DNA of 64,000 nt. It comes from Planctopirus ephydatiae. Lineage in GTDB: Bacteria; Planctomycetota; Planctomycetia; Planctomycetales; Planctomycetaceae. Below the pieces are notes generated by a model that searched no databases, was not told where the DNA came from, and was given only the letters and a program-made list of their open reading frames with translations. A program made the position numbers and the translations under genes. Below are positions 1-64,000 of the stretch, in pieces. How positions within the stretch are numbered: the first letter of the stretch is position 1; every line of letters begins with the position of its first letter. The DNA lies in NCBI RefSeq assembly GCF_007752345.1, contig NZ_CP036299.1, forward strand, positions 3,373,501 to 3,437,500. The letters run 5' to 3'.

Positions 1-1
1 G

Positions 2-1813
2 ATTTCCACACTCGGTTTTCGAGGCGAGGCTTTGGCGTCGATTGCCGAAGTGAGCCAACTGAGAATCCGGTCGCGAATGCCAGATAGCGATGTGGGGTCC
101 GAGTTGGTCGTCAACCTGGGTGAGCGGGGAGAAGTCGTTCCTTGCGGCTGTGCTGGGGGGACCTGCATCGAGATTCGTCAGTTGTTTGCCAATACGCCTG
201 TCCGCAGAAAGTTTCTCAAGAGCGATGCCACCGAATTCGGACACATCAGTGAGCAATTTACCCGGATTGCACTGGCCCGCTCACATGTTCACATGGTGCT
301 CCGTCACAACGATAAAATTGTGTACGAACTCCCCGCCACAGACCGACTGATTGACCGTCTCGAAATGTTCTACGGTTCCGCCATTTCCGAGCAGTTGATC
401 TCGATTGATCATCAACTGGGAGAAATGCGACTCTGGGGTTATGTCGGCCATCCGGCTGTTAATAAAGCCACGCGGAAATGGCAGCATCTTTTCTTGAACG
501 GACGCTGGTTCCAGGATCGATCGATTCAACATGCTCTGTCCGAAGCTTATCGCGGCCTGATCATGGTGCAGCGTCATCCGATCTGTTTTCTCTTTCTCGA
601 ACTCAACCCGGCTGATGTCGATGTCAATGTGCACCCCACCAAGGTGGAAGTGCGCTTTCAAGATCCGCAATCGATCTATCGACTCATGCTCTCATCACTG
701 CGCAATCGATTTCTCGGCATGGATCTCGACAGCAAGCTCAAGGTTCCTTCTGAAGCCAGCACAGTCGATCCTCAAGAGCAGAATGAAATTCAGAAAGAGT
801 TCTCCCAATGGGCAAAGACAGAACTTTTCAAAACTGCTGAGATCGCTGGGTCTCCGCTCATGGTTCGATCGACGTTCGGCGGTGCCAACGCAAATAGTCC
901 ACTCTCGCTGCTTTCACCGAACCTGCCAGATTCAGCCACTTCTTCGTGGAGCTTGGAAATCGCTCCCGGATTGAATCGCTTCGAGACTGAGAATCTGGAA
1001 TGGTCGGCCACGTCTCACCGGATCGTCAACAGAGTCAATTCACCATCGCATTTTGATCAGCCAGGCCATTCCGAATCGACGGATGCCATGGAGAGGTCCG
1101 AAATCGACGAGACGGCATGCGCAGAGCAGCCCGAGAAATCTGATCATAAACCGGACTCCTCTCAGGCTGGGGAAATCTCTGAAGTTCCTCATGCCGCTGC
1201 GCGCCAGAACCATCATTTCTCGACAGAATTCCTGGAAGGTGTGCGAGCGCTGCAGATTCATGATTGCTATCTGGTGGTCGAAACTCCAGAAGGAATGACG
1301 GTCATCGATCAGCATGCTTTGCATGAACGAATTCTTTACGAAGAATTCCGCCGTCGAGTACATAGCAAGGCCATGGAATCGCAGCGACTGCTCATCCCGG
1401 TACCGATTGCTCTGGGATTTCGGGGATCCAGCCTGCTTCTCGATTGCCGGGAAGCGTTAGATCAACTGGGATTCGAGATTTGCGAATTCGGGCAGGGAAC
1501 CATTCTCCTTTCGGCCTACCCGGCGATGCTCGGGAAACTGAATCAGGAGCAATTGCTTCGTGATCTGGCGGAACAATTGGAGTCTTCGTCACTTGAAAGT
1601 GCTCATCGCGATATTCTGGATGAGCTACTGAATATGATGGCTTGTAAGGCGGCTGTAAAATCGGGGCAGAAGTTGAGCCAGGAGGAAATCGAAGAGCTGT
1701 TGCGACAAAGACATCTCGTCGCTGATGCTCATCATTGTCCTCATGGCCGGCCTACGGCACTCAATCTGTCAAGAACCGAACTTGATCGGCAATTCGGACG
1801 TCTGGGCTCCTGA
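2..1813 (+). CDS. mutL: DNA mismatch repair protein MutL (5' end missing)
   Basis: The reading frame is open from base 2, so the gene starts upstream of the window; by comparison with the family about 90 N-terminal residues are missing. The fragment begins in the GHKL ATPase domain with the MutL signature GFRGEALASI (fragment residues 5-14). The transducer domain runs to about residue 220, followed by a poorly conserved polar linker and the C-terminal dimerisation/endonuclease domain from about residue 405. That domain has the metal-binding motif DQHALHERILYE (near residue 436), ACKAAVKSGQ (near 547) and CPHGRPT (near 579), which are typical of nicking MutL proteins of bacteria that lack MutH. 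It would nick the daughter strand after MutS recognises a mismatch. aroDE follows after about 50 bases on the same strand. Confidence 0.97.
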   Translation: MSTLGFRGEALASIAEVSQLRIRSRMPDSDVGSELVVNLGERGEVVPCGCAGGTCIEIRQLFANTPVRRKFLKSDATEFGHISEQFTRIALARSHVHMVLRHNDKIVYELPATDRLIDRLEMFYGSAISEQLISIDHQLGEMRLWGYVGHPAVNKATRKWQHLFLNGRWFQDRSIQHALSEAYRGLIMVQRHPICFLFLELNPADVDVNVHPTKVEVRFQDPQSIYRLMLSSLRNRFLGMDLDSKLKVPSEASTVDPQEQNEIQKEFSQWAKTELFKTAEIAGSPLMVRSTFGGANANSPLSLLSPNLPDSATSSWSLEIAPGLNRFETENLEWSATSHRIVNRVNSPSHFDQPGHSESTDAMERSEIDETACAEQPEKSDHKPDSSQAGEISEVPHAAARQNHHFSTEFLEGVRALQIHDCYLVVETPEGMTVIDQHALHERILYEEFRRRVHSKAMESQRLLIPVPIALGFRGSSLLLDCREALDQLGFEICEFGQGTILLSAYPAMLGKLNQEQLLRDLAEQLESSSLESAHRDILDELLNMMACKAAVKSGQKLSQEEIEELLRQRHLVADAHHCPHGRPTALNLSRTELDRQFGRLGS

Positions 1814-1864
1814 TGGCTGTTTGAATGACGATTTCTATCCACGCATCAATTGATAGGGCATATC

Positions 1865-3418
1865 GTGGCGTCGCAGATTTGTGTTGGAATAGGCCGCACC
1901 AGGCACCAGATGATGATTGCGGAACATCAGGCACTGGCGCAAAAAGGTGCCGAGCTGGTGGAACTCCGGGTGGATTACCTGTCGCGAACACCCGATATGA
2001 AGCGATTACTCGCTGATCGGCCTACACCCACGATTGTCACTTGTCGTCGCGTGACAGATCGCGGTCGCTTTCGCGGTACAGAAGAAGAGCGGCAGACAAT
2101 CCTGCGAACCGCCATTCTTTCCGGGGCTGATTATGTCGATATCGAAGCCGATATTGCCCCGCAGATCCGCAGATATGGCAAGACCAGGCGGATTGTCAGC
2201 CATCACGACTTCGACCAGACTCCTGATGACCTGGAAGAGAAGTATGCACAGATGTGCAAACTTGATGCAGATCTGGTCAAGATCGTGACCATGGCGAACC
2301 GGGCTGAGGATTGTGTCCGCATGCTCAAACTCGTCGAAGGTGCACAAGTCCCCACAGTCGGTTTCTGCATGGGCGAGAAGGGGATGCTCACCCGTGTCCT
2401 GTGTGGTGCCTTTGGTTCGCCATTCACTTACGCGACTTTCAATAAAGAACGGGAACTGGCTCCCGGTCAGTTTTCATTCGACGAAATGCGGAAAATGTTC
2501 CGCTACGAACAGATTACCCGCAAGACGATTCTGCTGGGTGTCCTGGGAGACCCGGTGGCCCACAGTTTGAGTCCTCTCCTGCACAATACGCTCATGCGAA
2601 AGGCTGGATTCGATGGCGTTTACCTTCCACTGCGAGTTTCCGCTTCAGAACTGAGTGAAACACTCGACGCCTACGAACAACTGGGTTTTAGTGGCTACAG
2701 TGCCACGATCCCTCACAAGGAATCTGTGCTGCAGAAATACCCGATGTGTGATGACTTTGTCCGGGCGATTGGAGCTGCAAATACAGTCTATCGCGATCAG
2801 GCGGGGCATTGGGCCTGTTCGAATACCGATTACCAGGCGGCACTCGATGCCATTCTCAGTGATCTTAAACCTGGAGAAAGCCTGGTTGGCAAACGTGTCT
2901 TATTGTTGGGTGCCGGTGGTGCTGCCAAAGCGATTGGCATGGCCATGCAGAAGAGTGAAGCTATTACAGTGGTGGCAAGCCGCACATTGAAAAGGTCTCA
3001 AGCTTTGGCTGATCAAATCGGCGGGCGGGCCATTACCTGGGAGAACCGCGGGTCGGAATTTGCCGACATTCTGATCAATTGCACGCCCGTGGGTATGCAT
3101 CCGAACTTGAATGAATCCCCCTTTCCCATTCACTGGCTGCGCGAGGGGATGCTAGTTTTCGACACGATTTACACACCCGAGCGAACTTTGCTGATCAAAC
3201 ATGCGCGTGACCGCGGCTGCACGACCGTCACTGGCGTAGAGATGTTTATTCGCCAAGCGACTGCACAGTTCCGATTGTTTACCGGGCTCAAGCTCTCGCT
3301 CGATGATGTCCGCACGATTTTCCGTCGATTGATTTCGCCTGTTCGACATGACGATCTGCTGGCCGATCCTTCGGCTGCCGATGGAAATGCGGATAACGGA
3401 CAAGTGAGCGACTCATGA
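1865..3418 (+). CDS. aroDE: Bifunctional 3-dehydroquinate dehydratase / shikimate dehydrogenase (AroD-AroE fusion)
   Basis: This fusion catalyses steps three and four of the shikimate pathway. Residues 1-220 are a type I dehydroquinase: SHHDFD carries the catalytic His (near 113) and LVKIVTMA the Schiff-base Lys (near 139). Residues 225-500 are shikimate dehydrogenase: GDPVAHSLSPLLHN binds substrate, ATIPHKE has the catalytic Lys, NTDYQA the Asp, and VLLLGAGGAAKAIG is the NADP Rossmann loop. The GTG at 1865 is preferred because AGGG lies about 8 bases upstream; a TTG at 1850 in the same frame is possible. The same domain order is known from plants and chlamydiae. The stop overlaps aroK by four bases, so the two are translationally coupled. 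Confidence 0.95.
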   Translation: MASQICVGIGRTRHQMMIAEHQALAQKGAELVELRVDYLSRTPDMKRLLADRPTPTIVTCRRVTDRGRFRGTEEERQTILRTAILSGADYVDIEADIAPQIRRYGKTRRIVSHHDFDQTPDDLEEKYAQMCKLDADLVKIVTMANRAEDCVRMLKLVEGAQVPTVGFCMGEKGMLTRVLCGAFGSPFTYATFNKERELAPGQFSFDEMRKMFRYEQITRKTILLGVLGDPVAHSLSPLLHNTLMRKAGFDGVYLPLRVSASELSETLDAYEQLGFSGYSATIPHKESVLQKYPMCDDFVRAIGAANTVYRDQAGHWACSNTDYQAALDAILSDLKPGESLVGKRVLLLGAGGAAKAIGMAMQKSEAITVVASRTLKRSQALADQIGGRAITWENRGSEFADILINCTPVGMHPNLNESPFPIHWLREGMLVFDTIYTPERTLLIKHARDRGCTTVTGVEMFIRQATAQFRLFTGLKLSLDDVRTIFRRLISPVRHDDLLADPSAADGNADNGQVSDS

Positions 3419-3969
3419 AGATCTCCTTGATTGGTTATCGTGGCACTGGCAAAACAACCATCGGAGCGAAGCTCGCGGAACATCTGCAGCTGAAATTTAT
3501 CGACGCCGACCAATTGCTGCAGGAACGAGCAGGTCGCAAGATCAGCGAGATCTTTGCGACCGATGGCGAGGCTGTTTTTCGACAGCTCGAAGCCGATCTG
3601 ATTCATGAACTGACCAACTCACCAGAATCTCTCGTACTTTCAACTGGCGGCGGAGTGATCCTGCGGCCCGAGAATCGCGCAGCTCTGCAATCGGCCGGGC
3701 CGGTGGTCTGGTTGAAAGCGACACCACGGACCATCTGCACAAGGCTGAGACTCGACTCAGCCACAGCCCATCAACGTCCGGCGTTACTGGCCGAGACGAA
3801 ACCAGATCAAACCCCAGAACAACAAATGCTCTACGAAGTGACCACCCTCCTGGCCAGGCGAGAACCTTTCTATCAAGAGACAGCATCGCTTGATGTCACG
3901 ACCGATGAACGGGATGAGGCACAAATCGTGCGAGAAACTCTTGAAAAACTTGCCGACCTGAAAATTTAA
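3415..3969 (+). CDS. aroK: Shikimate kinase
   Basis: This enzyme phosphorylates shikimate with ATP, the next step after AroE. The 184-residue protein has the P-loop GYRGTGKTT (residues 7-15), the shikimate-binding FIDADQLLQERAG region and the STGGGVILRPENR loop, and a lid with conserved arginines. Length is normal for the family. The ATG overlaps the aroDE stop codon (ATGA), giving a two-enzyme pathway operon. The last 50 residues are less conserved, as is usual. Confidence 0.95.
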   Translation: MKISLIGYRGTGKTTIGAKLAEHLQLKFIDADQLLQERAGRKISEIFATDGEAVFRQLEADLIHELTNSPESLVLSTGGGVILRPENRAALQSAGPVVWLKATPRTICTRLRLDSATAHQRPALLAETKPDQTPEQQMLYEVTTLLARREPFYQETASLDVTTDERDEAQIVRETLEKLADLKI

Positions 3970-4064
3970 TCACGCAGCCGAGCTTATCGGGATCTGATAG
4001 ACAGCACTGACGATGATTGACTTGATCATGATGGTTTCGAGAATTGGATTTACAAACTGCACAA

Positions 4065-4080
4065 TTGCATAAGCATGCAA
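4065..4080. repeat. Inverted repeat TTGCAT-AAGC-ATGCAA
   Basis: Perfect 6-base arms with a 4-base spacer lie in the 186-base gap between aroK and the prepilin peptidase gene, about 75 bases before the latter start. The size and position suit a regulator site or small hairpin; the regulator is unknown. A related string, TTGCAATAAGTATGCAT, occurs before the flavin monooxygenase gene near 43179. Confidence 0.35.
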
Positions 4081-4155
4081 CTTTCGGCAGATTGTTGGTG
4101 ATCTTCAAGACTTCAAAGTTCTCCCTAATTCAAAACGACATCCCGAAGGGAATGC

Positions 4156-5460
4156 ATGCTCGATCTCCCTGCGTGGTTCATCCTTTCGACGCTCTTTATT
4201 CTGGGTTCGATGGTCGGGAGTTTTCTGAATGTTGCTGTCTGGCGAATTCCACGCCACGACGACTGGATTCAATCACTCAAAGGGGTCGTTTATCCCCCTT
4301 CGGCCTGCCCGGGTTGTCGGACACCGATTCTTTCGAGAGATAATGTCCCTATTCTGGGTTGGTTGTTACTTCGGGGCCGCTGTCGGGCTTGTGGAATTCG
4401 AATTTCGTGGCGGTACCCGGCAATCGAAGCCCTTAATGGCATTTTGTGGGTGGTGCTCTATCTCGCCATCGTGCCTCAAGGCTACTTTCACGAAGCCTCA
4501 GCGAGTTGTATCTGGACTGAACTTTTGCCGGGAGATGCAACGGTCGTCAGCCGTGAGGGGATTTTCACTCGTGCGTTATGGCATTACGTTTATTTTCTGG
4601 TGCTGATCGAAGGGCTGCTCGTTGCCACTTTGATCGATTTTGATCTGCAGATCATTCCCGATGGAGTGACTGTCCCCATGGCGATTTTTGGTCTCGCCAT
4701 GCCCATTGTTACAGGTATGACAGCGCTCTGGCCGGTCTGGTTTCACGATCCGGAACTGATCCGCACATTGGGCCTGTTCTTCCCGGAAGGAATGTTGAGC
4801 TGGTGGGAGACATGGAGCATCCCGAGCTGGATTTCTGTATGGCCTCGATGGCATGCCATCATCTTCAGCCTGACAGGCCTGGTTGTTGGCGCTGGTATGA
4901 TCTGGCTGGTCAGAATCCTTGGATATTGGGTCTTCGGTCAAGAGGCCATGGGGTTTGGCGATGTCATTCTGGGAGGAGTGATAGGTATTTACGTTGGTTG
5001 GCAAGCCTCAATTGTGGTGTTCTTTCTGGCGCCAGTCGTGGCTCTTCTCTCACTGGGGGTCACCTTCCCATGGATCAAAAATCGGGCAATGCCCTATGGA
5101 CCATACCTGAGTATCGCCACACTCGTCGTGGTTCTTGGTTGGCAACCGATCATGACGCGCGCTGAGAAATTCTTTGCGATGGGGCCCTTACTTTTCATCA
5201 TTGGCGCCGTGATGCTGGTACTGCTGATCGCTTCTCTCTGGCTGGTGCAGGGGTTGAAGCGTTTATTGGGTATTTGCGATGAATGGCCCATCGAAGACGA
5301 ATGGACCAGTGCGGACCAGTTGATCTTCTTTGCCAACCGTCAACCGGAAGCTACGATGAGCCAGCCGGGATCCAATTCAACCTGGAATGGTGAGTTAGCC
5401 AGCCAGGGACGCTTACACAGCGAGAAGTGGCGTGGCCATACGCTTCCATGGAAAAACTGA
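4156..5460 (+). CDS. Prepilin peptidase (type IV leader peptidase, A24 family)
   Basis: This membrane aspartyl protease cleaves and usually N-methylates prepilin and pseudopilin leaders. It has an N-terminal membrane segment ending in GSFLNVAVWRIP, a cytoplasmic zinc loop with two CxxC pairs (CPGCRTP and CRACGIR, near residues 55-80), then about seven membrane segments. Catalytic aspartates are seen in LIDFDLQIIPD and in GFGDVILGG; the usual Lys after GFGD is replaced, as in some family members. At 434 residues it is longer than typical (about 260-290), because of an inserted loop near residues 195-225 and a C-terminal cytoplasmic tail of about 70 residues. ATG at 4156 has GAAGGG just upstream. 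Likely clients include the DUF1559 pseudopilin at 21848-22753. Confidence 0.93.
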   Translation: MLDLPAWFILSTLFILGSMVGSFLNVAVWRIPRHDDWIQSLKGVVYPPSACPGCRTPILSRDNVPILGWLLLRGRCRACGIRISWRYPAIEALNGILWVVLYLAIVPQGYFHEASASCIWTELLPGDATVVSREGIFTRALWHYVYFLVLIEGLLVATLIDFDLQIIPDGVTVPMAIFGLAMPIVTGMTALWPVWFHDPELIRTLGLFFPEGMLSWWETWSIPSWISVWPRWHAIIFSLTGLVVGAGMIWLVRILGYWVFGQEAMGFGDVILGGVIGIYVGWQASIVVFFLAPVVALLSLGVTFPWIKNRAMPYGPYLSIATLVVVLGWQPIMTRAEKFFAMGPLLFIIGAVMLVLLIASLWLVQGLKRLLGICDEWPIEDEWTSADQLIFFANRQPEATMSQPGSNSTWNGELASQGRLHSEKWRGHTLPWKN

Positions 5461-5485
5461 AGGACAGCCCATGACGGGCTGTCCT
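5461..5485. terminator. Hairpin terminator between convergent genes
   Basis: AGGACAGCCC (5461-5470) pairs perfectly with GGGCTGTCCT (5476-5485) around a 5-base loop, directly after the prepilin peptidase stop codon. There is no long T run, so termination may be weak or bidirectional; it sits between two convergent genes. Confidence 0.7.
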
Positions 5486-5525
5486 TGCAGAATCATGCTC
5501 AAGATACCCCTGATCGCTCGAACAA

Positions 5526-6419
5526 TCAGATCATGTTCAGGCGGCGGGCCGCTCGATAGTACTGATACTTACCCCAATCCAGGAGTCGATGCTTACCAAC
5601 AGGGGAGGGCTCCCAGCCACGCTGACGGAGCTTCCAGTTGATCGAGTGAATACCTAGACGGCGATCCAGGTCGGGTGTCCGGAAGGTGATGCTCAGCGAT
5701 ACCGAAACCTCTTCACAGTTTTGTACGAAGTGCGGATAGGTCACTGGGAAGTGAAGTCCATAACCGGGCTGCAGATCAAAGACCCACGACTTTGAGCGAT
5801 TCTCATCAGCCAGAGTCATATTGCGAACTCGTCCACCATAAAAACGCTCGAAGTCCTCTTGGGAAACAATCGACGGATCATTTCCATCGAACAGATGAAC
5901 GATTTTGCTGCCATGAATCTGGAGCAGGAAGTTATGCTCCGGATCCATGTGATAGGGCGTGATGGAACCTGGAGAGGTGAGAAAAATGTAGGCATGAGCC
6001 GACATCATGCCCGGAACAATGGCTTCAGATTGGGTACGAACTTCAGCCAAGCAGTCATCCAGGACTTTCCCGTAGGCGGGATCGTTTTCCACATGCTTGA
6101 GAACCATCCACGACTTGCATTCTTTAATGCGCCGAACGGTATCGGCCACACTGAGACCATTGCGAGGCGTGAGGTCGGGATCCTGATTGATCGGTAAGTT
6201 GCCGGCATTGTATTCGATATCGTTTTCAGGAAGTTCCTGGGCCAGCTTGAGCAAACGTTCCACGGAAAACAGCGGGTTTTCACAGAGACGATGCCGAATG
6301 AGAAATGGCTGCTTGTTAAAGCAGCGATCAAACTCGGCAGTATCCCACTCGAGCAGAGTCGAATTCTCTCCGGCAATTGCTGATGTCTGCACAGAGTTCG
6401 GAGGAGTCATAGTCAACAT
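5526..6419 (-). CDS. JmjC/cupin_8-like domain protein (putative Fe(II)/2-oxoglutarate oxygenase)
   Basis: The 297-residue protein has a C-terminal JmjC/cupin-like domain. The expected iron ligands are visible: HMD in TPYHMDPEHN (H-x-D motif, near residue 155) and a distal His in YPHFVQN. Such proteins usually hydroxylate proteins or small molecules in the cytoplasm, but the substrate here cannot be read from sequence. The start at 6419 (MLTMTPP) is preferred over an in-frame ATG at 6449 because AAAGGCG lies just before it. It is a single gene: convergent with the prepilin peptidase and separated from the next minus-strand gene by about 140 bases. Confidence 0.82.
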   Translation of the reverse strand: MLTMTPPNSVQTSAIAGENSTLLEWDTAEFDRCFNKQPFLIRHRLCENPLFSVERLLKLAQELPENDIEYNAGNLPINQDPDLTPRNGLSVADTVRRIKECKSWMVLKHVENDPAYGKVLDDCLAEVRTQSEAIVPGMMSAHAYIFLTSPGSITPYHMDPEHNFLLQIHGSKIVHLFDGNDPSIVSQEDFERFYGGRVRNMTLADENRSKSWVFDLQPGYGLHFPVTYPHFVQNCEEVSVSLSITFRTPDLDRRLGIHSINWKLRQRGWEPSPVGKHRLLDWGKYQYYRAARRLNMI

Positions 6420-6556
6420 GATCACGCCTTTACGATGAGAGCATTTCAAGCATTAAACATGGAATTCGCACAAGGTTGATTCGGTCGATGGTCACAATCT
6501 GGTTTTGTAGCTACCCGTAAAACTCAATGAGTTTTGATCTGCGAGGTATTGAGAAT

Positions 6557-7873
6557 CTAATTATCGGACATTGCGGTTTGATGTGGTGGCTTAATCACTC
6601 TTCGCAAGGCACGCAGGCCAAAGCGAGCGGCAATTGAAAGATCACCCCAGCGTCCCGTCGAGACGAGTAGTCGTTGAATCGTTCGTCGCTCGGGCCAGAG
6701 CCGCGAAATCATGAAGTGGCCAGGAGCAGCACAGGAATCGAGCCAGTTCAAATCGGGCTTCTGGTGAGCAAAGCCAATGTTTTCAATTTCTAGCTGTACC
6801 CCAGGCGAGAATTTGGCAAAGGCTTCGTCAAATCCAATCTTGAATGTAAAACCACCATCGCCCGCCAGAAAATTGCATTTGACAGCGATCGCTTGACCAT
6901 TAAGAAACAGCCCCAGCATCATCAATTGTCCGCGTTCCTGGGCTGCCCGGCAGACATCGCGAAACCACTGTGCGTGGTGAGAGAGCGATGCCAGCGCCGT
7001 CTGTTGCTGACCTTTCCATCCTCCACCTTCAAGCTGCAAAAATAGATCAACCCAGGGGTCAACATTCTCGCCGGCATTCAGTTCACGTGTTTCGAATTGC
7101 CCCTGTTCAGCAAGCCGACGACGTTGCCGCCGGAGTTCCTGACGGTGATGCGATGTGGTGGCCTGATCAAGATAAATCTCAGCACTGGCGGCTCTTCGAA
7201 ACAGCGCCCGGCCATATTGATGAGATACGAGCGAAAAGACCGCCTGTCGCTCCATGGCTTCGAGTAAAGCGTGTTGAAATGGCCCCTCACCATGCACATG
7301 CGGCAACTCGAGAAAACTGGCACCGCAGGCTGTTGTCCGAGTCCACTTGAAGAACTCGGTCAGAATGATCGCTGTGTTCTCAAAATCAACCAGTGGAGTG
7401 CAAAGATAGGTATAATCATGCTGCCAGAGTCGATCACAATTCAGTGGCTGCTGCCATGCCTTGTGCTGACGCTGGAGAGGGAACATCGCGACCAGCTTTT
7501 CGGGTTCTCCCGGCCGCAATCCCGATTGCCAGATGAGAATGAAACGAAGATTTGGATCGAAGGGAAAATGTCGCAGCGCAGGCAGGACAAACCAGTGCTC
7601 GTAAAAGGGATTGGGCTCGATCGAGCGACTGGCTAATTCACTCCACTGTGGAATGATTTCTTGCAGGCGGGAATGCTCGGTAACGATTTCCATGCGGAAA
7701 TCGGTTTCCTGTATCCGTCGTTTATTACGCTGGACGTGACCATCAGCTTTAGGAATTGAGGTGACTGCCGAAGGAGTCTCAGGGGGTGAAGCCGATGATT
7801 CCGCCATCACTGTTCCGGCTGCAGCGCTTCCCATCCCAATGTGCCTTTTCCTGTCGCTTGATCTCGGGATCAC
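6557..7873 (-). CDS. FemAB/CelD-type GNAT acyltransferase (Acetyltransf_6 family)
   Basis: This 438-residue protein belongs to the BioF2/CelD/FemAB-like GNAT group, often linked to exopolysaccharide or cell-envelope modification. After a low-complexity N-terminus of about 60 residues come two GNAT-like halves. The second holds the typical HHRQELRRQRRRLAEQG basic helix, GGGWKG, and LNGQAIAVKCNFL followed by FKIGFDEAFAKFSPGVQLE, the usual acyl-CoA region. Acyl donor and acceptor are unknown. A distant paralogue lies at 34275-35531. No operon partner is evident; the Ycf46-like gene ends 94 bases upstream on the same strand. Confidence 0.85.
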   Translation of the reverse strand: MIPRSSDRKRHIGMGSAAAGTVMAESSASPPETPSAVTSIPKADGHVQRNKRRIQETDFRMEIVTEHSRLQEIIPQWSELASRSIEPNPFYEHWFVLPALRHFPFDPNLRFILIWQSGLRPGEPEKLVAMFPLQRQHKAWQQPLNCDRLWQHDYTYLCTPLVDFENTAIILTEFFKWTRTTACGASFLELPHVHGEGPFQHALLEAMERQAVFSLVSHQYGRALFRRAASAEIYLDQATTSHHRQELRRQRRRLAEQGQFETRELNAGENVDPWVDLFLQLEGGGWKGQQQTALASLSHHAQWFRDVCRAAQERGQLMMLGLFLNGQAIAVKCNFLAGDGGFTFKIGFDEAFAKFSPGVQLEIENIGFAHQKPDLNWLDSCAAPGHFMISRLWPERRTIQRLLVSTGRWGDLSIAARFGLRALRRVIKPPHQTAMSDN

Positions 7874-7967
7874 GTTGATCCCGCAATGACCTTCACTACA
7901 GGTAAAGCTAGTTCAAGAACCGGGTGAGGCAAATCGGACCGCGATGGCTGAGTTCTTATGCGGCCGG

Positions 7968-9965
7968 TTATTCAGCTTGAGTGCCCAGCCTGACGATTTT
8001 TAACTCCTGTAGAGATCTAGCGTTACGAACATCTGGCGAAAGTCGTAACGTGCAGGGAAGAAAGACCGGTTTCGTCTGCGCTTCCGAGGGGACAGCATCC
8101 ACAAGAGCGAGCTTTAATGGGACTTGCACCAGTTCATGCGCGGGAGGAACAACTCTTAAGTAGAGCCTTCTCGACGAGAACAACTCAATGAGAAGATTGG
8201 CAAATTCACGAGACAATCCGGCCGCAACAAGGACGCCAGCTGGGTGCTTCAGCCGTAAACCATAGTCACCTTTGGTGGGTTGAAATTGATCAAAACTTTC
8301 GGCCAGAGAAGCAAAGCCCGCCTCACCGGTTCGCCTGACATATTCGACAATCGCAGCCTTCAGTTGGCCGTGAGCTGCCAGTTGTTGCCATGTCGCTTCG
8401 GCATCTGTGGTCACTGCGGGAGTTGCTGAAATCGTGCGTAATTCTGCCTGCTGTTCATCGTCGAGCATGCGGACAACCCGGTGATCGCTGGTCGCCTTGC
8501 GGCAACGACCTTCGGCCCACTGGCGTATCGCAAAAACCTGATCTTCAGCAGTGATCGACAATGGAATCAGTGATCGACGTGCTTTCTCGAGATCTTCCAT
8601 TTCCAGAATTCGACCGTGGCTGAAAGACTCCACGATTGCCGAACTGACAATCTGCTCCAGTTCAGCTCCGCTGTAGCCATCGGTCTGTCGTGCCAACAGA
8701 TCGAGATCGTACAGGGAAGGTTGCCAGCCTCGCTTTTCGAGATGGATCTGCAAGATCTTTAGTCGCTCATCAAAGTTGGGTAAGTCGATAAAAAAGAGTT
8801 CATCAAATCGGCCGCGGCGCAGCAGTTCCGGGGGAAGAGATTCCACAGAATTGGCTGTTGCTACCAGAAAGACAGGTTGCTCGACTTCGCTGATCCAGGT
8901 CAGAAAAGTTCCCAGCAGGCGGGCCATCGTTGAGTCGGTCGCTCCACCGGATGATTGTTCGGCTCCCGCAAAGCCTTTTTCGATTTCATCGAGCCAGAGG
9001 ACAGCCGGTGCGAGATTCTCCATCGTCTGGAGGACTTTTCGCAGATTTTCCTCCGGCCCACCGCGCTGGCCGGCCAGTAAATGAGTGACATCGAGTCGCA
9101 CCAGAGGAAACCCCAGGACTCTGGCAGTCACGCGTGCAGAAAGACTTTTTCCGCACCCTTGAACCCCCAAGAGAAAGACTCCCTTTGGGGCAGGGATCCC
9201 TTGTTCTCGAGCTGAAGGCGATAAAGCCTTTGATCTTTGGGTCAGCCACTCCTTGAGCTGATCGAGTCCACCAACATCGTTGATACCTTCTTGAAGATCG
9301 TAGAAGGTCAAGAACTCCGATCCGGAAGCGAGGCTCTTCTTCTCGGAGATCAGCAGACGAACGACTTCATCATCGACGGTTTTGCGATCAAGCATCGCCC
9401 GGCGAATCGCCATGCGGGCTTCATGCCAGGTCAGACCGGCGAGTGCTTTAAGCAATGAGTCTTCCTCTTCGTGGCTCCAAGGTTCGACCTGGTGATGCAT
9501 CGCAAGAGATTCTTCCTTGTACTCCTGCAAAATCTGTCTCAAGTCGGCGAGATCAGGCAAAGGGAGGGCCATTGAAATGGCCAGCTTTTCGACATCCACG
9601 GGAAGATCTGGTTCAGGATCAATAACGATCAAAGTCTGACGGCGACGAAGTGCCGTGGTGACGGTTTCACGAAAATCTCGAATGGCCTGCGGAGAATCGA
9701 GAAAGCGGCCTAACCGACAAATGAGCCAGACCAGACCTTCCGCAGCGACCTCGGCACCGGCAACCCATTGAGCCGAATCGATGGGCCTCGTGGCGGCAAG
9801 ATCGGGCTGATGTTCAGCCGGCATTCCCTCACGCAACTCCCAGGATTCTTCTTCCGAGAGTTGGCGAATGATTGATAGACAACGTTCTTCTTCGTGTGTC
9901 TTGATCACGACCAGCGGATAGCCAGCTCGAATACGCCCCACGAGATCGGCAGAAAAGTTTGACAT
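7968..9965 (-). CDS. Ycf46-like AAA+ ATPase
   Basis: The 665-residue protein has an N-terminal region of about 230 residues like that of the cyanobacterial/chloroplast Ycf46 family (start MSNFSADLVGRIRAGYPLVVI, acting like a degenerate P-loop domain) followed by a canonical AAA+ module: Walker A GVQGCGKS (near residue 268), Walker B VLWLDEIEKG (near 327), and RRGRFDE with the arginine finger. The C-terminal 180 residues are not recognised. Ycf46 proteins are of uncertain function; roles in CO2 use have been proposed in cyanobacteria, so no specific role is claimed. It is divergent from the SGNH-like gene at 10286. Confidence 0.88.
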   Translation of the reverse strand: MSNFSADLVGRIRAGYPLVVIKTHEEERCLSIIRQLSEEESWELREGMPAEHQPDLAATRPIDSAQWVAGAEVAAEGLVWLICRLGRFLDSPQAIRDFRETVTTALRRRQTLIVIDPEPDLPVDVEKLAISMALPLPDLADLRQILQEYKEESLAMHHQVEPWSHEEEDSLLKALAGLTWHEARMAIRRAMLDRKTVDDEVVRLLISEKKSLASGSEFLTFYDLQEGINDVGGLDQLKEWLTQRSKALSPSAREQGIPAPKGVFLLGVQGCGKSLSARVTARVLGFPLVRLDVTHLLAGQRGGPEENLRKVLQTMENLAPAVLWLDEIEKGFAGAEQSSGGATDSTMARLLGTFLTWISEVEQPVFLVATANSVESLPPELLRRGRFDELFFIDLPNFDERLKILQIHLEKRGWQPSLYDLDLLARQTDGYSGAELEQIVSSAIVESFSHGRILEMEDLEKARRSLIPLSITAEDQVFAIRQWAEGRCRKATSDHRVVRMLDDEQQAELRTISATPAVTTDAEATWQQLAAHGQLKAAIVEYVRRTGEAGFASLAESFDQFQPTKGDYGLRLKHPAGVLVAAGLSREFANLLIELFSSRRLYLRVVPPAHELVQVPLKLALVDAVPSEAQTKPVFLPCTLRLSPDVRNARSLQELKIVRLGTQAE

Positions 9966-10285
9966 GAATCCCTCGGAACTCAGAGAATTTGACTCAGCGC
10001 TCTGTCATAAAACTGCCGGTTTTCAGATGAAAACTCGACACTTTCCGCCACCAGCTGTTTCATGCACAGCTTGCGTGAGTATCGAACGCTCTGCAAGCAT
10101 GAAAACCTGCCCAAAGCGATCTTGATTGAACAGATGAATGCCAATACTCTCATGCTGGTCAATTCAGGGATCAATTTACGCACTGGATGGCGTTCCCCTC
10201 AGTCCCATAGACACTTCTTCAGAATGCAGATTTGGGCTTTGGCCCGAAAAGAGTTCAGGAAGGAATCTGAACAGGAGAGGCCGCA
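9966..10285. other. Divergent intergenic region
   Basis: These 320 bases separate the minus-strand AAA+ gene from the plus-strand SGNH-like gene. Short ORFs here do not look coding. It should hold two divergent promoters, but I see no unambiguous -35/-10 pair. AGGAGAGG lies just before the ATG at 10286. Confidence 0.5.
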
Positions 10286-11620
10286 ATGATTTTGCGTGCC
10301 TGTGGTTGGGTTACACAATTTGTTAAAGCCACACTTTTGCTGACTATGTCCATCTGCGGCATGGAGGTCGGGCTGAGAGTGTGGGAAGCCTACGCTCCTG
10401 AACATAGTCCCAAACCTGCTTCTTCACTCTCTACGCTGCTCGTGCCCTCCGCGAGGCAATACCAGGAACTCATCCCTCGTACGGAAAGAACCTGGCCCGG
10501 CACGAATGGGCAAACCGTTCGTTTTCGCACCAACAGCCGAGGTGGACGGGGGGAAGAATTGCAGACCCCAAAGCCTCAAGGAACCTTTCGTGTGCTCTGG
10601 CTGGGAAATGAAACCGTTTTAGCTCCCATGCTCGATGAACCTCTCACTCCACCGCACCTCGTGCGGACATTCCTGCAAACCAGATCGCCAGCACCCGTCG
10701 AAATTATTAATGGTGGATTTCCCGAAAGCTGCCCACTGCTGATGGCGTTGCAGTACATGAACGACTGGGCCAGTACGGAACCCGATCTCATTTTAATTCA
10801 CGTTGATCGATCAGCGATTGAGCGCGACCGCCAGTTGCGTCGATTTACACACGCTTCCGTCGATGGCCGCCCTTTGTGTTGCACTCATCCATCGCTAACC
10901 GCCCCTTCGGCAGCTCAACCCGCGAGAGATTGGCGCGAACGCTGGCGATTAATCGACCTGACAATTGCCTGGACCGCCCACTTGTGGCATTCACAGACAG
11001 CACAAAAGTTTACCGACGACCAGTTGCCGACACGCTCCCCCGGTTCATTCAGCAGCCCAGATAGCCAGAATGCATTGATCAATGGAACAGAGCATACGTT
11101 GCGACCGATCCTGACAATTCTCGATCTTGCCAAACGATCAAACACTCCGATGATCGTAATCACCTCACCGGTCTCACAGAGAACACCTGAAGATCAGAGT
11201 TTTGCCAAGCTCCTCTCTGAGTTCTGCCAGACACATCGACTTCCACTTATTAACGCCACGTCGACCTGGAACGATCAGAATCTTTCGGATGCCATGACCA
11301 TTCCTATAGCAGGCAACCAGCAACCGCCGGCAATTGAACAGTATTCCCAGATCGTGGCACAGACACTTCTGGAGAACTGGCCCGGCCCATGGAGAGTGAA
11401 TCCATCCAGACCTGTTGACGTGAGTCGACCAAGCTCAGAGAGACAGCCTCTCCTTACCAGAGAATCGACGAGTGGCTTACCCCCACAAATACTGCGGCCT
11501 TCCACACCAGTCGATCCTCGTTCTACTCCGATGCTTCAGGATGGGCCACGAAATCAACGAGGAACTGGTTCTGCACAGATGCCTCGGGACCATGAGATTG
11601 TTCCAGCGGGTGGATTTTAG
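10286..11620 (+). CDS. Exported SGNH-hydrolase-like protein with degenerate active site
   Basis: The 444-residue protein starts with a membrane/signal segment (residues 10-30) and continues with an SGNH-like fold: FRTNSRGGRGEE then FRVLWLGNETVL, where family members have the block-I motif GDS(F/L). Here GDS reads GNE, so the catalytic Ser is absent, and the usual C-terminal DxxH block is also missing (the region reads IPIAGNQQPPAIEQYSQI). I infer a non-catalytic relative. The last 100 residues are rich in Pro, Ser and Thr. It would act outside the cytoplasm. The start has a good ribosome site (AGGAGAGG). What it binds cannot be inferred. Confidence 0.72.
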   Translation: MILRACGWVTQFVKATLLLTMSICGMEVGLRVWEAYAPEHSPKPASSLSTLLVPSARQYQELIPRTERTWPGTNGQTVRFRTNSRGGRGEELQTPKPQGTFRVLWLGNETVLAPMLDEPLTPPHLVRTFLQTRSPAPVEIINGGFPESCPLLMALQYMNDWASTEPDLILIHVDRSAIERDRQLRRFTHASVDGRPLCCTHPSLTAPSAAQPARDWRERWRLIDLTIAWTAHLWHSQTAQKFTDDQLPTRSPGSFSSPDSQNALINGTEHTLRPILTILDLAKRSNTPMIVITSPVSQRTPEDQSFAKLLSEFCQTHRLPLINATSTWNDQNLSDAMTIPIAGNQQPPAIEQYSQIVAQTLLENWPGPWRVNPSRPVDVSRPSSERQPLLTRESTSGLPPQILRPSTPVDPRSTPMLQDGPRNQRGTGSAQMPRDHEIVPAGGF

Positions 11621-11668
11621 ACTTTCGCTGGCAACCATCGGCAGCGTCAAGGCGTCTCCCGCAGAAAC

Positions 11669-11699
11669 AAAAAAACCTCAAGCAAATCGCTTGAGGTTT
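11669..11699 (-). terminator. Rho-independent terminator for the small acidic protein gene
   Basis: AAACCTCAAGC (11673-11683) pairs with GCTTGAGGTTT (11689-11699) around AAATC. On the minus strand the stem is followed by a run of U (seven A at 11669-11675 on the plus strand), so it should terminate transcripts of the gene at 11756-12031. It may also stop plus-strand transcripts from the SGNH-like gene, less efficiently. Confidence 0.85.
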
Positions 11700-11755
11700 G
11701 ATCAATTCTTGAATTTGCTACTTCAAGCAGCAATTCCATTAGCATAGTCCAAAGA

Positions 11756-12031
11756 CTAGGCTTTGGCTCCACGGGCAAGTCGTGCCAGCATTTCGGCAGG
11801 ACCATGATCGTAGCAATCATCTGTGTTCCAGAGTGGCACACCGGCGGAGTAGCGGGCAGCCAACATCAGAACTTTATCTTCGGAACCCGGCTTTGCTGTG
11901 GTTGGACGAGCAGGATCAATTCCCAAGGCTTCGAAGTCAATATGCTCAAACTCACCCTCTAATTCTTCACCTTCTTCACCATAGCCGAGGGTCTCTTCTT
12001 CCAGGTCATCAAGATCAAAATCGCGAGCCAT
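11756..12031 (-). CDS. Small acidic conserved hypothetical protein
   Basis: A 91-residue, strongly acidic protein. The first 40 residues are dominated by Asp and Glu (DLDDLEEE, EEGEELEGEFEH), then comes a short folded-looking part (KVLMLAARYSAGVPLWN, HGPAEMLARLARG). I do not recognise a family; the composition suggests a protein-binding or regulatory partner, which is inference. A strong ribosome site AAAGGAG lies 9-10 bases before the ATG and a good terminator follows, which supports a real, well-expressed single gene. Confidence 0.82.
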   Translation of the reverse strand: MARDFDLDDLEEETLGYGEEGEELEGEFEHIDFEALGIDPARPTTAKPGSEDKVLMLAARYSAGVPLWNTDDCYDHGPAEMLARLARGAKA

Positions 12032-12502
12032 CTTTGATCACTCCTTTCTACTAATTGATTGATGAAGTCTAATGTTTTCAGAACGCTGAAACTTATGCTC
12101 AAACTTGCCGAATCGCTTCGACATCGATTTTCCAAATCCAGCGGCTCATTGAAACATGAATTCTGGCAGCCGCTGACTACACACTGAGTACGAACACAAA
12201 CCAAAAATCTAATTCGAAAAAACTCTGAGTGAAAACTTTTTGTGAAGTCTGATGGCTATCGAGGCAGAATCAGTTGCTGGTTGAAAATTCGCACCACTCA
12301 ACTGTTCTACGCACCATTCAAACCTCACGTTTCACTCAGTATGTTGCTATCAGTCACCATTCAACAGACCCGTTACATCCGGTCAAAATTGGATAAATGA
12401 CCACACAGCCCCATCATTTCAACTGGCTCTCGATTTCTTAGCCAGCTTTCCAATCAACCAGTGCACTGCCACATTGAATCATCTTCGCGATCAACATCTA
12501 CT

Positions 12503-12519
12503 TGTCACAAATTGTGACA
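12503..12519. promoter_or_regulatory. Perfect 17-base palindrome, candidate operator
   Basis: TGTCACAA-A-TTGTGACA is a perfect inverted repeat with one central base. It lies about 470 bases upstream of the small acidic protein gene. It is not a CRP/FNR consensus, which has the arms the other way round (TGTGA-N6-TCACA). The regulator is unknown. Confidence 0.4.
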
Positions 12520-12712
12520 GAATAGACGCGAACAAGAAGGGTCAATGCCCCCCACCGGCGAAATCACTCCATTCAATCACTCCGGCTTGGCAACCTCACC
12601 AGCATCATGCCAGCGGGGCCAGTCGACGCACATCGTGAACTCAGACCGATGTTTTGCAACTGTGCGGGATGCGACATTGTCAGCACCCATCGGCAATCAG
12701 TTGCGAATTGCG

Positions 12713-12728
12713 TCACAAAATTGTGTGA
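12713..12728. promoter_or_regulatory. Second related palindrome, candidate operator
   Basis: TCACAAAATTGTGTGA is an inverted repeat with one mismatched pair. It shares GTCACAAA and TTGTG with the palindrome at 12503-12519, 210 bases away, which suggests paired sites for one regulator. Confidence 0.33.
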
Positions 12729-12950
12729 TTTCAAGGCGTGGGCTTCGAGGCAGGACTCTTTGTTGACGACGTATTGTGCGTTCTTGGCCGGTTTTGTCAA
12801 CAATTTTTTCACACGATCTGCATGCAGAATTGGCTCCAGTTCCCGAGACCACTGACTTTTTATCAGTTTCCCGCTGATTTCCGACCTTTTTCCCGAATTG
12901 GCCTCAAGAAATTTTCTTTGGAAAAATAACGCCCCGCCACTATTTACAAT

Positions 12951-14978
12951 TCAGTTTCTTTCCCGAGGCCTCTCGACATCGTATCGCTTCAGCTTTCGAT
13001 CCAGCGTCGAGCGTTCAATTCCCAATATCTGAGCAGCCTGAGACTTGTTCCATCCTGTCCATTCTAATGTGGCTAGAATGTGCTGCTGCTCAACAATTTC
13101 CAGGGGCAAGGCCTCAAAAGTCTGCCTCGTCGAGATGTCGCGTGCAGGCTCCACAGATTTGCCGGTTGTTCCAAGTGCCGAAAGATGCAGATCGGCCTGA
13201 CCAACCGCCTCATGGGGACAAAGGATCACTGCCCGCTCGATCGTATGCTGCAGTTCTCGCACGTTCCCGGGCCAGTCGTATTCAATCAGTGCCTGCATCG
13301 CTCCAGGAGTAAACCCGACCATATTCCTCGCCATTTTTCGAGCGAACCTGTTCAGGAAATAATTCGCGAGCAGCGGAATATCGAGTTTTCTCCGACGGAG
13401 TGGCTCCACCACCAATTCGACCACCTGCAACCGGAAGTAAAGATCCTGACGGAAGGTTCCTTCGGAAACAGCTTTCTCCAGATCCCGATTCGTCGCAGCC
13501 ACAACGCGAACATCGGCATGCACCGGGTCACCGCCACCGACCCGTTCAAACGGATGCCCTTCCAATACTCGCAGAAATTTGGCCTGAACTCCTGGGCTCA
13601 TTTCGCCCACTTCATCAAGAAAAATCGTCCCTTGATGGGCCTGTTCGAATTTTCCCAACTTGCGCCCAACGGCACCAGTAAATGAACCTTTCTCGTGGCC
13701 GAACAACTCGCTTTCCAGCAAGCTCTCGGAAAGTGCAGCACAGTTCATCGTAATGAAAGGGCCACCCCGACGGTTGCTATGCAAATGAATCGCCCGCGCG
13801 ATCAATTCTTTGCCAGAACCACTTTCCCCCCGAATGAGTGCGGTCGCATCTGTTGGAGCAATGCGTGCGATCCGGTTTTTCAACTGCTGCATGGCCGGGC
13901 TTTCGCCAATCAGATCCATCTCACTGCGTAATTGCTCACGCAGCGTCTGATTTTCGACCTCGGCACGCTGCAAACCTGCCTGAAGCTTCTCGACACGTTG
14001 CAACTGATCCAGACCAGCGGCCATCTGGTCAGCCACAGCCAATGTAAACTCCAGGTCGTCGACTTCGAGTTGGCTCACGTTATCTGTCGAGTAAAGATGA
14101 ATGAGCCCGTATACCTTTTCTGCTGTGCGTACAGGTGCACAAATAACGCTCTGAGCCTCGATCTCACCCAGGCTGTCCCGATCCAGAAATCGATCATCCG
14201 AAGAGATATCGCGAGCCAGAACAGCTTCCTGATCCTTGAGGACAATCTGCGATAATGAATCAGACACCGGATGGTAGGGCTGATGGTTTTGAGCTCGATA
14301 GGCCACAACCGAAAGTTGATCATTGCCGCCAGAATTTTTGGTAAGGCTCGAACTCATCAGCAAAATGGCCCCGATGGTGGCCGATGATGCATTGAGGAGA
14401 CCTTCAAGCACAATTTCCGAAAGGCCTTGAGCAGTCGTGGCTGAGCCCATTTCCAAAGCCAGTCGATACAACCTGGAAAGCTCAAGCGAGGTCTTATCTC
14501 TGGCGGCAGCGTCCACAGGTTGCCGGAAGCGCGACTGACGCCGTCGATGCAGGATCTCTGGATTACTGTCGCTTTCGTGCCGCTCACGGAGTGCATCGAC
14601 CGTGTCAGATTCAATGGGTTCATCCAACCCATCGTCATCATCCCACCGCTGCGTGAGACTTCCGGCCAGGCCAAAAATAGTGCTGCCAATCTGAAACGAC
14701 TGGCCAAACTTCAATTCCACATCGCCTGAAATGCGTTCACCACGCAGTTTTGTCCCATTGCGACTGCCACAATCCCGCAGGCGCCAGCAATTCACGTCAA
14801 AAAACAGCTCGCAATGATTACGGCTGCAGATTTCGTCCTGCACAACGATGCGGCAAGTGGTCGCCCGGCCAATCGTCGTCACCTGATTATGAGGCAATCG
14901 GTAGACATCACCGCGTTTCACGCCGGTGCGAACGACCAGGTATGCGGGGTCTGCTTTTGTAATAACCTCTTGAGACAT
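12951..14978 (-). CDS. Sigma54-dependent transcriptional activator with FHA and GAF domains
   Basis: The 675-residue regulator has an N-terminal FHA domain (residues about 15-105, with [11 protein letters not shown] and CSRNHCEL, so it should read phosphothreonine), a GAF sensor (about 175-340), an AAA+ sigma54-interaction domain and a C-terminal Fis-type helix-turn-helix ([20 protein letters not shown]). Walker A is GESGSGKE (near 380), Walker [11 protein letters not shown] (near 455). The sigma54-contact loop reads GSFTGA instead of the commonest GAFTGA, a known functional variant. The FHA domain points to control by a Ser/Thr kinase. It is transcribed alone; a sigma54-like promoter is seen at 16969-16984. 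Confidence 0.93.
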
Positions 14979-15645
14979 AAAGCCAGCAATTCATCAGGGA
15001 GCTACAAAATTACCAGGCCACTGGATTTTTTCATGGCCATGGTAATCTTCACGCCGCCATATTTCTCGTAAAGGAATGTGTTCTCAACCATAGAGTCGTC
15101 TCTAGGGCCGTCACAACAGGAACTCAGGAATCTGTCTGCTATTCAGTTGGTCGTTCAGGCGCTGCAAAGAGCCAAACACAATGAGTATAACACGGTAACC
15201 TGTGGTTTGTGCATTGTCCAAATGGCATTGTGTCGCAGGAGCAAATGGAAAACCTGCTATTTACTGTGTTCAGCCGTCACTCCTGACTCTTCCATCGCCA
15301 TATTTGCAGAGAGCCGTTCGAAATTCTTGCGGAGATTGAGTTTCAGGAGAGATCGGCTCTTGCACTTCACAGAAACTCAAGTCATCGTTGAAGAAGTTCG
15401 TAGGGACGGGCGAACAGTGTTGATCGAGCTCCCTGCCAACTGAGTTCCCGTGGGAGAGTGACGAGCCAACATTGCCACCTCAACATTGGTCACCATGGAA
15501 TGGCTGCGTGAAGATCACTGCCCAACGGATTAATGAATCGACACTTCGTAGTCCACCCAGGCACAAAATCAACAGCATCAACACGAGTTTTATAGCTGCG
15601 AAAACTTCCCGCAAAGATAAAGTTCTGGCATTAGGAAACTCGACA
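14979..15645. other. Non-coding divergent region
   Basis: About 670 bases between the sigma54 activator (minus) and the PQQ-propeller gene (plus). A 121-codon ORF at 15078-15443 was considered and not accepted, as it has no ribosome site and an unprotein-like composition. Promoters of both flanking genes should lie here; I see no clear motif. Confidence 0.45.
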
Positions 15646-16920
15646 GTGATCAATAATAGCCCCTACCTGAATAGCCCGTACCTGGCTCTACTGCTGACAA
15701 TTTCAATCAGTTGGCTGACTCCTGGACTCTCGCAGGCCGAAAACTGGCCCAGATTTCGAGGGCTTAATGGTACAGGCCTGTCAACTGAAAAAGGAGTTGC
15801 TACTCAGTGGGATCCACAGGACGCCAAATGGGTCTGCACTCTACCAGCAGAAGGCCATTCATCTCCTGTCATCTGGGATAACCGGGTCTTTGTGACTTCG
15901 GCTGAAGTCCTGAGTAACGAGAAGATCAAGCGCTCATTACATGCCATCAAGACGGATACTGGTGAAATTGCGTGGACGGCCTCGACGATTCTCGGAGTCA
16001 ACGGAAAACACGCCAAAAGCAGCTTCGCCAACGCTTCTCCAACCACTGATGGAGAGCGTGTTTACATTGCCTGGGCAGATACTGAGCGGTTTCTTGTGGA
16101 GGCCTTTGATTTTGGTGGCAAGAAACTCTGGAGTTACGATCTCGGCCCTTTTGCATCACAGCACGGGCAGGGGGCCTCGCCAATCCTTTTCGAAAACCTG
16201 CTGATCATGGCCAACGATCAGGATTCCGACAGTTCGATTGTGGCGCTGCACCGTAAAACAGGAGAATTGGCCTGGCGCAAAGCCCGCGAATCACGAGAAA
16301 CGTCTTACGCCACACCGGCCATCTTTGAACCTGCCAACGGCGCTCCTGCGCAACTGATTTGTGTGAATGGCGTTTCAGGAGTCACAGCACTTGACCCCTA
16401 CACGGGAGATCTTCTCTGGACGAGCGAAGCCTTTCGTCAAAGAACGGTGGCCTCTCCGCTGGTGACGGCTGGCCGAATTGTCGCTGGGGCAGGTCAGGGG
16501 GGGAAAGGGACGATGTACCACATCATCGATCCACTGGCGAAACCATCAGATGGCCAGCTCCCTGTGGCACTGAAACTCGAGCGACTCTTGCCTTATGTCC
16601 CTTGTGCCATTATCCACAAAGACCTTCTGTTTTTATGGGGCGATGGAGGAGTCGTCTCGTGCTTCAACCCCAAAACAGGCGAACCCATCTGGACAGAGCG
16701 GGCCGGAGGCAAATTTACAGCATCGCCGATTGTGATCGATGATCGGCTGTACAACATTGATGAAAATGGCAAGATCATTTGTCTCGCCGCTGATTCAACC
16801 TTCAAAGTGCTTGGAAACACCAGTCTCAACGAGGGTTCCTACTCGTCCCTGGCCGTTTCAAATGGTGTGGTCTACGCCAAGACATTTACAAAACTTTACG
16901 CCCTGCCGCCGACCCGATAA
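15646..16920 (+). CDS. Secreted PQQ-like beta-propeller repeat protein
   Basis: The 424-residue protein has a signal peptide (LALLLTISISWLTPGLSQA) directly followed by NWPRFRG, the usual opening of planctomycete PQQ_2/BamB-like propellers. Repeats with GxxxW blades follow, for example TGELAWRKA, TGDLLWTSEA and TGEPIWTERAG. Such proteins fold as eight-bladed propellers; no PQQ-dehydrogenase catalytic residues are evident, so a binding or scaffold role outside the cytoplasm is likely. I chose GTG 15646, with TAGGA about 10 bases upstream, rather than an upstream in-frame TTG at 15472, because the extra 58 residues are not protein-like and would bury the signal peptide. A related protein lies at 29776-31164. 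Confidence 0.85.
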   Translation: MINNSPYLNSPYLALLLTISISWLTPGLSQAENWPRFRGLNGTGLSTEKGVATQWDPQDAKWVCTLPAEGHSSPVIWDNRVFVTSAEVLSNEKIKRSLHAIKTDTGEIAWTASTILGVNGKHAKSSFANASPTTDGERVYIAWADTERFLVEAFDFGGKKLWSYDLGPFASQHGQGASPILFENLLIMANDQDSDSSIVALHRKTGELAWRKARESRETSYATPAIFEPANGAPAQLICVNGVSGVTALDPYTGDLLWTSEAFRQRTVASPLVTAGRIVAGAGQGGKGTMYHIIDPLAKPSDGQLPVALKLERLLPYVPCAIIHKDLLFLWGDGGVVSCFNPKTGEPIWTERAGGKFTASPIVIDDRLYNIDENGKIICLAADSTFKVLGNTSLNEGSYSSLAVSNGVVYAKTFTKLYALPPTR

Positions 16921-16968
16921 CTCATCCAATTGCAGCATTTTCGCTCTTGGTTCTTCAGAGATCCCTGC

Positions 16969-16984
16969 TGGCACGGGATGTGCT
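16969..16984 (+). promoter_or_regulatory. Candidate sigma54 (-24/-12) promoter
   Basis: TGGCACG-GGAT-GTGCT matches the sigma54 consensus TGGCACG-N4-TTGCW with one mismatch and the exact GG-to-GC spacing of 12 bases. It lies between the PQQ gene stop and the zinc-ribbon gene start at 17077, leaving a leader of about 80 bases. Confidence 0.45.
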
Positions 16985-17076
16985 GATCGTTTGCATCGTG
17001 GTGATTTACTTTTTTCACCCGTCTTTATTTTCTGTTGTTACTTTCTCAGTCTCTTCCATTTAGTAAAGGACGGCAT

Positions 17077-17586
17077 ATGCCTGCCTGGCCCGGAGGTCCT
17101 TGCCCACAATGTGGTGAGGATGTCCCCCCTCGAATCATTCGTTGCCGCAGTTGCCGCTGCCTGCTGAATCCTGAACTTCAGCCAGAGGCGATTGTCACCC
17201 CGGAATTCGTTCCCCTGCCGATCATTGAGACCGTCGTGGAGTTGAACTTCGAAGGCTATTACATCGATTGCCCCGGCTGTCATAAAGAATTGCGAATTCA
17301 CCGCAAATACCAGGGGCAAATCGTCAGTTGTAAGCATTGCCAATCGAATTTCTGTTTCGATCTGACGAACCCGGCTCTCAGGGACCACAGCGTTTACTCG
17401 GATTGCCCGCATTGCCAGAAATCACTGAAGTTCGCCCCGAAATACCTCGGATTGAAAGTGGCCTGCCGGCACTGCGATGGCCGTCTGATGCTTCTCCCAA
17501 CCGAATCGGCAACAACTTCTGAAGCCGTCGCCACATCCGCCGGAAACCACATGCCCCACAAGCATCAATGGCAAGCTACTCGTTGA
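17077..17586 (+). CDS. Triple zinc-ribbon protein, unknown function
   Basis: A 169-residue soluble protein with three zinc-ribbon-like modules, each with two CxxC knuckles: CPQC/CRSC (residues 9-30), CPGC/CKHC (about 66-90) and CPHC/CRHC (about 108-132). The second and third share the pattern of about 20 residues with KYxGxxVxC between knuckles, so they look like an internal duplication. The MJ0042-like arrangement is common in planctomycetes and myxobacteria, but the function is unknown. The ATG at 17077 has AAAGGA upstream; a start at 17035 would add an unlikely leader. A candidate sigma54 promoter lies about 95 bases upstream. Confidence 0.78.
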   Translation: MPAWPGGPCPQCGEDVPPRIIRCRSCRCLLNPELQPEAIVTPEFVPLPIIETVVELNFEGYYIDCPGCHKELRIHRKYQGQIVSCKHCQSNFCFDLTNPALRDHSVYSDCPHCQKSLKFAPKYLGLKVACRHCDGRLMLLPTESATTSEAVATSAGNHMPHKHQWQATR

Positions 17587-17645
17587 TAGACTTTGAGCAG
17601 CAGTGCACAGGCGACGAGCAGTTGATCATTTCCGGACACTCAAGG

Positions 17646-17682
17646 CATCCGACGATTCATTGTAAAAATGGATCGTCGGATG
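17646..17682. terminator. Hairpin at convergent gene ends
   Basis: CATCCGACGAT (17646-17656) pairs perfectly with ATCGTCGGATG (17672-17682). It overlaps the stop codon region of the minus-strand lipoprotein gene and follows the zinc-ribbon gene. It may terminate both convergent transcripts, although it has no clear T run. Confidence 0.55.
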
Positions 17683-18217
17683 TTGCATTTTGAGTGGGCT
17701 CTGCAGCATTTTGATTCACGAAGGGTTTTCCCTTGGCAGACTTAGGACTTTCCACCATCTGCCCATCGATATCCGGCATCGTCGCATAGACCACATTGTT
17801 CTCATCAAAGAGCAGAGCCACATTGATGTGCCAGATCGAATCTTCCCGGCGCCACACATCACAGTAAAAAATCGATTGATTAGCGCCGTAACTGCCTTGA
17901 ATTCCCGCCTTCTGAAGCTTGGCCATCGCTTCTTCACGCTCTGTACCAAGCGGAGTGATCTTTAAGACTTCGCGAACCTGCTGGCCAGCGGGCCAGGGGC
18001 AGGATTGAAAACTCAGTTGACGATCATTCTGCCACGAAGCGCATGAAGAAGTGATCGCAGTCACAGCCAGCAACAGGCTCCACAGCCCGAAACGCCACGA
18101 TGATGGACATATCGATCGCTGATTCCGTTCGACCGCAACAGTCTTCGATGTTGCTTGCATTTCCGCGTGACTTGCCATGAGTTCGGAAGGATTCATTACT
18201 GTTAACATGAAGCCCAC
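17657..18217 (-). CDS. Putative lipoprotein of unknown function
   Basis: About 186 residues. A basic N-terminus is followed by a hydrophobic stretch and a lipobox-like AITSSC (WSLLLAVTAITSSCASW), so the protein is probably lipid-anchored after cleavage. The mature part (about 120 residues) contains REVLKITPLGTEREEAMAKLQKAGI, like the small SmpA/OmlA-type fold seen in many short lipoproteins; that resemblance is weak. The start is uncertain: in-frame starts lie at 18217 (GTG), 18208, 18196 and 18178, none with a strong ribosome site. No operon partner. Confidence 0.68.
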   Translation of the reverse strand: MGFMLTVMNPSELMASHAEMQATSKTVAVERNQRSICPSSWRFGLWSLLLAVTAITSSCASWQNDRQLSFQSCPWPAGQQVREVLKITPLGTEREEAMAKLQKAGIQGSYGANQSIFYCDVWRREDSIWHINVALLFDENNVVYATMPDIDGQMVESPKSAKGKPFVNQNAAEPTQNATSDDPFLQ

Positions 18218-18334
18218 CAGAGAAAATCCTGACTTTTTTGGCAGACGGTGTCCTAAATTCGCCCCCGGCTTTTACCTTGCTGGCTTGTCATTCGTCCAGA
18301 TCAGTTACCGGGATCTCCACCCGAGAACCTGGCT

Positions 18335-19414
18335 TCAAGCCGCACGATACCAAGTACCGACTCCCTGACCAATATGTCGGTCAGTCCAGTCGCAGGGACT
18401 GTGTCCCTCGCCGACGATTCGGTCTGCAATGAAGTCAATTGAAGTCGAAAGCCACCTGCGCAAGGAAAGATTCAGTCCCGACGCCTCCTGACGCCAGGCG
18501 AATTCGTAATCCCAGTCGTGGCAGGCATGGGCAATCCCCAGTTGCTCAAGTTGCCAGGCATTAATCTGTTGTTCCCACTGATTGGGCAGAGGGACCACAG
18601 TCACGGGTAAGCCCAGAAGGTAAGCTTCCAAAGGTGTGGTGAAGCCTGCACTCGTGATGACAGCCCGTGCCGACAACAGATCCATCTCCATCTGCTGGCG
18701 GCTGGCTTGACGAAATTGAACCCATTTTTGCTCGATCCAACTCGCTGCGGCAAAGCCATACGCCACAACGGGAACTCTCTCTCTGGCAGCCCACTCGACC
18801 AGTTTGCGGGAGTCGGCAAAGTGGGCATAAACCAGCAGATGCTCACCTCGCTTCGATTGGGAATTCACAATTTCAGGGCGGACGACAGGTGGGAGGCATC
18901 GATAAGAAGTGGGGGCGTAGTGATATCCAAAAAAGCGGTCTGCCCCGAGAGTAAACAATCGCATGGCGGCCCGAGCCAGACGTGCATTCTTCGCCAGGTG
19001 TGCCGGGAACTCCAGATCACGATCCAGGAGTGCCACCTGCCTGCTGACAGCCAGCACCTCGCAACGAGGAGCCAGCAGCGGGCTGGCAGTCAGAGGTTCA
19101 AAGTCACTAATGATCAAATCCGGCTGGTACTCCCTGACGATTTGCCGAACTGCACGAAGGCAGCCAAATGTTCTGGGCGATTCCTTGAACCAGTTCCACG
19201 CCGTCTTCGGAAAATCGGTCTGTCCTTGATGAACTGCGTAAGGCAGGCCTGCGAAGTGCCGATGCCAGCGGAACTGATATCCACTGGAAGTGAGAGCTGG
19301 CCCGGAAGTGATCAGCCGGACGTCATGTCCTCTCGCTTCCAGAACGGGAATGAGACTGGCGGCCTTCGAAAGATGCCCCTGACCCTGCGAATTCGCTCCG
19401 TAGAGTATTCGCAT
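18335..19414 (-). CDS. Glycosyltransferase, GT28/MurG-like fold (Glyco_trans_1_3)
   Basis: A 359-residue GT-B glycosyltransferase. The N-terminal domain starts MRILYGANSQGQGHLSKA, the glycine-rich acceptor-side loop of this family. The C-terminal domain has the nucleotide-sugar site SAGFTTPLEAYLLGLPVTVV followed by NQWEQQINAWQLEQLG. The acceptor is unknown; surface polysaccharide or glycolipid is usual for the family. The ATG at 19414 has GGAGGAGG about 10 bases upstream. The last gene of the minus-strand series that begins at the cobalamin riboswitch, it starts inside the small ORF 19312-19644, so it may be co-transcribed although its job looks unrelated to B12. Confidence 0.85.
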   Translation of the reverse strand: MRILYGANSQGQGHLSKAASLIPVLEARGHDVRLITSGPALTSSGYQFRWHRHFAGLPYAVHQGQTDFPKTAWNWFKESPRTFGCLRAVRQIVREYQPDLIISDFEPLTASPLLAPRCEVLAVSRQVALLDRDLEFPAHLAKNARLARAAMRLFTLGADRFFGYHYAPTSYRCLPPVVRPEIVNSQSKRGEHLLVYAHFADSRKLVEWAARERVPVVAYGFAAASWIEQKWVQFRQASRQQMEMDLLSARAVITSAGFTTPLEAYLLGLPVTVVPLPNQWEQQINAWQLEQLGIAHACHDWDYEFAWRQEASGLNLSLRRWLSTSIDFIADRIVGEGHSPCDWTDRHIGQGVGTWYRAA

Positions 19415-19644
19415 GATGGCAGCCTCCTCCAGCGATGGTTGTCACCAACACACCAATCATCATTCATGTCGCTGTCAGATCGAAAGATCCCGAGGTCATA
19501 TCTGGGATTTTCCAGCGACATCCAACGACCGTTCGTCTTCCCATCAGAATCGACGTAAGACAGACCAGCCCTTGAATCAACCTTGCGGATGATGCGAATG
19601 ATGCCTGCGTCATCACGGCAATAGTTGCCAGACAATACGATCAT
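19312..19644 (-). CDS. Small hypothetical protein coupled to the BtuF-like gene
   Basis: A 110-codon frame whose ATG overlaps the stop codon of the BtuF-like gene (ATGA). The N-terminal 60 residues look protein-like (DDAGIIRIIRKVDSRAG, RWMSLENPRYDLGIF); the last 34 codons overlap the start of the glycosyltransferase in another frame. No known family is recognised. The stop overlap and position inside a dense operon argue for translation, the long 3' overlap argues against; the call is tentative. Confidence 0.48.
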   Translation of the reverse strand: MIVLSGNYCRDDAGIIRIIRKVDSRAGLSYVDSDGKTNGRWMSLENPRYDLGIFRSDSDMNDDWCVGDNHRWRRLPSCEYSTERIRRVRGIFRRPPVSFPFWKREDMTSG

Positions 19645-20570
19645 TCTGATGGAATGTAGGCATTTCCACGATGACCGAAGGAAAAGATCTGCGGATGGAA
19701 GATCTCCGCGAGAATTTCGGCCGATTCGACCAGTCGAGGCCCAGGTCGATTGAAATACTGATTGCCATCAACGATATAAACCTGTCCTCCCTGCACAGCC
19801 CGCAGTTTTGCCCATTCAGGCTGTTTCGCCAGGCATGGCCATTCCTGCTGAATACGCGGAATATCAAATCCACACGGCATCACCAGCACGATATCAGGAT
19901 CCGAGGCCAGGAGTTCATTCCAGGTCATCCATGGCGAATGCTGCCCAGCCACTCCAAAAAGATTCTCACCCCCGGCCAAAGTCACCAGTTCGGGAACCCA
20001 GTTTCCTGCCGCCATAATGGGTTCCATCCATTCAATACAGGCGACACGCGGTCTTCGGGTGACTTCACTCGCTGTTTGCGAGATTTCGTCCAATCGCCGC
20101 TGTGAATCTGCAATTAACCGAGAACCACGCTCGGCCACACCAGCAGCGACAGCCACTCTTTCAATATCCTTCCAGACATCACTCAGCCAGTTGGGCTCAC
20201 AGGCGACAATGCGCGGCTGACTTGTCACTACCGCGCACATGGCTGCTTCCACATCTTTGAGACTCACGGCACAGACCTCGCACTGAGTCTGCGTAAGAAT
20301 CAACGTCGGCTCAAGATGATTCAGAAGTTCCACATCCACGTTGTAAACAGAAGTCGCATCTTTCAGGATATCCTTGACACGCTGATCAATCTCAAGACTG
20401 GAACCATTCACGTCCAGTTTGGCCGAAGAGCATTTGGGCAAATTCAGCACTCGTGGCGGATAGTCGCATTCATGAGAACGACCCACGAGTTCATCGAGCA
20501 GTCCCAGACGATCCACAATTTCTGTCGCGCTGGCGATCAGCGACACAATCCGCTCGGGTCTTCTCTGCAT
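19641..20570 (-). CDS. BtuF-like cobalamin-binding protein (periplasmic-binding fold)
   Basis: A 309-residue protein of the BtuF/FepB-type periplasmic-binding family: RIVSLIASATEIVDRLGL at the N-terminus is the usual opening, and GGENLFGVAGQHSPWMTWNELLASDPDIVLV the middle signature. It has no signal peptide, like many so-called cytoplasmic cobalamin-binding proteins. The 34-base gap to the DUF71 gene upstream and the cobalamin riboswitch at 22935-23111 support a role in B12 binding or salvage; ligand specificity is inferred from context. No BtuC or BtuD gene is seen in the window. Confidence 0.85.
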   Translation of the reverse strand: MQRRPERIVSLIASATEIVDRLGLLDELVGRSHECDYPPRVLNLPKCSSAKLDVNGSSLEIDQRVKDILKDATSVYNVDVELLNHLEPTLILTQTQCEVCAVSLKDVEAAMCAVVTSQPRIVACEPNWLSDVWKDIERVAVAAGVAERGSRLIADSQRRLDEISQTASEVTRRPRVACIEWMEPIMAAGNWVPELVTLAGGENLFGVAGQHSPWMTWNELLASDPDIVLVMPCGFDIPRIQQEWPCLAKQPEWAKLRAVQGGQVYIVDGNQYFNRPGPRLVESAEILAEIFHPQIFSFGHRGNAYIPSE

Positions 20571-20604
20571 GGCTGGCTCAATCTATAAACGAAACGATTA
20601 ATCG

Positions 20605-21273
20605 TCATGTTATGGCGAATTCACACTGATGGTAAGGACCCTCTTGGCGAATCCCCTGCTGGCGATACTCAATCGGCCACTGAAACAGCGGGCCATTCAC
20701 CACCAGGCTATGGTATTCGCCATTCTCGCCTGCAGAATCAACTCCTGCTGGTAACGATGCCAGAAAATGATGATCAAGCTCGCATCCCAGGGATTCAGCG
20801 TTCAAACAAGGTGCCAGCACACTGCACACGATGGATCGATACCCCGCCGCAACCAGTTGCGGCACGACATCTTCGGGTGGAAACTTCCACAATGGAAACA
20901 AGGGAGTCATCCCATGCCGACAGCAGAGCCCTTCGCGATAGGCTCGAATCTCTTCCAGGAAGAGATCACCAAAGACGACATGATCAATCCCACGGCTCTT
21001 AAGTTCTGAAAAATACTTCGCTAGCCGATCTTCGTATTCGATATTCGAGCATTGATCAGGGAGTGGAATCAGATCAACAGGAATACCCATGGATCTGGCC
21101 TGTGCTTGAATCATGCTCAAGGGTGTCCCATGAATTGCTAACAACCCACTTTCTTCGCAATACGTCGTCAAAAGCGCATGAACTTCAAAAGCCAATGGCT
21201 GAGACAATAGCCTGTGCAATGCGAGCATGCAGTCCTTGCCGCCACTCCAGGAAACAGCCACTTTGATGGGCAT
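20605..21273 (-). CDS. DUF71/COG2102 PP-loop ATP pyrophosphatase (diphthine-ammonia-ligase-like)
   Basis: A 222-residue N-type ATP pyrophosphatase with PP-loop SWSGGKD (residues 8-14) and the DUF71 signature GENGEYHSLVV near the C-terminus. The eukaryotic and archaeal family member Dph6 amidates diphthine, but bacteria have no diphthamide; a bacterial subgroup has been predicted from gene context to act in B12 salvage. The setting here, between a lipoprotein gene and a BtuF-like gene under a cobalamin riboswitch, fits that subgroup. The start at 21273 (GGGA about 8 bases upstream) is preferred to the in-frame ATG at 21303. Confidence 0.85.
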   Translation of the reverse strand: MPIKVAVSWSGGKDCMLALHRLLSQPLAFEVHALLTTYCEESGLLAIHGTPLSMIQAQARSMGIPVDLIPLPDQCSNIEYEDRLAKYFSELKSRGIDHVVFGDLFLEEIRAYREGLCCRHGMTPLFPLWKFPPEDVVPQLVAAGYRSIVCSVLAPCLNAESLGCELDHHFLASLPAGVDSAGENGEYHSLVVNGPLFQWPIEYRQQGIRQEGPYHQCEFAIT

Positions 21274-21400
21274 TACAAGTCCCGATCGATTTAGTGCAGG
21301 CATTAAGCAAGTCGATACAAACTCACAAACTCAACACCGGCATTCGTAGAAGACTTTCCACGCCATCTCGTAATACCCGTCTGGTCTTCCGGGTCGAAAC

Positions 21401-21721
21401 TCAGGGCTTTTGAACCAGTGCTGTGTTTGTCTTCGGACAGACTCGCAGTGCAGGGTTTCTTTGCCACTCATCTCCTGGTGGCATGGGTTGCCATTTCTGG
21501 CAACTGGGGCACCACAAAGCTGGCAACCACTCCTGTTCTTCTCCTGCTGGAAGAACTCGGAACTCTCTGGCCTCTCCTGTGCTTTGCCTGACAAAAGTTG
21601 TCAGCGGTCGTTCGTCATCCTGGACTTTCGATGAAGAACAGCCGGAGCATATGGCCGCCAGCATGAAACATAGAATCATGGAGCAGATCGACGATTGCCT
21701 AAAGTATTTGATCATTGCCAT
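21401..21721 (-). CDS. Small putative lipoprotein in the cobalamin-riboswitch operon
   Basis: A 106-residue protein. The N-terminus is a lipoprotein signal peptide (SMILCFMLAAICSGC, with Cys as the first mature residue). The mature part of about 80 residues has RPLTTFVRQSTGEAREFRVL and a WCPSCQKWQPM knuckle followed by a single Cys (LRVCPKTNT). A CxxC plus a further Cys could bind a metal or form a disulfide; this is inference. I recognise no family. It lies 126 bases after the DUF1559 gene and 127 bases before the DUF71 gene on the same strand, so it is probably part of the B12-responsive operon. Confidence 0.75.
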   Translation of the reverse strand: MAMIKYFRQSSICSMILCFMLAAICSGCSSSKVQDDERPLTTFVRQSTGEAREFRVLPAGEEQEWLPALWCPSCQKWQPMPPGDEWQRNPALRVCPKTNTALVQKP

Positions 21722-21847
21722 ATTGAGCCAGACTCGCGTCCATAAAATTGAACTCTATTATCACTCTCCAGAGGGCCACACATCGACCTGGGCCTCTGAA
21801 GGAACGACCACACAACACGACGAATTCATCCAGGGGACGAACTGGCC

Positions 21848-22753
21848 TTAATTACGGTCGTAAAGTTCATTCTGCAGAAGAGGATCACTCAGATTTCCGT
21901 TACTGACATGACCGAGCCTTTTCTCTTCGATCAATCCGGCCTGAGCAGGGGTCATGTAGTTGGAGCCAGGAACTTCAATACGGAAGTTTCTAGGCCTGGT
22001 TTCCACATGCCCGTCGAGAAAGGCGACATTAGCTGTATCGGAATGCCGGAAATGAACCGAAGGATAGTTGGCACTAGGTGGTTCCAAACGCCAGTTTTCC
22101 AGTAATCTTAGAGTAAAATCCACTTGTGCACTGTCTGCGAAAAGAATTGTATTCGTCATCTGGGCGACATCACGGAAGCGATACGTGACGGGAGTCGAAG
22201 AGACTGCAGGTGGCCAGCCAGCATAGCTTAATCCGGGCGAAACCAGCGAATTGATCGCATAGCCCGAGGCCATCTGTCCAAAGCGAATTCCGTCCACCTG
22301 ACCTGGCCCAAAGTCAGGACATTGATAGGCAGCGCGGTTTGTTTCCATATAGGGGGCCAGTGGCCCATTCTGAAAATCGAGCTGGCGGGAAGGATCGGTC
22401 TCATCACGATTGACCTCACCAAACCAGTAGATATTTCTTCCTCGATTCGGAGGAGTATATCCAGCCGTCACATACTGCTGCTGACGCACATCATCAATCA
22501 CATAAGGGACGATGTGACCGTTGTGGACATCGGCATAATTATGAACGGCAAGTGCCAATTGCTTGAGGTTGTTTCGGCACTGGGTTGTCCGGGCAGCTGC
22601 TCGGGCCTGTTGCACTGCCGGAAGTAAAAGCCCAATCAAGACCGCAATGATGGCAATGACCACCAGAAGCTCAATGAGCGTGAAGCCTCGTGTTGAACGG
22701 CGCAAGGTGAGACTGTTGCCGCAGCGTGATGCGGCCGGGAGAGAGAACAACAT
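21848..22753 (-). CDS. DUF1559 pseudopilin-like protein with H-x9-DG tail
   Basis: A 301-residue protein with a type IV prepilin/pseudopilin N-terminus: cleavage motif [20 protein letters not shown] followed by [20 protein letters not shown]. The DUF1559 body ends with the C-terminal signature [12 protein letters not shown], an exact H-x9-DG. Such proteins are greatly expanded in planctomycetes and are thought to form secreted or surface structures after prepilin-peptidase cleavage. The start at 22753 has AAGG about 9 bases upstream; an in-frame GTG lies at 22771. The cobalamin riboswitch about 180 bases upstream on the same strand implies that this one is repressed by B12, which is unusual for the family. 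Confidence 0.9.
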
Positions 22754-22842
22754 CGTTAAAACCTTAACCACGAAGGTTCAATTGCCTGCGCGTAGAATCA
22801 CGTCAAGGCAGACTGACTCCTTCATCAATCTCAGTTCGAGGG

Positions 22843-22862
22843 CCAACCTTCATGACGGTTGG
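22843..22862. repeat. Small hairpin in the riboswitch leader
   Basis: CCAACC (22843-22848) pairs with GGTTGG (22857-22862) around an 8-base loop. It lies between the cobalamin aptamer and the DUF1559 start. Another short GC-rich hairpin (GGCG/CGCC, 22885-22900) followed on the minus strand by UUAUU lies nearer the aptamer. Either could be part of the expression platform. Confidence 0.35.
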
Positions 22863-22934
22863 TGTTACTCGCTCAGATCAATAAGGCGACTCAGACCGCC
22901 AGACCCGTGATCACTCACTTGCTGGCAACAAAAT

Positions 22935-23111
22935 GACATCTGGGCAGGTCTTCTGACTCCCGGATCATTCGACCAATCACACCTTCCCACGCTTTACAGC
23001 GCAGTGGCTCAACGTGAATGTCGTCCCCGGATACAGCGGCGGGACCGTGACGGATTCACACCGTCTTCCCTATTCTCCAGTGAAGCCACAAGCCTCACCA
23101 GCACCCATGTC
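22935..23111 (-). ncRNA. Cobalamin (B12) riboswitch
   Basis: Read on the minus strand, the segment contains the conserved blocks of the cobalamin aptamer in order: a GACATGGGTGC start, GGCTTCACTGGAGAATAGGGAA, GGTGTGAATCCGTCACGGTC, CCGCTGTATCCGG, GCCACTGCGCTGTAAAGCG, GGGAAGGT and GAGTCAGAAGACCTGCC. The ends GACATGGG (from 23111) and CCCAGATGTC (to 22935) can form the closing P1 stem. Binding of adenosylcobalamin or a related form should switch off the downstream operon, which begins with the DUF1559 gene at 22753. Confidence 0.95.
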
Positions 23112-23328
23112 GGGAGGGAGAGTACCACGCCGCAAATCATTTTCAAGCCCCAGTGAGATCGATTCGCTCGAACCCACTTTCCAATACGCTCGTAACCTGC
23201 ATCCATGCCAAGAGATAAGATTCAAGAGTCGCGGCGGCCTCTGTGGTAAAGTTCCGCACCTGCAAACGATAGTCAGTCAAGGAACGATTCATGCATCACG
23301 ATCGCATCACAAGATCCCGGGGAAAGCA

Positions 23329-24297
23329 TCAAGCGGGCCGATGTGTCGCTGCTGCACGCGAAAGTCTGTCGTTGATGGCCATGCCCAGCCCATGTTCCGG
23401 GAATCGTAATGCCGCAATTCGAGGGACACCTGATCGATCCAGTTGATGCAAAGCCTGGAAGAGCAGGCTGGCGGCTTCCTGAAGGTTCTTTCGAGGAGAA
23501 AGCTCCATGACGGGCCCCAGATGCCCCTGGGGTCGACCACAAAAGGTTAACACGCCATCTCCGGGTTTGAGTTCTTCAAATCGATCAATCATCACCAGTG
23601 GTGTTGCAGGTGCGTAATGTTTCATGAGCAGGCCAGGAGCTGCCTGACTCGCTGCTGTTTCGACAATTTGAGCAGGCATCCGCTTCAGCGGCCCGATCAT
23701 GTGCTCCACCTGTTCCACAGGCAAGCCCCCAGGTCTGAGCAGGTAAACACCATCCGGCATGAAACCAATAATGGTTGATTCCACACCCACTTCGCATGCC
23801 CCGCCATCCAGGACATAAGGAATACGTCCCTCAAGCTGTTCCACCACATGCTGGGCACTGGTGGGGCTTAATCGCCCGAACAAATTCGCACTCGGGGCAG
23901 CCAGAGGCACGCCAACTTTCTCAATGATTTTTCGCATCAGCGGGTGCTTCGGACATCGAACGGCGACCGTCCCCAGGCCAGCCGTCGCCAGATCTGGGAC
24001 ATGCGGCTTTTTGGGAAGCACAAGCGTTAAAGGGCCCGGCCAGAAGGTATCGACGAGCCGCCGGGCATCATGCGGTACTTCGCTGGCGAGTTGAGAGACT
24101 TGACCCGGCCGCGCGATGTGCAAAATCAAAGGATCAAACGTGGGTCGATCCTTGGCAGAGAAAATCTTCGCCAGCACCTCTGGATTCAAACCGAGCCCTG
24201 CAAGCCCATAAACCGTTTCCGTCGGGAGTGCCACCAACTCACCAGCCTTCAAGGCGCGAATGGCTTCTTCAGCATCTGATAATACAACGGTCTGCAT
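23329..24297 (-). CDS. L-threonylcarbamoyladenylate synthase (Sua5 type)
   Basis: This enzyme makes threonylcarbamoyl-AMP from Thr, bicarbonate and ATP for the t6A37 modification of ANN-decoding tRNAs. The 322-residue protein has the YrdC-type domain (PTETVYGLAGLG, AKDRPTFDPL, PSANLFG) in residues 1-200 and a C-terminal Sua5 domain (PGLLMKHYAPATPL onward). The ATG at 24297 has GGAG about 10 bases upstream; an in-frame ATG at 24378 adds 27 residues without conservation. It is a single gene, not part of the riboswitch operon, which starts 218 bases downstream of its stop. Confidence 0.93.
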   Translation of the reverse strand: MQTVVLSDAEEAIRALKAGELVALPTETVYGLAGLGLNPEVLAKIFSAKDRPTFDPLILHIARPGQVSQLASEVPHDARRLVDTFWPGPLTLVLPKKPHVPDLATAGLGTVAVRCPKHPLMRKIIEKVGVPLAAPSANLFGRLSPTSAQHVVEQLEGRIPYVLDGGACEVGVESTIIGFMPDGVYLLRPGGLPVEQVEHMIGPLKRMPAQIVETAASQAAPGLLMKHYAPATPLVMIDRFEELKPGDGVLTFCGRPQGHLGPVMELSPRKNLQEAASLLFQALHQLDRSGVPRIAALRFPEHGLGMAINDRLSRAAATHRPA

Positions 24298-24516
24298 CCA
24301 CAGGGCTCCAGCGAAAATGAATTCTTCGCTGAATTCCAGCAGCCCAGCCTCATTCCCGCAAGTCTGGAAAGGTATCACCCTTGATCAACAAAAACTTGCT
24401 GCGACACCAAAAACGGGACAGCCAAATCGAGTATTGCAGTGAATGATCTGCGGCTTCAGAGACATTCAGGAAACCACGCCGCTTGGTTATTCACAGTGTT
24501 GATAACGAACCAGAAC

Positions 24517-25497
24517 TCAGGGCTGTGCTTGCTGATTCATCCACTGTTCACGCTGCGCATCGGTCAGGTTCGAGGGTGGCGCCATCGATTCCGATCGATA
24601 GACGGCACTCTCAGCTTTGAAATCACCCGTCACGCGATTGGCATCTTCTGGCTTCACTAAGCCGGAAACCTGTCGCACACCACTTTCCGGGTTTTCCATT
24701 CGAGCCAGTGCGTCGGCAGAGATCTGTCCACGAGCCTCACGATACTGTGCGAGAATGGTGCCCGCCGGTTTCAATTCGGGATTGAACTGCAAAGCCTTGG
24801 CAAAGTGACGCTCTGCGGCACCACGCTCGCCTTTCTCGTGAAGAATATAGCCCACATTGTAGTGCGCGATCGCAGCCCCTTGAACACGAGTCAGCTCCGC
24901 CAGACCCGCTTCATAATCCCCACTTTTGGCCAGAGCCGTACCTAACTGAAACCGGTGGTTCGTCTCATCCGGTGCCAGTTTCACTGCAGCTCGATACTCT
25001 TCGATGGCGAGTGCCCACTCACCCCTGGACTCGAACAGTTGCCCGCGAGTGGCACGCACCTGTGCATTCTGTGGAGCTTGCTTGGCCGCTTTCGCAATCA
25101 ACGTCTCAGCATCCGCATAGCGTCCACCGAGAATATCCAATCGTGCCAGCCCGAGCAGGGCATCCACAGACTTGGGATTCTTTTCGATAGCTTCTTCATA
25201 AGAGGCCCGCGCCTCTTTGCTGTTGCCAGATCGTTCATTCCACTGCCCGTAAGCCACATGCATGCGTACGGGATCGCGCAGCTTCACAGGATCGTTGTCG
25301 GTTGAACGGGATGTCGTCGGCCAGATACTGGAAGCAGCTTGTCCGGGAGTCGTCGTACAGCCACTTCCCAGAAACGCAGCAGAAAGACTGGCCATCACCA
25401 GGAAGCATACCGTTATGGCAGAAGCTGTGTGATCTCTTTGCTGACTTTTGAGGAGAACACGACACCCTTTTGCAGTCTCGGCATCAGGATTTGACAT
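24517..25497 (-). CDS. TPR lipoprotein, TadD-like
   Basis: A 326-residue protein with a lipoprotein signal peptide (VCFLVMASLSAAFLGSGC) and about five tetratricopeptide repeats between residues 75 and 240 (for example ARASYEEAIEKNPKSVDALLGLARLD and LAIEEYRAAVKLAPDETNHRFQLG). The organisation resembles TadD, the pilotin-like TPR lipoprotein of Tad/Flp pilus systems, but no other tad gene is in the window. The start at 25497 has GGAGAG about 10 bases upstream; the longer frame to 25614 is not needed. It follows the AAA ATPase gene by 123 bases on the same strand. Confidence 0.83.
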   Translation of the reverse strand: MSNPDAETAKGCRVLLKSQQRDHTASAITVCFLVMASLSAAFLGSGCTTTPGQAASSIWPTTSRSTDNDPVKLRDPVRMHVAYGQWNERSGNSKEARASYEEAIEKNPKSVDALLGLARLDILGGRYADAETLIAKAAKQAPQNAQVRATRGQLFESRGEWALAIEEYRAAVKLAPDETNHRFQLGTALAKSGDYEAGLAELTRVQGAAIAHYNVGYILHEKGERGAAERHFAKALQFNPELKPAGTILAQYREARGQISADALARMENPESGVRQVSGLVKPEDANRVTGDFKAESAVYRSESMAPPSNLTDAQREQWMNQQAQP

Positions 25498-25620
25498 GTC
25501 GGATTCTCTCCTTAAAACACGCATACTGACGACACTGAAATCGCTCGCCAGTTCGTGTTCCCACTGGTCAATTCCTGGGTACAAACGTCGCCGCAGAAAA
25601 TGCCAGAATTTCAACTCTTA

Positions 25621-27180
25621 TCAACCCGTGTAGAAGAAACGCGCTGCCGCATCGGCGATCAGTTTCTGGGAGACTTCTACAGCGATATTTCTGAATCGAC
25701 AGATCGCAACCACAATCTCCAGCAAATCTCGCGGATCGCTCGATCTGGGTAATCTGCCACGGTCGTAGTGATTGCTGTAAAGATACTCAACTGCCTCTTC
25801 CCGAAAGATGATTTGCCTTTGTTCACAAGCCATTTTGAAGATTTCTGTGAACAGCGGACGGGAAGGAGCTTCAATTTTAATCTTGTGTCGGATACGCCTT
25901 AAAAACGCATCATCAACCAGATCTCCGGGATCGAGATTTGTTGAAAAAATCGTCAACTGCTCAAAAGGAACTGAGAACTTGCGGCCCGTTGCCAGCGTGA
26001 GGTAATCGATGCGTTCTTCCAGTGGCAGAATCCACCGGTTAAGGAGATCCCTCGGGCTGACCAGTTGCCGGCCAAAGTCATCGATGAGAAACACTCCGCC
26101 ATTCGCCTTGATGTGCAGAGGTGCTGCATAGAACTGTGAAACTTTGCTGTACTGCAGTTCGAGCATATCGAGTGTCAGTTCACCACCTGTAATGACCACT
26201 GGACGTCGGATTCTGCGCCACCGGGGGTCGGCAACCCCATTCCCAACGACCAAAGAACCACTGGAGGTGTTGTAACCAGCCGAAGTGGTCTGGGCGGGAT
26301 TCCCTGTCGTGGGTTGCTCCGCATCGTCTGTCGTTTTATGCAGGATGGGATCAAAGACCGTAATAATGCTGTTTTCAGTCTGAATTGCATAAGGGACGTA
26401 GATCTCGCCGCAGTACAGATTGAGATAGCGCCCCAATCCTTTGGCGATCATGGTCTTCCCGTTACCGGGCGGGCCATAGACAAAGATCGAGCGGCCACTG
26501 CAGACTGCCGGGCCAATTTCGTCAAGCAGCCCCGGCTTCAGAACCATCCCCTGAAAGGCCTGCATGATCGTCTGCGGATGACAGTACACACCTGATACCG
26601 CTTGCCGCCGACACTGCTCCACATACTGTTCCAACGTGACTGGGGCAGGGCCCGCATAGCGGCAACTCTCGAAGCATTCCCGAGCGCGCACGCGCCCCAT
26701 ATCCGTCAAACTGAACCGATAGGACACTCGCCCCAGTAGATCGCCTTGAGAAACCTCAACACACCGCTGATCTTTAAGAAACCGCAGTGCTTCATCGAGA
26801 ATCGGAAAGGGCAGCCTCAATTGCCGGGCGATATCCGCACCAAACATATTTCCATGAATATAAAGTTCTTTGAGGACGAATTCTGCCATGGCCCCCAGCC
26901 CCAGGCCGGTTTCTTTCAGATTGGTCGGCACACGTGGTGCCGGCACGATGACGGCTGGATTCTGGCTCCGCTGTCGCCCGGCAGATGGCAAGGGCATGCC
27001 TTCTGACTCTTCAAGTTCGTCATCGTTCGCGATGAACTGAGGAGCAGTTGCTGTTCGAACAACTGGTCGTGACGGAACCCCAAACAGATCTTTGATGGCA
27101 TCGTCTTTGGAATGATGTGCCTCGATCCTTGAGGGAGGCAAGCTTCCGGGGGGGAGCTGCGATCCTGTGCTATCGCTCAT
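25621..27180 (-). CDS. AAA-family ATPase with N-terminal winged-helix-like region
   Basis: A 519-residue protein. Residues 1-90 are disordered and proline-rich; 90-170 contain a winged-helix-like part (ADIARQLRLPFPILDEALRFLKDQ); 215-470 form the AAA ATPase with Walker A YGPPGNGKT (near 238) and Walker B GGVFLIDDFGRQ (near 365), plus FSTNLDPGDLVDDAFLRRI with sensor and Arg residues. An insert of about 40 Ser/Thr/Gly-rich residues lies between the Walker motifs. Similar ATPases accompany Tad/Flp pilus loci in planctomycetes, so a role in pilus or secretion assembly is inferred from context. It is the middle gene of a three-gene minus-strand unit. Confidence 0.82.
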   Translation of the reverse strand: MSDSTGSQLPPGSLPPSRIEAHHSKDDAIKDLFGVPSRPVVRTATAPQFIANDDELEESEGMPLPSAGRQRSQNPAVIVPAPRVPTNLKETGLGLGAMAEFVLKELYIHGNMFGADIARQLRLPFPILDEALRFLKDQRCVEVSQGDLLGRVSYRFSLTDMGRVRARECFESCRYAGPAPVTLEQYVEQCRRQAVSGVYCHPQTIMQAFQGMVLKPGLLDEIGPAVCSGRSIFVYGPPGNGKTMIAKGLGRYLNLYCGEIYVPYAIQTENSIITVFDPILHKTTDDAEQPTTGNPAQTTSAGYNTSSGSLVVGNGVADPRWRRIRRPVVITGGELTLDMLELQYSKVSQFYAAPLHIKANGGVFLIDDFGRQLVSPRDLLNRWILPLEERIDYLTLATGRKFSVPFEQLTIFSTNLDPGDLVDDAFLRRIRHKIKIEAPSRPLFTEIFKMACEQRQIIFREEAVEYLYSNHYDRGRLPRSSDPRDLLEIVVAICRFRNIAVEVSQKLIADAAARFFYTG

Positions 27181-27267
27181 TAAAATCCCCTCACGCCTCT
27201 ATACGGATCAACAGACCTGCAGCTCGACAGTATTCACCTGTTTCTGCCAGAAGATGGACACCTGGAC

Positions 27268-27978
27268 TTATGGAGCAATGGCAGGAGAGCCCATATTGCC
27301 CGTGGATGTCGCGGCTCCAGAAGATGGCATCCCCGAGGATGTCCCCACGGTCATCTGCAGCCTGGGGGTGGGCATACTCTGAAGTTCAAGATTCCTCAAC
27401 CGATCGATTTCCCGGGCTGGCCGACCTGTGGGATAGTCAATACGCTCTTGAATTAAACTCATGGCACTGGGGTCAATCGTCCCCACAGCCGCCTGCAGCT
27501 GTGTCATCCGTGCCTGATCAACTTCTGGTACACCCGACTTAGCCATGTAGAGCATGCGATATTCAGGAGGTGCCGATGTCAGTACCCAATGCACCTGTCT
27601 CAGCCCCGAAGAGGTGAGCATATTGGTGTCGGAATCGAAGTGATACTCATGAATTGTCGTGGCATCGGCCCAGCCATTATTGGCCTGAATCGCAAACATA
27701 TCCCGCACTGAAGCTTCATCTTCGCAGCGATAAGGATGTGGCCAGTAATGTGCGTGATGGTATTTATGCACAAACGTCTGACCGCGACCTACCGGACGAG
27801 GATAGGGGGGCCACTCTTTTCCATCCTTATAAACCTGACGTGTTCCCGGAGGATCAGTGGCACGATCAGCCCACCATTCCTTCGACCAGAACCTTGGGCC
27901 ATCACCGGCAAGTGCTGTGGTTCTGGCTTCAACCAGGAGCACGAGTACCGACAACCAGAGTATGACAGACCTGTTCAT
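27268..27978 (-). CDS. Secreted hypothetical protein
   Basis: A 236-residue protein with a signal peptide (SVILWLSVLVLLVEARTTALAG). The mature part has RFWSKEWWADRATDPPGTRQ, an aromatic and His-rich stretch (KYHHAHYWPHPYRCEDEASVRD) and a Pro/Ser/Thr-rich tail. No family is recognised. The start at 27978 has GGAAGG about 9 bases upstream. It is the first gene of the unit with the AAA ATPase (88 bases downstream) and TPR lipoprotein, which suggests an exported part of the same machine. Confidence 0.75.
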   Translation of the reverse strand: MNRSVILWLSVLVLLVEARTTALAGDGPRFWSKEWWADRATDPPGTRQVYKDGKEWPPYPRPVGRGQTFVHKYHHAHYWPHPYRCEDEASVRDMFAIQANNGWADATTIHEYHFDSDTNMLTSSGLRQVHWVLTSAPPEYRMLYMAKSGVPEVDQARMTQLQAAVGTIDPSAMSLIQERIDYPTGRPAREIDRLRNLELQSMPTPRLQMTVGTSSGMPSSGAATSTGNMGSPAIAP

Positions 27979-28246
27979 TGAGACGCCTTCCCTGGGCTCA
28001 CTGACAGTTGAATCCATTCCAGAACGCCATCAATCCGGTACTCAATCCAGCGCACTGAATTTTGCGGTCCTGCAACAATCGTGTGGTCGCAGAGTACTCA
28101 GATATCTCCGTTCACCAGCTCATGAGCATGCACGCGCCATCCTGGCCAGCATCCATTCTCATGTTTCAGTATCGTCGTCCGATCGAATCAATCATGACGG
28201 GAAAATCGACAACAACGCTGGCTGATGCAGCAAACCTTGCCGATTT

Positions 28247-28564
28247 TCAGACATCAGCTTCCGGCCACTCGACGCAAATCATGCCGTCAATCACCTGCGT
28301 ACTAAAAGACTGCAGTTTCAGCCGGGGGTTTAAGGCATGCTCGCCGCTCCGCAAATCGTATTGCCAACCATGCCAGGGGCAGGTCACGAGGCAGCCCTGC
28401 ACAGCACCACGGGCAATTGGCCCACCGGCATGCAGGCACATCCCCTCGACGGCGAAAAGACCTTCCTCGCGATGAAACAGCGCTATAATCCGGCCTTCGA
28501 CCACATACTCACCCGCAGAACCTGCCGAGAATTCGGTGACAGCGACCAGAGGCACAAACCGCAT
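28247..28564 (-). CDS. Rieske [2Fe-2S] ferredoxin-like protein
   Basis: A 105-residue protein with the two Rieske cluster motifs: CLHAG (C-x-H) near residue 43 and CPWHGW (C-x2-H) near 62. No signal peptide is seen, so it should be a cytoplasmic electron carrier, like small NirD- or dioxygenase-ferredoxin-type proteins. No partner oxygenase lies next to it; the acyltransferase gene ends 32 bases upstream on the same strand and may be co-transcribed. Confidence 0.9.
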   Translation of the reverse strand: MRFVPLVAVTEFSAGSAGEYVVEGRIIALFHREEGLFAVEGMCLHAGGPIARGAVQGCLVTCPWHGWQYDLRSGEHALNPRLKLQSFSTQVIDGMICVEWPEADV

Positions 28565-28596
28565 CGTTATACTCCGAAGATGTCATCTCACAGACG

Positions 28597-29535
28597 TCAG
28601 GCGGCTTTGCGACGTACTGGCGGCTCACTCTTCCAACGGCGATGAACCCAGAAATACTGTTCGGGCGAACGGCGGATCATCCGCTCCAGAGCCTGGGTGT
28701 ATTCCTCAGTAATCGCCCGCACAGGATCTGAGGCTGTGATCGTGCGAGGATCAATCAAGGCTTCACAGCCCATCTCGAACTCAACCCAGTGCTGTTGATG
28801 AAATGAGTCTTTCGATCTCGTCGAATACCCCACCATCAGGAGTGCATCGTACTCCAGTGCTAACAGGGCGATCGATTTGAAGGTCGATGCGGGATGACCA
28901 AAAAAATCGACGAACAGACCTCTTGATCCAGCATCCTGATCACCCAGCAGCGCCAGATGCCCGCCACGCGAAAGAAGCTCAAGCATTTCGTCGAAGTCGC
29001 CTCTTTTGAGCATCAATCGATGACCTGTCCCCTCACGATACTCCTTGAACCATTCATGCAGATACGGATTATCCAGAGCTCGAGCAATCACTCCTAAAGG
29101 AAATCCCCAAAGCCCGAAGGTGCTGATTCCTAACTCCCAGTTTCCAAAGTGCCCACCCACAAAGATCACCCGTCGACCTGAACACATCGCTTCGACGGTG
29201 GGCTGATATTCTGCATAACGCACAATCCTGCGATAGGAATGAATATGCAGTTTACGAGGCCCCTGAACCATCTCGGGGATCATGCGAAAGAGATGCACCC
29301 ACATCTGCCGGAGAATTGCCTCCTGCTGCTTCAATGTGTGGGTCTGGCCAAATGCCCGGCCAATATTCTCCATCGCCACAGCTTTTCGAGTCCATCGTGC
29401 CGGCAGTACATCGCAGAGCAGCCAGGCCAACGTGTGCGCCAGGCTATCGACCCACACGACAGGCAACATCTCGCAGACGCAGACGGCGCAGCGAAATGCC
29501 TGAAACTCGCACCAATGTCGCCAACTGTGCCGCAT
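28597..29535 (-). CDS. Lipid A biosynthesis acyltransferase-like protein (LpxL/HtrB family)
   Basis: A 312-residue membrane-associated acyltransferase. It has an N-terminal hydrophobic region, the catalytic HFGNWE motif (H-x4-E, near residue 129) and ALLGDQDAGSRGLFVDFFG, the family's second block. Members transfer acyl chains to lipid A or to other glycolipids or aminolipids; planctomycete substrates are unclear. Length is normal. The ATG at 29535 has AGGGATG upstream. The Rieske gene follows after 32 bases. Confidence 0.87.
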   Translation of the reverse strand: MRHSWRHWCEFQAFRCAVCVCEMLPVVWVDSLAHTLAWLLCDVLPARWTRKAVAMENIGRAFGQTHTLKQQEAILRQMWVHLFRMIPEMVQGPRKLHIHSYRRIVRYAEYQPTVEAMCSGRRVIFVGGHFGNWELGISTFGLWGFPLGVIARALDNPYLHEWFKEYREGTGHRLMLKRGDFDEMLELLSRGGHLALLGDQDAGSRGLFVDFFGHPASTFKSIALLALEYDALLMVGYSTRSKDSFHQQHWVEFEMGCEALIDPRTITASDPVRAITEEYTQALERMIRRSPEQYFWVHRRWKSEPPVRRKAA

Positions 29536-29601
29536 TCCTTCATCCCTGAAGCCTGAACCATTCTGTAAGGTTCGTCTGCATCCTGCCTTTTAAGAGTTTT
29601 T

Positions 29602-29615
29602 ATACTCACGAGTAT
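29602..29615. promoter_or_regulatory. Palindrome ATACTC-AC-GAGTAT, candidate operator
   Basis: Perfect 6-base arms around two bases, placed between the divergent acyltransferase (minus) and PQQ-propeller (plus) genes. The position suits control of either promoter; the regulator is unknown. Confidence 0.35.
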
Positions 29616-29775
29616 TTTGCCGCAATTCTGTCTAAACTGCCAGCAGAGTTTCCAGCAAGCGATTTGAGGCCTCTTCGCGATGTCCTATCCAGCGACCAGA
29701 GGTTTCAGGATTTGCCAGCCAGATCACGTCGGGCCATCCCCGTTTACTGACAACAACAGTCCAGTGGAATGACTC

Positions 29776-31164
29776 ATGAATCTGCCATCTTTTCGATTTC
29801 AAATGATCCTTGCTGTCGTCGGCTGTTTGGCATTCGCAACGGTAGATCGAACGGCACTCCATGCGAATGAACCAGCAAGTGCTCATTGGCCTGCTTTTCT
29901 CGGACAGGGCCGCGGAGAGATTGATCCGCAATCGATTCCACTCGAATGGAATGAATCCAAAAACATTGCCTGGAGTGCTCAACTCCCAGGTTATGGCCAA
30001 TCCAGCCCCGTGATCTGGAAGGATCACGTTTATATCACCTCGGTCGAAGGACCTAAAAAAGATACCTTTTATCTGGTTTGCCTGAACTTGTCGGACGGCG
30101 CTGAAAAGTGGCGATCAACCATTGCCAATACTGCACCAGTTGAATCCAGCCTGTATGTCAGTCGAGCAGCCCCCACACCTGTGGTCGATGACAATGGTGT
30201 CTACGCAATCTTCGAAAGTGGCGACATCCTCGCAAGTGATCACACCGGACACCGTCTCTGGACGCGTGCGCTGACCAAGGACTATGGTCCGCTGGTGAAC
30301 GAATTTGGCCTCGCTGCTTCGCCAGTGCAGGGCCCCGACTGGATTGCTGTGCTGATGGATCACAATGCCGGCGGATACATCGCCAGGCTTTCGAAGAAAA
30401 CTGGTGAAACAGAATGGAAGATCGACCGATCAGCTCGGCAAAGCTGGGCCTCACCAGCGATTGTCGTGCATGAAGGCCAACCCGTGATTGTCTGCAGTTC
30501 AGCCGGAAGTGTGGATGTCTACCATCCCCAGGATGGCAAGCTGCTGGCATCTCGCACGGATGTTGGTGGCAATACTTCATCCACACCGATCCCTGCTGGC
30601 GAGAGTCTCTTCCTCGTCGGGGCTTCCGTCGGCCGCGATGATGCCGGTCGCTCCGAGAACGCCAAAAAATCGAACATGGCCGTCCGTATGGTCACGGGCC
30701 CCGCAGGTCTCGCACTGGAAACCGTATGGATCGCTAAAGACGCAATGCCCACGTTTGGTTCACCGATGACATTTGCAGGTCATTCCTATTGGGTCAATCG
30801 TGCGGGAGTCGTCTTTTGTATCGACACACAAACGGGCGAACAAAAGTACGCTGAGCGGCTGGCTCAATCGATGTGGGCCACACCACTTGGCATTGGCGAT
30901 CGCCTCTACATCTTCGGCAAAGAAGGCGTGACGACAGTTCTCGCCACGGGTCCGGAGTTCAAGAAACTGAGTGAGAACCGGCTCTGGGATCCCGAGAAAA
31001 TTGTAGCCGATCCATCCATTGCCGAAAGAGAGAAAACCGAGGAACGACGCCGGGCAGCCGCTAATTTTTCCGGCCCGACTCAGTACGGAGTGGCTGCCGT
31101 CACAGGCAGTCTGCTGATCCGGAAAGGTTCCGAACTGGTGTGTATTCGTAACATGCCCCGCTGA
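29776..31164 (+). CDS. Secreted PQQ-like beta-propeller repeat protein
   Basis: A 462-residue protein with a signal peptide (MILAVVGCLAFATVDRTALHA, cleaved near residue 30) and an eight-bladed PQQ-like propeller: it opens HWPAFLGQGRGEIDP and SPVIWKDHVYITS, and has blades such as KTGETEWKIDRSARQSWASP and QTGEQKYAERLAQSMWATP. It is a paralogue of 15646-16920 with the same opening. No catalytic residues of PQQ dehydrogenases are evident; probably an extracytoplasmic binding or scaffold protein. Confidence 0.88.
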   Translation: MNLPSFRFQMILAVVGCLAFATVDRTALHANEPASAHWPAFLGQGRGEIDPQSIPLEWNESKNIAWSAQLPGYGQSSPVIWKDHVYITSVEGPKKDTFYLVCLNLSDGAEKWRSTIANTAPVESSLYVSRAAPTPVVDDNGVYAIFESGDILASDHTGHRLWTRALTKDYGPLVNEFGLAASPVQGPDWIAVLMDHNAGGYIARLSKKTGETEWKIDRSARQSWASPAIVVHEGQPVIVCSSAGSVDVYHPQDGKLLASRTDVGGNTSSTPIPAGESLFLVGASVGRDDAGRSENAKKSNMAVRMVTGPAGLALETVWIAKDAMPTFGSPMTFAGHSYWVNRAGVVFCIDTQTGEQKYAERLAQSMWATPLGIGDRLYIFGKEGVTTVLATGPEFKKLSENRLWDPEKIVADPSIAEREKTEERRRAAANFSGPTQYGVAAVTGSLLIRKGSELVCIRNMPR

Positions 31165-31195
31165 CCGGCACGTCTCACAACTGCTTAACCTTCAT

Positions 31196-31246
31196 CATGT
31201 CATTACCCTAATCATGTCAACACCCTAGTCATGTCATCACAGTGGG
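31196..31246 (+). repeat. Three imperfect 17-base tandem units over the CCA-transferase start
   Basis: Units start at 31196, 31213 and 31230, each opening CATGTCA. The first two (CATGTCATTACCCTAAT, CATGTCAACACCCTAGT) are alike throughout; the third diverges after CATGTCATCAC, where the coding sequence begins. Each unit has an ATG; the first two encode only MSLP-stop and MSTP-stop, the third is the real start of the gene at 31231. Confidence 0.7.
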
Positions 31247-32493
31247 ATCTCGCCATCGAAATCGTCACCACACTCCGGCAGGCAGGGCACATCGCTCTGT
31301 TTGCTGGTGGATGTGTGCGCGATCTGCTGCTTGGCAAAACTCCTAAAGATTATGATGTTGCGACATCTGCCAATCCGGAGGAAGTCCAGCAGTTGTTTGG
31401 TTATCGCCGCACGAAAGCCGTGGGTGCCAGTTTTGGCGTCATCATGGTGCTCCCTGCTCGCAAAAAAGGCGAACCCCATCACAAATCTGATCAACCAGCC
31501 ATACCACCCGTGGAAGTTGCCACGTTTCGCAAAGATGGTCTGTATGTCGATGGTCGCCGCCCTGAAACTGTCACGTTTTCTTCCCCCGAAGAAGATGCTC
31601 AACGGCGAGACTTTACGATCAACGGCATGTTCTTCGACCCACTGACTGAAACCGTTCACGACTTTGTGGGAGGCCAGATTGATCTGCAGTCCAGGCAACT
31701 CCGCGCAATTGGCATCGCAGCCGACCGCTTCAAAGAAGACAAGCTGAGATTGCTCCGGGCAGTTCGGTTTAATTCCATCCTGGATTTCTCGATTGAATTC
31801 GAGACATGGCGAGCGATTCAAGATCTGGCACCCGAAATCTGTGTAGTCAGCCACGAACGTATTGCTGCGGAACTGCGCCGCATGCTGGCCCATCCTTCAC
31901 GTCACTCATCAATCCAGACTTTAGACCACGCGGGATTAACGGCAGCTATTTTCGGCCAGACTCTTTCGGCCACCAGCCCTGAATTACTTCTCGCTCTCAA
32001 AGCCCTAAAGACAGACCACTTCGAAACAGCCATGGCTCTCTGGTTGCGGGAACTGCCCGTCGAGACGCTGAGAAACATCTGCTCTCAACTTCGTCTGTCG
32101 AATCAGGAACGCGATAGCATCGTCTGGCTGCACACCATGCAGTCGGCCTGGCAGGAATTCAGTCACTGGCCGGTGTGCCGACAAAAGCGGCTTCTGGCAC
32201 ATCCTTTGATCAGTGAACTGATTGCGTCGGGCCAGGCTCTGGTCAGTGCTCAGTTGCTGGAGAGCCGCCATGTCGATGCTGCCATTGAAAGGCTTCAATC
32301 CTGGTCAAAGGAGGAGATCGATCCGCCGTTACAAGTGACAGGCGAAGACCTCATTCACTGGGGGATTTCGCCCGGCCCACAGTTCAAACAGATTCTCGAA
32401 CAATTACGAGATGGCCAACTTGCAGGTCGGCTCTGCAGCCGTGAAGCCGCTCATCAGTGGCTCGTTGATGAAAACTATCTCCCTCGAACCTGA
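31231..32493 (+). CDS. CCA tRNA nucleotidyltransferase / poly(A) polymerase family (class II)
   Basis: The 420-residue enzyme belongs to the family that adds or repairs the 3' CCA of tRNAs. The head domain has the nucleotidyltransferase motif FAGGCVRDLLLG and DYDVAT with the catalytic DxD, then RRDFTINGMFFDP and FKEDKLRLLRAVRF, the RNA- and nucleotide-binding motifs. The neck and tail are divergent. A poly(A) polymerase role cannot be excluded from sequence. No clear ribosome site precedes the ATG, which lies in a set of 17-base tandem repeats. The tmRNA at 37397 lacks an encoded CCA and would need such an enzyme. Confidence 0.92.
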   Translation: MSSQWDLAIEIVTTLRQAGHIALFAGGCVRDLLLGKTPKDYDVATSANPEEVQQLFGYRRTKAVGASFGVIMVLPARKKGEPHHKSDQPAIPPVEVATFRKDGLYVDGRRPETVTFSSPEEDAQRRDFTINGMFFDPLTETVHDFVGGQIDLQSRQLRAIGIAADRFKEDKLRLLRAVRFNSILDFSIEFETWRAIQDLAPEICVVSHERIAAELRRMLAHPSRHSSIQTLDHAGLTAAIFGQTLSATSPELLLALKALKTDHFETAMALWLRELPVETLRNICSQLRLSNQERDSIVWLHTMQSAWQEFSHWPVCRQKRLLAHPLISELIASGQALVSAQLLESRHVDAAIERLQSWSKEEIDPPLQVTGEDLIHWGISPGPQFKQILEQLRDGQLAGRLCSREAAHQWLVDENYLPRT

Positions 32494-32698
32494 TCAAAAG
32501 CTGCATGTCAGCCCACAGATGGATAGTTGCTTGCAATTTTTAATCCAGAAGGTGGGCCAGGCCATCGATGTGTCACGAAACACCTCTGGAGTTGCGAAAT
32601 TCATTTCCATGAGCGAATCTTTGCATCGACACATGCTTTGATAATCACACTTGACTCCTCCTCTTCCGCACAACATCCATTTGCCGAAAGCCAGACAC

Positions 32699-33802
32699 AT
32701 GACTGCTCCCGTTCGTATGGCCATTATTGGTGCAGGGCTGGTCTCCGATTTTCACCATGTGCCAGGGATTCGGATTGACCAGCGGAGCAAACTCACGGCC
32801 ATCTGCGACCCCAACGAAGAGCTTCTCAACAGGCGGAAGACCGAATGGGGCGACGCGCTGTACACCACAAGTTACGAGGAAATTGCCCAATCTCCAGATG
32901 TTGATGCGGTGATCATCGCCACTCCGAACTTCACTCATTTGCCGATCACCAAAGCCTGCCTGGAAGGTGGTAAGCATGTCATGTGCGAGAAACCACTCGG
33001 GGTCACTGCAGCCGAGGCCTGGGAGATGTTTCATCTCGCCGACAGGTTGAAACTCAAACACATGACGGCCTTCACCTACCGCTTTGCCCCATCCATGATT
33101 TATCTCCGGCATCTCCTGAAATCGGGTGGTCTCGGTGAACCCAGGCATTTTCGCAGCCAGCGATTCCTCGACTGGCCTGAAACGAGTTGGGGTTGGCGAC
33201 AATACAAGAAACTCGCCGGGGCAGGGGATCTTTACGACATGACCATCCACCGCATCGACTTTGCACAAGATCTGCTCGGCCCGATTCAAAGTGTCTGCGG
33301 GGCTGTCAAAACTTTTGTCCCTCGTGACAAAACCGCAGATGGCAAATCCTGCGAACCTTCCGATGTCGATGACTGGTCAGCCATGATCGGCCGCTTTGCC
33401 TGCGGTGCTGTGGGAGTCTGGGAAGGCAGTACTTTAATGAAAGGCCACCACAACAAAGGTGTCGGGTATGAATGGGCCGAGATCAATGGCAGCGAAGGCT
33501 CAGCCGCCTATCTGCTTAACGAACCGCACCACATTATGCTCGGCAAACATGGCGGTTCTATGGAAAAGGTCGATGTGCCTGCCCAATACCTGAAACCAGC
33601 CGGCAGCCCACGATCGACCACAGATGGTCTTCCTACGACGCTCTTCCGCTATGACCTCGTTTATGAGTTTGTTTCGTCGATTTTAGAGGATCGACCAGCG
33701 ATGCCAGGCTTTGATCACGGCGCTCATGCACAAACTGTGGCCGATGCTGTCCTCGCTTCTTCAGCCGAAGGAAAGTGGATTGACGTTCCCAAGGTCTCTT
33801 GA
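32699..33802 (+). CDS. Gfo/Idh/MocA-family oxidoreductase
   Basis: A 367-residue NAD(P)-dependent dehydrogenase. The Rossmann domain opens MAIIGAGLVSDFHHVPG, and HVMCEKPLGVTA is the family's EKP motif with the catalytic Lys. The C-terminal domain has GDLYDMTIHRIDFAQDLLG, with the DxxxH dyad. Substrate is a sugar, inositol or similar polyol, not identifiable from sequence. The start at 32699 gives the usual N-terminus; a TTG at 32651 in frame would add 16 residues. No signal peptide, so cytoplasmic, unlike the Tat-exported planctomycete paralogues. Confidence 0.92.
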   Translation: MTAPVRMAIIGAGLVSDFHHVPGIRIDQRSKLTAICDPNEELLNRRKTEWGDALYTTSYEEIAQSPDVDAVIIATPNFTHLPITKACLEGGKHVMCEKPLGVTAAEAWEMFHLADRLKLKHMTAFTYRFAPSMIYLRHLLKSGGLGEPRHFRSQRFLDWPETSWGWRQYKKLAGAGDLYDMTIHRIDFAQDLLGPIQSVCGAVKTFVPRDKTADGKSCEPSDVDDWSAMIGRFACGAVGVWEGSTLMKGHHNKGVGYEWAEINGSEGSAAYLLNEPHHIMLGKHGGSMEKVDVPAQYLKPAGSPRSTTDGLPTTLFRYDLVYEFVSSILEDRPAMPGFDHGAHAQTVADAVLASSAEGKWIDVPKVS

Positions 33803-33898
33803 AAGCTTGAGAAAAATCTCGAACCGGATCACCGACAGCTGACGTTCACCACGCGGCGAGCCAGCTGGGCGGATCAACTTTTACTTCAAAACAAGGCT

Positions 33899-34051
33899 TT
33901 AATACAGTTGCCAGTAGACGACAGCCGCGATCATGAGACCTAAGGCGAGAACCAGCCACAAGGTGGGGAGGCGCCACATCATTTGCCAGACTCCAGCATG
34001 GATGGCCTGATGCAACAGATTCTTAAAGAATTCTCGAGCACGGTCATCCAT
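33899..34051 (-). CDS. Small single-pass membrane protein
   Basis: A 50-residue protein: a charged N-terminus (MDDRAREFFKNLLHQ) then one membrane segment (LWLVLALGLMIAAVVYW). No family is recognised. ATG 34051 is preferred to TTG 34102. It lies 23 bases after a small ORF that overlaps the FemAB-like gene, so it is probably the end of that unit. Confidence 0.58.
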   Translation of the reverse strand: MDDRAREFFKNLLHQAIHAGVWQMMWRLPTLWLVLALGLMIAAVVYWQLY

Positions 34052-34074
34052 AGGAGAATCCAGGGATCCTTGAA

Positions 34075-34278
34075 TCAGCGAACTCCTGTCCGCAGCAAAC
34101 AACCATCATCGAGTCGCAGGTTGAGTCCATGTGGTGTTACCACAGACGAGTGGCTTTTCTCAAGCGCGAATTCACCAAACACTCTTCCAGAGTATTCGAG
34201 GCGATCAAGTGATTCTTTGAACCCAATCATCTGGGAGTCAGGCAGTGTGTCCCTGCAAAATTTCGGACGCCGTGTCAC
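34075..34278 (-). CDS. Small hypothetical protein coupled to the FemAB-like gene
   Basis: A 67-codon frame with a GTG start overlapping the upstream stop codon (GTGA). Its second half, VFGEFALEKSHSSVVTPHGLNLRLDDG, looks protein-like and codon use resembles its neighbours. No family is recognised and no ribosome site is seen, so translation would rely on coupling. Tentative. Confidence 0.42.
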   Translation of the reverse strand: MTRRPKFCRDTLPDSQMIGFKESLDRLEYSGRVFGEFALEKSHSSVVTPHGLNLRLDDGCLLRTGVR

Positions 34279-35531
34279 TCATCATGACTTTTGACTGAAG
34301 ACTGACAGAGATCGCGGACCGTGCGATAACAACTTTTCGCCGCCTGCAGAGCTTTTCCTCGTCGCGACCAGGAGAACGTCCCGGAAAACAACTCCTGCCT
34401 GTCTTTCCAGACCGATTCGACATAAGAACCACGCACTGCACAACTATCGATGCGTGTAATCTCCGGGTATCGCTGGCTTACAGCCGCAGCCATTTCCAAT
34501 TCGGACCACAAGCCCGGCGCCCCAGCCGAGTACGCAGGATCCCAGCCAATTTTGAATCCCACGAGTGTATCACCGCTTTGCAGGTTACAGGTACTGGCAA
34601 TGGTCTGACCATTCAATTGCAGTTCACCAAATAGCACTCGTTGTTCGCGAGCCAATCCATCGATCATGCGTCGAAAAAAAGCTTCGTCCGCACTTTTCAA
34701 TCCGATGGCAGTACCAGACAGCAGTTTCCAACCCGATTTTTCCAGACGCAGAAAGTCGTTGACCTGAGGGTCGCGACTGCTCTGCACGGGTTCGAGCCGA
34801 TACTGAACTTCTCCCAATTCTTCTAAAGCACGCCGACAGCGTTTCAACGACTTCCGTCGACTCTTCGAACACGCCTGCAGCAGATCTTCGGTCGTCTGGT
34901 TTCTGCCCACCACATACTCTGCTCGTTGCCATTCTCCAGTCGTTGTCACAGAGATTCCCAGCCTCTCAGCGGCTTCAATCATGAGTTGAGTCTGCATCGA
35001 TTTCACAGGGAGATTCTTGATCTGAAATCCATGCCACTCTCGTTGCTGTAACTGATAGTCCAACAGCGCATCGATGGCCCGTTTTTCGCTTTCACGGGAA
35101 ACTAACCACCCCTGCTGAAAGGCGTATGGCGAAGCTAATCCTCTCGCCATCGGTAGAGGACTCAACAGACTCCAGCAGGCGACTTCAAACAGACAGAGCC
35201 CCAACCATCTGCCTGTCCTCAAATCTTCTGCAATCAATAGTATGGGACATAAACCGGTAGGAACTTCCTCGATCAGAGGAATCACAAACTCGGGATCGAG
35301 AAATACATTGGGGTCGATGGATTCACTGAAAAGTGTTCGCCACTTCATCAGGTCAAACTGTGATACATCCAAAGGATGGAGTCGTCGGATACAAACCGGC
35401 CCCTCTTCAAGACTCTTTTCGGCTTCAGAGCAAGTGGACGACATGACGAGCAACAATTTCACTGACTCCAGAAGGCTGGAAACCTGAATGTTTTGTAAGA
35501 CTCTTAAGTGAGTTTTCCTTACGGACACCAA
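34275..35531 (-). CDS. FemAB/CelD-type GNAT acyltransferase, second copy
   Basis: A 418-residue (or 389-residue, if the ATG at 35444 is the start) protein distantly related to that at 6557-7873. It has the basic helix SKSRRKSLKRCRRALEELG, EKSGWK, and LNGQTIASTCNLQSGDTLVGFKIGWDPAYS, the acyl-CoA region, then IDSCAVRGSYVESVWKDR. It is probably cytoplasmic and modifies an envelope polymer precursor, by family analogy only. No strong ribosome site decides between the starts. Two small ORFs follow directly. Confidence 0.83.
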   Translation of the reverse strand: MVSVRKTHLRVLQNIQVSSLLESVKLLLVMSSTCSEAEKSLEEGPVCIRRLHPLDVSQFDLMKWRTLFSESIDPNVFLDPEFVIPLIEEVPTGLCPILLIAEDLRTGRWLGLCLFEVACWSLLSPLPMARGLASPYAFQQGWLVSRESEKRAIDALLDYQLQQREWHGFQIKNLPVKSMQTQLMIEAAERLGISVTTTGEWQRAEYVVGRNQTTEDLLQACSKSRRKSLKRCRRALEELGEVQYRLEPVQSSRDPQVNDFLRLEKSGWKLLSGTAIGLKSADEAFFRRMIDGLAREQRVLFGELQLNGQTIASTCNLQSGDTLVGFKIGWDPAYSAGAPGLWSELEMAAAVSQRYPEITRIDSCAVRGSYVESVWKDRQELFSGTFSWSRRGKALQAAKSCYRTVRDLCQSSVKSHDE

Positions 35532-35679
35532 CCTGAAGGCAAACTTCAGCTTTCAATGGACGACTTTTTCATAAGCGATATCGATTCATCTGTTACAATT
35601 GATACGACCGCCAGTATCTCACCACGACAGATTAAGAATCTTGAACTCATCGACACCTGTGTGAAAAGAAGGCCACAGC

Positions 35680-37158
35680 ATGACGACCACCCTGACACCG
35701 CCTCGAAAGTATGCCGCTCCAGCGATTAAACAGACCAAGCTTCTCATTGGCGGCGAATGGTGCGATGCCGCCGATGGCCGGATGTTCGCCACCTACAACC
35801 CTGTCAACGAAGAGAAGATCGCGGATGTTGCGTTGGCCGGTAAAGCTGATGTCGACCGCGCCGTCGCCGCCGCTCGAAAGGCCTTCGAATCGGGACCGTG
35901 GCGAACGATGGATGCCCGTGATCGCGGCCAACTAATCGGCAAACTGGCCGATCTCATCGAAGCCAACTTCGACGAGTTGGCCGCTCTTGAAACGCTCGAC
36001 AACGGCAAGCCGATTCGCGATAGCCGAGGTGCTGATCTTCCGCTAGTGATTGATTGCCTCCGCTACTATGCAGGCTGGGCCGACAAGATTGTGGGTCAGA
36101 CAATTCCTGTTCGAGGAGATTACTTCACCTACACCCGCCGCGAGCCGACCGGCGTCTGCGGCCAGATCATCCCTTGGAACTTCCCCATGCTGATGGTCGC
36201 CTGGAAGTGGGGTCCTGCGCTCGCCACCGGTTGCACCATCGTCATGAAACCTGCCGAGCAAACACCGCTCACCTGCCTGCGGTTAGCCGAACTCGCGATG
36301 GAGGCCGGCTTCCCACCCGGCGTGATCAACGTAGTGACTGGTTTTGGTGAAACGGGGGCCGCCATCGTCAAGCATCCCGATGTCGATAAGATTGCCTTCA
36401 CAGGTTCCGGCGAAACGGCCCAGCGGATCATGGTCGACGCCGCCACCACACTGAAACGCATCACGTTCGAACTGGGCGGTAAGAGCCCGAACATCGTCTT
36501 CGCTGATGCCAACCTTGACGCCGCTGTCGCCGGGGCGGAGTTCGGCCTCTTCTTCAACCAGGGGCAATGCTGCTGTGCCGGCAGCCGTTTGTTCGTGGAG
36601 AAGTCGATCCACGAGGAGTTCGTCGCCAAGGTGGTTTCCCGTGCGAAGGCCCGCAAACTGGGAAATCCACTCGAAATGGAGACCACTCAAGGGCCGCAGG
36701 TCGACCGCGATCAATTCGACAAGATCATGAAATACATTGAACTCGGCAAATCGCAGGGTGCCACTTGTGTCACCGGCGGCCACCGCGTGGGCGACAAGGG
36801 CTTCTACGTCGCCCCGACCGTCTTCGACCATGTGACCGACGACATGGCCATCGCGACCGATGAAATCTTTGGGCCAGTCCTCAGCATCTTACCGTTTGAA
36901 TCGATTGAAGAAGTGACTCGTCGCGCCAATGCCACCACGTTTGGTCTGGCGGCTGCCGTCTGGACGCGGGATGTCGCGAAAGCCCATCGCATCGCCCACA
37001 GCGTGCGGGCAGGGACAGTCTGGATCAACTGCTACGATGTTTTTGATGCCGCTGCCCCATTCGGCGGCTTCAAGATGAGCGGCATGGGGCGTGAACTGGG
37101 CGAAGCGGCCCTCGCCAGCTATACGGAACTGAAAACGGTCACCATGACACTGAAGTGA
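35680..37158 (+). CDS. NAD-dependent aldehyde dehydrogenase
   Basis: A 492-residue class 1/2-like aldehyde dehydrogenase oxidising aldehydes to acids. Seen: the NAD-binding fold with FTGSGETAQ, the general base in [12 protein letters not shown], the nucleophile in [11 protein letters not shown], and EIFGPVLSI. Length and motif spacing are canonical. AGAAGG lies about 7 bases before the ATG. Codon third positions are markedly richer in G and C than in the neighbours, which may mean high expression or recent acquisition. The aldehyde substrate is not identifiable. tmRNA follows 240 bases downstream. Confidence 0.95.
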
Positions 37159-37396
37159 TCCGCCCTGGTATCAGAGTGGATTCGGGCAGTACGACTTTGA
37201 GGTCATTCTGGAAACACGATCCGACGAACATGGTCTTCAAGGCTGAGCTTCTTCCCAGTTTCAACCAACAACCATCCGCACACAACCAACAAAGACCACC
37301 TCACCATTGACGACAGCCCGCGAACAGTTATCCTTGCAATCGCAGTGAGAGAGAAAAGCCCTGAGCGAGCCTTTCTTTTTTCACTGTGACCGAACC

Positions 37397-37754
37397 GGGG
37401 GCGATCGGAATCGACTGGATCGTTATACGGAATGGTGGCGTGTCGTGGTTGATCAGACGGCCACGTAAAAATCTGATCAAACAACAACTGCCAACACTGG
37501 CAACTACGCTCTGGCTGCCTAGAGATAGGTAACCGCGACTGCGAAAGCCCCGCCCATGGCGTTCAAAAGTCGTTCGCAAATACGGGCTGGCTGCGGGTCA
37601 ATGCGACCTACGCCCGCAGCAAGATTTGTAGGACGCTGGCACCAGAGAAGCCTTGTCCGGCGAGCTTTGAGGTGTGAGATTGATCAACGGACTACACACG
37701 TAGAGGCTGTTCCCGCGGCATCACAGGACGGGGGTTCAATTCCCCCCGCCTCCA
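37397..37754 (+). ncRNA. ssrA: Transfer-messenger RNA (tmRNA, SsrA)
   Basis: The 5' end GGGGGCG (37397-37403) pairs, with one G-U, with CGCCTCC (37747-37753) to form a tRNA-like acceptor stem. It is followed by GATCGGAATCGAC, typical of tmRNA 5' ends, and preceded at the 3' side by a T arm GGGGG-TTCAATT-CCCCC (37730-37746). A tag frame ending in ANTGNYALAA and TAG lies at 37490-37522; the exact resume codon upstream of it is not certain. The discriminator base is A at 37754 and CCA is not encoded. It would tag and rescue stalled ribosomes. ORFs drawn across this stretch are not real. Confidence 0.95.
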
Positions 37755-37824
37755 CTCGCTCAAATCCCCTTATCTTGCAGTGCCTTACAGCACGCGAGGC
37801 AAGGGGATTTTGAATTTTCTGCGG
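37741..37824 (+). repeat. tmRNA 3' end plus flank, reference copy of att-like repeats
   Basis: This segment contains the tmRNA 3' end (TCCCCCCGCCTCCAC at 37741-37755) and the downstream stretch to CTGCGG. The first part recurs exactly at 39044-39058 and the second part recurs in degenerate form at 42863-42934. tmRNA 3' ends are well-known integrase targets, so these are candidate attachment-site remnants. Confidence 0.6.
37762..37817 (+). terminator. tmRNA terminator
   Basis: AAATCCCCTT (37762-37771) pairs with AAGGGGATTT (37801-37810), with an inner small hairpin (GTGC/GCAC) in the loop, and is followed by TGAATTTTCT. It directly follows the tmRNA 3' end. Confidence 0.75.
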
Positions 37825-37879
37825 TTCCAGAAGGATTTTGCGCAGAGGCAGAGCAGGTGTGCTTCCATGATTGCGATCT

Positions 37880-38881
37880 TCAATCATGCTCCGAGATTGC
37901 TGCATTTCCTAAGTCGAAGATCGGAACCTCGAAGATGATTTCTTTCAAATCGGACGTCTGTTCGAGTTTGACCTGGATTCGCCAGTCGCAGTAGTCATTG
38001 ATGCGAGTGCGATGGGACAGACCATCGGACGCCGAGGGGAGCTGTTTGCCGGAGGAGGGTAAGTCCTCTGGTATCTGGAAGGAGACCGGCAAGACGGTTG
38101 TCGCCGATTCGAGCGAAGTCCGCGTGACGGTAAACTGGCGGCGATCTTCATAGATTGTCTGAGTCTGCAATGTCGACTGTCCATGACTGCTACGCGCTGT
38201 TCCGATGGCCAAATCGACTAAATCTTCTCTCCCATCTGCTGAGGTGCGAGCACTTCGTGTCATGTCACATCGGAGTGCGATGCTCATGATGGTGCCTTCC
38301 GGGATCGATTCCGGAATCGTGACCACTCCTTCAAAGCTTCCGCCAATCACGCCCGGCAGCGTTTCCAGTTTCATGCTCGATCGATTCCACTGGCGATTCA
38401 CCCACAGCAGGCGAAAGAAGATCAGCAGGAAACAGCCGACAGCTCCCACGAACAAATAGACGAGACTCGCATTCTTCAGCGAGGCGAAGTAGATCCCCAT
38501 CGGCAAAACGACGAGAACATACAGCGTCGACGAGATGATCGTGATCCACAGTGTCTTGTGGTTCGACAAGCGAATCGACTTCTCGGCCCAGTCCGACTGC
38601 CACATCCACGGTTGATCCGGATACTGCCGCATCCGCCGACGCGTGACTTGCGAGGACCAGAGATGCCAGGCCAGCCCGAAGAAGGTGAACAGCCCCACCA
38701 AGACCGGTCCGCAGACCAACGCGATCAGCCGGGCAAGTTCTCCAGCATTCCACGGCTGCCCCTGAATTGCACTGAAGGCATATTTCAACAGTGGTGAGAC
38801 GAATCCCAGCCCAATGAGGATTCCCAGGACACAGACGCATTGTGCGAAGATGCAAATGGCGACTTCAATCAACCTCGGCAT
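37880..38881 (-). CDS. Polytopic membrane protein of unknown function
   Basis: A 333-residue protein with four membrane segments (about residues 9-31, 50-72, 111-133 and 138-160) and a C-terminal region rich in beta strands, with SFEGVVTIPESIPEG near 185 and DWRIQVKLEQ...IIFEVPIFDLG at the end. This layout resembles DUF3592-type bacterial membrane proteins with an arrestin-like tail, but I cannot assign a family firmly. It stands alone between two tmRNA-derived repeats (37741 and 39044), so it may have arrived by integration. Confidence 0.72.
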   Translation of the reverse strand: MPRLIEVAICIFAQCVCVLGILIGLGFVSPLLKYAFSAIQGQPWNAGELARLIALVCGPVLVGLFTFFGLAWHLWSSQVTRRRMRQYPDQPWMWQSDWAEKSIRLSNHKTLWITIISSTLYVLVVLPMGIYFASLKNASLVYLFVGAVGCFLLIFFRLLWVNRQWNRSSMKLETLPGVIGGSFEGVVTIPESIPEGTIMSIALRCDMTRSARTSADGREDLVDLAIGTARSSHGQSTLQTQTIYEDRRQFTVTRTSLESATTVLPVSFQIPEDLPSSGKQLPSASDGLSHRTRINDYCDWRIQVKLEQTSDLKEIIFEVPIFDLGNAAISEHD

Positions 38882-39012
38882 TTGTGACTCTCCATCAGAT
38901 GAATCCTCGTGAAAAGTGATCCAGACGCTGGTACGTGACGAGAGTCTGCAACTTTCTTGAAAGTGGTTCCGGCATGATCCGAATCATTTCGCCTCCAGGA
39001 GAACCGAATTCG

Positions 39013-39058
39013 CGGACTCCGGTCAGAAAAAGTTCTACTCGTGTCCCCCCGCCTCCAC
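39013..39058 (+). repeat. Second att-like repeat
   Basis: Positions 39044-39058 repeat the tmRNA 3' end exactly for 15 bases (TCCCCCCGCCTCCAC). Positions 39013-39043 (CGGACTCCGGTCAGAAAAAG and GTTCTACTCGTG) recur at 42824-42853 with few changes. This is a candidate att remnant bounding the 37.8-39.0 kb segment. Confidence 0.6.
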
Positions 39059-39060
39059 GT

Positions 39061-39097
39061 AAAGCCAGCCTGCGATTTGTCGCACGCTGGCTTTATT
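39061..39097. terminator. Strong hairpin terminator
   Basis: AAAGCCAGC-CT-GCG (39061-39074) pairs with CGC-AC-GCTGGCTTT (39081-39094), with a small internal bulge, followed by ATTC. It sits directly after the att-like repeat. Confidence 0.65.
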
Positions 39098-39207
39098 CAT
39101 GGACTTACGATCATTTCGTGTACCACGACAGAATATCGGGTCGCTCGTCTTTCTAGTTTCCTGTACGTGTTCTCTCTGTTTGCCGCCTTCCATTTTTCTG
39201 ATCACAC

Positions 39208-39468
39208 TTAGAAAATGGCTTTGTCAGAAACGAACATCGAACCTGTTTCGACAGAATGGCGGATGCGGACGAAAAGCTTGCAGGCCGATGCGAATGGCAT
39301 CGTCTGGGTGAACACCGGGTGTGGGATGTGAACATGGCCGTCCAGCTTGGACTGTAGGTGGACCATCGCCAGCCAGACTAGGAGCAGTTCGGGCCCAACG
39401 CGTTTCTTGACAGAGACGCGATAATTGCCGCGACGCGGTTTCAGTGGAAGTTCTGAAAGCGAGCTCTG
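39208..39468 (-). other. Stop-free in-frame extension behind the choloylglycine hydrolase TAG
   Basis: The frame of the gene at 39469-40551 ends with a single TAG. Reading on in the same frame gives 86 more codons without a stop before TAA at 39208, with protein-like text such as VSVKKRVGPELLLVWLAMV and IPHPVFTQTMPFASACKLF. The main domain is complete without it, so it may be a remnant of another gene, a readthrough tail or chance. Confidence 0.3.
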
Positions 39469-40551
39469 CTATTTTGCTCCGAGCCACTTGAAGGGCTCGG
39501 CGGTCTTGAGCGATCCAGAGAGTTCGCCCGCAAGCGGTTGTCCACGCACAACCCGAACGACCTTCGGTTCCGCCCCTTCCGTGAAATCGACCCTATTCAT
39601 GTCGATCCAGGAAACCGAGGGAAACACGGCTGACTCAAAGTAGAAAACTCTTGCCTCGTGATCGGCCACAGTTCGCCACAGGGTCATCGCGATATTGGGG
39701 TTCTTCTCATCGGCGAGACCGAGTGGAACGCTGACCATCCTGATCTGCGAGAACACCGATGCAAGTGCCAGTTCTGGCTCCTTGAACTTCGGTGACAGTT
39801 TGAGATAGTGGGTTGTTCGTACGAAACGATCGGCGGCACTGATGGTGCCAGGCAGGAATTGACTCCCACCGATTCGCTCCCAGTAAGTGTTCAATGCCAG
39901 TTGCTGATCGAACGTGGGAGAGTTCGTCATCACCCGGTACTGCGAGCCGTGGTGGATCACAAGCTTGCCATCGATGTATTCCAGGATTGCAGAGTCGCCA
40001 GTGGAATCAGAGAGCGAAAGGTGCAGGCCTGCTGCGTGACCATTGGGCAAGGCGGGAGCGATAATAGCAAAGGGGGGATCAACCATCGCAGCCACGGCTT
40101 CTTTCACTGTGGCAAAATTGTCGAGGAAATACTGAGCCCAGGCACCAGCGGTCAGGGTTGGCTTTCCCGATTTCGCAGCGTCACCCCACTCCGTTTCCTT
40201 CAGATATAGCAGGTTGGTGACGAGACCTTCCTCATTCATGCCGTCGGCCGTGCCTACATCGTAGAATGAGACTGCAATCGAACCGTACTTGGCGGTCCAT
40301 TGGATGGGGTTAGCTCCCACCGTGCCATCACGCTTCATTCCCCTGGGGAAGACCCACAGCGCGGTCTGAGCCGATGGATCCATCCAGTCCATGGATCGTC
40401 CTGTGATGTACGACTGATAGCCCGTCTCGTAAACAAGACGTGTACATGCAAATGTGCTTGGTGGAGTGGCAAGCAACGTCGCGATGGCAAGACACAGGCA
40501 GACCTTGCTCCTGGAGGCGAAAAACCATCTCGAATTCTTAATCTGATTCAT
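39469..40551 (-). CDS. Linear amide C-N hydrolase, choloylglycine hydrolase / penicillin V acylase family
   Basis: A 360-residue exported Ntn hydrolase. A signal peptide (VCLCLAIATLLATPPSTFA) ends at FA-CTRLVYE, so the catalytic Cys becomes the N-terminal residue on cleavage, as required for the family. GRSMDW follows at the usual distance, then GMNEEGLVTNLLYL and YRVMTNSPTFDQQL, the family's Asp and Asn/Arg region. Substrate could be N-acyl homoserine lactones, penicillin V-like amides or bile-salt-like conjugates; sequence alone does not decide. ATG 40551 is chosen over 40596 because it gives a clean signal peptide. It lies 59 bases downstream of the amidohydrolase gene. Confidence 0.88.
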   Translation of the reverse strand: MNQIKNSRWFFASRSKVCLCLAIATLLATPPSTFACTRLVYETGYQSYITGRSMDWMDPSAQTALWVFPRGMKRDGTVGANPIQWTAKYGSIAVSFYDVGTADGMNEEGLVTNLLYLKETEWGDAAKSGKPTLTAGAWAQYFLDNFATVKEAVAAMVDPPFAIIAPALPNGHAAGLHLSLSDSTGDSAILEYIDGKLVIHHGSQYRVMTNSPTFDQQLALNTYWERIGGSQFLPGTISAADRFVRTTHYLKLSPKFKEPELALASVFSQIRMVSVPLGLADEKNPNIAMTLWRTVADHEARVFYFESAVFPSVSWIDMNRVDFTEGAEPKVVRVVRGQPLAGELSGSLKTAEPFKWLGAK

Positions 40552-40610
40552 TTTGACTCTCTGGTTCCGCGGGAGATACAGGAGGGGAGTGCTCAAGTAA
40601 GGATGAGGTT

Positions 40611-42311
40611 CTATTCTGCGACGTAGATTGTCTTCCCATCTTTGATTGTCTCCTTCACCTTCAGGTCCGACAGGCTCAGGATGGGCACCTTGTGCGGATT
40701 TTTGTCCAGGACCACGAAGTCTGCCAGTTTGCCCACCTCAATTGACCCTCGGTTTATCTCTTCGTAATGGTGATAGGCGGGCCAAATCGTGAGTGACTTC
40801 AATGCCACCTCAACCGGAATGCATTGGCTGGCCCCGAGGATATCGCCGCTGCGGGTGCGGCGGGTCACCACAGAAGACAGGATACGGATCGCGTTAGGAA
40901 GTGCTACTGGGGCGTCATGGTGCTGAGAGAAAATCATATCTCGGCGAAGAGCCGAACGAGCCGGGCTGATCCGCTCAGCGCGCTCCGCTCCAAGCACCGA
41001 GTCCCGGTGCCAGTCGCCCCAGTAGAAGCAGTGCATGCCGAACATCGAGGGGATCACGCCACACTCCTTCATCAAGTCGAGTTGATCCTCGCGAACAGTC
41101 TGGCAGTGGATCATCACGTCCCGGCGGTCGTTGCCGGGGCCGAACTTCGCGCGTGCGTCCTTGATCGCCCCCAGCATCATGTCGCCGGCGGCGTCACCGT
41201 TGCAATGGACGAGGAACTGCCAGCCCTTCTCGTAGCACAGGGCGATCTTGCGGTTCGCGTCCTCGACGGGCATGGCGGGATAGCCGCGGAAACTGGCCGG
41301 TTGACCATGCGGCGGCATGAAATACGGCTGCGTCAAGAATGCGGTCTTACCCTGCGGCGAACCATCCAGACTGATTTTTACCCCAGCGATACGATACCCG
41401 CCCTTCAGGTTTTTGGCATACCACGGGGTGTCCAGACCGAAGGGCTTTTCGCTGAACGAGATGTCCGGGTAGCTGATCACGTCGATGAGCAACTTCCCCT
41501 TCTCGGCCAGTCGCATCCATGACTTGTCAATCAGTTCGATGGATCGCCCCTCCTCGGCCATGGTGTACCCATGGGCGGCGTACATCTTCATCCCGGCCTG
41601 AGCCAAGCCATCCAGTTCGGCCTCGCCCATTTTGGGCATCACCTTCATCAGCGCGGTGAGGTGGATCGTCTCTTCGAGTACGCCGTCCGGCGTCTTGCCG
41701 TCCATCTCGCGGCGGATCACCCCGCCCGTCGGGTTCTTACTTTCGGCGGAAATGCCGGCGATTTCCAGCGCCTTCGTGTTGCACGCGCCCAAGTGGCCGG
41801 ACTGGTGGATGCAGTAGACCGGTAGGTCTTTCGACACCTCGTCCAAGTCGTGCCGGGTGGGGTGCCGCTGCTCCTTCAGTTGGGCGTCGTCGTACCCAAA
41901 CCCGAGGATGATCTTGAACTTCTTTGAGGTCTCGGTGGCCGCCCATTTCTTCAGTTCGGCTTGCAGGCTGGGGATGTCCTTAACCGTGTGGTCAGGCGGG
42001 GGTAGCAGGTTGGCCGAGACCGCCTGGAGGCCGCAGTTGAAGACGTGCCCGTGGCCGTCGACAAATCCCGGCAACAGACACCGGCCACCCAGGTGAATCA
42101 GTTTGGTATTGTCGTCCTTGAGCCTGAGCACCTCCGCTGTCTTGCCGACGGCGATGATCTTGCTCCCTTTGATGGCCACCGCTTCGGCGGTCGGGTTCTT
42201 GTCGTCGATGGTCACGATTTCGCCACCATGGTAGATCGTGTCAGCCGATTGTCCCCAAGCGATTCCAGCGGTTGTCACTAGACACAACATCAACAAACAG
42301 GTTTTCGTCAT
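40611..42311 (-). CDS. YtcJ-like amidohydrolase (Amidohydrolase_3), exported
   Basis: A 566-residue protein with a signal peptide (CLLMLCLVTTAGIAWG) and a metal-dependent amidohydrolase fold: CLLPGFVDGHGHVF has the H-x-H metal motif (near residue 88), with FLVHCNGDAAGDMM and MIHCQTVREDQLDLM giving the later His ligands, and KSLTIWPAYHHYEE then KLADFVVLDKNP near the C-terminus. It would hydrolyse amides or ureas of unknown identity outside the cytoplasm. The ATG at 42311 has AAAGGG upstream. The first third is GC-richer than the surroundings. Together with the next gene it forms a two-gene unit of exported amide hydrolases, with composition hinting at transfer. Confidence 0.9.
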   Translation of the reverse strand: MTKTCLLMLCLVTTAGIAWGQSADTIYHGGEIVTIDDKNPTAEAVAIKGSKIIAVGKTAEVLRLKDDNTKLIHLGGRCLLPGFVDGHGHVFNCGLQAVSANLLPPPDHTVKDIPSLQAELKKWAATETSKKFKIILGFGYDDAQLKEQRHPTRHDLDEVSKDLPVYCIHQSGHLGACNTKALEIAGISAESKNPTGGVIRREMDGKTPDGVLEETIHLTALMKVMPKMGEAELDGLAQAGMKMYAAHGYTMAEEGRSIELIDKSWMRLAEKGKLLIDVISYPDISFSEKPFGLDTPWYAKNLKGGYRIAGVKISLDGSPQGKTAFLTQPYFMPPHGQPASFRGYPAMPVEDANRKIALCYEKGWQFLVHCNGDAAGDMMLGAIKDARAKFGPGNDRRDVMIHCQTVREDQLDLMKECGVIPSMFGMHCFYWGDWHRDSVLGAERAERISPARSALRRDMIFSQHHDAPVALPNAIRILSSVVTRRTRSGDILGASQCIPVEVALKSLTIWPAYHHYEEINRGSIEVGKLADFVVLDKNPHKVPILSLSDLKVKETIKDGKTIYVAE

Positions 42312-42823
42312 TAGACCCTTTCTGGACGCGTTCTTATCCTTCAAATTCCGAAAAACGCCCCGCCATCGATCCATGTGATGGCCTAAGCCATAACACAGGA
42401 CTCTCCCACAACCGTGCCCTTACTCAGCAGAGGCCGCTTGATGCCATACGCGGCAAGCTGTCAATTCAGTACGATATTATGGCCAATAGGGCGTTCATGT
42501 ACAGCAGCATCTCATCAAGGACCGCCTGAGAGCCAGTCCTGATCGATCTTACTGACCGTCCAAATCGGGCAGCGAGTCCAGCTTGCCGCCTCAAATGTCG
42601 TTTGTAAGGATTGAGTCTGGTGCTTGAACCGATTCGTCCATAAAGTTGGCCATACACTCGATGCGGCCATTCGGGGCGAACGACTTCGGTGACTTTCAAG
42701 ATGTTTCCTACGATCGTTCAGACATAATCGCTTTTAATGAGCCGGGTAAAATTTGAACAGACGTTCTGTAACCTTGACGATACCAGAAACAGAATGAGAT
42801 GAGTTGTGGCGACTTCACAGTCA

Positions 42824-42934
42824 CGGACTCAGGTCAGAAAAGTTCTATTCGCGTTCTCGTTCCTCGACTTTGATGTCCTCTTGTCTTGTATGCCGTATAG
42901 CGAGCAGGGCCGGAGGATTCTGAATTTTCTATGG
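42824..42934 (+). repeat. Third att-like repeat, degenerate
   Basis: 42824-42853 (CGGACTCAGGTCAGAAAAG then TTCTATTCGCG) matches 39013-39043 closely. 42863-42934, ending GATTCTGAATTTTCTATGG, aligns with the tmRNA flank 37755-37824, which ends GATTTTGAATTTTCTGCGG, over about 70 bases with scattered changes. It carries parts of both other copies, so it looks like an old tmRNA-end duplication. Confidence 0.55.
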
Positions 42935-43161
42935 GGTTTACGGGGATTCCCAGTCGAAGAGCCCGAATCCAAAAAATCGGTCTTTGATTCGATTGCAAAA
43001 ATCAGGCTCTGTTGGGGTTAGGGAATAGAACCTCCAACAAGAAGTTCTACGCAGGTCGCTGCCGTCGAGCGATTCGATGCCAGCGTGAGCGGCCACCCTT
43101 GAGCAACGGCTCCCTGCACAACCAGCCTTTCTGCCGCGCTTGTGGAACATCGCCCAAAACG

Positions 43162-43191
43162 GCATACTATATTCTCTTGCAATAAGTATGC
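43162..43191. promoter_or_regulatory. Inverted repeat before the monooxygenase-FeoB unit
   Basis: GCATACTATATT (43162-43173) and AATAAGTATGC (43181-43191) are inverted copies, with 7 perfect bases at the outer ends. It lies about 75 bases before the start at 43267 and contains a TATATT string that could be a -10 element. Candidate operator for a metal-responsive or other regulator. Confidence 0.4.
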
Positions 43192-43266
43192 ATTTCAGTT
43201 GGTGTTGAAATGGTGTGGTTTACTTTCAACGAGATCTTTTCAGGGTTTTTCCCAAAGGATTCCACG

Positions 43267-44400
43267 ATGATTCGACAGGCTCATGAATTCGACGTGGTCG
43301 TGATTGGAGCAGGGCCAGCAGGGATCGGGGTTGGTTGTGTGCTCAGGGCGCTTGGCTTGCAGAACTTTGTCGTATTCGACAAGCACGAAGTCGGCGCCAG
43401 TTTTCAACGCTGGCCTCGGGAGATGCGACTGATAACTCCATCATTTCCCAGTAACGCTTATGGATTTCCTGACCTCAATGCTATTACCGCCGATACTTCT
43501 CCCGGGTACACACTTGAGACCGAACACCCAACGGGTCGTCAATACGCACGTTATCTGCGTCGTGTTGTGAAGGAGTTCAACGTCCCGGTGCAAACCGGAG
43601 TCGATGTCACCGAAATTCGATCGATCACTGACGGCTTCGAGATCATGACTCATGCTGGTACGAGGACAGCAAAATACGTCATCTGGGCTGCTGGCGAGTT
43701 TCAGTATCCGATAGTCGATCCTTTTCCCGGTGCTGAGTATTGCCGGCATACAGCAACCGTTTCCAGCTGGAGAGATGTCGCTGGTGATGAGTTCCTGATC
43801 ATTGGCGGCTACGAAAGTGGGATCGATGCAGCTACAGCGCTATGTCGATTGGGAAAGACGGTAACGGTTCTCGATCGCCGGTCCATTTCGTCGTCTGTGA
43901 CATCTGATCCAAGTGTTGCACTCTCTCCTTTTACTCAAGCTCGTCTGCGACAGGCCGATCGAACGGGGCGGCTGTCAGTACTGGAAAACTTCAAGGTGAT
44001 GCAGGTTCAACGCGAGGGTGAAGAGTTTCTGGTGATTGGGAGGCAGCGTCAGAAGAAGCAAACTGTCTTTCGCACAAAGGTTCCACCCCTTCTGGCGACA
44101 GGTTTTGCTGGCAGTCTCTCTTTAGTTGAGTCTCATTTTGCAAGAGATGAAGGCGGCGTACTCCAACTTTCGTCTGACGATGAGTCAACGATTACGCCAG
44201 GGCTGTTTCTATGCGGACCAATGGTGCGGCATGGAGCGATCATCATGTGCTTCATCTACAAGTACCGACAGCGATTTGCAGTTGTCGCGAATGCGATTGG
44301 TCAACGAATGGGGCTGGATCTCTCGCCACTGGAAGTTTATCGCAAAAAGCAGATGTTTCTGGATGACTTGTCATGCTGCCTCGATGAATGTGCCTGTTGA
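43267..44400 (+). CDS. Flavin-containing monooxygenase-like FAD/NAD(P) oxidoreductase
   Basis: A 377-residue flavoprotein. The FAD loop is VVVIGAGPAGIGVG (residues 11-24), the NAD(P) loop FLIIGGYESGIDAA (near 180), and the C-terminal LFLCGPMVRHG closes the FAD site. It resembles CzcO/ArsO-type monooxygenases often sited near metal resistance genes; the strict FMO fingerprint FxGxxxHxxx(Y/F) is not evident. The ATG at 43267 has AAAGGA before it; the frame to 43210 is not needed. The FeoB-like gene follows after 68 bases, and an arsenic operon lies behind that. Role in arsenic or iron handling is inferred from context. Confidence 0.82.
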   Translation: MIRQAHEFDVVVIGAGPAGIGVGCVLRALGLQNFVVFDKHEVGASFQRWPREMRLITPSFPSNAYGFPDLNAITADTSPGYTLETEHPTGRQYARYLRRVVKEFNVPVQTGVDVTEIRSITDGFEIMTHAGTRTAKYVIWAAGEFQYPIVDPFPGAEYCRHTATVSSWRDVAGDEFLIIGGYESGIDAATALCRLGKTVTVLDRRSISSSVTSDPSVALSPFTQARLRQADRTGRLSVLENFKVMQVQREGEEFLVIGRQRQKKQTVFRTKVPPLLATGFAGSLSLVESHFARDEGGVLQLSSDDESTITPGLFLCGPMVRHGAIIMCFIYKYRQRFAVVANAIGQRMGLDLSPLEVYRKKQMFLDDLSCCLDECAC

Positions 44401-44468
44401 GCATGCGCTGTTGCAATCAGTGAAAGTTCCCACTGAAACCTTCCGTTTTTATTTAGCAGGGATCCATC

Positions 44469-46148
44469 GTGACGATAACAATAGCTCTAGAACGTCAAAC
44501 AGTGCTTCTGGCAGGTCGAGAAAGTGTGGGGAAAAGCCAGCTGGCAGCTGCGTGGGCAAAGCAGCCAGCCCGTTCGGCAAACTTTCGTGGCTCAACTGTT
44601 CACATCGAACACTACCGTACTGAGCGATTCGATCTGGTTGATACTCCGGGAATTCTTAGAACCTCCGACAGCGAGACGACTCGTCTGACTATACAGGAAA
44701 TGGACCAGCACGAAACCGTGCTTCTCGTTGTACAGGCAACCTGTCTCGACGAGGACTTAGCCGAGATGCTGCCATTATTGAAAGGGAAGCGAGGCGCGGT
44801 CGCTGTCACATTCTGGGATAAAGTACAACCGGGAGAGGCCTCGCAAGAGGCTCTTGAACGTCTGGAAAGGGAGACCAGGCTACGATTCATTGCTATGAAT
44901 GCTCGGATGCCAGCAACAGAACAACTACGCGAACTCGAGGAAGCCATCGAGCATTCACAGGCTTTTCCTGAGAAACCACCAAAGTCAAAAACTGGATGGC
45001 GCATTGAGCCTAGACCGGGGATTCTGGAAGGACGATTCGGGGCAGTTTTTTGCCTGATACTACTTCTGATTCCAGCCCTTCTGACAATATTTGGTGCGAA
45101 TCGACTGGCCGACTTTCTGCATCCACTGGTGGCTCAAGCAATCCAACCAGCTATTGAGTGGGTCAATGCCAGTTTTCCCGCATGGCTGGCAGCCCCATTG
45201 ACTGCCGAATATGACGACTTTGGCTATGGTTTGCTCAATATGGGGCCTTTTTTGCTCCTGTGGGCGTTTCCGACCGTTGTGCTGTTCGCAGTAATTAGCG
45301 CGATCTACAAAACGACAGGACTGATTGAACGGATCAATGTCACTTTGCATCCTTTAGTTCGCCCACTGGGCTTAAGTGGCAGAGACCTGGTGCGAGTTCT
45401 AGTAGGATTCGGCTGCAATGTGCCCGCGGTGATCAGTACTCGAGCATGCTCCTCCTGTTCGCGGGGGAATGCAATCTCGGCGATCTCTTTTGGGGCAGCC
45501 TGCAGTTATCAACTGCCCGCGACGCTGGCAGTTCTCTCTGCAGGTGCAGTCGCTAATGGAACGAATCCATTATGGCCCATGTTTGGCTATTTCGCCTATC
45601 TACTCGTAACCACGATGATTTATCTGAGGCTGACATCAACTTCTGTTTCGAGAGATCGCCTGAACATGCTGATGCATTTCCAGCGACCATTCCTGCAATG
45701 GCCGTCGTGGGCGGCGATTTATCGCGAAATCCGAGGGACTTTGGAACAGTTCCTATTTCAGGCCATGCCGATTTTCGTCGTGATCTGTGGAGTGACATCA
45801 TTACTTGCGTACAGTGGAGCGATTGCGGTTCTTTCAGCGGTACTCTCACCAATCATGACCATCTTTAATCTGCCAGCTTCAGCATCAGTCGCTATGGTCA
45901 TGGCAAGCATTCGCAAGGATGGAATATTCCTGCTGACACCGTTGGAGGGTACTGCCACTCCCATGACAACGCTCCAGTTTCTTACTGCCGTGTATCTTGC
46001 AGGAGTATTGCTTCCTTGTCTCGTCACTGCATTGCAGATTTCGCGAGAGATGGGCTGGCAGTTTGCCGTGAAAATGATGGCTCGTCAGGCGATCTTCGCT
46101 TCTCTTTTCGCCGCACTTCTGGGATGGATCGGTGCCTTTGGGAACTGA
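44469..46148 (+). CDS. FeoB-like membrane GTPase transporter (short G domain)
   Basis: A 559-residue protein shaped like ferrous iron transporter FeoB but shorter (typical 650-780). The N-terminal G domain has P-loop GRESVGKS (16-23) and DTPGI (59-63), but the NxxD base-specificity motif reads TFWD, so guanine binding may be altered, and the switch-I region is very short. Two Gate domains follow: GFGCNVPAVISTRACSSC (near 315) and LLPCLVT (near 520) keep both pore cysteines; two extra cysteines (ACSSC) follow the first. About ten membrane segments. It could move Fe(II) or another ion; its place between a flavoprotein and an arsenic operon leaves the substrate open. Confidence 0.85.
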   Translation: MTITIALERQTVLLAGRESVGKSQLAAAWAKQPARSANFRGSTVHIEHYRTERFDLVDTPGILRTSDSETTRLTIQEMDQHETVLLVVQATCLDEDLAEMLPLLKGKRGAVAVTFWDKVQPGEASQEALERLERETRLRFIAMNARMPATEQLRELEEAIEHSQAFPEKPPKSKTGWRIEPRPGILEGRFGAVFCLILLLIPALLTIFGANRLADFLHPLVAQAIQPAIEWVNASFPAWLAAPLTAEYDDFGYGLLNMGPFLLLWAFPTVVLFAVISAIYKTTGLIERINVTLHPLVRPLGLSGRDLVRVLVGFGCNVPAVISTRACSSCSRGNAISAISFGAACSYQLPATLAVLSAGAVANGTNPLWPMFGYFAYLLVTTMIYLRLTSTSVSRDRLNMLMHFQRPFLQWPSWAAIYREIRGTLEQFLFQAMPIFVVICGVTSLLAYSGAIAVLSAVLSPIMTIFNLPASASVAMVMASIRKDGIFLLTPLEGTATPMTTLQFLTAVYLAGVLLPCLVTALQISREMGWQFAVKMMARQAIFASLFAALLGWIGAFGN

Positions 46149-46152
46149 TTTC

Positions 46153-46180
46153 GTCACTCAGTAAAGACATACTGAGTGAC
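46153..46180. terminator. Hairpin after the FeoB-like gene
   Basis: GTCACTCAGTA (46153-46163) pairs perfectly with TACTGAGTGAC (46170-46180) around a 6-base loop, five bases after the stop codon. There is no T tract, so it could be a terminator or an mRNA-stabilising 3' end. Confidence 0.6.
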
Positions 46181-46418
46181 TGATGGTGTCGCTATTTCAA
46201 GCGAAGATTTCGCGTGCAACTTAACCGGCGACGTCAGTCAAACGGAACTCTCTTCCTCCGTATTCGTAGGTAAGAGATTCGTGGTCAAGACAAGGTGGCC
46301 AAGACATCGCTTCGCACGCCTTGTTAACACCATTCACGAGAAGTTAGTCATGAATGTAAACTCTTGCAGATCTCTAAACCCTGGTCATAATTTGTTGCTC
46401 TTTGACTACCCTAGAAGA

Positions 46419-46457
46419 AGTTTCTTGTCCCCTCTGCAGGGGCTGAAACTGTTTTTT
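46419..46457 (+). terminator. Rho-independent terminator or attenuator upstream of arsR
   Basis: AGTTTC (46419-46424) with GAAACT (46445-46450) and inner CCCCT (46429-46433) with AGGGG (46438-46442), followed by GTTTTTT. It lies 56 bases before the arsR start, so it insulates the ars operon from the FeoB-like transcript or acts as an attenuator if the ars promoter lies further upstream. Confidence 0.72.
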
Positions 46458-46489
46458 GAGCCGGATGTTCGCTTTCATTTTCGAAAATC

Positions 46490-46507
46490 CATGGCTATAT
46501 TGCCATG
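46490..46507. promoter_or_regulatory. Candidate ArsR operator
   Basis: CATGGC-TATATT-GCCATG has perfect 6-base arms around a 6-base AT core and ends 5 bases before the arsR ATG. Size, symmetry and position suit autoregulation by an ArsR dimer overlapping the -10 region. Confidence 0.55.
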
Positions 46508-46512
46508 CAACC

Positions 46513-46848
46513 ATGAACAACGAGCAGCAAATCAAGTACGAAGCCCGGGCGAAGATCGCGAAGGCGCTGGCACATCCTGCCAGATTGTTCATGCTCGACT
46601 GGATGCATGATCGCGAATGTTCCGTCTCCGAACTCACCGCTGAACTAGAACTTGATCAATCGACGGTTTCCAAACATCTGGCTGTGCTGCGCGAAGCAGG
46701 GATTGTTTCAGTACGCAAAGCGGGAACAACGTCCTTCTACCGCGTCAGCTGTGGTTGTCTCGATGGGTTCTTCACCTGCCTGGAAAACGTGCTCAAGTGC
46801 GACATCACCAAGCGACAACAAAGCCTCGCTGAGGATTCAACCTCATGA
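46513..46848 (+). CDS. arsR: ArsR-family arsenic-responsive repressor
   Basis: A 111-residue winged-helix repressor: ALAHPARLFML, then the recognition helix region SVSELTAELELDQSTVSKHLAVLREAGIV and a wing (VRKAGTTSFYRV). The classical ELCVCDL arsenite motif of the E. coli-type protein is missing: only C36 is found there. Instead a C-terminal cysteine cluster, C80, C82, C89 and C96, is present, like the C-terminal site known from Acidithiobacillus ferrooxidans ArsR. ATG 46513 is chosen over the frame start at 46456. Its stop overlaps the aquaporin start (ATGA). It should repress the operon until arsenite binds. Confidence 0.88.
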   Translation: MNNEQQIKYEARAKIAKALAHPARLFMLDWMHDRECSVSELTAELELDQSTVSKHLAVLREAGIVSVRKAGTTSFYRVSCGCLDGFFTCLENVLKCDITKRQQSLAEDSTS

Positions 46849-47561
46849 GCACACGAAGCTATGTTGCTGAAGCGATCGGCACTTTCACCCTGGTATTTGC
46901 CGGAGCAGGGGCGATCGTGGTTAACGATCTCAGTGGCGGTGTCATTACTCATCCCGGGATTGCCTTAACTTTCGGCCTGGTCGTCATGGCCATGATCTAC
47001 GCCCTGGGTGATATTTCTGGAGCCCACCTGAACCCCGCCGTGACGCTGGGTTTCTGGCTTGCACGGCGACTGCCAGCACGCCAATTGGTACCTTATATCG
47101 GCAGCCAGATATTGGGTGCTGTGATTGCAGCCAGCCTGTTACGAATGCTCTTCCTCTACCATCCCACTTTGGGTGCAACGTTGCCGGTCTATTTCTGGTG
47201 GCAGGCTCTGATTATGGAAATCATTCTCACCGCCATATTGATGTTTGTCATTTTGTGTGTCTCCACGGGGGCTCGCGAAAAAGGTGTGATGGCAGGAGCA
47301 GCCATTGGTGCAGTGGTCGCGTTTGAAGCCATGTTCGGCGGCCCGATCTCAGGGGCTTCGATGAATCCGGCACGCTCACTCGGGCCAGCCGTTGTCAGCG
47401 GAAATCTCGCCTCATTGTGGATTTATATGTTGGCACCATGCATCGGATCAGCGTTCGCTGTCTTGAGTTTTCAGCAATTACACCAGGAAATTTCCATACC
47501 TGCCAATTCACAAGACGAACTCCAAACCAATAACTCCACAACAGACAGGCTCGAATCATGA
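46845..47561 (+). CDS. Aquaglyceroporin (AqpS-like MIP channel) of the ars operon
   Basis: A 238-residue MIP-family channel with six membrane segments and the two NPA motifs, AHLNPAVT (near residue 62) and ASMNPARS (near 182). In rhizobial ars operons the AqpS channel lets arsenite, made by ArsC, leave the cell down its gradient and replaces an active ArsB/Acr3 pump. No ArsB or Acr3 gene is seen here, so that role fits, though water or glycerol transport cannot be excluded. It overlaps arsR and arsC by four bases each, so the three are translationally coupled. Confidence 0.9.
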   Translation: MSTRSYVAEAIGTFTLVFAGAGAIVVNDLSGGVITHPGIALTFGLVVMAMIYALGDISGAHLNPAVTLGFWLARRLPARQLVPYIGSQILGAVIAASLLRMLFLYHPTLGATLPVYFWWQALIMEIILTAILMFVILCVSTGAREKGVMAGAAIGAVVAFEAMFGGPISGASMNPARSLGPAVVSGNLASLWIYMLAPCIGSAFAVLSFQQLHQEISIPANSQDELQTNNSTTDRLES

Positions 47562-47974
47562 AACGCGTACTCATTCTTTGCACGGGAAACTCCTGTCGCT
47601 CGCAAATGGCCGAAGGTTTATGGAACTCTCTGGGTCAGCCGACATGGGAAGCGGTCTCGGCAGGCTCACGTCCTGCTGGCTACGTTCATCCGCTGGCCGT
47701 GCGAGCCATGGGAGAACTGGGGATCGATATTTCGAACCTCGTGAGTAAGTCGGTCGCGCCCTATCAGAATGAGAACTTCGATCTGGTGGTCACCGTGTGC
47801 GATAACGCCAAAGAGGATTGCCCTGTGTTCCCGGGAGCGAAACTCACGCTGCATTGGCCATTTGAGGACCCGGCCCATGCCGAAGGGAACGACGAGGAAA
47901 AGATGGTCATGTTCCGCCGTGTGCGTGATGAAATCCGTGATACCATCAGTGGCTATCTCGCAAGTGGGACGTAA
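47558..47974 (+). CDS. arsC: Arsenate reductase, thioredoxin-coupled (LMW-phosphatase type)
   Basis: A 138-residue protein with the LMW-phosphatase loop LCTGNSCRS (catalytic C8) and a redox pair C81 and C88 in VCDNAKEDC, the C-x6-C spacing that defines the Staphylococcus pI258-type arsenate reductase. It reduces arsenate to arsenite by a cysteine relay regenerated by thioredoxin. Length is normal. It is the last gene of the arsR-aqpS-arsC operon. Confidence 0.95.
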   Translation: MKRVLILCTGNSCRSQMAEGLWNSLGQPTWEAVSAGSRPAGYVHPLAVRAMGELGIDISNLVSKSVAPYQNENFDLVVTVCDNAKEDCPVFPGAKLTLHWPFEDPAHAEGNDEEKMVMFRRVRDEIRDTISGYLASGT

Positions 47975-48175
47975 TCAAGATTTCTGAAAAATCGTGATCA
48001 CGACGTAATCGCTGGACAATTCAGGCGGATCCTTGAAATCCATGGCGAATCGAGGGCCCGTCAAGCATGCTGGCTCGGAGCCCCGCAAGCATGGAACGCC
48101 AAGTCGTGTTAAATTCTGGAATCAGCATCACGAATCAGAACCACATTCAAAACAACAGAAAGAGCACGCTCTATC

Positions 48176-49408
48176 GTGGCAGATCGTTGGGATATCTTCT
48201 GCCGGGTGATTGATAATTATGGCGATATTGGTGTGTGCTGGCGTTTGGCTCGACAGCTGCATTATGAACTGGGGATTCGCGTCAGGCTCTGGGTCGATCG
48301 ACTCGAGGTGCTGACTCACCTGTGCCCACAAGTCCAGATGAACCAGGGGTGTCAGCAGGTGGATGGTATCGAAATCTGCCAATGGGAGAGCTGTTCAGAA
48401 GAAACTCTGACCGCTCGAGTGGTCATTGAAGCTTTTGCCTGTGAGATTCCCAGCTGTTACCAAAGATCACTCCTTTCACTCCACGAGTCAGAGCCAAATC
48501 CTCCTGTGGTGTGGATTAATCTGGAATATCTCAGTGCCGAGGATTGGGTTTCTGAGTGCCATGGGCTGGCAACTCCAGGTTCTTCGACCAGCCTGAGGAA
48601 GTATTTCTTCTTCCCGGGCTTTACGACCGAAACGGGGGGATTGCTTAAGGAAGCTGGTCTGAGGGAGCAAGTCCGTCGCTATCAGCAGGAGTTCACATCT
48701 CAAGTTTCTCAGGCGACGCCAGAACTGTGGGCTCGACTGGTTGGGAAATCAGGGGATAACCCTCTTCCTGAATCTCACGAAATGCCCGGTGAACTGCGAG
48801 TTTCCTTATTCTGTTATCTGAATCCACTGATTCCCCAGCTTCTCGATTACTGGTCATCCAGAAGTGCTCCCACGAGTCTGTTTGTCACCCAGGGATTAGC
48901 GACCAATCAGGTTGCCGAGTGGTGTGGGCATCCCCTCAAAGCGGGCGATCGACTGCAAATTGGTGCACTTGAGCTTTTGATTTTGCCCTTTCTGCCACCC
49001 CCGGCTTACGACGAACTGCTCTGGAGTTGTGATTTCAATTTTGTGCGGGGGGAAGACTCTTTTGTTCGTGCTCAATGGGCCAACCGCCCTCTGATCTGGC
49101 AGATTTATCCGCAGGAAGACTCTGCTCACCACAAGAAGCTCGAAGCCTTTCTGAGCCTGTATTTAAGGGGTATTTGCAATCTTGAGGCAGTTTCCGAGTT
49201 CTGGCGTCTTTGGAATCACATTCCGCCGGATCGTTCCTGGGCACATGCCAGCGGCATCGAAGACGCCTGGGAAAAACTGCTTCATTTTCGACAAGAATGG
49301 AATCGACACAGCCAGGAATGGGCCGACCGGCTTGACCGTAAGGGCAATCTCGCAAACAATCTGCAAATGTTCGTAAGAAAAATCCGTGAGGAAACTTCAC
49401 GCTCTTGA
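48176..49408 (+). CDS. earP: EF-P arginine rhamnosyltransferase EarP
   Basis: A 410-residue GT-B glycosyltransferase that moves rhamnose from dTDP-L-rhamnose to an arginine of elongation factor P. The family's catalytic aspartates are at D13 and D17 (VIDNYGDIGVCWRLARQL), and RGEDSFVRAQWA (Glu 293) followed by WQIYPQEDSAHHKKL is the nucleotide-sugar signature. GTG start with AGAAAGAG upstream. The efp gene lies 52 bases downstream, and that EF-P has an arginine at the modification site, so the pair works together to make active EF-P for polyproline translation. The rhamnose pathway genes are not in the window. Confidence 0.95.
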   Translation: MADRWDIFCRVIDNYGDIGVCWRLARQLHYELGIRVRLWVDRLEVLTHLCPQVQMNQGCQQVDGIEICQWESCSEETLTARVVIEAFACEIPSCYQRSLLSLHESEPNPPVVWINLEYLSAEDWVSECHGLATPGSSTSLRKYFFFPGFTTETGGLLKEAGLREQVRRYQQEFTSQVSQATPELWARLVGKSGDNPLPESHEMPGELRVSLFCYLNPLIPQLLDYWSSRSAPTSLFVTQGLATNQVAEWCGHPLKAGDRLQIGALELLILPFLPPPAYDELLWSCDFNFVRGEDSFVRAQWANRPLIWQIYPQEDSAHHKKLEAFLSLYLRGICNLEAVSEFWRLWNHIPPDRSWAHASGIEDAWEKLLHFRQEWNRHSQEWADRLDRKGNLANNLQMFVRKIREETSRS

Positions 49409-49460
49409 GAGCCCAGGTTCCTCCCCATCAGACTGTGACCATCTTCCAGGAAATTGTTTC

Positions 49461-50030
49461 ATGAGTGTTAAGCTGGCAGGCGACCTGCAGTCGGGCAATG
49501 TGGTGATCGTCGAAGGAAATCCCCTTGTTGTTTTGAAAGCCCAGTACAACAAGTCAGGTCGCAACGCTGCCGTTGTCAAACTGCGAATGAAGAACCTGTT
49601 GACCGGTCGCGTCTCCGAAACGGTCGTCAAAGCCGATGAAAAAATGGAACAGATCATTCTCGACAAGAAAGAATGTACCTATTCCTACTCAGCTCCACCG
49701 GTTCACGTGTTCGTCGATGGCGACTACAACCAGTACGAGATCGATGCCGAAACGATGGCTGATGTTGAAAAATACCTCATGCCAGAAATGACCGATGTTG
49801 TCGAAGTGACATTCTACGAAAGTAAGCCAATTTCTGTGGTCTTCCCGAAGGTCATCATTCGCGAAGTCGAATACACCGAACCTGTGACCCGCGGTGATAC
49901 TTCAGGAAAGATTACCAAGGCAGCGGTTCTCAAGCACTCAAAGTACGAGCTTCAGGTTTCGGCCTTCGTAGAAATTGGCGACAAGATTGAAATTGATACG
50001 GAGACCGGCGAGTTCCGCCGCCGCTGCTAA
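49461..50030 (+). CDS. efp: Translation elongation factor P (arginine-type)
   Basis: A 189-residue three-domain EF-P that relieves ribosome stalling at polyproline. The modification loop NKSGRNAAVV carries R34, the target of EarP, instead of the lysine of the EpmA type. The rest is very close to gammaproteobacterial arginine-type EF-Ps (KNLLTG, TYSY, GDTSGK, LQVSAFVEIGD). The start at 49461 has AGGA about 10 bases upstream; the frame to 49386 is not needed. A strong terminator follows. Confidence 0.97.
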   Translation: MSVKLAGDLQSGNVVIVEGNPLVVLKAQYNKSGRNAAVVKLRMKNLLTGRVSETVVKADEKMEQIILDKKECTYSYSAPPVHVFVDGDYNQYEIDAETMADVEKYLMPEMTDVVEVTFYESKPISVVFPKVIIREVEYTEPVTRGDTSGKITKAAVLKHSKYELQVSAFVEIGDKIEIDTETGEFRRRC

Positions 50031-50116
50031 TCGAAACATCTTGCAGGAGGACAGTTTTGTTCGGTGTCATTACTGCATGATTCGACGATGCGGAATTCTA
50101 CATTTCAGCGAAAAAC

Positions 50117-50152
50117 AAAAAACTCGATCTGCCATGGCAGATCGAGTTTTTT
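50117..50152. terminator. Bidirectional terminator after efp
   Basis: AAAAAACTCGATCTGCC and GGCAGATCGAGTTTTTT are perfectly complementary around AT (36 bases). With the T and A runs it should stop both efp transcripts and the minus-strand rhodanese transcript. Confidence 0.92.
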
Positions 50153-50199
50153 CGTGATAGATGACGGTGCGCAACTCCTGAGCGAATTGCCATTCAAAC

Positions 50200-50601
50200 T
50201 TACTTGGAGACAGGGAAGCCTTCTTTGACAAGGTCTTTGTAACCCTGCTGAAGCGGCCTGACGTCGTAGCCGTAATCCTTCAGCAGTCCAGCGGCTCCGA
50301 GCGATCGGGCACCCACCGCACAGTGCGTGTAAATGATCTGATTTTTGGGCAATACTCTCTCGACATCAGCCTGCGTCATCCCTTTCTGAAGTTTACGAAA
50401 GGGGACCAGCAAGGCTCCTTCGACATGCCCACGATCCCATTCCGCCTGATCACGCACATCGACCAGCAGGGCTTTCTTTTCCTGAACCTGCTGTTTGACC
50501 ACATCGAGTGAGTCGGTCGTGTAATCAGCGCCCTGCGCGTGGCCAAAGCCAGCAAAGACCAAGGCAACAATGACCAGAGAGTTCCTGACCACCAGATTCA
50601 T
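50200..50601 (-). CDS. Exported rhodanese-domain protein
   Basis: A 133-residue protein with a signal peptide (SLVIVALVFAGFGHA) and a single rhodanese domain: LLVDVRDQAEWDRGHVEGALLVP and IYTHCAVGARS with the catalytic Cys (near residue 98). It would bind or transfer sulfane sulfur in the periplasm; the substrate is unknown. It is the second gene of a minus-strand pair with the membrane protein at 50635-51243, 33 bases apart. Confidence 0.9.
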   Translation of the reverse strand: MNLVVRNSLVIVALVFAGFGHAQGADYTTDSLDVVKQQVQEKKALLVDVRDQAEWDRGHVEGALLVPFRKLQKGMTQADVERVLPKNQIIYTHCAVGARSLGAAGLLKDYGYDVRPLQQGYKDLVKEGFPVSK

Positions 50602-50634
50602 AAAGACTTACCTTTCCCTAAGAACCAAAAAAAC

Positions 50635-51243
50635 TCACGAAGCCACCTCGGACGAAGTGGGTTCCTCTAATCCAGCAGACCGGCGACCAATCCCCAGCAG
50701 CCAGACCAGCCCCATCAGCAGTTTGAGAATCACCCCCACCACATAAAGCAATGTCAGAAATGCCCAGAAACCTCCAAAAAAGACGCTGAACTTCCAATTG
50801 GCGGGCAGGAAAAGCCACGTCGAACCTGTCTCTTTGTGGTTGATGAAATTCTCGACCTGCGTTTTCGCTCCCTCAATACTGACGGGGGAAACCGAGATCG
50901 AAAAGGAACTTTGTCCTTCACCGACAAACGTGAGTGTTCCTTCACCATCGATTTGGCCACGCCCCTGATTGTGTCGACGACGCTCTTCAGCAGTTCTTTC
51001 CCGTGCAGCCCTCACCTTCGTTTCGACCGCCAGCAGAGGATCAATGACGGCTGAGCGAAAGGGGATCACAAAGAGCAGACACGTCGAAGCCCGTGCTACT
51101 GGTCGTCCTTCCCGGTTCTCCAGCATGACGTATGAAACAGGTGCAATCATCGTGATCACCGTCGGTACAATCACAAACCCGATGACGCCAATCAGATGAC
51201 TGATCCAATTTCCTTGATGACCTGCAGCTTGTTTCGACATCAT
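50635..51243 (-). CDS. Membrane protein of unknown function
   Basis: A 202-residue protein with two N-terminal hydrophobic stretches (HLIGVIGFVIVPTVITMIA and TCLLFVIPFRSAV), a charged middle part (ETKVRAARERTAEERRRHNQ), a beta-rich stretch (GEGTLTFVGEGQSSFSISV), and a C-terminal membrane segment (FLTLLYVVGVILKLLMGLVWLLGIG). No family is recognised. It is probably co-transcribed with the rhodanese gene downstream, which suggests an envelope role connected with sulfur or redox, by context only. Confidence 0.72.
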   Translation of the reverse strand: MMSKQAAGHQGNWISHLIGVIGFVIVPTVITMIAPVSYVMLENREGRPVARASTCLLFVIPFRSAVIDPLLAVETKVRAARERTAEERRRHNQGRGQIDGEGTLTFVGEGQSSFSISVSPVSIEGAKTQVENFINHKETGSTWLFLPANWKFSVFFGGFWAFLTLLYVVGVILKLLMGLVWLLGIGRRSAGLEEPTSSEVAS

Positions 51244-51434
51244 TACGAATCCTGCAATTCTGAGGTTCCCCCCAGATCAATCACCACAGTTCATGAACTC
51301 TTCGCGAGCATGACTCAAAAAAGCCTGCAGATCGAGTGAGATTTCAAGGCCTTGATCGGCAGAGTATTCGAATACCCATTTGGCAGTAAGATTTCTCTGC
51401 TTGTTTACCACAATTTAATAGCCGAAGTGAACTC

Positions 51435-51920
51435 ATGGCTGCACCCACTGTCGAACTTGTCGCGGGAGATCTTCTCAAACAACCGGTGGATGTGATTGTC
51501 AATTCCTGGAATCGAAACTTCATTCCCTGGTGGCTGCTTTTACCTCAAGGTGTTTCTGGGGCGATCAAACGTCATGCCGGAACAGCACCATTCCGTGAGC
51601 TTAGCCGGGCTGGGATCATGCCATTGGGCTCCGCAGTCTTGACGTCGGCTGGGCGCCTGCACTTTCGAGGCATCATTCATGTCGCGGGGATCAACCTGTG
51701 CTGGCTGGCAAGTGAGTATTCCATCCGCCAATCGACTCGCAATGCCGTACAGCTCGCGGTGCAGCAGGGCTTTTGCTCGATGGGCATCCCTCTGATAGGT
51801 GCCGGATCTGGAGGTTTTCCTGCCGAAAGAGCTCGTCTCTTGATTCTCGACGAACTGGCTCAACTCAAACTGAAAAGTCCCATCCTGGTGAAAGTGGTGA
51901 CTTTCGCTCCTGAGAAATAG
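51435..51920 (+). CDS. Macro domain protein (ADP-ribose binding)
   Basis: A 161-residue stand-alone macrodomain: GDLLKQPVDVIVNSWN (the family usually has NAAN, here NSWN), GVSGAIKRHAG, and PLIGAGSGGFP, the phosphate-binding loop. Such proteins bind ADP-ribose or remove it from proteins or from O-acetyl-ADP-ribose. The altered NSWN may change activity. It is a single gene; no ADP-ribosyltransferase is nearby. Confidence 0.88.
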   Translation: MAAPTVELVAGDLLKQPVDVIVNSWNRNFIPWWLLLPQGVSGAIKRHAGTAPFRELSRAGIMPLGSAVLTSAGRLHFRGIIHVAGINLCWLASEYSIRQSTRNAVQLAVQQGFCSMGIPLIGAGSGGFPAERARLLILDELAQLKLKSPILVKVVTFAPEK

Positions 51921-52123
51921 CAAATCTCGCCACTCAAATCTGGTGGAGGGGCATCTATCGGAATTTGAAGAGAGCATTCCTCGACAGTCCTCTTCGATAA
52001 CCTGTTTCTCGAAAAGAAAACAAGTTGATTGTTAAGAAACAATTAGAATCGTGATTTTAGTGTGGTCGTCGACATCAAAGCGTGGGTAGAGTTTCGTCCA
52101 TCCCATGAACTTTAACCACAGCT

Positions 52124-53455
52124 TTGAACGAAATTCTTGTGTCATACGCTGCTTCTCCACTACGAACTTCACGAAGTCCCTGGCAGGAATTCTTCTGGGG
52201 TCTCTGGACCGTCGTGGCTGCCTTTGGTTGTTACTTTTCCATGTATGCCTTTCGCAAACCATTCACTGCCGGGAGTTTCAATGAGCCGCTATTGGCTCAG
52301 ATGGACTTCAAAAGCGTGCTGGTGATCTCGCAAGTCTTTGGCTACATGCTCTCCAAGTTCATTGGCATTAAAGTCATTGCCGAAACCCCACCACATCGGC
52401 GGGTGCTGGGCATTCTGATTCTCATCGCTCTCGCTCAACTGAGTCTGATTGGCTTTGGTTTAACACCACGCCCCTGGAATCTGGTCTTCATGTTTTTCAA
52501 TGGCCTGCCATTGGGCATGGTCTTTGGACTGGTGCTCGGTTGCCTTGAGGGTCGTCGTTCGAGCGAGGCACTCACAGCCGGTCTTTGTGCCAGTTTTATC
52601 CTCGCCGGGGGAGTTATGAAGTCTGTGGGAACCTGGCTGCTCACAGACGTCGGCATGAGTGAAGACTGGATGCCGGCAACGGCCGGGGGGTTGTTTATGC
52701 TTCCCTTGGGAATCTGCCTCGTGATGCTTGCTCTGGTTCCTCCACCATCGATCGAAGATATTGCTGCACGAACCGAGCGGAGTACCATGAATGGCAATGA
52801 TCGCTGGGCGTTTTTCAGCCGCTATGCGCCGGGTCTGCTGCCCATCATTGTGTTCTATCTGCTGGTCACGATTCTGCGGAGCCTGCGAGATGACTTTCAG
52901 CCGGAAATCTGGAAAACATTGGGTAGTACCTTCACATCCTCGACATTCACCAAGTCTGAGACTCTCGTGACGCTGGGAGTGATCGCTGTGAATGGGACAG
53001 CCGTACTGATCCGCAATAATCGACTCGCATTTTTTACAGCCTTAGCAACCTGCGGCGTCGGCCTGGGTCTTCTCGCTGGTTCGCTGATTGGACATCACCT
53101 TGACCTGATGAACGATTTCACATTCATCGTCCTCCTGGGACTGGGACTTTATCTACCCTATGTGGCCTTTCATACCACCGTTTTTGAACGCCTGATTGCC
53201 ATGACTCGCGATAAAGGGACCGTCGGATTCCTGATGTATGTCGTTGATGCCATCGGGTATTTGGGCTTTGTCGGGATTGTTCTACTGAAAAACTATATCT
53301 CGCGAAGCACGAACGTTGTAGAACTGCTCATCATTTCCAGTTGGGTAAGTGTGGTGATTTCAACAATCGCCCTGACGATCAGTTGGGTCTACTTTTCAAA
53401 AGTTCAGCCTCGTCAGACAGAATTGACCGAACTCGAAGTTCGCATTTCCAGTTGA
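52124..53455 (+). CDS. DUF5690 family MFS-like membrane protein
   Basis: A 443-residue polytopic protein with about 12 membrane segments, opening WQEFFWGLWTVVAAFGCYFSMYAFRKPFTAG, and RPWNLVFMFFNGLPLGMVFGLVLGCLEGRR, a DUF5690 hallmark that resembles major-facilitator transporters. Substrate unknown. The start at 52124 is TTG; GTG at 52139 is an alternative. The alcohol dehydrogenase gene follows after 42 bases and is probably in the same operon, so the transporter may supply or export its substrate. Phosphonate-linked pairs of this kind are known, but no phosphonate gene is seen here. Confidence 0.82.
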   Translation: MNEILVSYAASPLRTSRSPWQEFFWGLWTVVAAFGCYFSMYAFRKPFTAGSFNEPLLAQMDFKSVLVISQVFGYMLSKFIGIKVIAETPPHRRVLGILILIALAQLSLIGFGLTPRPWNLVFMFFNGLPLGMVFGLVLGCLEGRRSSEALTAGLCASFILAGGVMKSVGTWLLTDVGMSEDWMPATAGGLFMLPLGICLVMLALVPPPSIEDIAARTERSTMNGNDRWAFFSRYAPGLLPIIVFYLLVTILRSLRDDFQPEIWKTLGSTFTSSTFTKSETLVTLGVIAVNGTAVLIRNNRLAFFTALATCGVGLGLLAGSLIGHHLDLMNDFTFIVLLGLGLYLPYVAFHTTVFERLIAMTRDKGTVGFLMYVVDAIGYLGFVGIVLLKNYISRSTNVVELLIISSWVSVVISTIALTISWVYFSKVQPRQTELTELEVRISS

Positions 53456-53497
53456 TGATGCCCGGAACTTCTTTATCACTATTCGATTGTCCGAATC

Positions 53498-54661
53498 ATG
53501 CAAACGACATCAACCAGTTCCTCTCGTGATAGCAGTGGTCGTATGGAACGATTGCGGCTGAGTGAAGCATTTCTCCCCACCTCCTGCACTGCCGCCGTTT
53601 TCTCTGGTGAGACGCACCATCTTGAACTGAATCAGATTCCACTTCCCATGTTGGGTGCCGGGGAGATTCTGGTGAAGGTCACTGCATGCACACTTTGCGG
53701 GAGTGATCTTCATAGCGTGGAAGGTCGTCGGAAAGTCCCTGTGCCGACAATTCTGGGGCACGAAATTGTCGGGCAGATTGCAGCGATTGGCGGAGATATT
53801 ACTCCCGCTGATCTCGCCAACGCTCCACTCCATGTGGGAGATCTCGTGACCTGGGCAGTCGTGGCCAACTGCGGCAAATGCTTTTACTGCGAACGCGATC
53901 TTCCCCAAAAATGCCTCCATTCGGTCAAGTATGGTCACGAAGCATTTCGTCCCGGCAAAGAACTACTGGGAGGGTTGGCCGAATACTGCCTGCTGGTCCC
54001 TGGGACAGCGATCATCAAATTGCCACCCCATTTGCCCACTTCGGTGGCCTGCCCAGCCAGTTGTGCGACGTCGACAATTGCCGCAGTTCTCGAAGCGGCT
54101 CAACCGCTCAAGGGCCGCAGTATCTGCATTCTTGGAGCCGGGATGCTGGGACTGACGGCCTGCGCGATGTCCAGATCGCTGGGGGCCACCCATGTCATTT
54201 GCGTTGATCCTCAACCTTTTCGGCGAGAGTTGGCCTTAAAGTTCGGTGCAACCCACACCTCAGATTCAATGCAACTGGGAGAGACTCTCCGTTCGGCTGG
54301 TCTTCTTCATGGGGTTGATGCCGTTGCTGAACTCTCTGGGAACAATTCCGCCTTTGAAAGTGTCTGGCCCCTCGTGCGACTGGGCGGCACGATTGTCCTG
54401 GCTGGTTCCGTCTTCCCGTCACCTGCGATTGGTATGGCACTCGAACAGCTTGTCCGTCGTCAGATTACCATGCGGGGTGTGCACAACTATGGCCCGAGGC
54501 ACTTGCGAACTGCGATCGAATTTCTGGCCAGCGAACATCAGAACTACCCCTTCGAGTCGCTGGTCAAGCAATGGTTTCCTCTGGAACAAATCAGTGAAGC
54601 CATGACGGCAGGCAAAGAACCCTCGGCAATCCGTATCGGGATCACCATGACTCAGGAGTAG
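53498..54661 (+). CDS. Zinc-dependent alcohol dehydrogenase (MDR family)
   Basis: A 387-residue medium-chain dehydrogenase. The catalytic zinc site is CTLCGSDLHS and GHEIVGQI, the structural zinc site CGKCFYCERDLPQKC (four Cys), and the NAD(P) fold ICILGAGMLGLTACAMS. It resembles phosphonate-catabolism-associated alcohol dehydrogenases (TIGR03366-like), but the substrate is not established. It is the second gene of a plus-strand pair with DUF5690. An ATG at 53543 is an alternative start that would drop a Ser-rich 15-residue leader. Confidence 0.86.
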   Translation: MQTTSTSSSRDSSGRMERLRLSEAFLPTSCTAAVFSGETHHLELNQIPLPMLGAGEILVKVTACTLCGSDLHSVEGRRKVPVPTILGHEIVGQIAAIGGDITPADLANAPLHVGDLVTWAVVANCGKCFYCERDLPQKCLHSVKYGHEAFRPGKELLGGLAEYCLLVPGTAIIKLPPHLPTSVACPASCATSTIAAVLEAAQPLKGRSICILGAGMLGLTACAMSRSLGATHVICVDPQPFRRELALKFGATHTSDSMQLGETLRSAGLLHGVDAVAELSGNNSAFESVWPLVRLGGTIVLAGSVFPSPAIGMALEQLVRRQITMRGVHNYGPRHLRTAIEFLASEHQNYPFESLVKQWFPLEQISEAMTAGKEPSAIRIGITMTQE

Positions 54662-54712
54662 CTTCACAAATTTCAAAGTGGCTGCTGATGCAGGATTAGC
54701 TGACTGGCTGAA

Positions 54713-56830
54713 TCATCCTGCGAAATTTACCCTTCCACCAACTCTGGCGAAGCGCCCCAGTGCCATGAGTGGGAAGTAGAGGGGGTAATAGTGGTATCGC
54801 AGGTAGAAGACCCGGGGAAAGCCTGTCCCTGTGAACTCTTCTTCGTCCCATGTGCCATTACTTTTCTGAGTTTTCAGCAGGAATTCCACGCCCCGCTGGC
54901 ATTCGATCGAGTTCTGCTCACCGGCCGCAATCAAACCCAGCACAGCCCATGCCGTTTGTGAGGCTGTCGGCGTGCCTTGTCCCCTGAGGGCCGGATTATC
55001 GTAGGTGGCTGGAGTTTCACCCCAGCCACCACAGGCCTGCTGCTTGCTTTTAAGCCAACCAGCCGCACTTACCAATCGAGGATCATGGGCCGGAATACCA
55101 ATGGCTGTCAGGCCCACCAGAACCTGCCATGTGCCGTAGATGTAATTGACGCCCCAGCGACCATACCAGGCATGATCGTACTCCTGATCATTCCAGATGA
55201 ACTCCAGCGCTCTTTGCACAGATGGATCATTGAAACTGATCCCCACAGCTGCATACGCTTCGAGGACTCGAGCCGAAATATCGGCATTCGTCTCATCGAG
55301 CATGGCGTTATGGTCAGCGAAAGGAACTTTTGTCAGTAGTTCCTTGTTGATATCCGAATCGAAAGCTCCCCATCCGCCATCCCTCGACTGAAGTGCCTTA
55401 AGCCACTGCACACCGCGCCCCATGGCTTCCAAGACAGGTCGATGATTTTCCAGTTGCTTAAGTGCCTGTTCGCGAGAGTTACTTTCTGCACTCCAGCCTG
55501 TCTGGACAGGAAGAACTCCGTTGGAAATCGCTAAGGGTGTCGCCTCTTCTGGTAATGTTGATGCCAGAGCAATCAGCACCATCGCGGTATCATCAACATC
55601 GGGATAAAACTCGTTATTGAACTCGAAATACCATCCGGAGACAGGGGTCTCGGGATGAGCTTTCGACCAGTCGCCGGCATGGCGGACTTCTTTACTCAGC
55701 AGCCAGTTCCTCGCTTTACCAAAAGCAGGATGATCTGGTTCAACTCCCGACTCCCGCAAGGCAATGATCGAAATTGCGGTATCCCATACGGGAGACAAGC
55801 AAGGCTGCAAGCGTAACGAATCCCGCTCGCGGAGCATCAGTCGATTCAATTCTTCCCGCTGTTTTTTAACCATTGGATGCTGATCGTCATACCCGGCACA
55901 TTTGAGCCCGATCAACGTCCAGACAATCGGAGGAAAGATCGCTCCCAATCCATCGCTCATCTCCTGTCGATCCAGGATCCACTGCACACACTTATGGACT
56001 GCGCGCGACCGCAAAGGTTTGATTCCATAACTTTCGATGGATTTCAGGCATTGATCGGCAAAAAAGAAAAATCGACTCCAGTTCATCCAGCCTTTGGAGT
56101 TCGACTCATGATTCACACCGCGAATAAACCGGGGTAACTGCTTCTCCGGCGAAGCATACAATTCATCGATGGTGATCTGATGGCCGTCCGCGTCTTTCAA
56201 TTCCACTGCGGGTTGAAAGGCCCAAAGCAAACTCAGTGGGACGACAATTGTCCGCGACCAGGCCGACATTTGTGAAAGACTGATCGGGAACCAATCGGGT
56301 AACAAAATCACTTCTGGCGGAACAGCCGGGCACATTGAGTAAGGAATGAGCCCCAGCATGGCGAGGTAGAATCTTGTAAAACTGTTCACACGCTCAACGC
56401 CACCTGCCTTGAGTATTGCTTCACGAGCCCTGATTAAAGCGGGTTCATCGGCTGCACGACCTGTAATTCGCAAGGCCAGGTAGGCTTTGACAGCACAACT
56501 GACATCGATGGGGCCACCAGGAAAATTGCTCCAACTGCCATCTTCATTCTGCTTCGTCAGCAGATATCTGGCTGCTGCCTGTGCATCAGGAGATTGACCT
56601 TCATTCAGAAAGGCCAGCAGGAGGATGTACTCCGATTCGAGGATCGTATCACCTTCAAGCTCAGCAACGAAGAATCCCTCGGAGTGTTGTTGATCGAGAA
56701 GATACTGTCGAGTTCTCGCAATCGCGGTCTGTAATCCCACACAGGTTTCCCGCGTCTTTTCAGCAGGTGCCGAATGTTCGAATGCTGCCAGCAGGTCGAC
56801 TCGTTTCGCACCAAAAGTACCTGAAGTCAT
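54713..56830 (-). CDS. shc: Squalene-hopene cyclase
   Basis: A 705-residue terpene cyclase that turns squalene into hopene, the first step of hopanoid membrane lipids. The protonating DxDD motif reads DVDDTAM (near residue 413), and repeated QW motifs are present, for example KQNEDGSWSNF, QSRDGGWGAFD and KQQACGGWGET. Length is a little above the bacterial norm (about 630-690). No N-terminal signal; it is a monotopic membrane enzyme. Its ATG overlaps the stop of a small upstream ORF (ATGA). No other hopanoid gene (hpnC/D/E/H) is seen in the window. Confidence 0.96.
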   Translation of the reverse strand: MTSGTFGAKRVDLLAAFEHSAPAEKTRETCVGLQTAIARTRQYLLDQQHSEGFFVAELEGDTILESEYILLLAFLNEGQSPDAQAAARYLLTKQNEDGSWSNFPGGPIDVSCAVKAYLALRITGRAADEPALIRAREAILKAGGVERVNSFTRFYLAMLGLIPYSMCPAVPPEVILLPDWFPISLSQMSAWSRTIVVPLSLLWAFQPAVELKDADGHQITIDELYASPEKQLPRFIRGVNHESNSKGWMNWSRFFFFADQCLKSIESYGIKPLRSRAVHKCVQWILDRQEMSDGLGAIFPPIVWTLIGLKCAGYDDQHPMVKKQREELNRLMLRERDSLRLQPCLSPVWDTAISIIALRESGVEPDHPAFGKARNWLLSKEVRHAGDWSKAHPETPVSGWYFEFNNEFYPDVDDTAMVLIALASTLPEEATPLAISNGVLPVQTGWSAESNSREQALKQLENHRPVLEAMGRGVQWLKALQSRDGGWGAFDSDINKELLTKVPFADHNAMLDETNADISARVLEAYAAVGISFNDPSVQRALEFIWNDQEYDHAWYGRWGVNYIYGTWQVLVGLTAIGIPAHDPRLVSAAGWLKSKQQACGGWGETPATYDNPALRGQGTPTASQTAWAVLGLIAAGEQNSIECQRGVEFLLKTQKSNGTWDEEEFTGTGFPRVFYLRYHYYPLYFPLMALGRFARVGGRVNFAG

Positions 56831-57066
56831 TTCAGGAGCCCCTCCATCCCTGGGCAGATCCTAGTCATTGTTGATTGAATATCTGGTCTGGATTCTCCAG
56901 AGGCGGTCATCCTAAGCCACTGCATCCAATGCCGCAAGAAAACTTGAGCATGTTCCACAAACCACTCAGGTCTTTGGCTCGACTTCTTGCTGGGCACGGC
57001 TGGATTTCGCTTGTTCTTGCGGCGTATCAATTCATCCAGAGTGGCGATTGACGCGTGGAAGGCCAT
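56827..57066 (-). CDS. Small hypothetical protein coupled to squalene-hopene cyclase
   Basis: A 79-codon frame (MAFHASIATLDELIRRKNK at the start) ending in the ATGA overlap with the cyclase start. It is basic and has a possible amphipathic helix (WFVEHAQVFLRHWMQWLRM). GGGA lies about 6 bases before the ATG. No family is recognised. The overlap with a metabolic gene supports translation; the call is tentative. The in-frame extension to 57213 is less likely. Confidence 0.45.
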   Translation of the reverse strand: MAFHASIATLDELIRRKNKRNPAVPSKKSSQRPEWFVEHAQVFLRHWMQWLRMTASGESRPDIQSTMTRICPGMEGLLK

Positions 57067-57211
57067 AATCCCAGAGTAATCCTTTATTTTTATGGCCTTT
57101 GCAGAACCTGACTCATCGAGTGCCTTGTGCAAGACGTGAGTCTCTGGTCGCACAGACCTCAGGCGTAGCAGTGGCGCCCCGATGATCCATCCCACGGAAA
57201 GACCGATTTTC

Positions 57212-58294
57212 ATGAACCAGCCTTATGATGCATTGTTGATCGTTTCCTTTGGAGGCCCGGATCGTCCTGAAGATGTCCTGCCGTTCCTGGAAAATGTGCT
57301 TCGAGGCAAACCGGTCCCCAGAGAACGTATGCTGGAAGTTGCCGAACATTACTATCACTTTGGTGGCAAGAGCCCGATTAACGACCAGGTTCGAGAGTTA
57401 ATCTCCGCTTTGAAAATTGAGTTCCAGAAATCTGGTATTGATCTGCCCATCTATTGGGGCAATCGCAACTGGCACCCGATGCTCACAGACACAGTTCGTG
57501 AAATGGCAGAGCAGGGGGTGCAGCGTGCGCTGGCATTCTTTACCTCGGGCTACAGTTGTTACTCCGGCTGCCGGCAGTACCGCGAGAACATTATCGCCGC
57601 TCGAGAAGCCGTTGGTGCCCAAGCACCTCTCATCGAGAAGACGAGAATGTTCTACAACCATCCACTCTTTATCGAAGCGAACACCGAACGGCTACGAACT
57701 GCGATGTCTACCTGGAGTGGTGAGGAGCGTCAGCAGGCCCATCTGACATTCACCGCTCACAGTATCCCGATGTCGATGGCGGATCGATCCAACTACACGT
57801 TGCAACTGACTGAGACCTGTCGGTTGATTGCGAACGCCCTGGAATTCGAAAAGGACCGCTGGTCACTGGTCTATCAGAGCCGGAGTGGACGTCCTCAGGA
57901 TCCCTGGCTGGAACCGGATATTCTTGATCATCTCAAATCCCTCAACGAGCGAAACATCCGAAATGTCGCGGTCGCCCCGGTGGGTTTTCTCTCGGATCAC
58001 ATGGAAGTCCTTTATGACCTCGATGAAGAAGCCAGTCTGCTCGCCAAACAACTCGGCCTGAATTTCGTTCGATCTGGAACTGTGGGGACTCATCCTCAAT
58101 TTATTGCCATGATTCGAGAACTTGTCGAAGAACGGATCGGCCGACGAAGCTGCCGCCAGGCGATTGGTCATTTCGGCCCCAGCCACGATGTCTGCCCGCC
58201 ACACTGTTGTGAATACCCGACAGGCCGACCGACAGCAGCGGCAAACATTTCCAATCGTGACGGTTCCAACGGATCGACAGCACGACCGATCTGA
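57212..58294 (+). CDS. hemH: Ferrochelatase with likely [2Fe-2S] cysteines
   Basis: A 360-residue enzyme inserting Fe(II) into (copro)porphyrin. Seen: LLIVSFGGPDRPEDVLPFLENVLRGK at the N-terminus, the catalytic His in FTAHSIPMSM (near residue 190) and the Glu in GFLSDHMEVLYDLDEEA. Cys residues in GYSCYSGCRQY (near 120) and DVCPPHCC near the C-terminus are at the places used for a [2Fe-2S] cluster in mycobacterial ferrochelatases. Similarity to the actinobacterial/Firmicute type suggests coproporphyrin ferrochelatase; this is inference. The start at 57212 is preferred to 57182. Confidence 0.92.
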   Translation: MNQPYDALLIVSFGGPDRPEDVLPFLENVLRGKPVPRERMLEVAEHYYHFGGKSPINDQVRELISALKIEFQKSGIDLPIYWGNRNWHPMLTDTVREMAEQGVQRALAFFTSGYSCYSGCRQYRENIIAAREAVGAQAPLIEKTRMFYNHPLFIEANTERLRTAMSTWSGEERQQAHLTFTAHSIPMSMADRSNYTLQLTETCRLIANALEFEKDRWSLVYQSRSGRPQDPWLEPDILDHLKSLNERNIRNVAVAPVGFLSDHMEVLYDLDEEASLLAKQLGLNFVRSGTVGTHPQFIAMIRELVEERIGRRSCRQAIGHFGPSHDVCPPHCCEYPTGRPTAAANISNRDGSNGSTARPI

Positions 58295-58581
58295 CAACAA
58301 CGACAGTAAAACACTCAAAAACTGATTTTGATCCTCCAGCACGCAATTCATCGGCTCAATCTGCCGATAGCTCCCATGAAGCAGTGCTGACCGCTGGGCC
58401 ACATACCGTTTGATAGTTCTTAGCGACTGTCAAGCTCTTGTGCTGCTCCGGCCTGATTTCGTCTGCAAAACTGTTCTGCCCGATCTGGTTCATCTCAGAT
58501 TCATGCGGGCTTTCCAGGCAGATGCCTTCAAGCACGCTTCGCTCGGACTATCGAAGCCAGTGTGCAGGGGGTTCAAAGATA

Positions 58582-61310
<2,729 letters not shown>

Positions 61311-61314
<4 letters not shown>

Positions 61315-61823
61315 TTGCTCCAGTTGATGGAACTACCACCGTCGAATCGCACGCCTTGAATCAGAAGCAGTTCGTCACCTTCTGGGTGAACGAACAACTC
61401 ATGGGCATTCCCGTAGGTATTGTGCAGGAGGTTCTGAACCCCCAGACAATCGCTTCCGTTCCACTGGCACCACGAGAAATAGCCGGGCTGTTGAATCTCC
61501 GCGGCCAGATTGTCACCGCCATCAACCTGAGGCGGCGTCTGGGATTGCCTGATTATTCGCAATCGGAGGGAAGCATGAATGTGGTGCTCCGCTACCGAGG
61601 CGAATCCTTCAGCCTGCTGGTCGACAGCGTGGGCGATGTGCTGGATATCGCCGAGATGCCTATTGAAACTCCACCTCGCACGATTTCATCCACCTGGAAG
61701 GCCTATACCGAAGGTGTGGTCCGCCTGGAAAAGAATCTGCTGCTATTACTCAACGTGACGGCCATTCTGGCAATTGGCGGGCCGCTTAAATCGGAACATT
61801 CGCCGATGGAACCACGACCTTAA
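61311..61823 (+). CDS. cheW: Chemotaxis coupling protein CheW
   Basis: A 170-residue single CheW domain linking receptors to CheA: FVTFWVNEQLMGIPVGIVQEV, REIAGLLNLRGQIVTAINLRRRLG and LLVDSVGDVLDI are the family's signatures. The ATG overlaps the cheA stop codon. Length is normal. Confidence 0.95.
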
Positions 61824-61923
61824 CGAATGGATGACCACCTCGCTTTTCAAGCTCAATACTCCAACTCGTCTGTTTCGAACTCAGAATTTTTGAATATCGA
61901 ATTATCGAAATCAGTGGCTACCC

Positions 61924-64000
61924 ATGAATCGTCCTCAAGTTCTGGCATATCCTGTCGCGCAGGTCGAGCAGAACGTCGATGCGAAAGCAGTTGCCAGCGT
62001 CTTCCCGCAGCATCTGCAATCCGTCTGGACAGCAGGCAATGGGATCATTGCAGGAATCCAACCCGAGCTTCTCAAGAGTGCCCTGGAAAAAGGCATTCCG
62101 CTGTTATCTCGAGTGATTTTCGATGAAACACTGTTCGAAGCTTTCGCCAACGATCTCAGAGAACAAACACGGCAGATCCCCTGGACAGCCACAGAACTTC
62201 TCGCCATTCAGACAGCCCTCTTGAGATCGCTGGCTGAGGTGGAAGCCCATCGCTGGAATGCCTTCCGGCAAAAAACGTGGGAACTGGCATTGCATCGGCT
62301 CAGCCAGATTTTGCTACATTCTTCGGGTGCTGCAAAGCCGTCACTGGCTACAGACAGGCTGGCACATGCTGATCACACGGATGGCATACAGACTCAAAAC
62401 CACACAAGAGAAGCAACATCCAACAGCTCGATTCCCTACACATCACCAACCAATCCATTGACTGACTCCACCTCTCAACAATCCGAACTGAAGCCCCAGG
62501 ATCCGACCATGACGACCGCACAAATTCTCGATCAGATCGCTCATTCAACCAATGGCATTGCCCCTCATGATCTGGCTCGTACAGAATCAAGTCGTATGCT
62601 CGTTGAAGCCGCACCTATGGGCCTTATGCATATTAGCAAGAGTGGGCAGATCATTACGATGAATCATCGCTGCCTCGAAATTCTGCGATCGATTGCTGCT
62701 GATTTACAGCTTGTTCCCGATGAACTGCTCGGTGGTCCGGCAGCACATTTGTACGACCGCTTGCCCCAATTGGGACAGCTCTCGGCCAATCTTTATACCT
62801 CCCAGCGATTCATCCACCGAACTTCAACGAAAATGATTCAGGTTGATATTCACCCTGCCACTGCTCCTGGGGGTATCCGCGATGGTCAAATTGTCAGCTT
62901 TCAGGACATCACCGAAAAGAGACGACTTGAAATCGCTGCTGCTGAAGCAGAGGAGCATCAGCTTGCGACCAATCGCGTCCTGATTGAACTGCAAACTGCG
63001 GAAAGTCCTGAAGATGCTGCCCGAAAAGCACTGGAAGCGGTTCAGAAGGGTTTTGGCTGGGCCTACGGTTCGTATTGGGCCATGGATCGATCTGCCAACG
63101 TGCTGCGATTTGCTCAGGAATCTGGGACTGTGAATCCCGAATTTGCCAGCCTGACACAGACCACAACTTTTGCTGAAGGCGTGGGGCTTTGTGGACGTGC
63201 CTGGCGACAGCGGGAATTGATCTTTGTTCGCAATCTGGCACAAGTCCCGGATTGTGTGCGTGGCCCGGTGGCTATGCGTGCCGGTGTGAAATCGGGTGTG
63301 TGCTTTCCGCTGATTGTCGACGATCAGGTCGCCGGCACAATGGATTTCTTTGCCATGGAAGAACTGGAACTCTCAACGGCGAGAATTGAAACTTTGCGAT
63401 CCGTCGGCCGGATGGTCTCTAACCAGGTCCAGCGTTTGAAAACAGCGAATACTCAGGCTGAGATCACGAAGAACGTCGAAGCAACCAATCGCGTTCAACT
63501 GGCACTTTCAGTGGCGACATCACCTGCAGAAGCCGTCCAGATCGCCTTGAAATCTGTGAAAGATGTCTTCGGTTGGGAGTATGGCTCTTACTGGGCGATC
63601 GATAACAAAGACCAGGTTTTGAAATTCTCAGCCGAAGATGGAACCGTTTCGCCGGAATTCCGTCGTGTGACAGAGACGTCCAGTTTTGCTCGCGGGGTGG
63701 GACTAAATGGTAAGGCGTGGCTGAACAAAGATCTGGTTTTCGTTCAGAACCTGGCAAGCGTGACTGATTGCGTCCGGGCACCATCTGCTCAAATCGCGGG
63801 TGTCAAGTCGGGCGTGGCTTTACCCATCACCATGTATGGGGAAGTGATTGGCACGATCGACTTCTTTGTCACTCGTGAAATCACCTTGTCTAAAGAACGT
63901 GCCGAAGCCTTGCGGACAGTAGCTAGAATTCTTTCCAGCACATTGCAGCAACTGGATGCCTTCCGCATGAAGTGCATGGTCGAGTCCATGCCTTCGAACA
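61924..64000 (+). CDS. PAS/tandem-GAF receptor-like protein (3' end outside window)
   Basis: An open frame from ATG 61924 to the window end (692 codons) with no stop. Residues 1-120 are a helical domain not assigned (VEQNVDAKAVASVFPQHLQ); 120-215 are Ser/Thr-rich; about 225-340 form a PAS domain (MLVEAAPMGLMHISKSGQII to SFQDITEKRRLE); two GAF domains follow, each opening with a FGWxYGSYWA string, about 170 residues apart, and the second is a clear duplicate of the first. Next to cheA-cheW it is probably a soluble methyl-accepting receptor whose signalling domain lies beyond the end. The start has no clear ribosome site. Confidence 0.8.
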   Translation, partial: MNRPQVLAYPVAQVEQNVDAKAVASVFPQHLQSVWTAGNGIIAGIQPELLKSALEKGIPLLSRVIFDETLFEAFANDLREQTRQIPWTATELLAIQTALLRSLAEVEAHRWNAFRQKTWELALHRLSQILLHSSGAAKPSLATDRLAHADHTDGIQTQNHTREATSNSSIPYTSPTNPLTDSTSQQSELKPQDPTMTTAQILDQIAHSTNGIAPHDLARTESSRMLVEAAPMGLMHISKSGQIITMNHRCLEILRSIAADLQLVPDELLGGPAAHLYDRLPQLGQLSANLYTSQRFIHRTSTKMIQVDIHPATAPGGIRDGQIVSFQDITEKRRLEIAAAEAEEHQLATNRVLIELQTAESPEDAARKALEAVQKGFGWAYGSYWAMDRSANVLRFAQESGTVNPEFASLTQTTTFAEGVGLCGRAWRQRELIFVRNLAQVPDCVRGPVAMRAGVKSGVCFPLIVDDQVAGTMDFFAMEELELSTARIETLRSVGRMVSNQVQRLKTANTQAEITKNVEATNRVQLALSVATSPAEAVQIALKSVKDVFGWEYGSYWAIDNKDQVLKFSAEDGTVSPEFRRVTETSSFARGVGLNGKAWLNKDLVFVQNLASVTDCVRAPSAQIAGVKSGVALPITMYGEVIGTIDFFVTREITLSKERAEALRTVARILSSTLQQLDAFRMKCMVESMPSN

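Follow-up and report, generated by a model that had tools for sequence, protein, structure and literature searches.

The bacterial zinc importers named in the accessible part of PMC6103462 are ABC systems, ZIP proteins, and TonB-dependent receptors. With regard to gene arrangement, the system presented here is best compared with the Zur regulons containing COG0523 genes (PMC2770081, PMC6103462, and PMC2823685, each as far as accessible), with which it shares the co-location of COG0523, HisI, ZnuA, and Fur-type genes, and whose palindromic operator, of a 7-1-7-like layout, resembles its own candidate operator. In 2009, a cluster on pLVPK was already marked as Zur-regulated (PMC2770081); in the accessible main text of this paper, as in those of PMC6103462, PMC10957091, and PMC8000910, the term 'FeoB' is absent, and the same applies to the accessible parts of two papers on zinc in Klebsiella (PMC10797113 and PMC7874612). 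In S. haemolyticus, a FAD gene and a feoB-like gene are listed next to each other, with no function given (PMC3637587). The C. glutamicum 'oxidoreductase' cg0795, encoded beside a COG0523 gene, is under Zur according to the accessible text (PMC2823685) and may be a relative of the flavoprotein described below. Our literature search, conducted largely without subscription papers, returned no paper that treats such a pair as a zinc system.

Here, we describe a gene pair from a 64,000-nucleotide stretch of the Planctopirus ephydatiae genome (contig NZ_CP036299.1, positions 3,373,501 to 3,437,500; in the following, the window). Its members, currently annotated as 'nucleoside recognition domain-containing protein' and 'NAD(P)/FAD-dependent oxidoreductase', form what looks like an undescribed zinc-starvation kit.

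Organization of the locus

The features of the locus are collected in Table 1. As a preliminary description of this DNA had stated, a flavoprotein gene and a FeoB-like gene lie directly upstream of an arsenic resistance set; all of them share one strand. The arsenic set is an ordinary one, composed of arsR, an aquaporin gene, and arsC with overlapping ends, and it was correctly portrayed as lacking a pump: searches of the whole 5.2 Mb genome gave zero matches for Acr3 (TIGR00832) and likewise zero for ArsB (PF02040). For the flavoprotein, the downstream one of two possible starts is the likelier, as an AGG-like ribosome site precedes it (judged by eye).

Table 1. Features of the flavoprotein/FeoB-like locus and the adjoining arsenic genes (positions within the window).
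Feature	Position	Strand	Basis or remark
Candidate Zur operator TGCAATAAGTATGCA, TGCA-N7-TGCA, upstream of flavoprotein	43178..43192	+	Promoter comparison
Flavoprotein, FAD/NAD(P), 377 aa	43267..44400	+	Pfam Pyr_redox_3; alternative start 43210
CCxxxCxC tail, flavoprotein C-terminus	44374..44397	+	42 aligned rows
FeoB-like membrane protein, 559 aa, GTG start	44469..46148	+	Pfam Gate, MMR_HSR1, FeoB_N
G domain of FeoB-like protein, about residues 10-160	44496..44948	+	MMR_HSR1 12-101, FeoB_N 11-147
Family-specific CxxC (C327, C330), first gate segment of FeoB-like protein	45447..45458	+	48/48 family rows
arsR	end at 46848	same as the pair	
Aquaporin (AqpS)	46845-47561		
arsC	47558-47974		

The FeoB-like protein

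The protein was aligned within 48 rows of its own family and with 63 FeoB frames; the family rows include two duplicates (L171 = L010 and L177 = L011) and two rows that end at contig edges (L166 and L175). Its likeness to FeoB lies in the N-terminal G domain, in two stretches matched by the Pfam Gate model, and in C316, C345, and C517, which occur in all 48 family rows and are common to FeoB. Within the G domain, the G1/G3 residues G16, G21, K22, D58, P60, and G61 are kept in 48/48 rows. The family differs from FeoB, on the other hand, by the residue that replaces the asparagine of the G4 motif NxxD (T in 43/48 and S in 5/48, with the aspartate kept throughout), by an additional CxxC, by a clade of its own, and by zinc instead of iron neighbours (see below). 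The weak G4 motif and the extra gate cysteines noted in the preliminary description are thus borne out as family traits, the latter in the form of C327 and C330, which are invariant by alignment column (48/48; a CxxC regular expression alone finds 42/48), while the motif occurs in 0/63 FeoB frames. Equally, the protein can be called 'short' in relative terms, since the ordinary FeoB encoded separately in the same genome occupies an open frame of 796 aa.

Scored against the FeoB equivalog model TIGR00437, the protein reaches 106.2 bits and stays well below the cut-off of 315.65. In a tree of 47 family rows and 32 of the 63 FeoB frames, the family is set apart from the FeoBs on one branch with an SH-aLRT of 100, to be read as the value of a quick tree that carries a long-branch warning. 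Profile searches matched the protein to solved FeoB G domains. Furthermore, an AlphaFold2 model built from 22 sequences (mean pLDDT 86.3) recovered FeoB G domains and no full FeoB membrane domain among the Foldseek matches listed.

The flavoprotein

The closest fold to the structure model of the flavoprotein (pLDDT 86.8) is 3D1C, a putative flavin-containing monooxygenase of S. aureus, with 34 % identity and a TM-score of 0.86/0.90. The homology is full-length and includes the cysteine tail, with the alignment starting from residue 9 (short-form numbering); the molecule itself is labelled merely 'putative', and no function was found for it. The next-best fold matches are YpdA/Bdr disulfide reductases. 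Compared by fold and profile, both the bacillithiol disulfide reductase YpdA/Bdr and ArsO have the same FAD/NAD(P) fold, and their profiles match partially, at scores of 87 bits (cut-off 339.9) and 68.3 bits (cut-off 425), respectively. The low ArsO score, too, speaks against an arsenic role. Among 42 aligned rows, the tail cysteines are highly recurrent (C370 in 40, C371 in 39, C375 in 41, and C377 in 41), and C328 is found in every row.

Genomic neighbourhood and distribution

A tblastn search of plasmids with the FeoB-like protein matched 553 records (499 from Klebsiella), all at less than 60 % identity. The annotated neighbourhoods of four strong plasmid matches hold the same flavoprotein together with ZigA/COG0523, Fur-type regulators, HisI, and a spare S14. 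When bacterial and archaeal genomes were scanned with a profile, at least 80 loci were kept, of which at least 21 were counted as family (E up to 3e-67); the remaining 59 among the matches listed are far weaker (E 6e-25 or weaker) and were read as FeoBs. In planctomycetes, the distribution is patchy, with the family present in 3/294 genomes of a phylum sample and 20/397 of a class sample. Two of four sampled genomes of the genus to which the window belongs have it, and one of the two without it is 88 % complete.

For a census of neighbours, flanks of up to 10 kb, many of them ended by contig edges, were searched by phmmer with single queries as markers. In the order genome contigs (21 loci, among the matches listed), plasmids (4), and planctomycetes (20), the flavoprotein lies within 200 bp of the FeoB-like gene in 16/21, 4/4, and 16/20 loci, and a COG0523 gene within 10 kb in 11/21, 4/4, and 14/20, whereas the remaining markers were met as follows, again among the contig loci listed: Fur-type genes in 4/21, 2/4, and 9/20, HisI in 3/21, 2/4, and 1/20, S14 in 2/21, 2/4, and 0/20, and ZnuA in 4/21, 0/4, and 0/20. 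The second Fur-type protein of the window's genome, encoded around 2054048-2054365, has homologues close to the pair in 8/20 planctomycete loci. Co-location with zinc-limitation genes, as it would be expected for members of a Zur regulon, is hence found for the pair (COG0523 in 29/45 loci, among those listed), with the exception of the window itself, in which no zinc genes stand beside it.

A Staphylococcus arlettae plasmid unites COG0523, ZnuA, and the flavoprotein with a 385-aa gate protein that has all five cysteines and is devoid of a G domain. Because this natural form dispenses with the G domain, it suggests that the gate and the flavoprotein are the core of the system and the GTPase is an add-on.

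A candidate Zur operator

The preliminary description had assigned the pair its own inverted-repeat control site. As a plain palindrome, such a site was not recovered, since a generic palindrome scan of the flavoprotein promoter gave no signal above shuffles. A candidate control element is nonetheless present: comparison of this promoter with that of the genome's own zigA and with the G274 promoter yielded the 15-base element TGCA-N7-TGCA, possibly the inverted repeat originally meant. The ZigA in question, encoded at a distance from the pair, scores 570.7 bits against a ZigA cut-off of 600. In the 5.2 Mb genome, the pattern TGCAWWANNNWTGCA occurs in three places (the flavoprotein promoter, the zigA promoter, and a terminator-like hairpin), as compared to none for the reversed control. 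The third place, at 1190634, was dismissed as an operator, being a hairpin just past an apparent tRNA gene (by eye). This rarity is partly circular, because the pattern was built from three of the compared promoters, and independent tests therefore weigh more.

Such tests were made with planctomycete zigA promoters and pair clusters. The element is present in 12/30 zigA promoters (the genome's own included), as opposed to a mean of 0.23 and a maximum of 2 in 500 dinucleotide shuffles, and absent in its exact form from the other 18. When spacings of 3 to 14 were tried in these promoters, a spacing of 7 gave the 12 hits and the runner-up, 13, gave 4. In 7 of the 12 element-bearing promoters, a TTGCAA-like word and a TA-rich word are separated by the −35 distance, an arrangement absent at the flavoprotein. 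Upstream of the pair clusters, whose starts are approximate, the element was detected within 700 bp in 10 of 16 tested planctomycete cases and was lacking in 6, with a density of 1.16 per kb vs 0.041 per kb in the remainder of these loci. These 16 derive from the 20 planctomycete loci by exclusion of L166 and L175 (contig edge), L171 (duplicate), and L177 (no adjacent flavoprotein). In the same-genus genome G350, the TGCA ends of the element are conserved and its inner bases differ. A looser pattern had no match near the only ZnuA-family gene or the two Fur genes of the genome; in 15 stretches read around others of its places (6 in the genome of the window and 9 in G350), the hits lie mostly within or between unrelated genes.

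To our knowledge, no experimental link between the planctomycete TGCA-N7-TGCA element and Zur has been described, and we offer it as a candidate Zur operator for this group. In other bacteria, comparison could be made with known motifs. The E. coli Zur motif, as given in the accessible part of PMC6103462, is matched at 16/18 positions before the Klebsiella flavoprotein, at 18/18 before hisI-zigA on that same Klebsiella plasmid, at 17/18 in Pseudoalteromonas, and at 17/18 in Erwinia, there upstream of a refined start. Against consensus words, four of five cyanobacterial loci agree at 14, 13, 12, and 12 of 14 positions and the fifth at 9. In front of the flavoprotein, four Bacilli loci agree at 13, 11, 10, and 8 of 14 positions; all four reach 13 or 14 of 14 at places other than the flavoprotein promoter.

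Proposed function

Taken as a whole, we assign a probability of roughly 0.6 to the reading that the pair is a Zur-controlled zinc-starvation module, in which a FeoB-derived GTPase/gate imports zinc with the help of a thiol-rich flavoprotein. What the sequences show directly is the recurring pair, the element it has in common with zigA, the surrounding zinc genes, and the conserved residues. Weighing against the reading are the planctomycete clusters and zigA promoters that lack the element, the missing hits of the looser pattern at the ZnuA-family and Fur genes, the promoter-like spacing not seen at the flavoprotein, the negative palindrome scan, the patchy distribution in the class, and a window without a zinc gene next to the pair. 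The parts of the reading differ in strength. Judged from promoter and neighbourhood sequences, regulation of the pair by zinc is highly probable. Import of zinc, for which we infer the identity of the metal, the transport, and its direction, has slightly better than even odds.

With zinc plentiful, a Zur-like member of the Fur-type repressors would occupy the candidate operator and keep both genes off, and with zinc scarce, this repression would be lifted and both genes be expressed. The FeoB-like protein would then act as a membrane gate with a GTPase domain of its own that tunes the opening, and Zn(II) would be selected and imported along a path lined by C316, C345, and C517 plus C327/C330. 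The flavoprotein, presumably on the cytosolic side, might use NAD(P)H to keep the gate thiols reduced; alternatively, its CCxxxCxC tail might accept the ion and hand it on towards ZigA, the choice between these two options being a guess.

It is an even bet that the pair represents a new class of zinc importer, that is, a gate derived from FeoB and controlled by a GTPase, to which a thiol filter has been added and which has a dedicated NAD(P)H flavoprotein for reducing this filter or taking over the ion. If so, a FeoB-type zinc gate would join the known bacterial zinc importers as a further kind, one that occurs in archaea as well as bacteria and in hundreds of plasmid records from Klebsiella. 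It would suggest a FeoB fold that a few cysteines can retune from iron to zinc, with a selectivity testable by residue swaps. Moreover, a pair that has merely been annotated would gain a function, including part of the Zur cluster on common Klebsiella plasmids.

A first alternative keeps the pair in the Zur regulon and changes its cargo, which could be a stand-in metal (cobalt, manganese, or iron) or a zinc-binding small molecule made or modified by the flavoprotein. Zinc-sparing paralogues, too, are members of Zur-type regulons (PMC2770081 and PMC6103462, accessible parts), the nearest sequence relatives of the FeoB-like protein are iron transporters, and those of the flavoprotein include flavin monooxygenases. 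However, the CxxC that the family has added to the gate suits a thiol-loving metal, and metallophore biosynthesis genes went unnoticed in the loci inspected. We consider this alternative unlikely.

Still less probable is a gate protein that serves as a membrane sensor or redox partner, its CxxC being reduced by the flavoprotein so that the pair signals or protects thiols in zinc shortage. The fold kinship of the flavoprotein to disulfide reductases, a CxxC that could act as a redox switch, and the existence of the G-domain-less staphylococcal form are all compatible with such a role, yet the strict conservation of C316, C345, and C517 (48/48) is hard to explain without the passage of an ion.

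Relation to the arsenic genes

Outside the planctomycetes, neither ArsC nor AqpS was detected near the pair in any of 25 loci (0/21 among the loci listed and 0/4 plasmids). Within the planctomycetes, one of 20 loci has such a gene: in G350, an aquaporin gene lies 7.4 kb from the pair, in a stretch that ends before arsC. G350 and the window are 94 % collinear through the pair, followed by ~6.9 kb of other genes before arsR in G350 vs ~0.2 kb in the window. Because of these intervening genes, the adjacency of pair and ars genes is local to this genome, and it appears that the two adjoin by chance only. The synteny check proposed in the preliminary description thus finds the pair mainly beside zinc-limitation genes, which is the synteny half of what the description had itself named as refuting its reading. 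This reading, in which the FeoB-like protein would conduct a metalloid or iron in concert with the ars operon, is very improbable in spite of the shared strand and adjacency in the window and of ars genes some 7 kb away in G350, as the census and the same-genus comparison led us to reject an arsenic role, the candidate operator of the pair is one of its own, in common with zigA, and the genome has its own FeoB, which together with the zinc-gene neighbours also disfavours an iron role. What survives of it is the pairing of flavoprotein and FeoB-like protein, which is conserved, and the extra gate cysteines, which fit a metal transporter.

Other matches

Several matches call for individual comment. 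The weak plasmid match H100 proved on inspection to be an ordinary FeoB, and the flavoprotein of L013 is interrupted by a stop in its record. ZnuC-like matches in the census are generic ABC ATPases and were given no weight as evidence for zinc. In L032, an ArsR-like match (E 2e-5) fell under the census threshold, and another in L173, 3.3 kb from the pair, was retained.

The pair on plasmids and in an archaeon

The pair of flavoprotein and FeoB-like protein is accompanied by zigA, hisI and two Fur-like genes on the Klebsiella pneumoniae plasmid NZ_CP151760, a plasmid type for which 499 matching Klebsiella records were retrieved in a search of plasmids with the FeoB-like protein. Zur-like boxes lie 5' of the flavoprotein gene and 5' of hisI on this plasmid. 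On the Staphylococcus arlettae plasmid NZ_CP094807, the flavoprotein gene is followed by one for a gate protein of 385 aa that lacks the G domain and retains all five family cysteines, and ZnuA and COG0523 genes adjoin this pair. The pair is also present in the archaeon Nitrosopumilus MED-G94 (Nitrosopumilus group), in divergent orientation with a gap of about 1 kb.

Further copies of the element

A near-perfect copy of the TGCA-N7-TGCA element, the candidate Zur operator, occurs in the corresponding promoter of P. ephydatiae and of a same-genus genome (G350). The genes behind these copies, which we take to be of the DUF1800 and DUF1501 types, are possibly further targets. In G350, the element also precedes a gene that encodes DUF4198-like and Kelch segments.

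Coordinates of the features in the loci compared
Feature	Locus	Position in locus	Genomic position
Element, P. ephydatiae (G000)	L178	2501	G000:C1 977783
Element, G350	L185	2501	G350:C1 5413118
DUF4198-like/Kelch gene, G350	L187	2501-4326	
Flavoprotein and gate protein, S. arlettae	L194	5938-8362	
Pair, Nitrosopumilus MED-G94	L022	7751-11611	
Small conserved protein	L100	7954-8706	

A small conserved protein

Directly 3' of the FeoB-like gene, many planctomycete loci encode a small conserved protein that has no match in Pfam or NCBIfam; in 16 of 20 planctomycete loci, the two genes are no more than 10 kb apart. The protein is absent from the window; the homologue in this genome is located 3' of the distant zigA.
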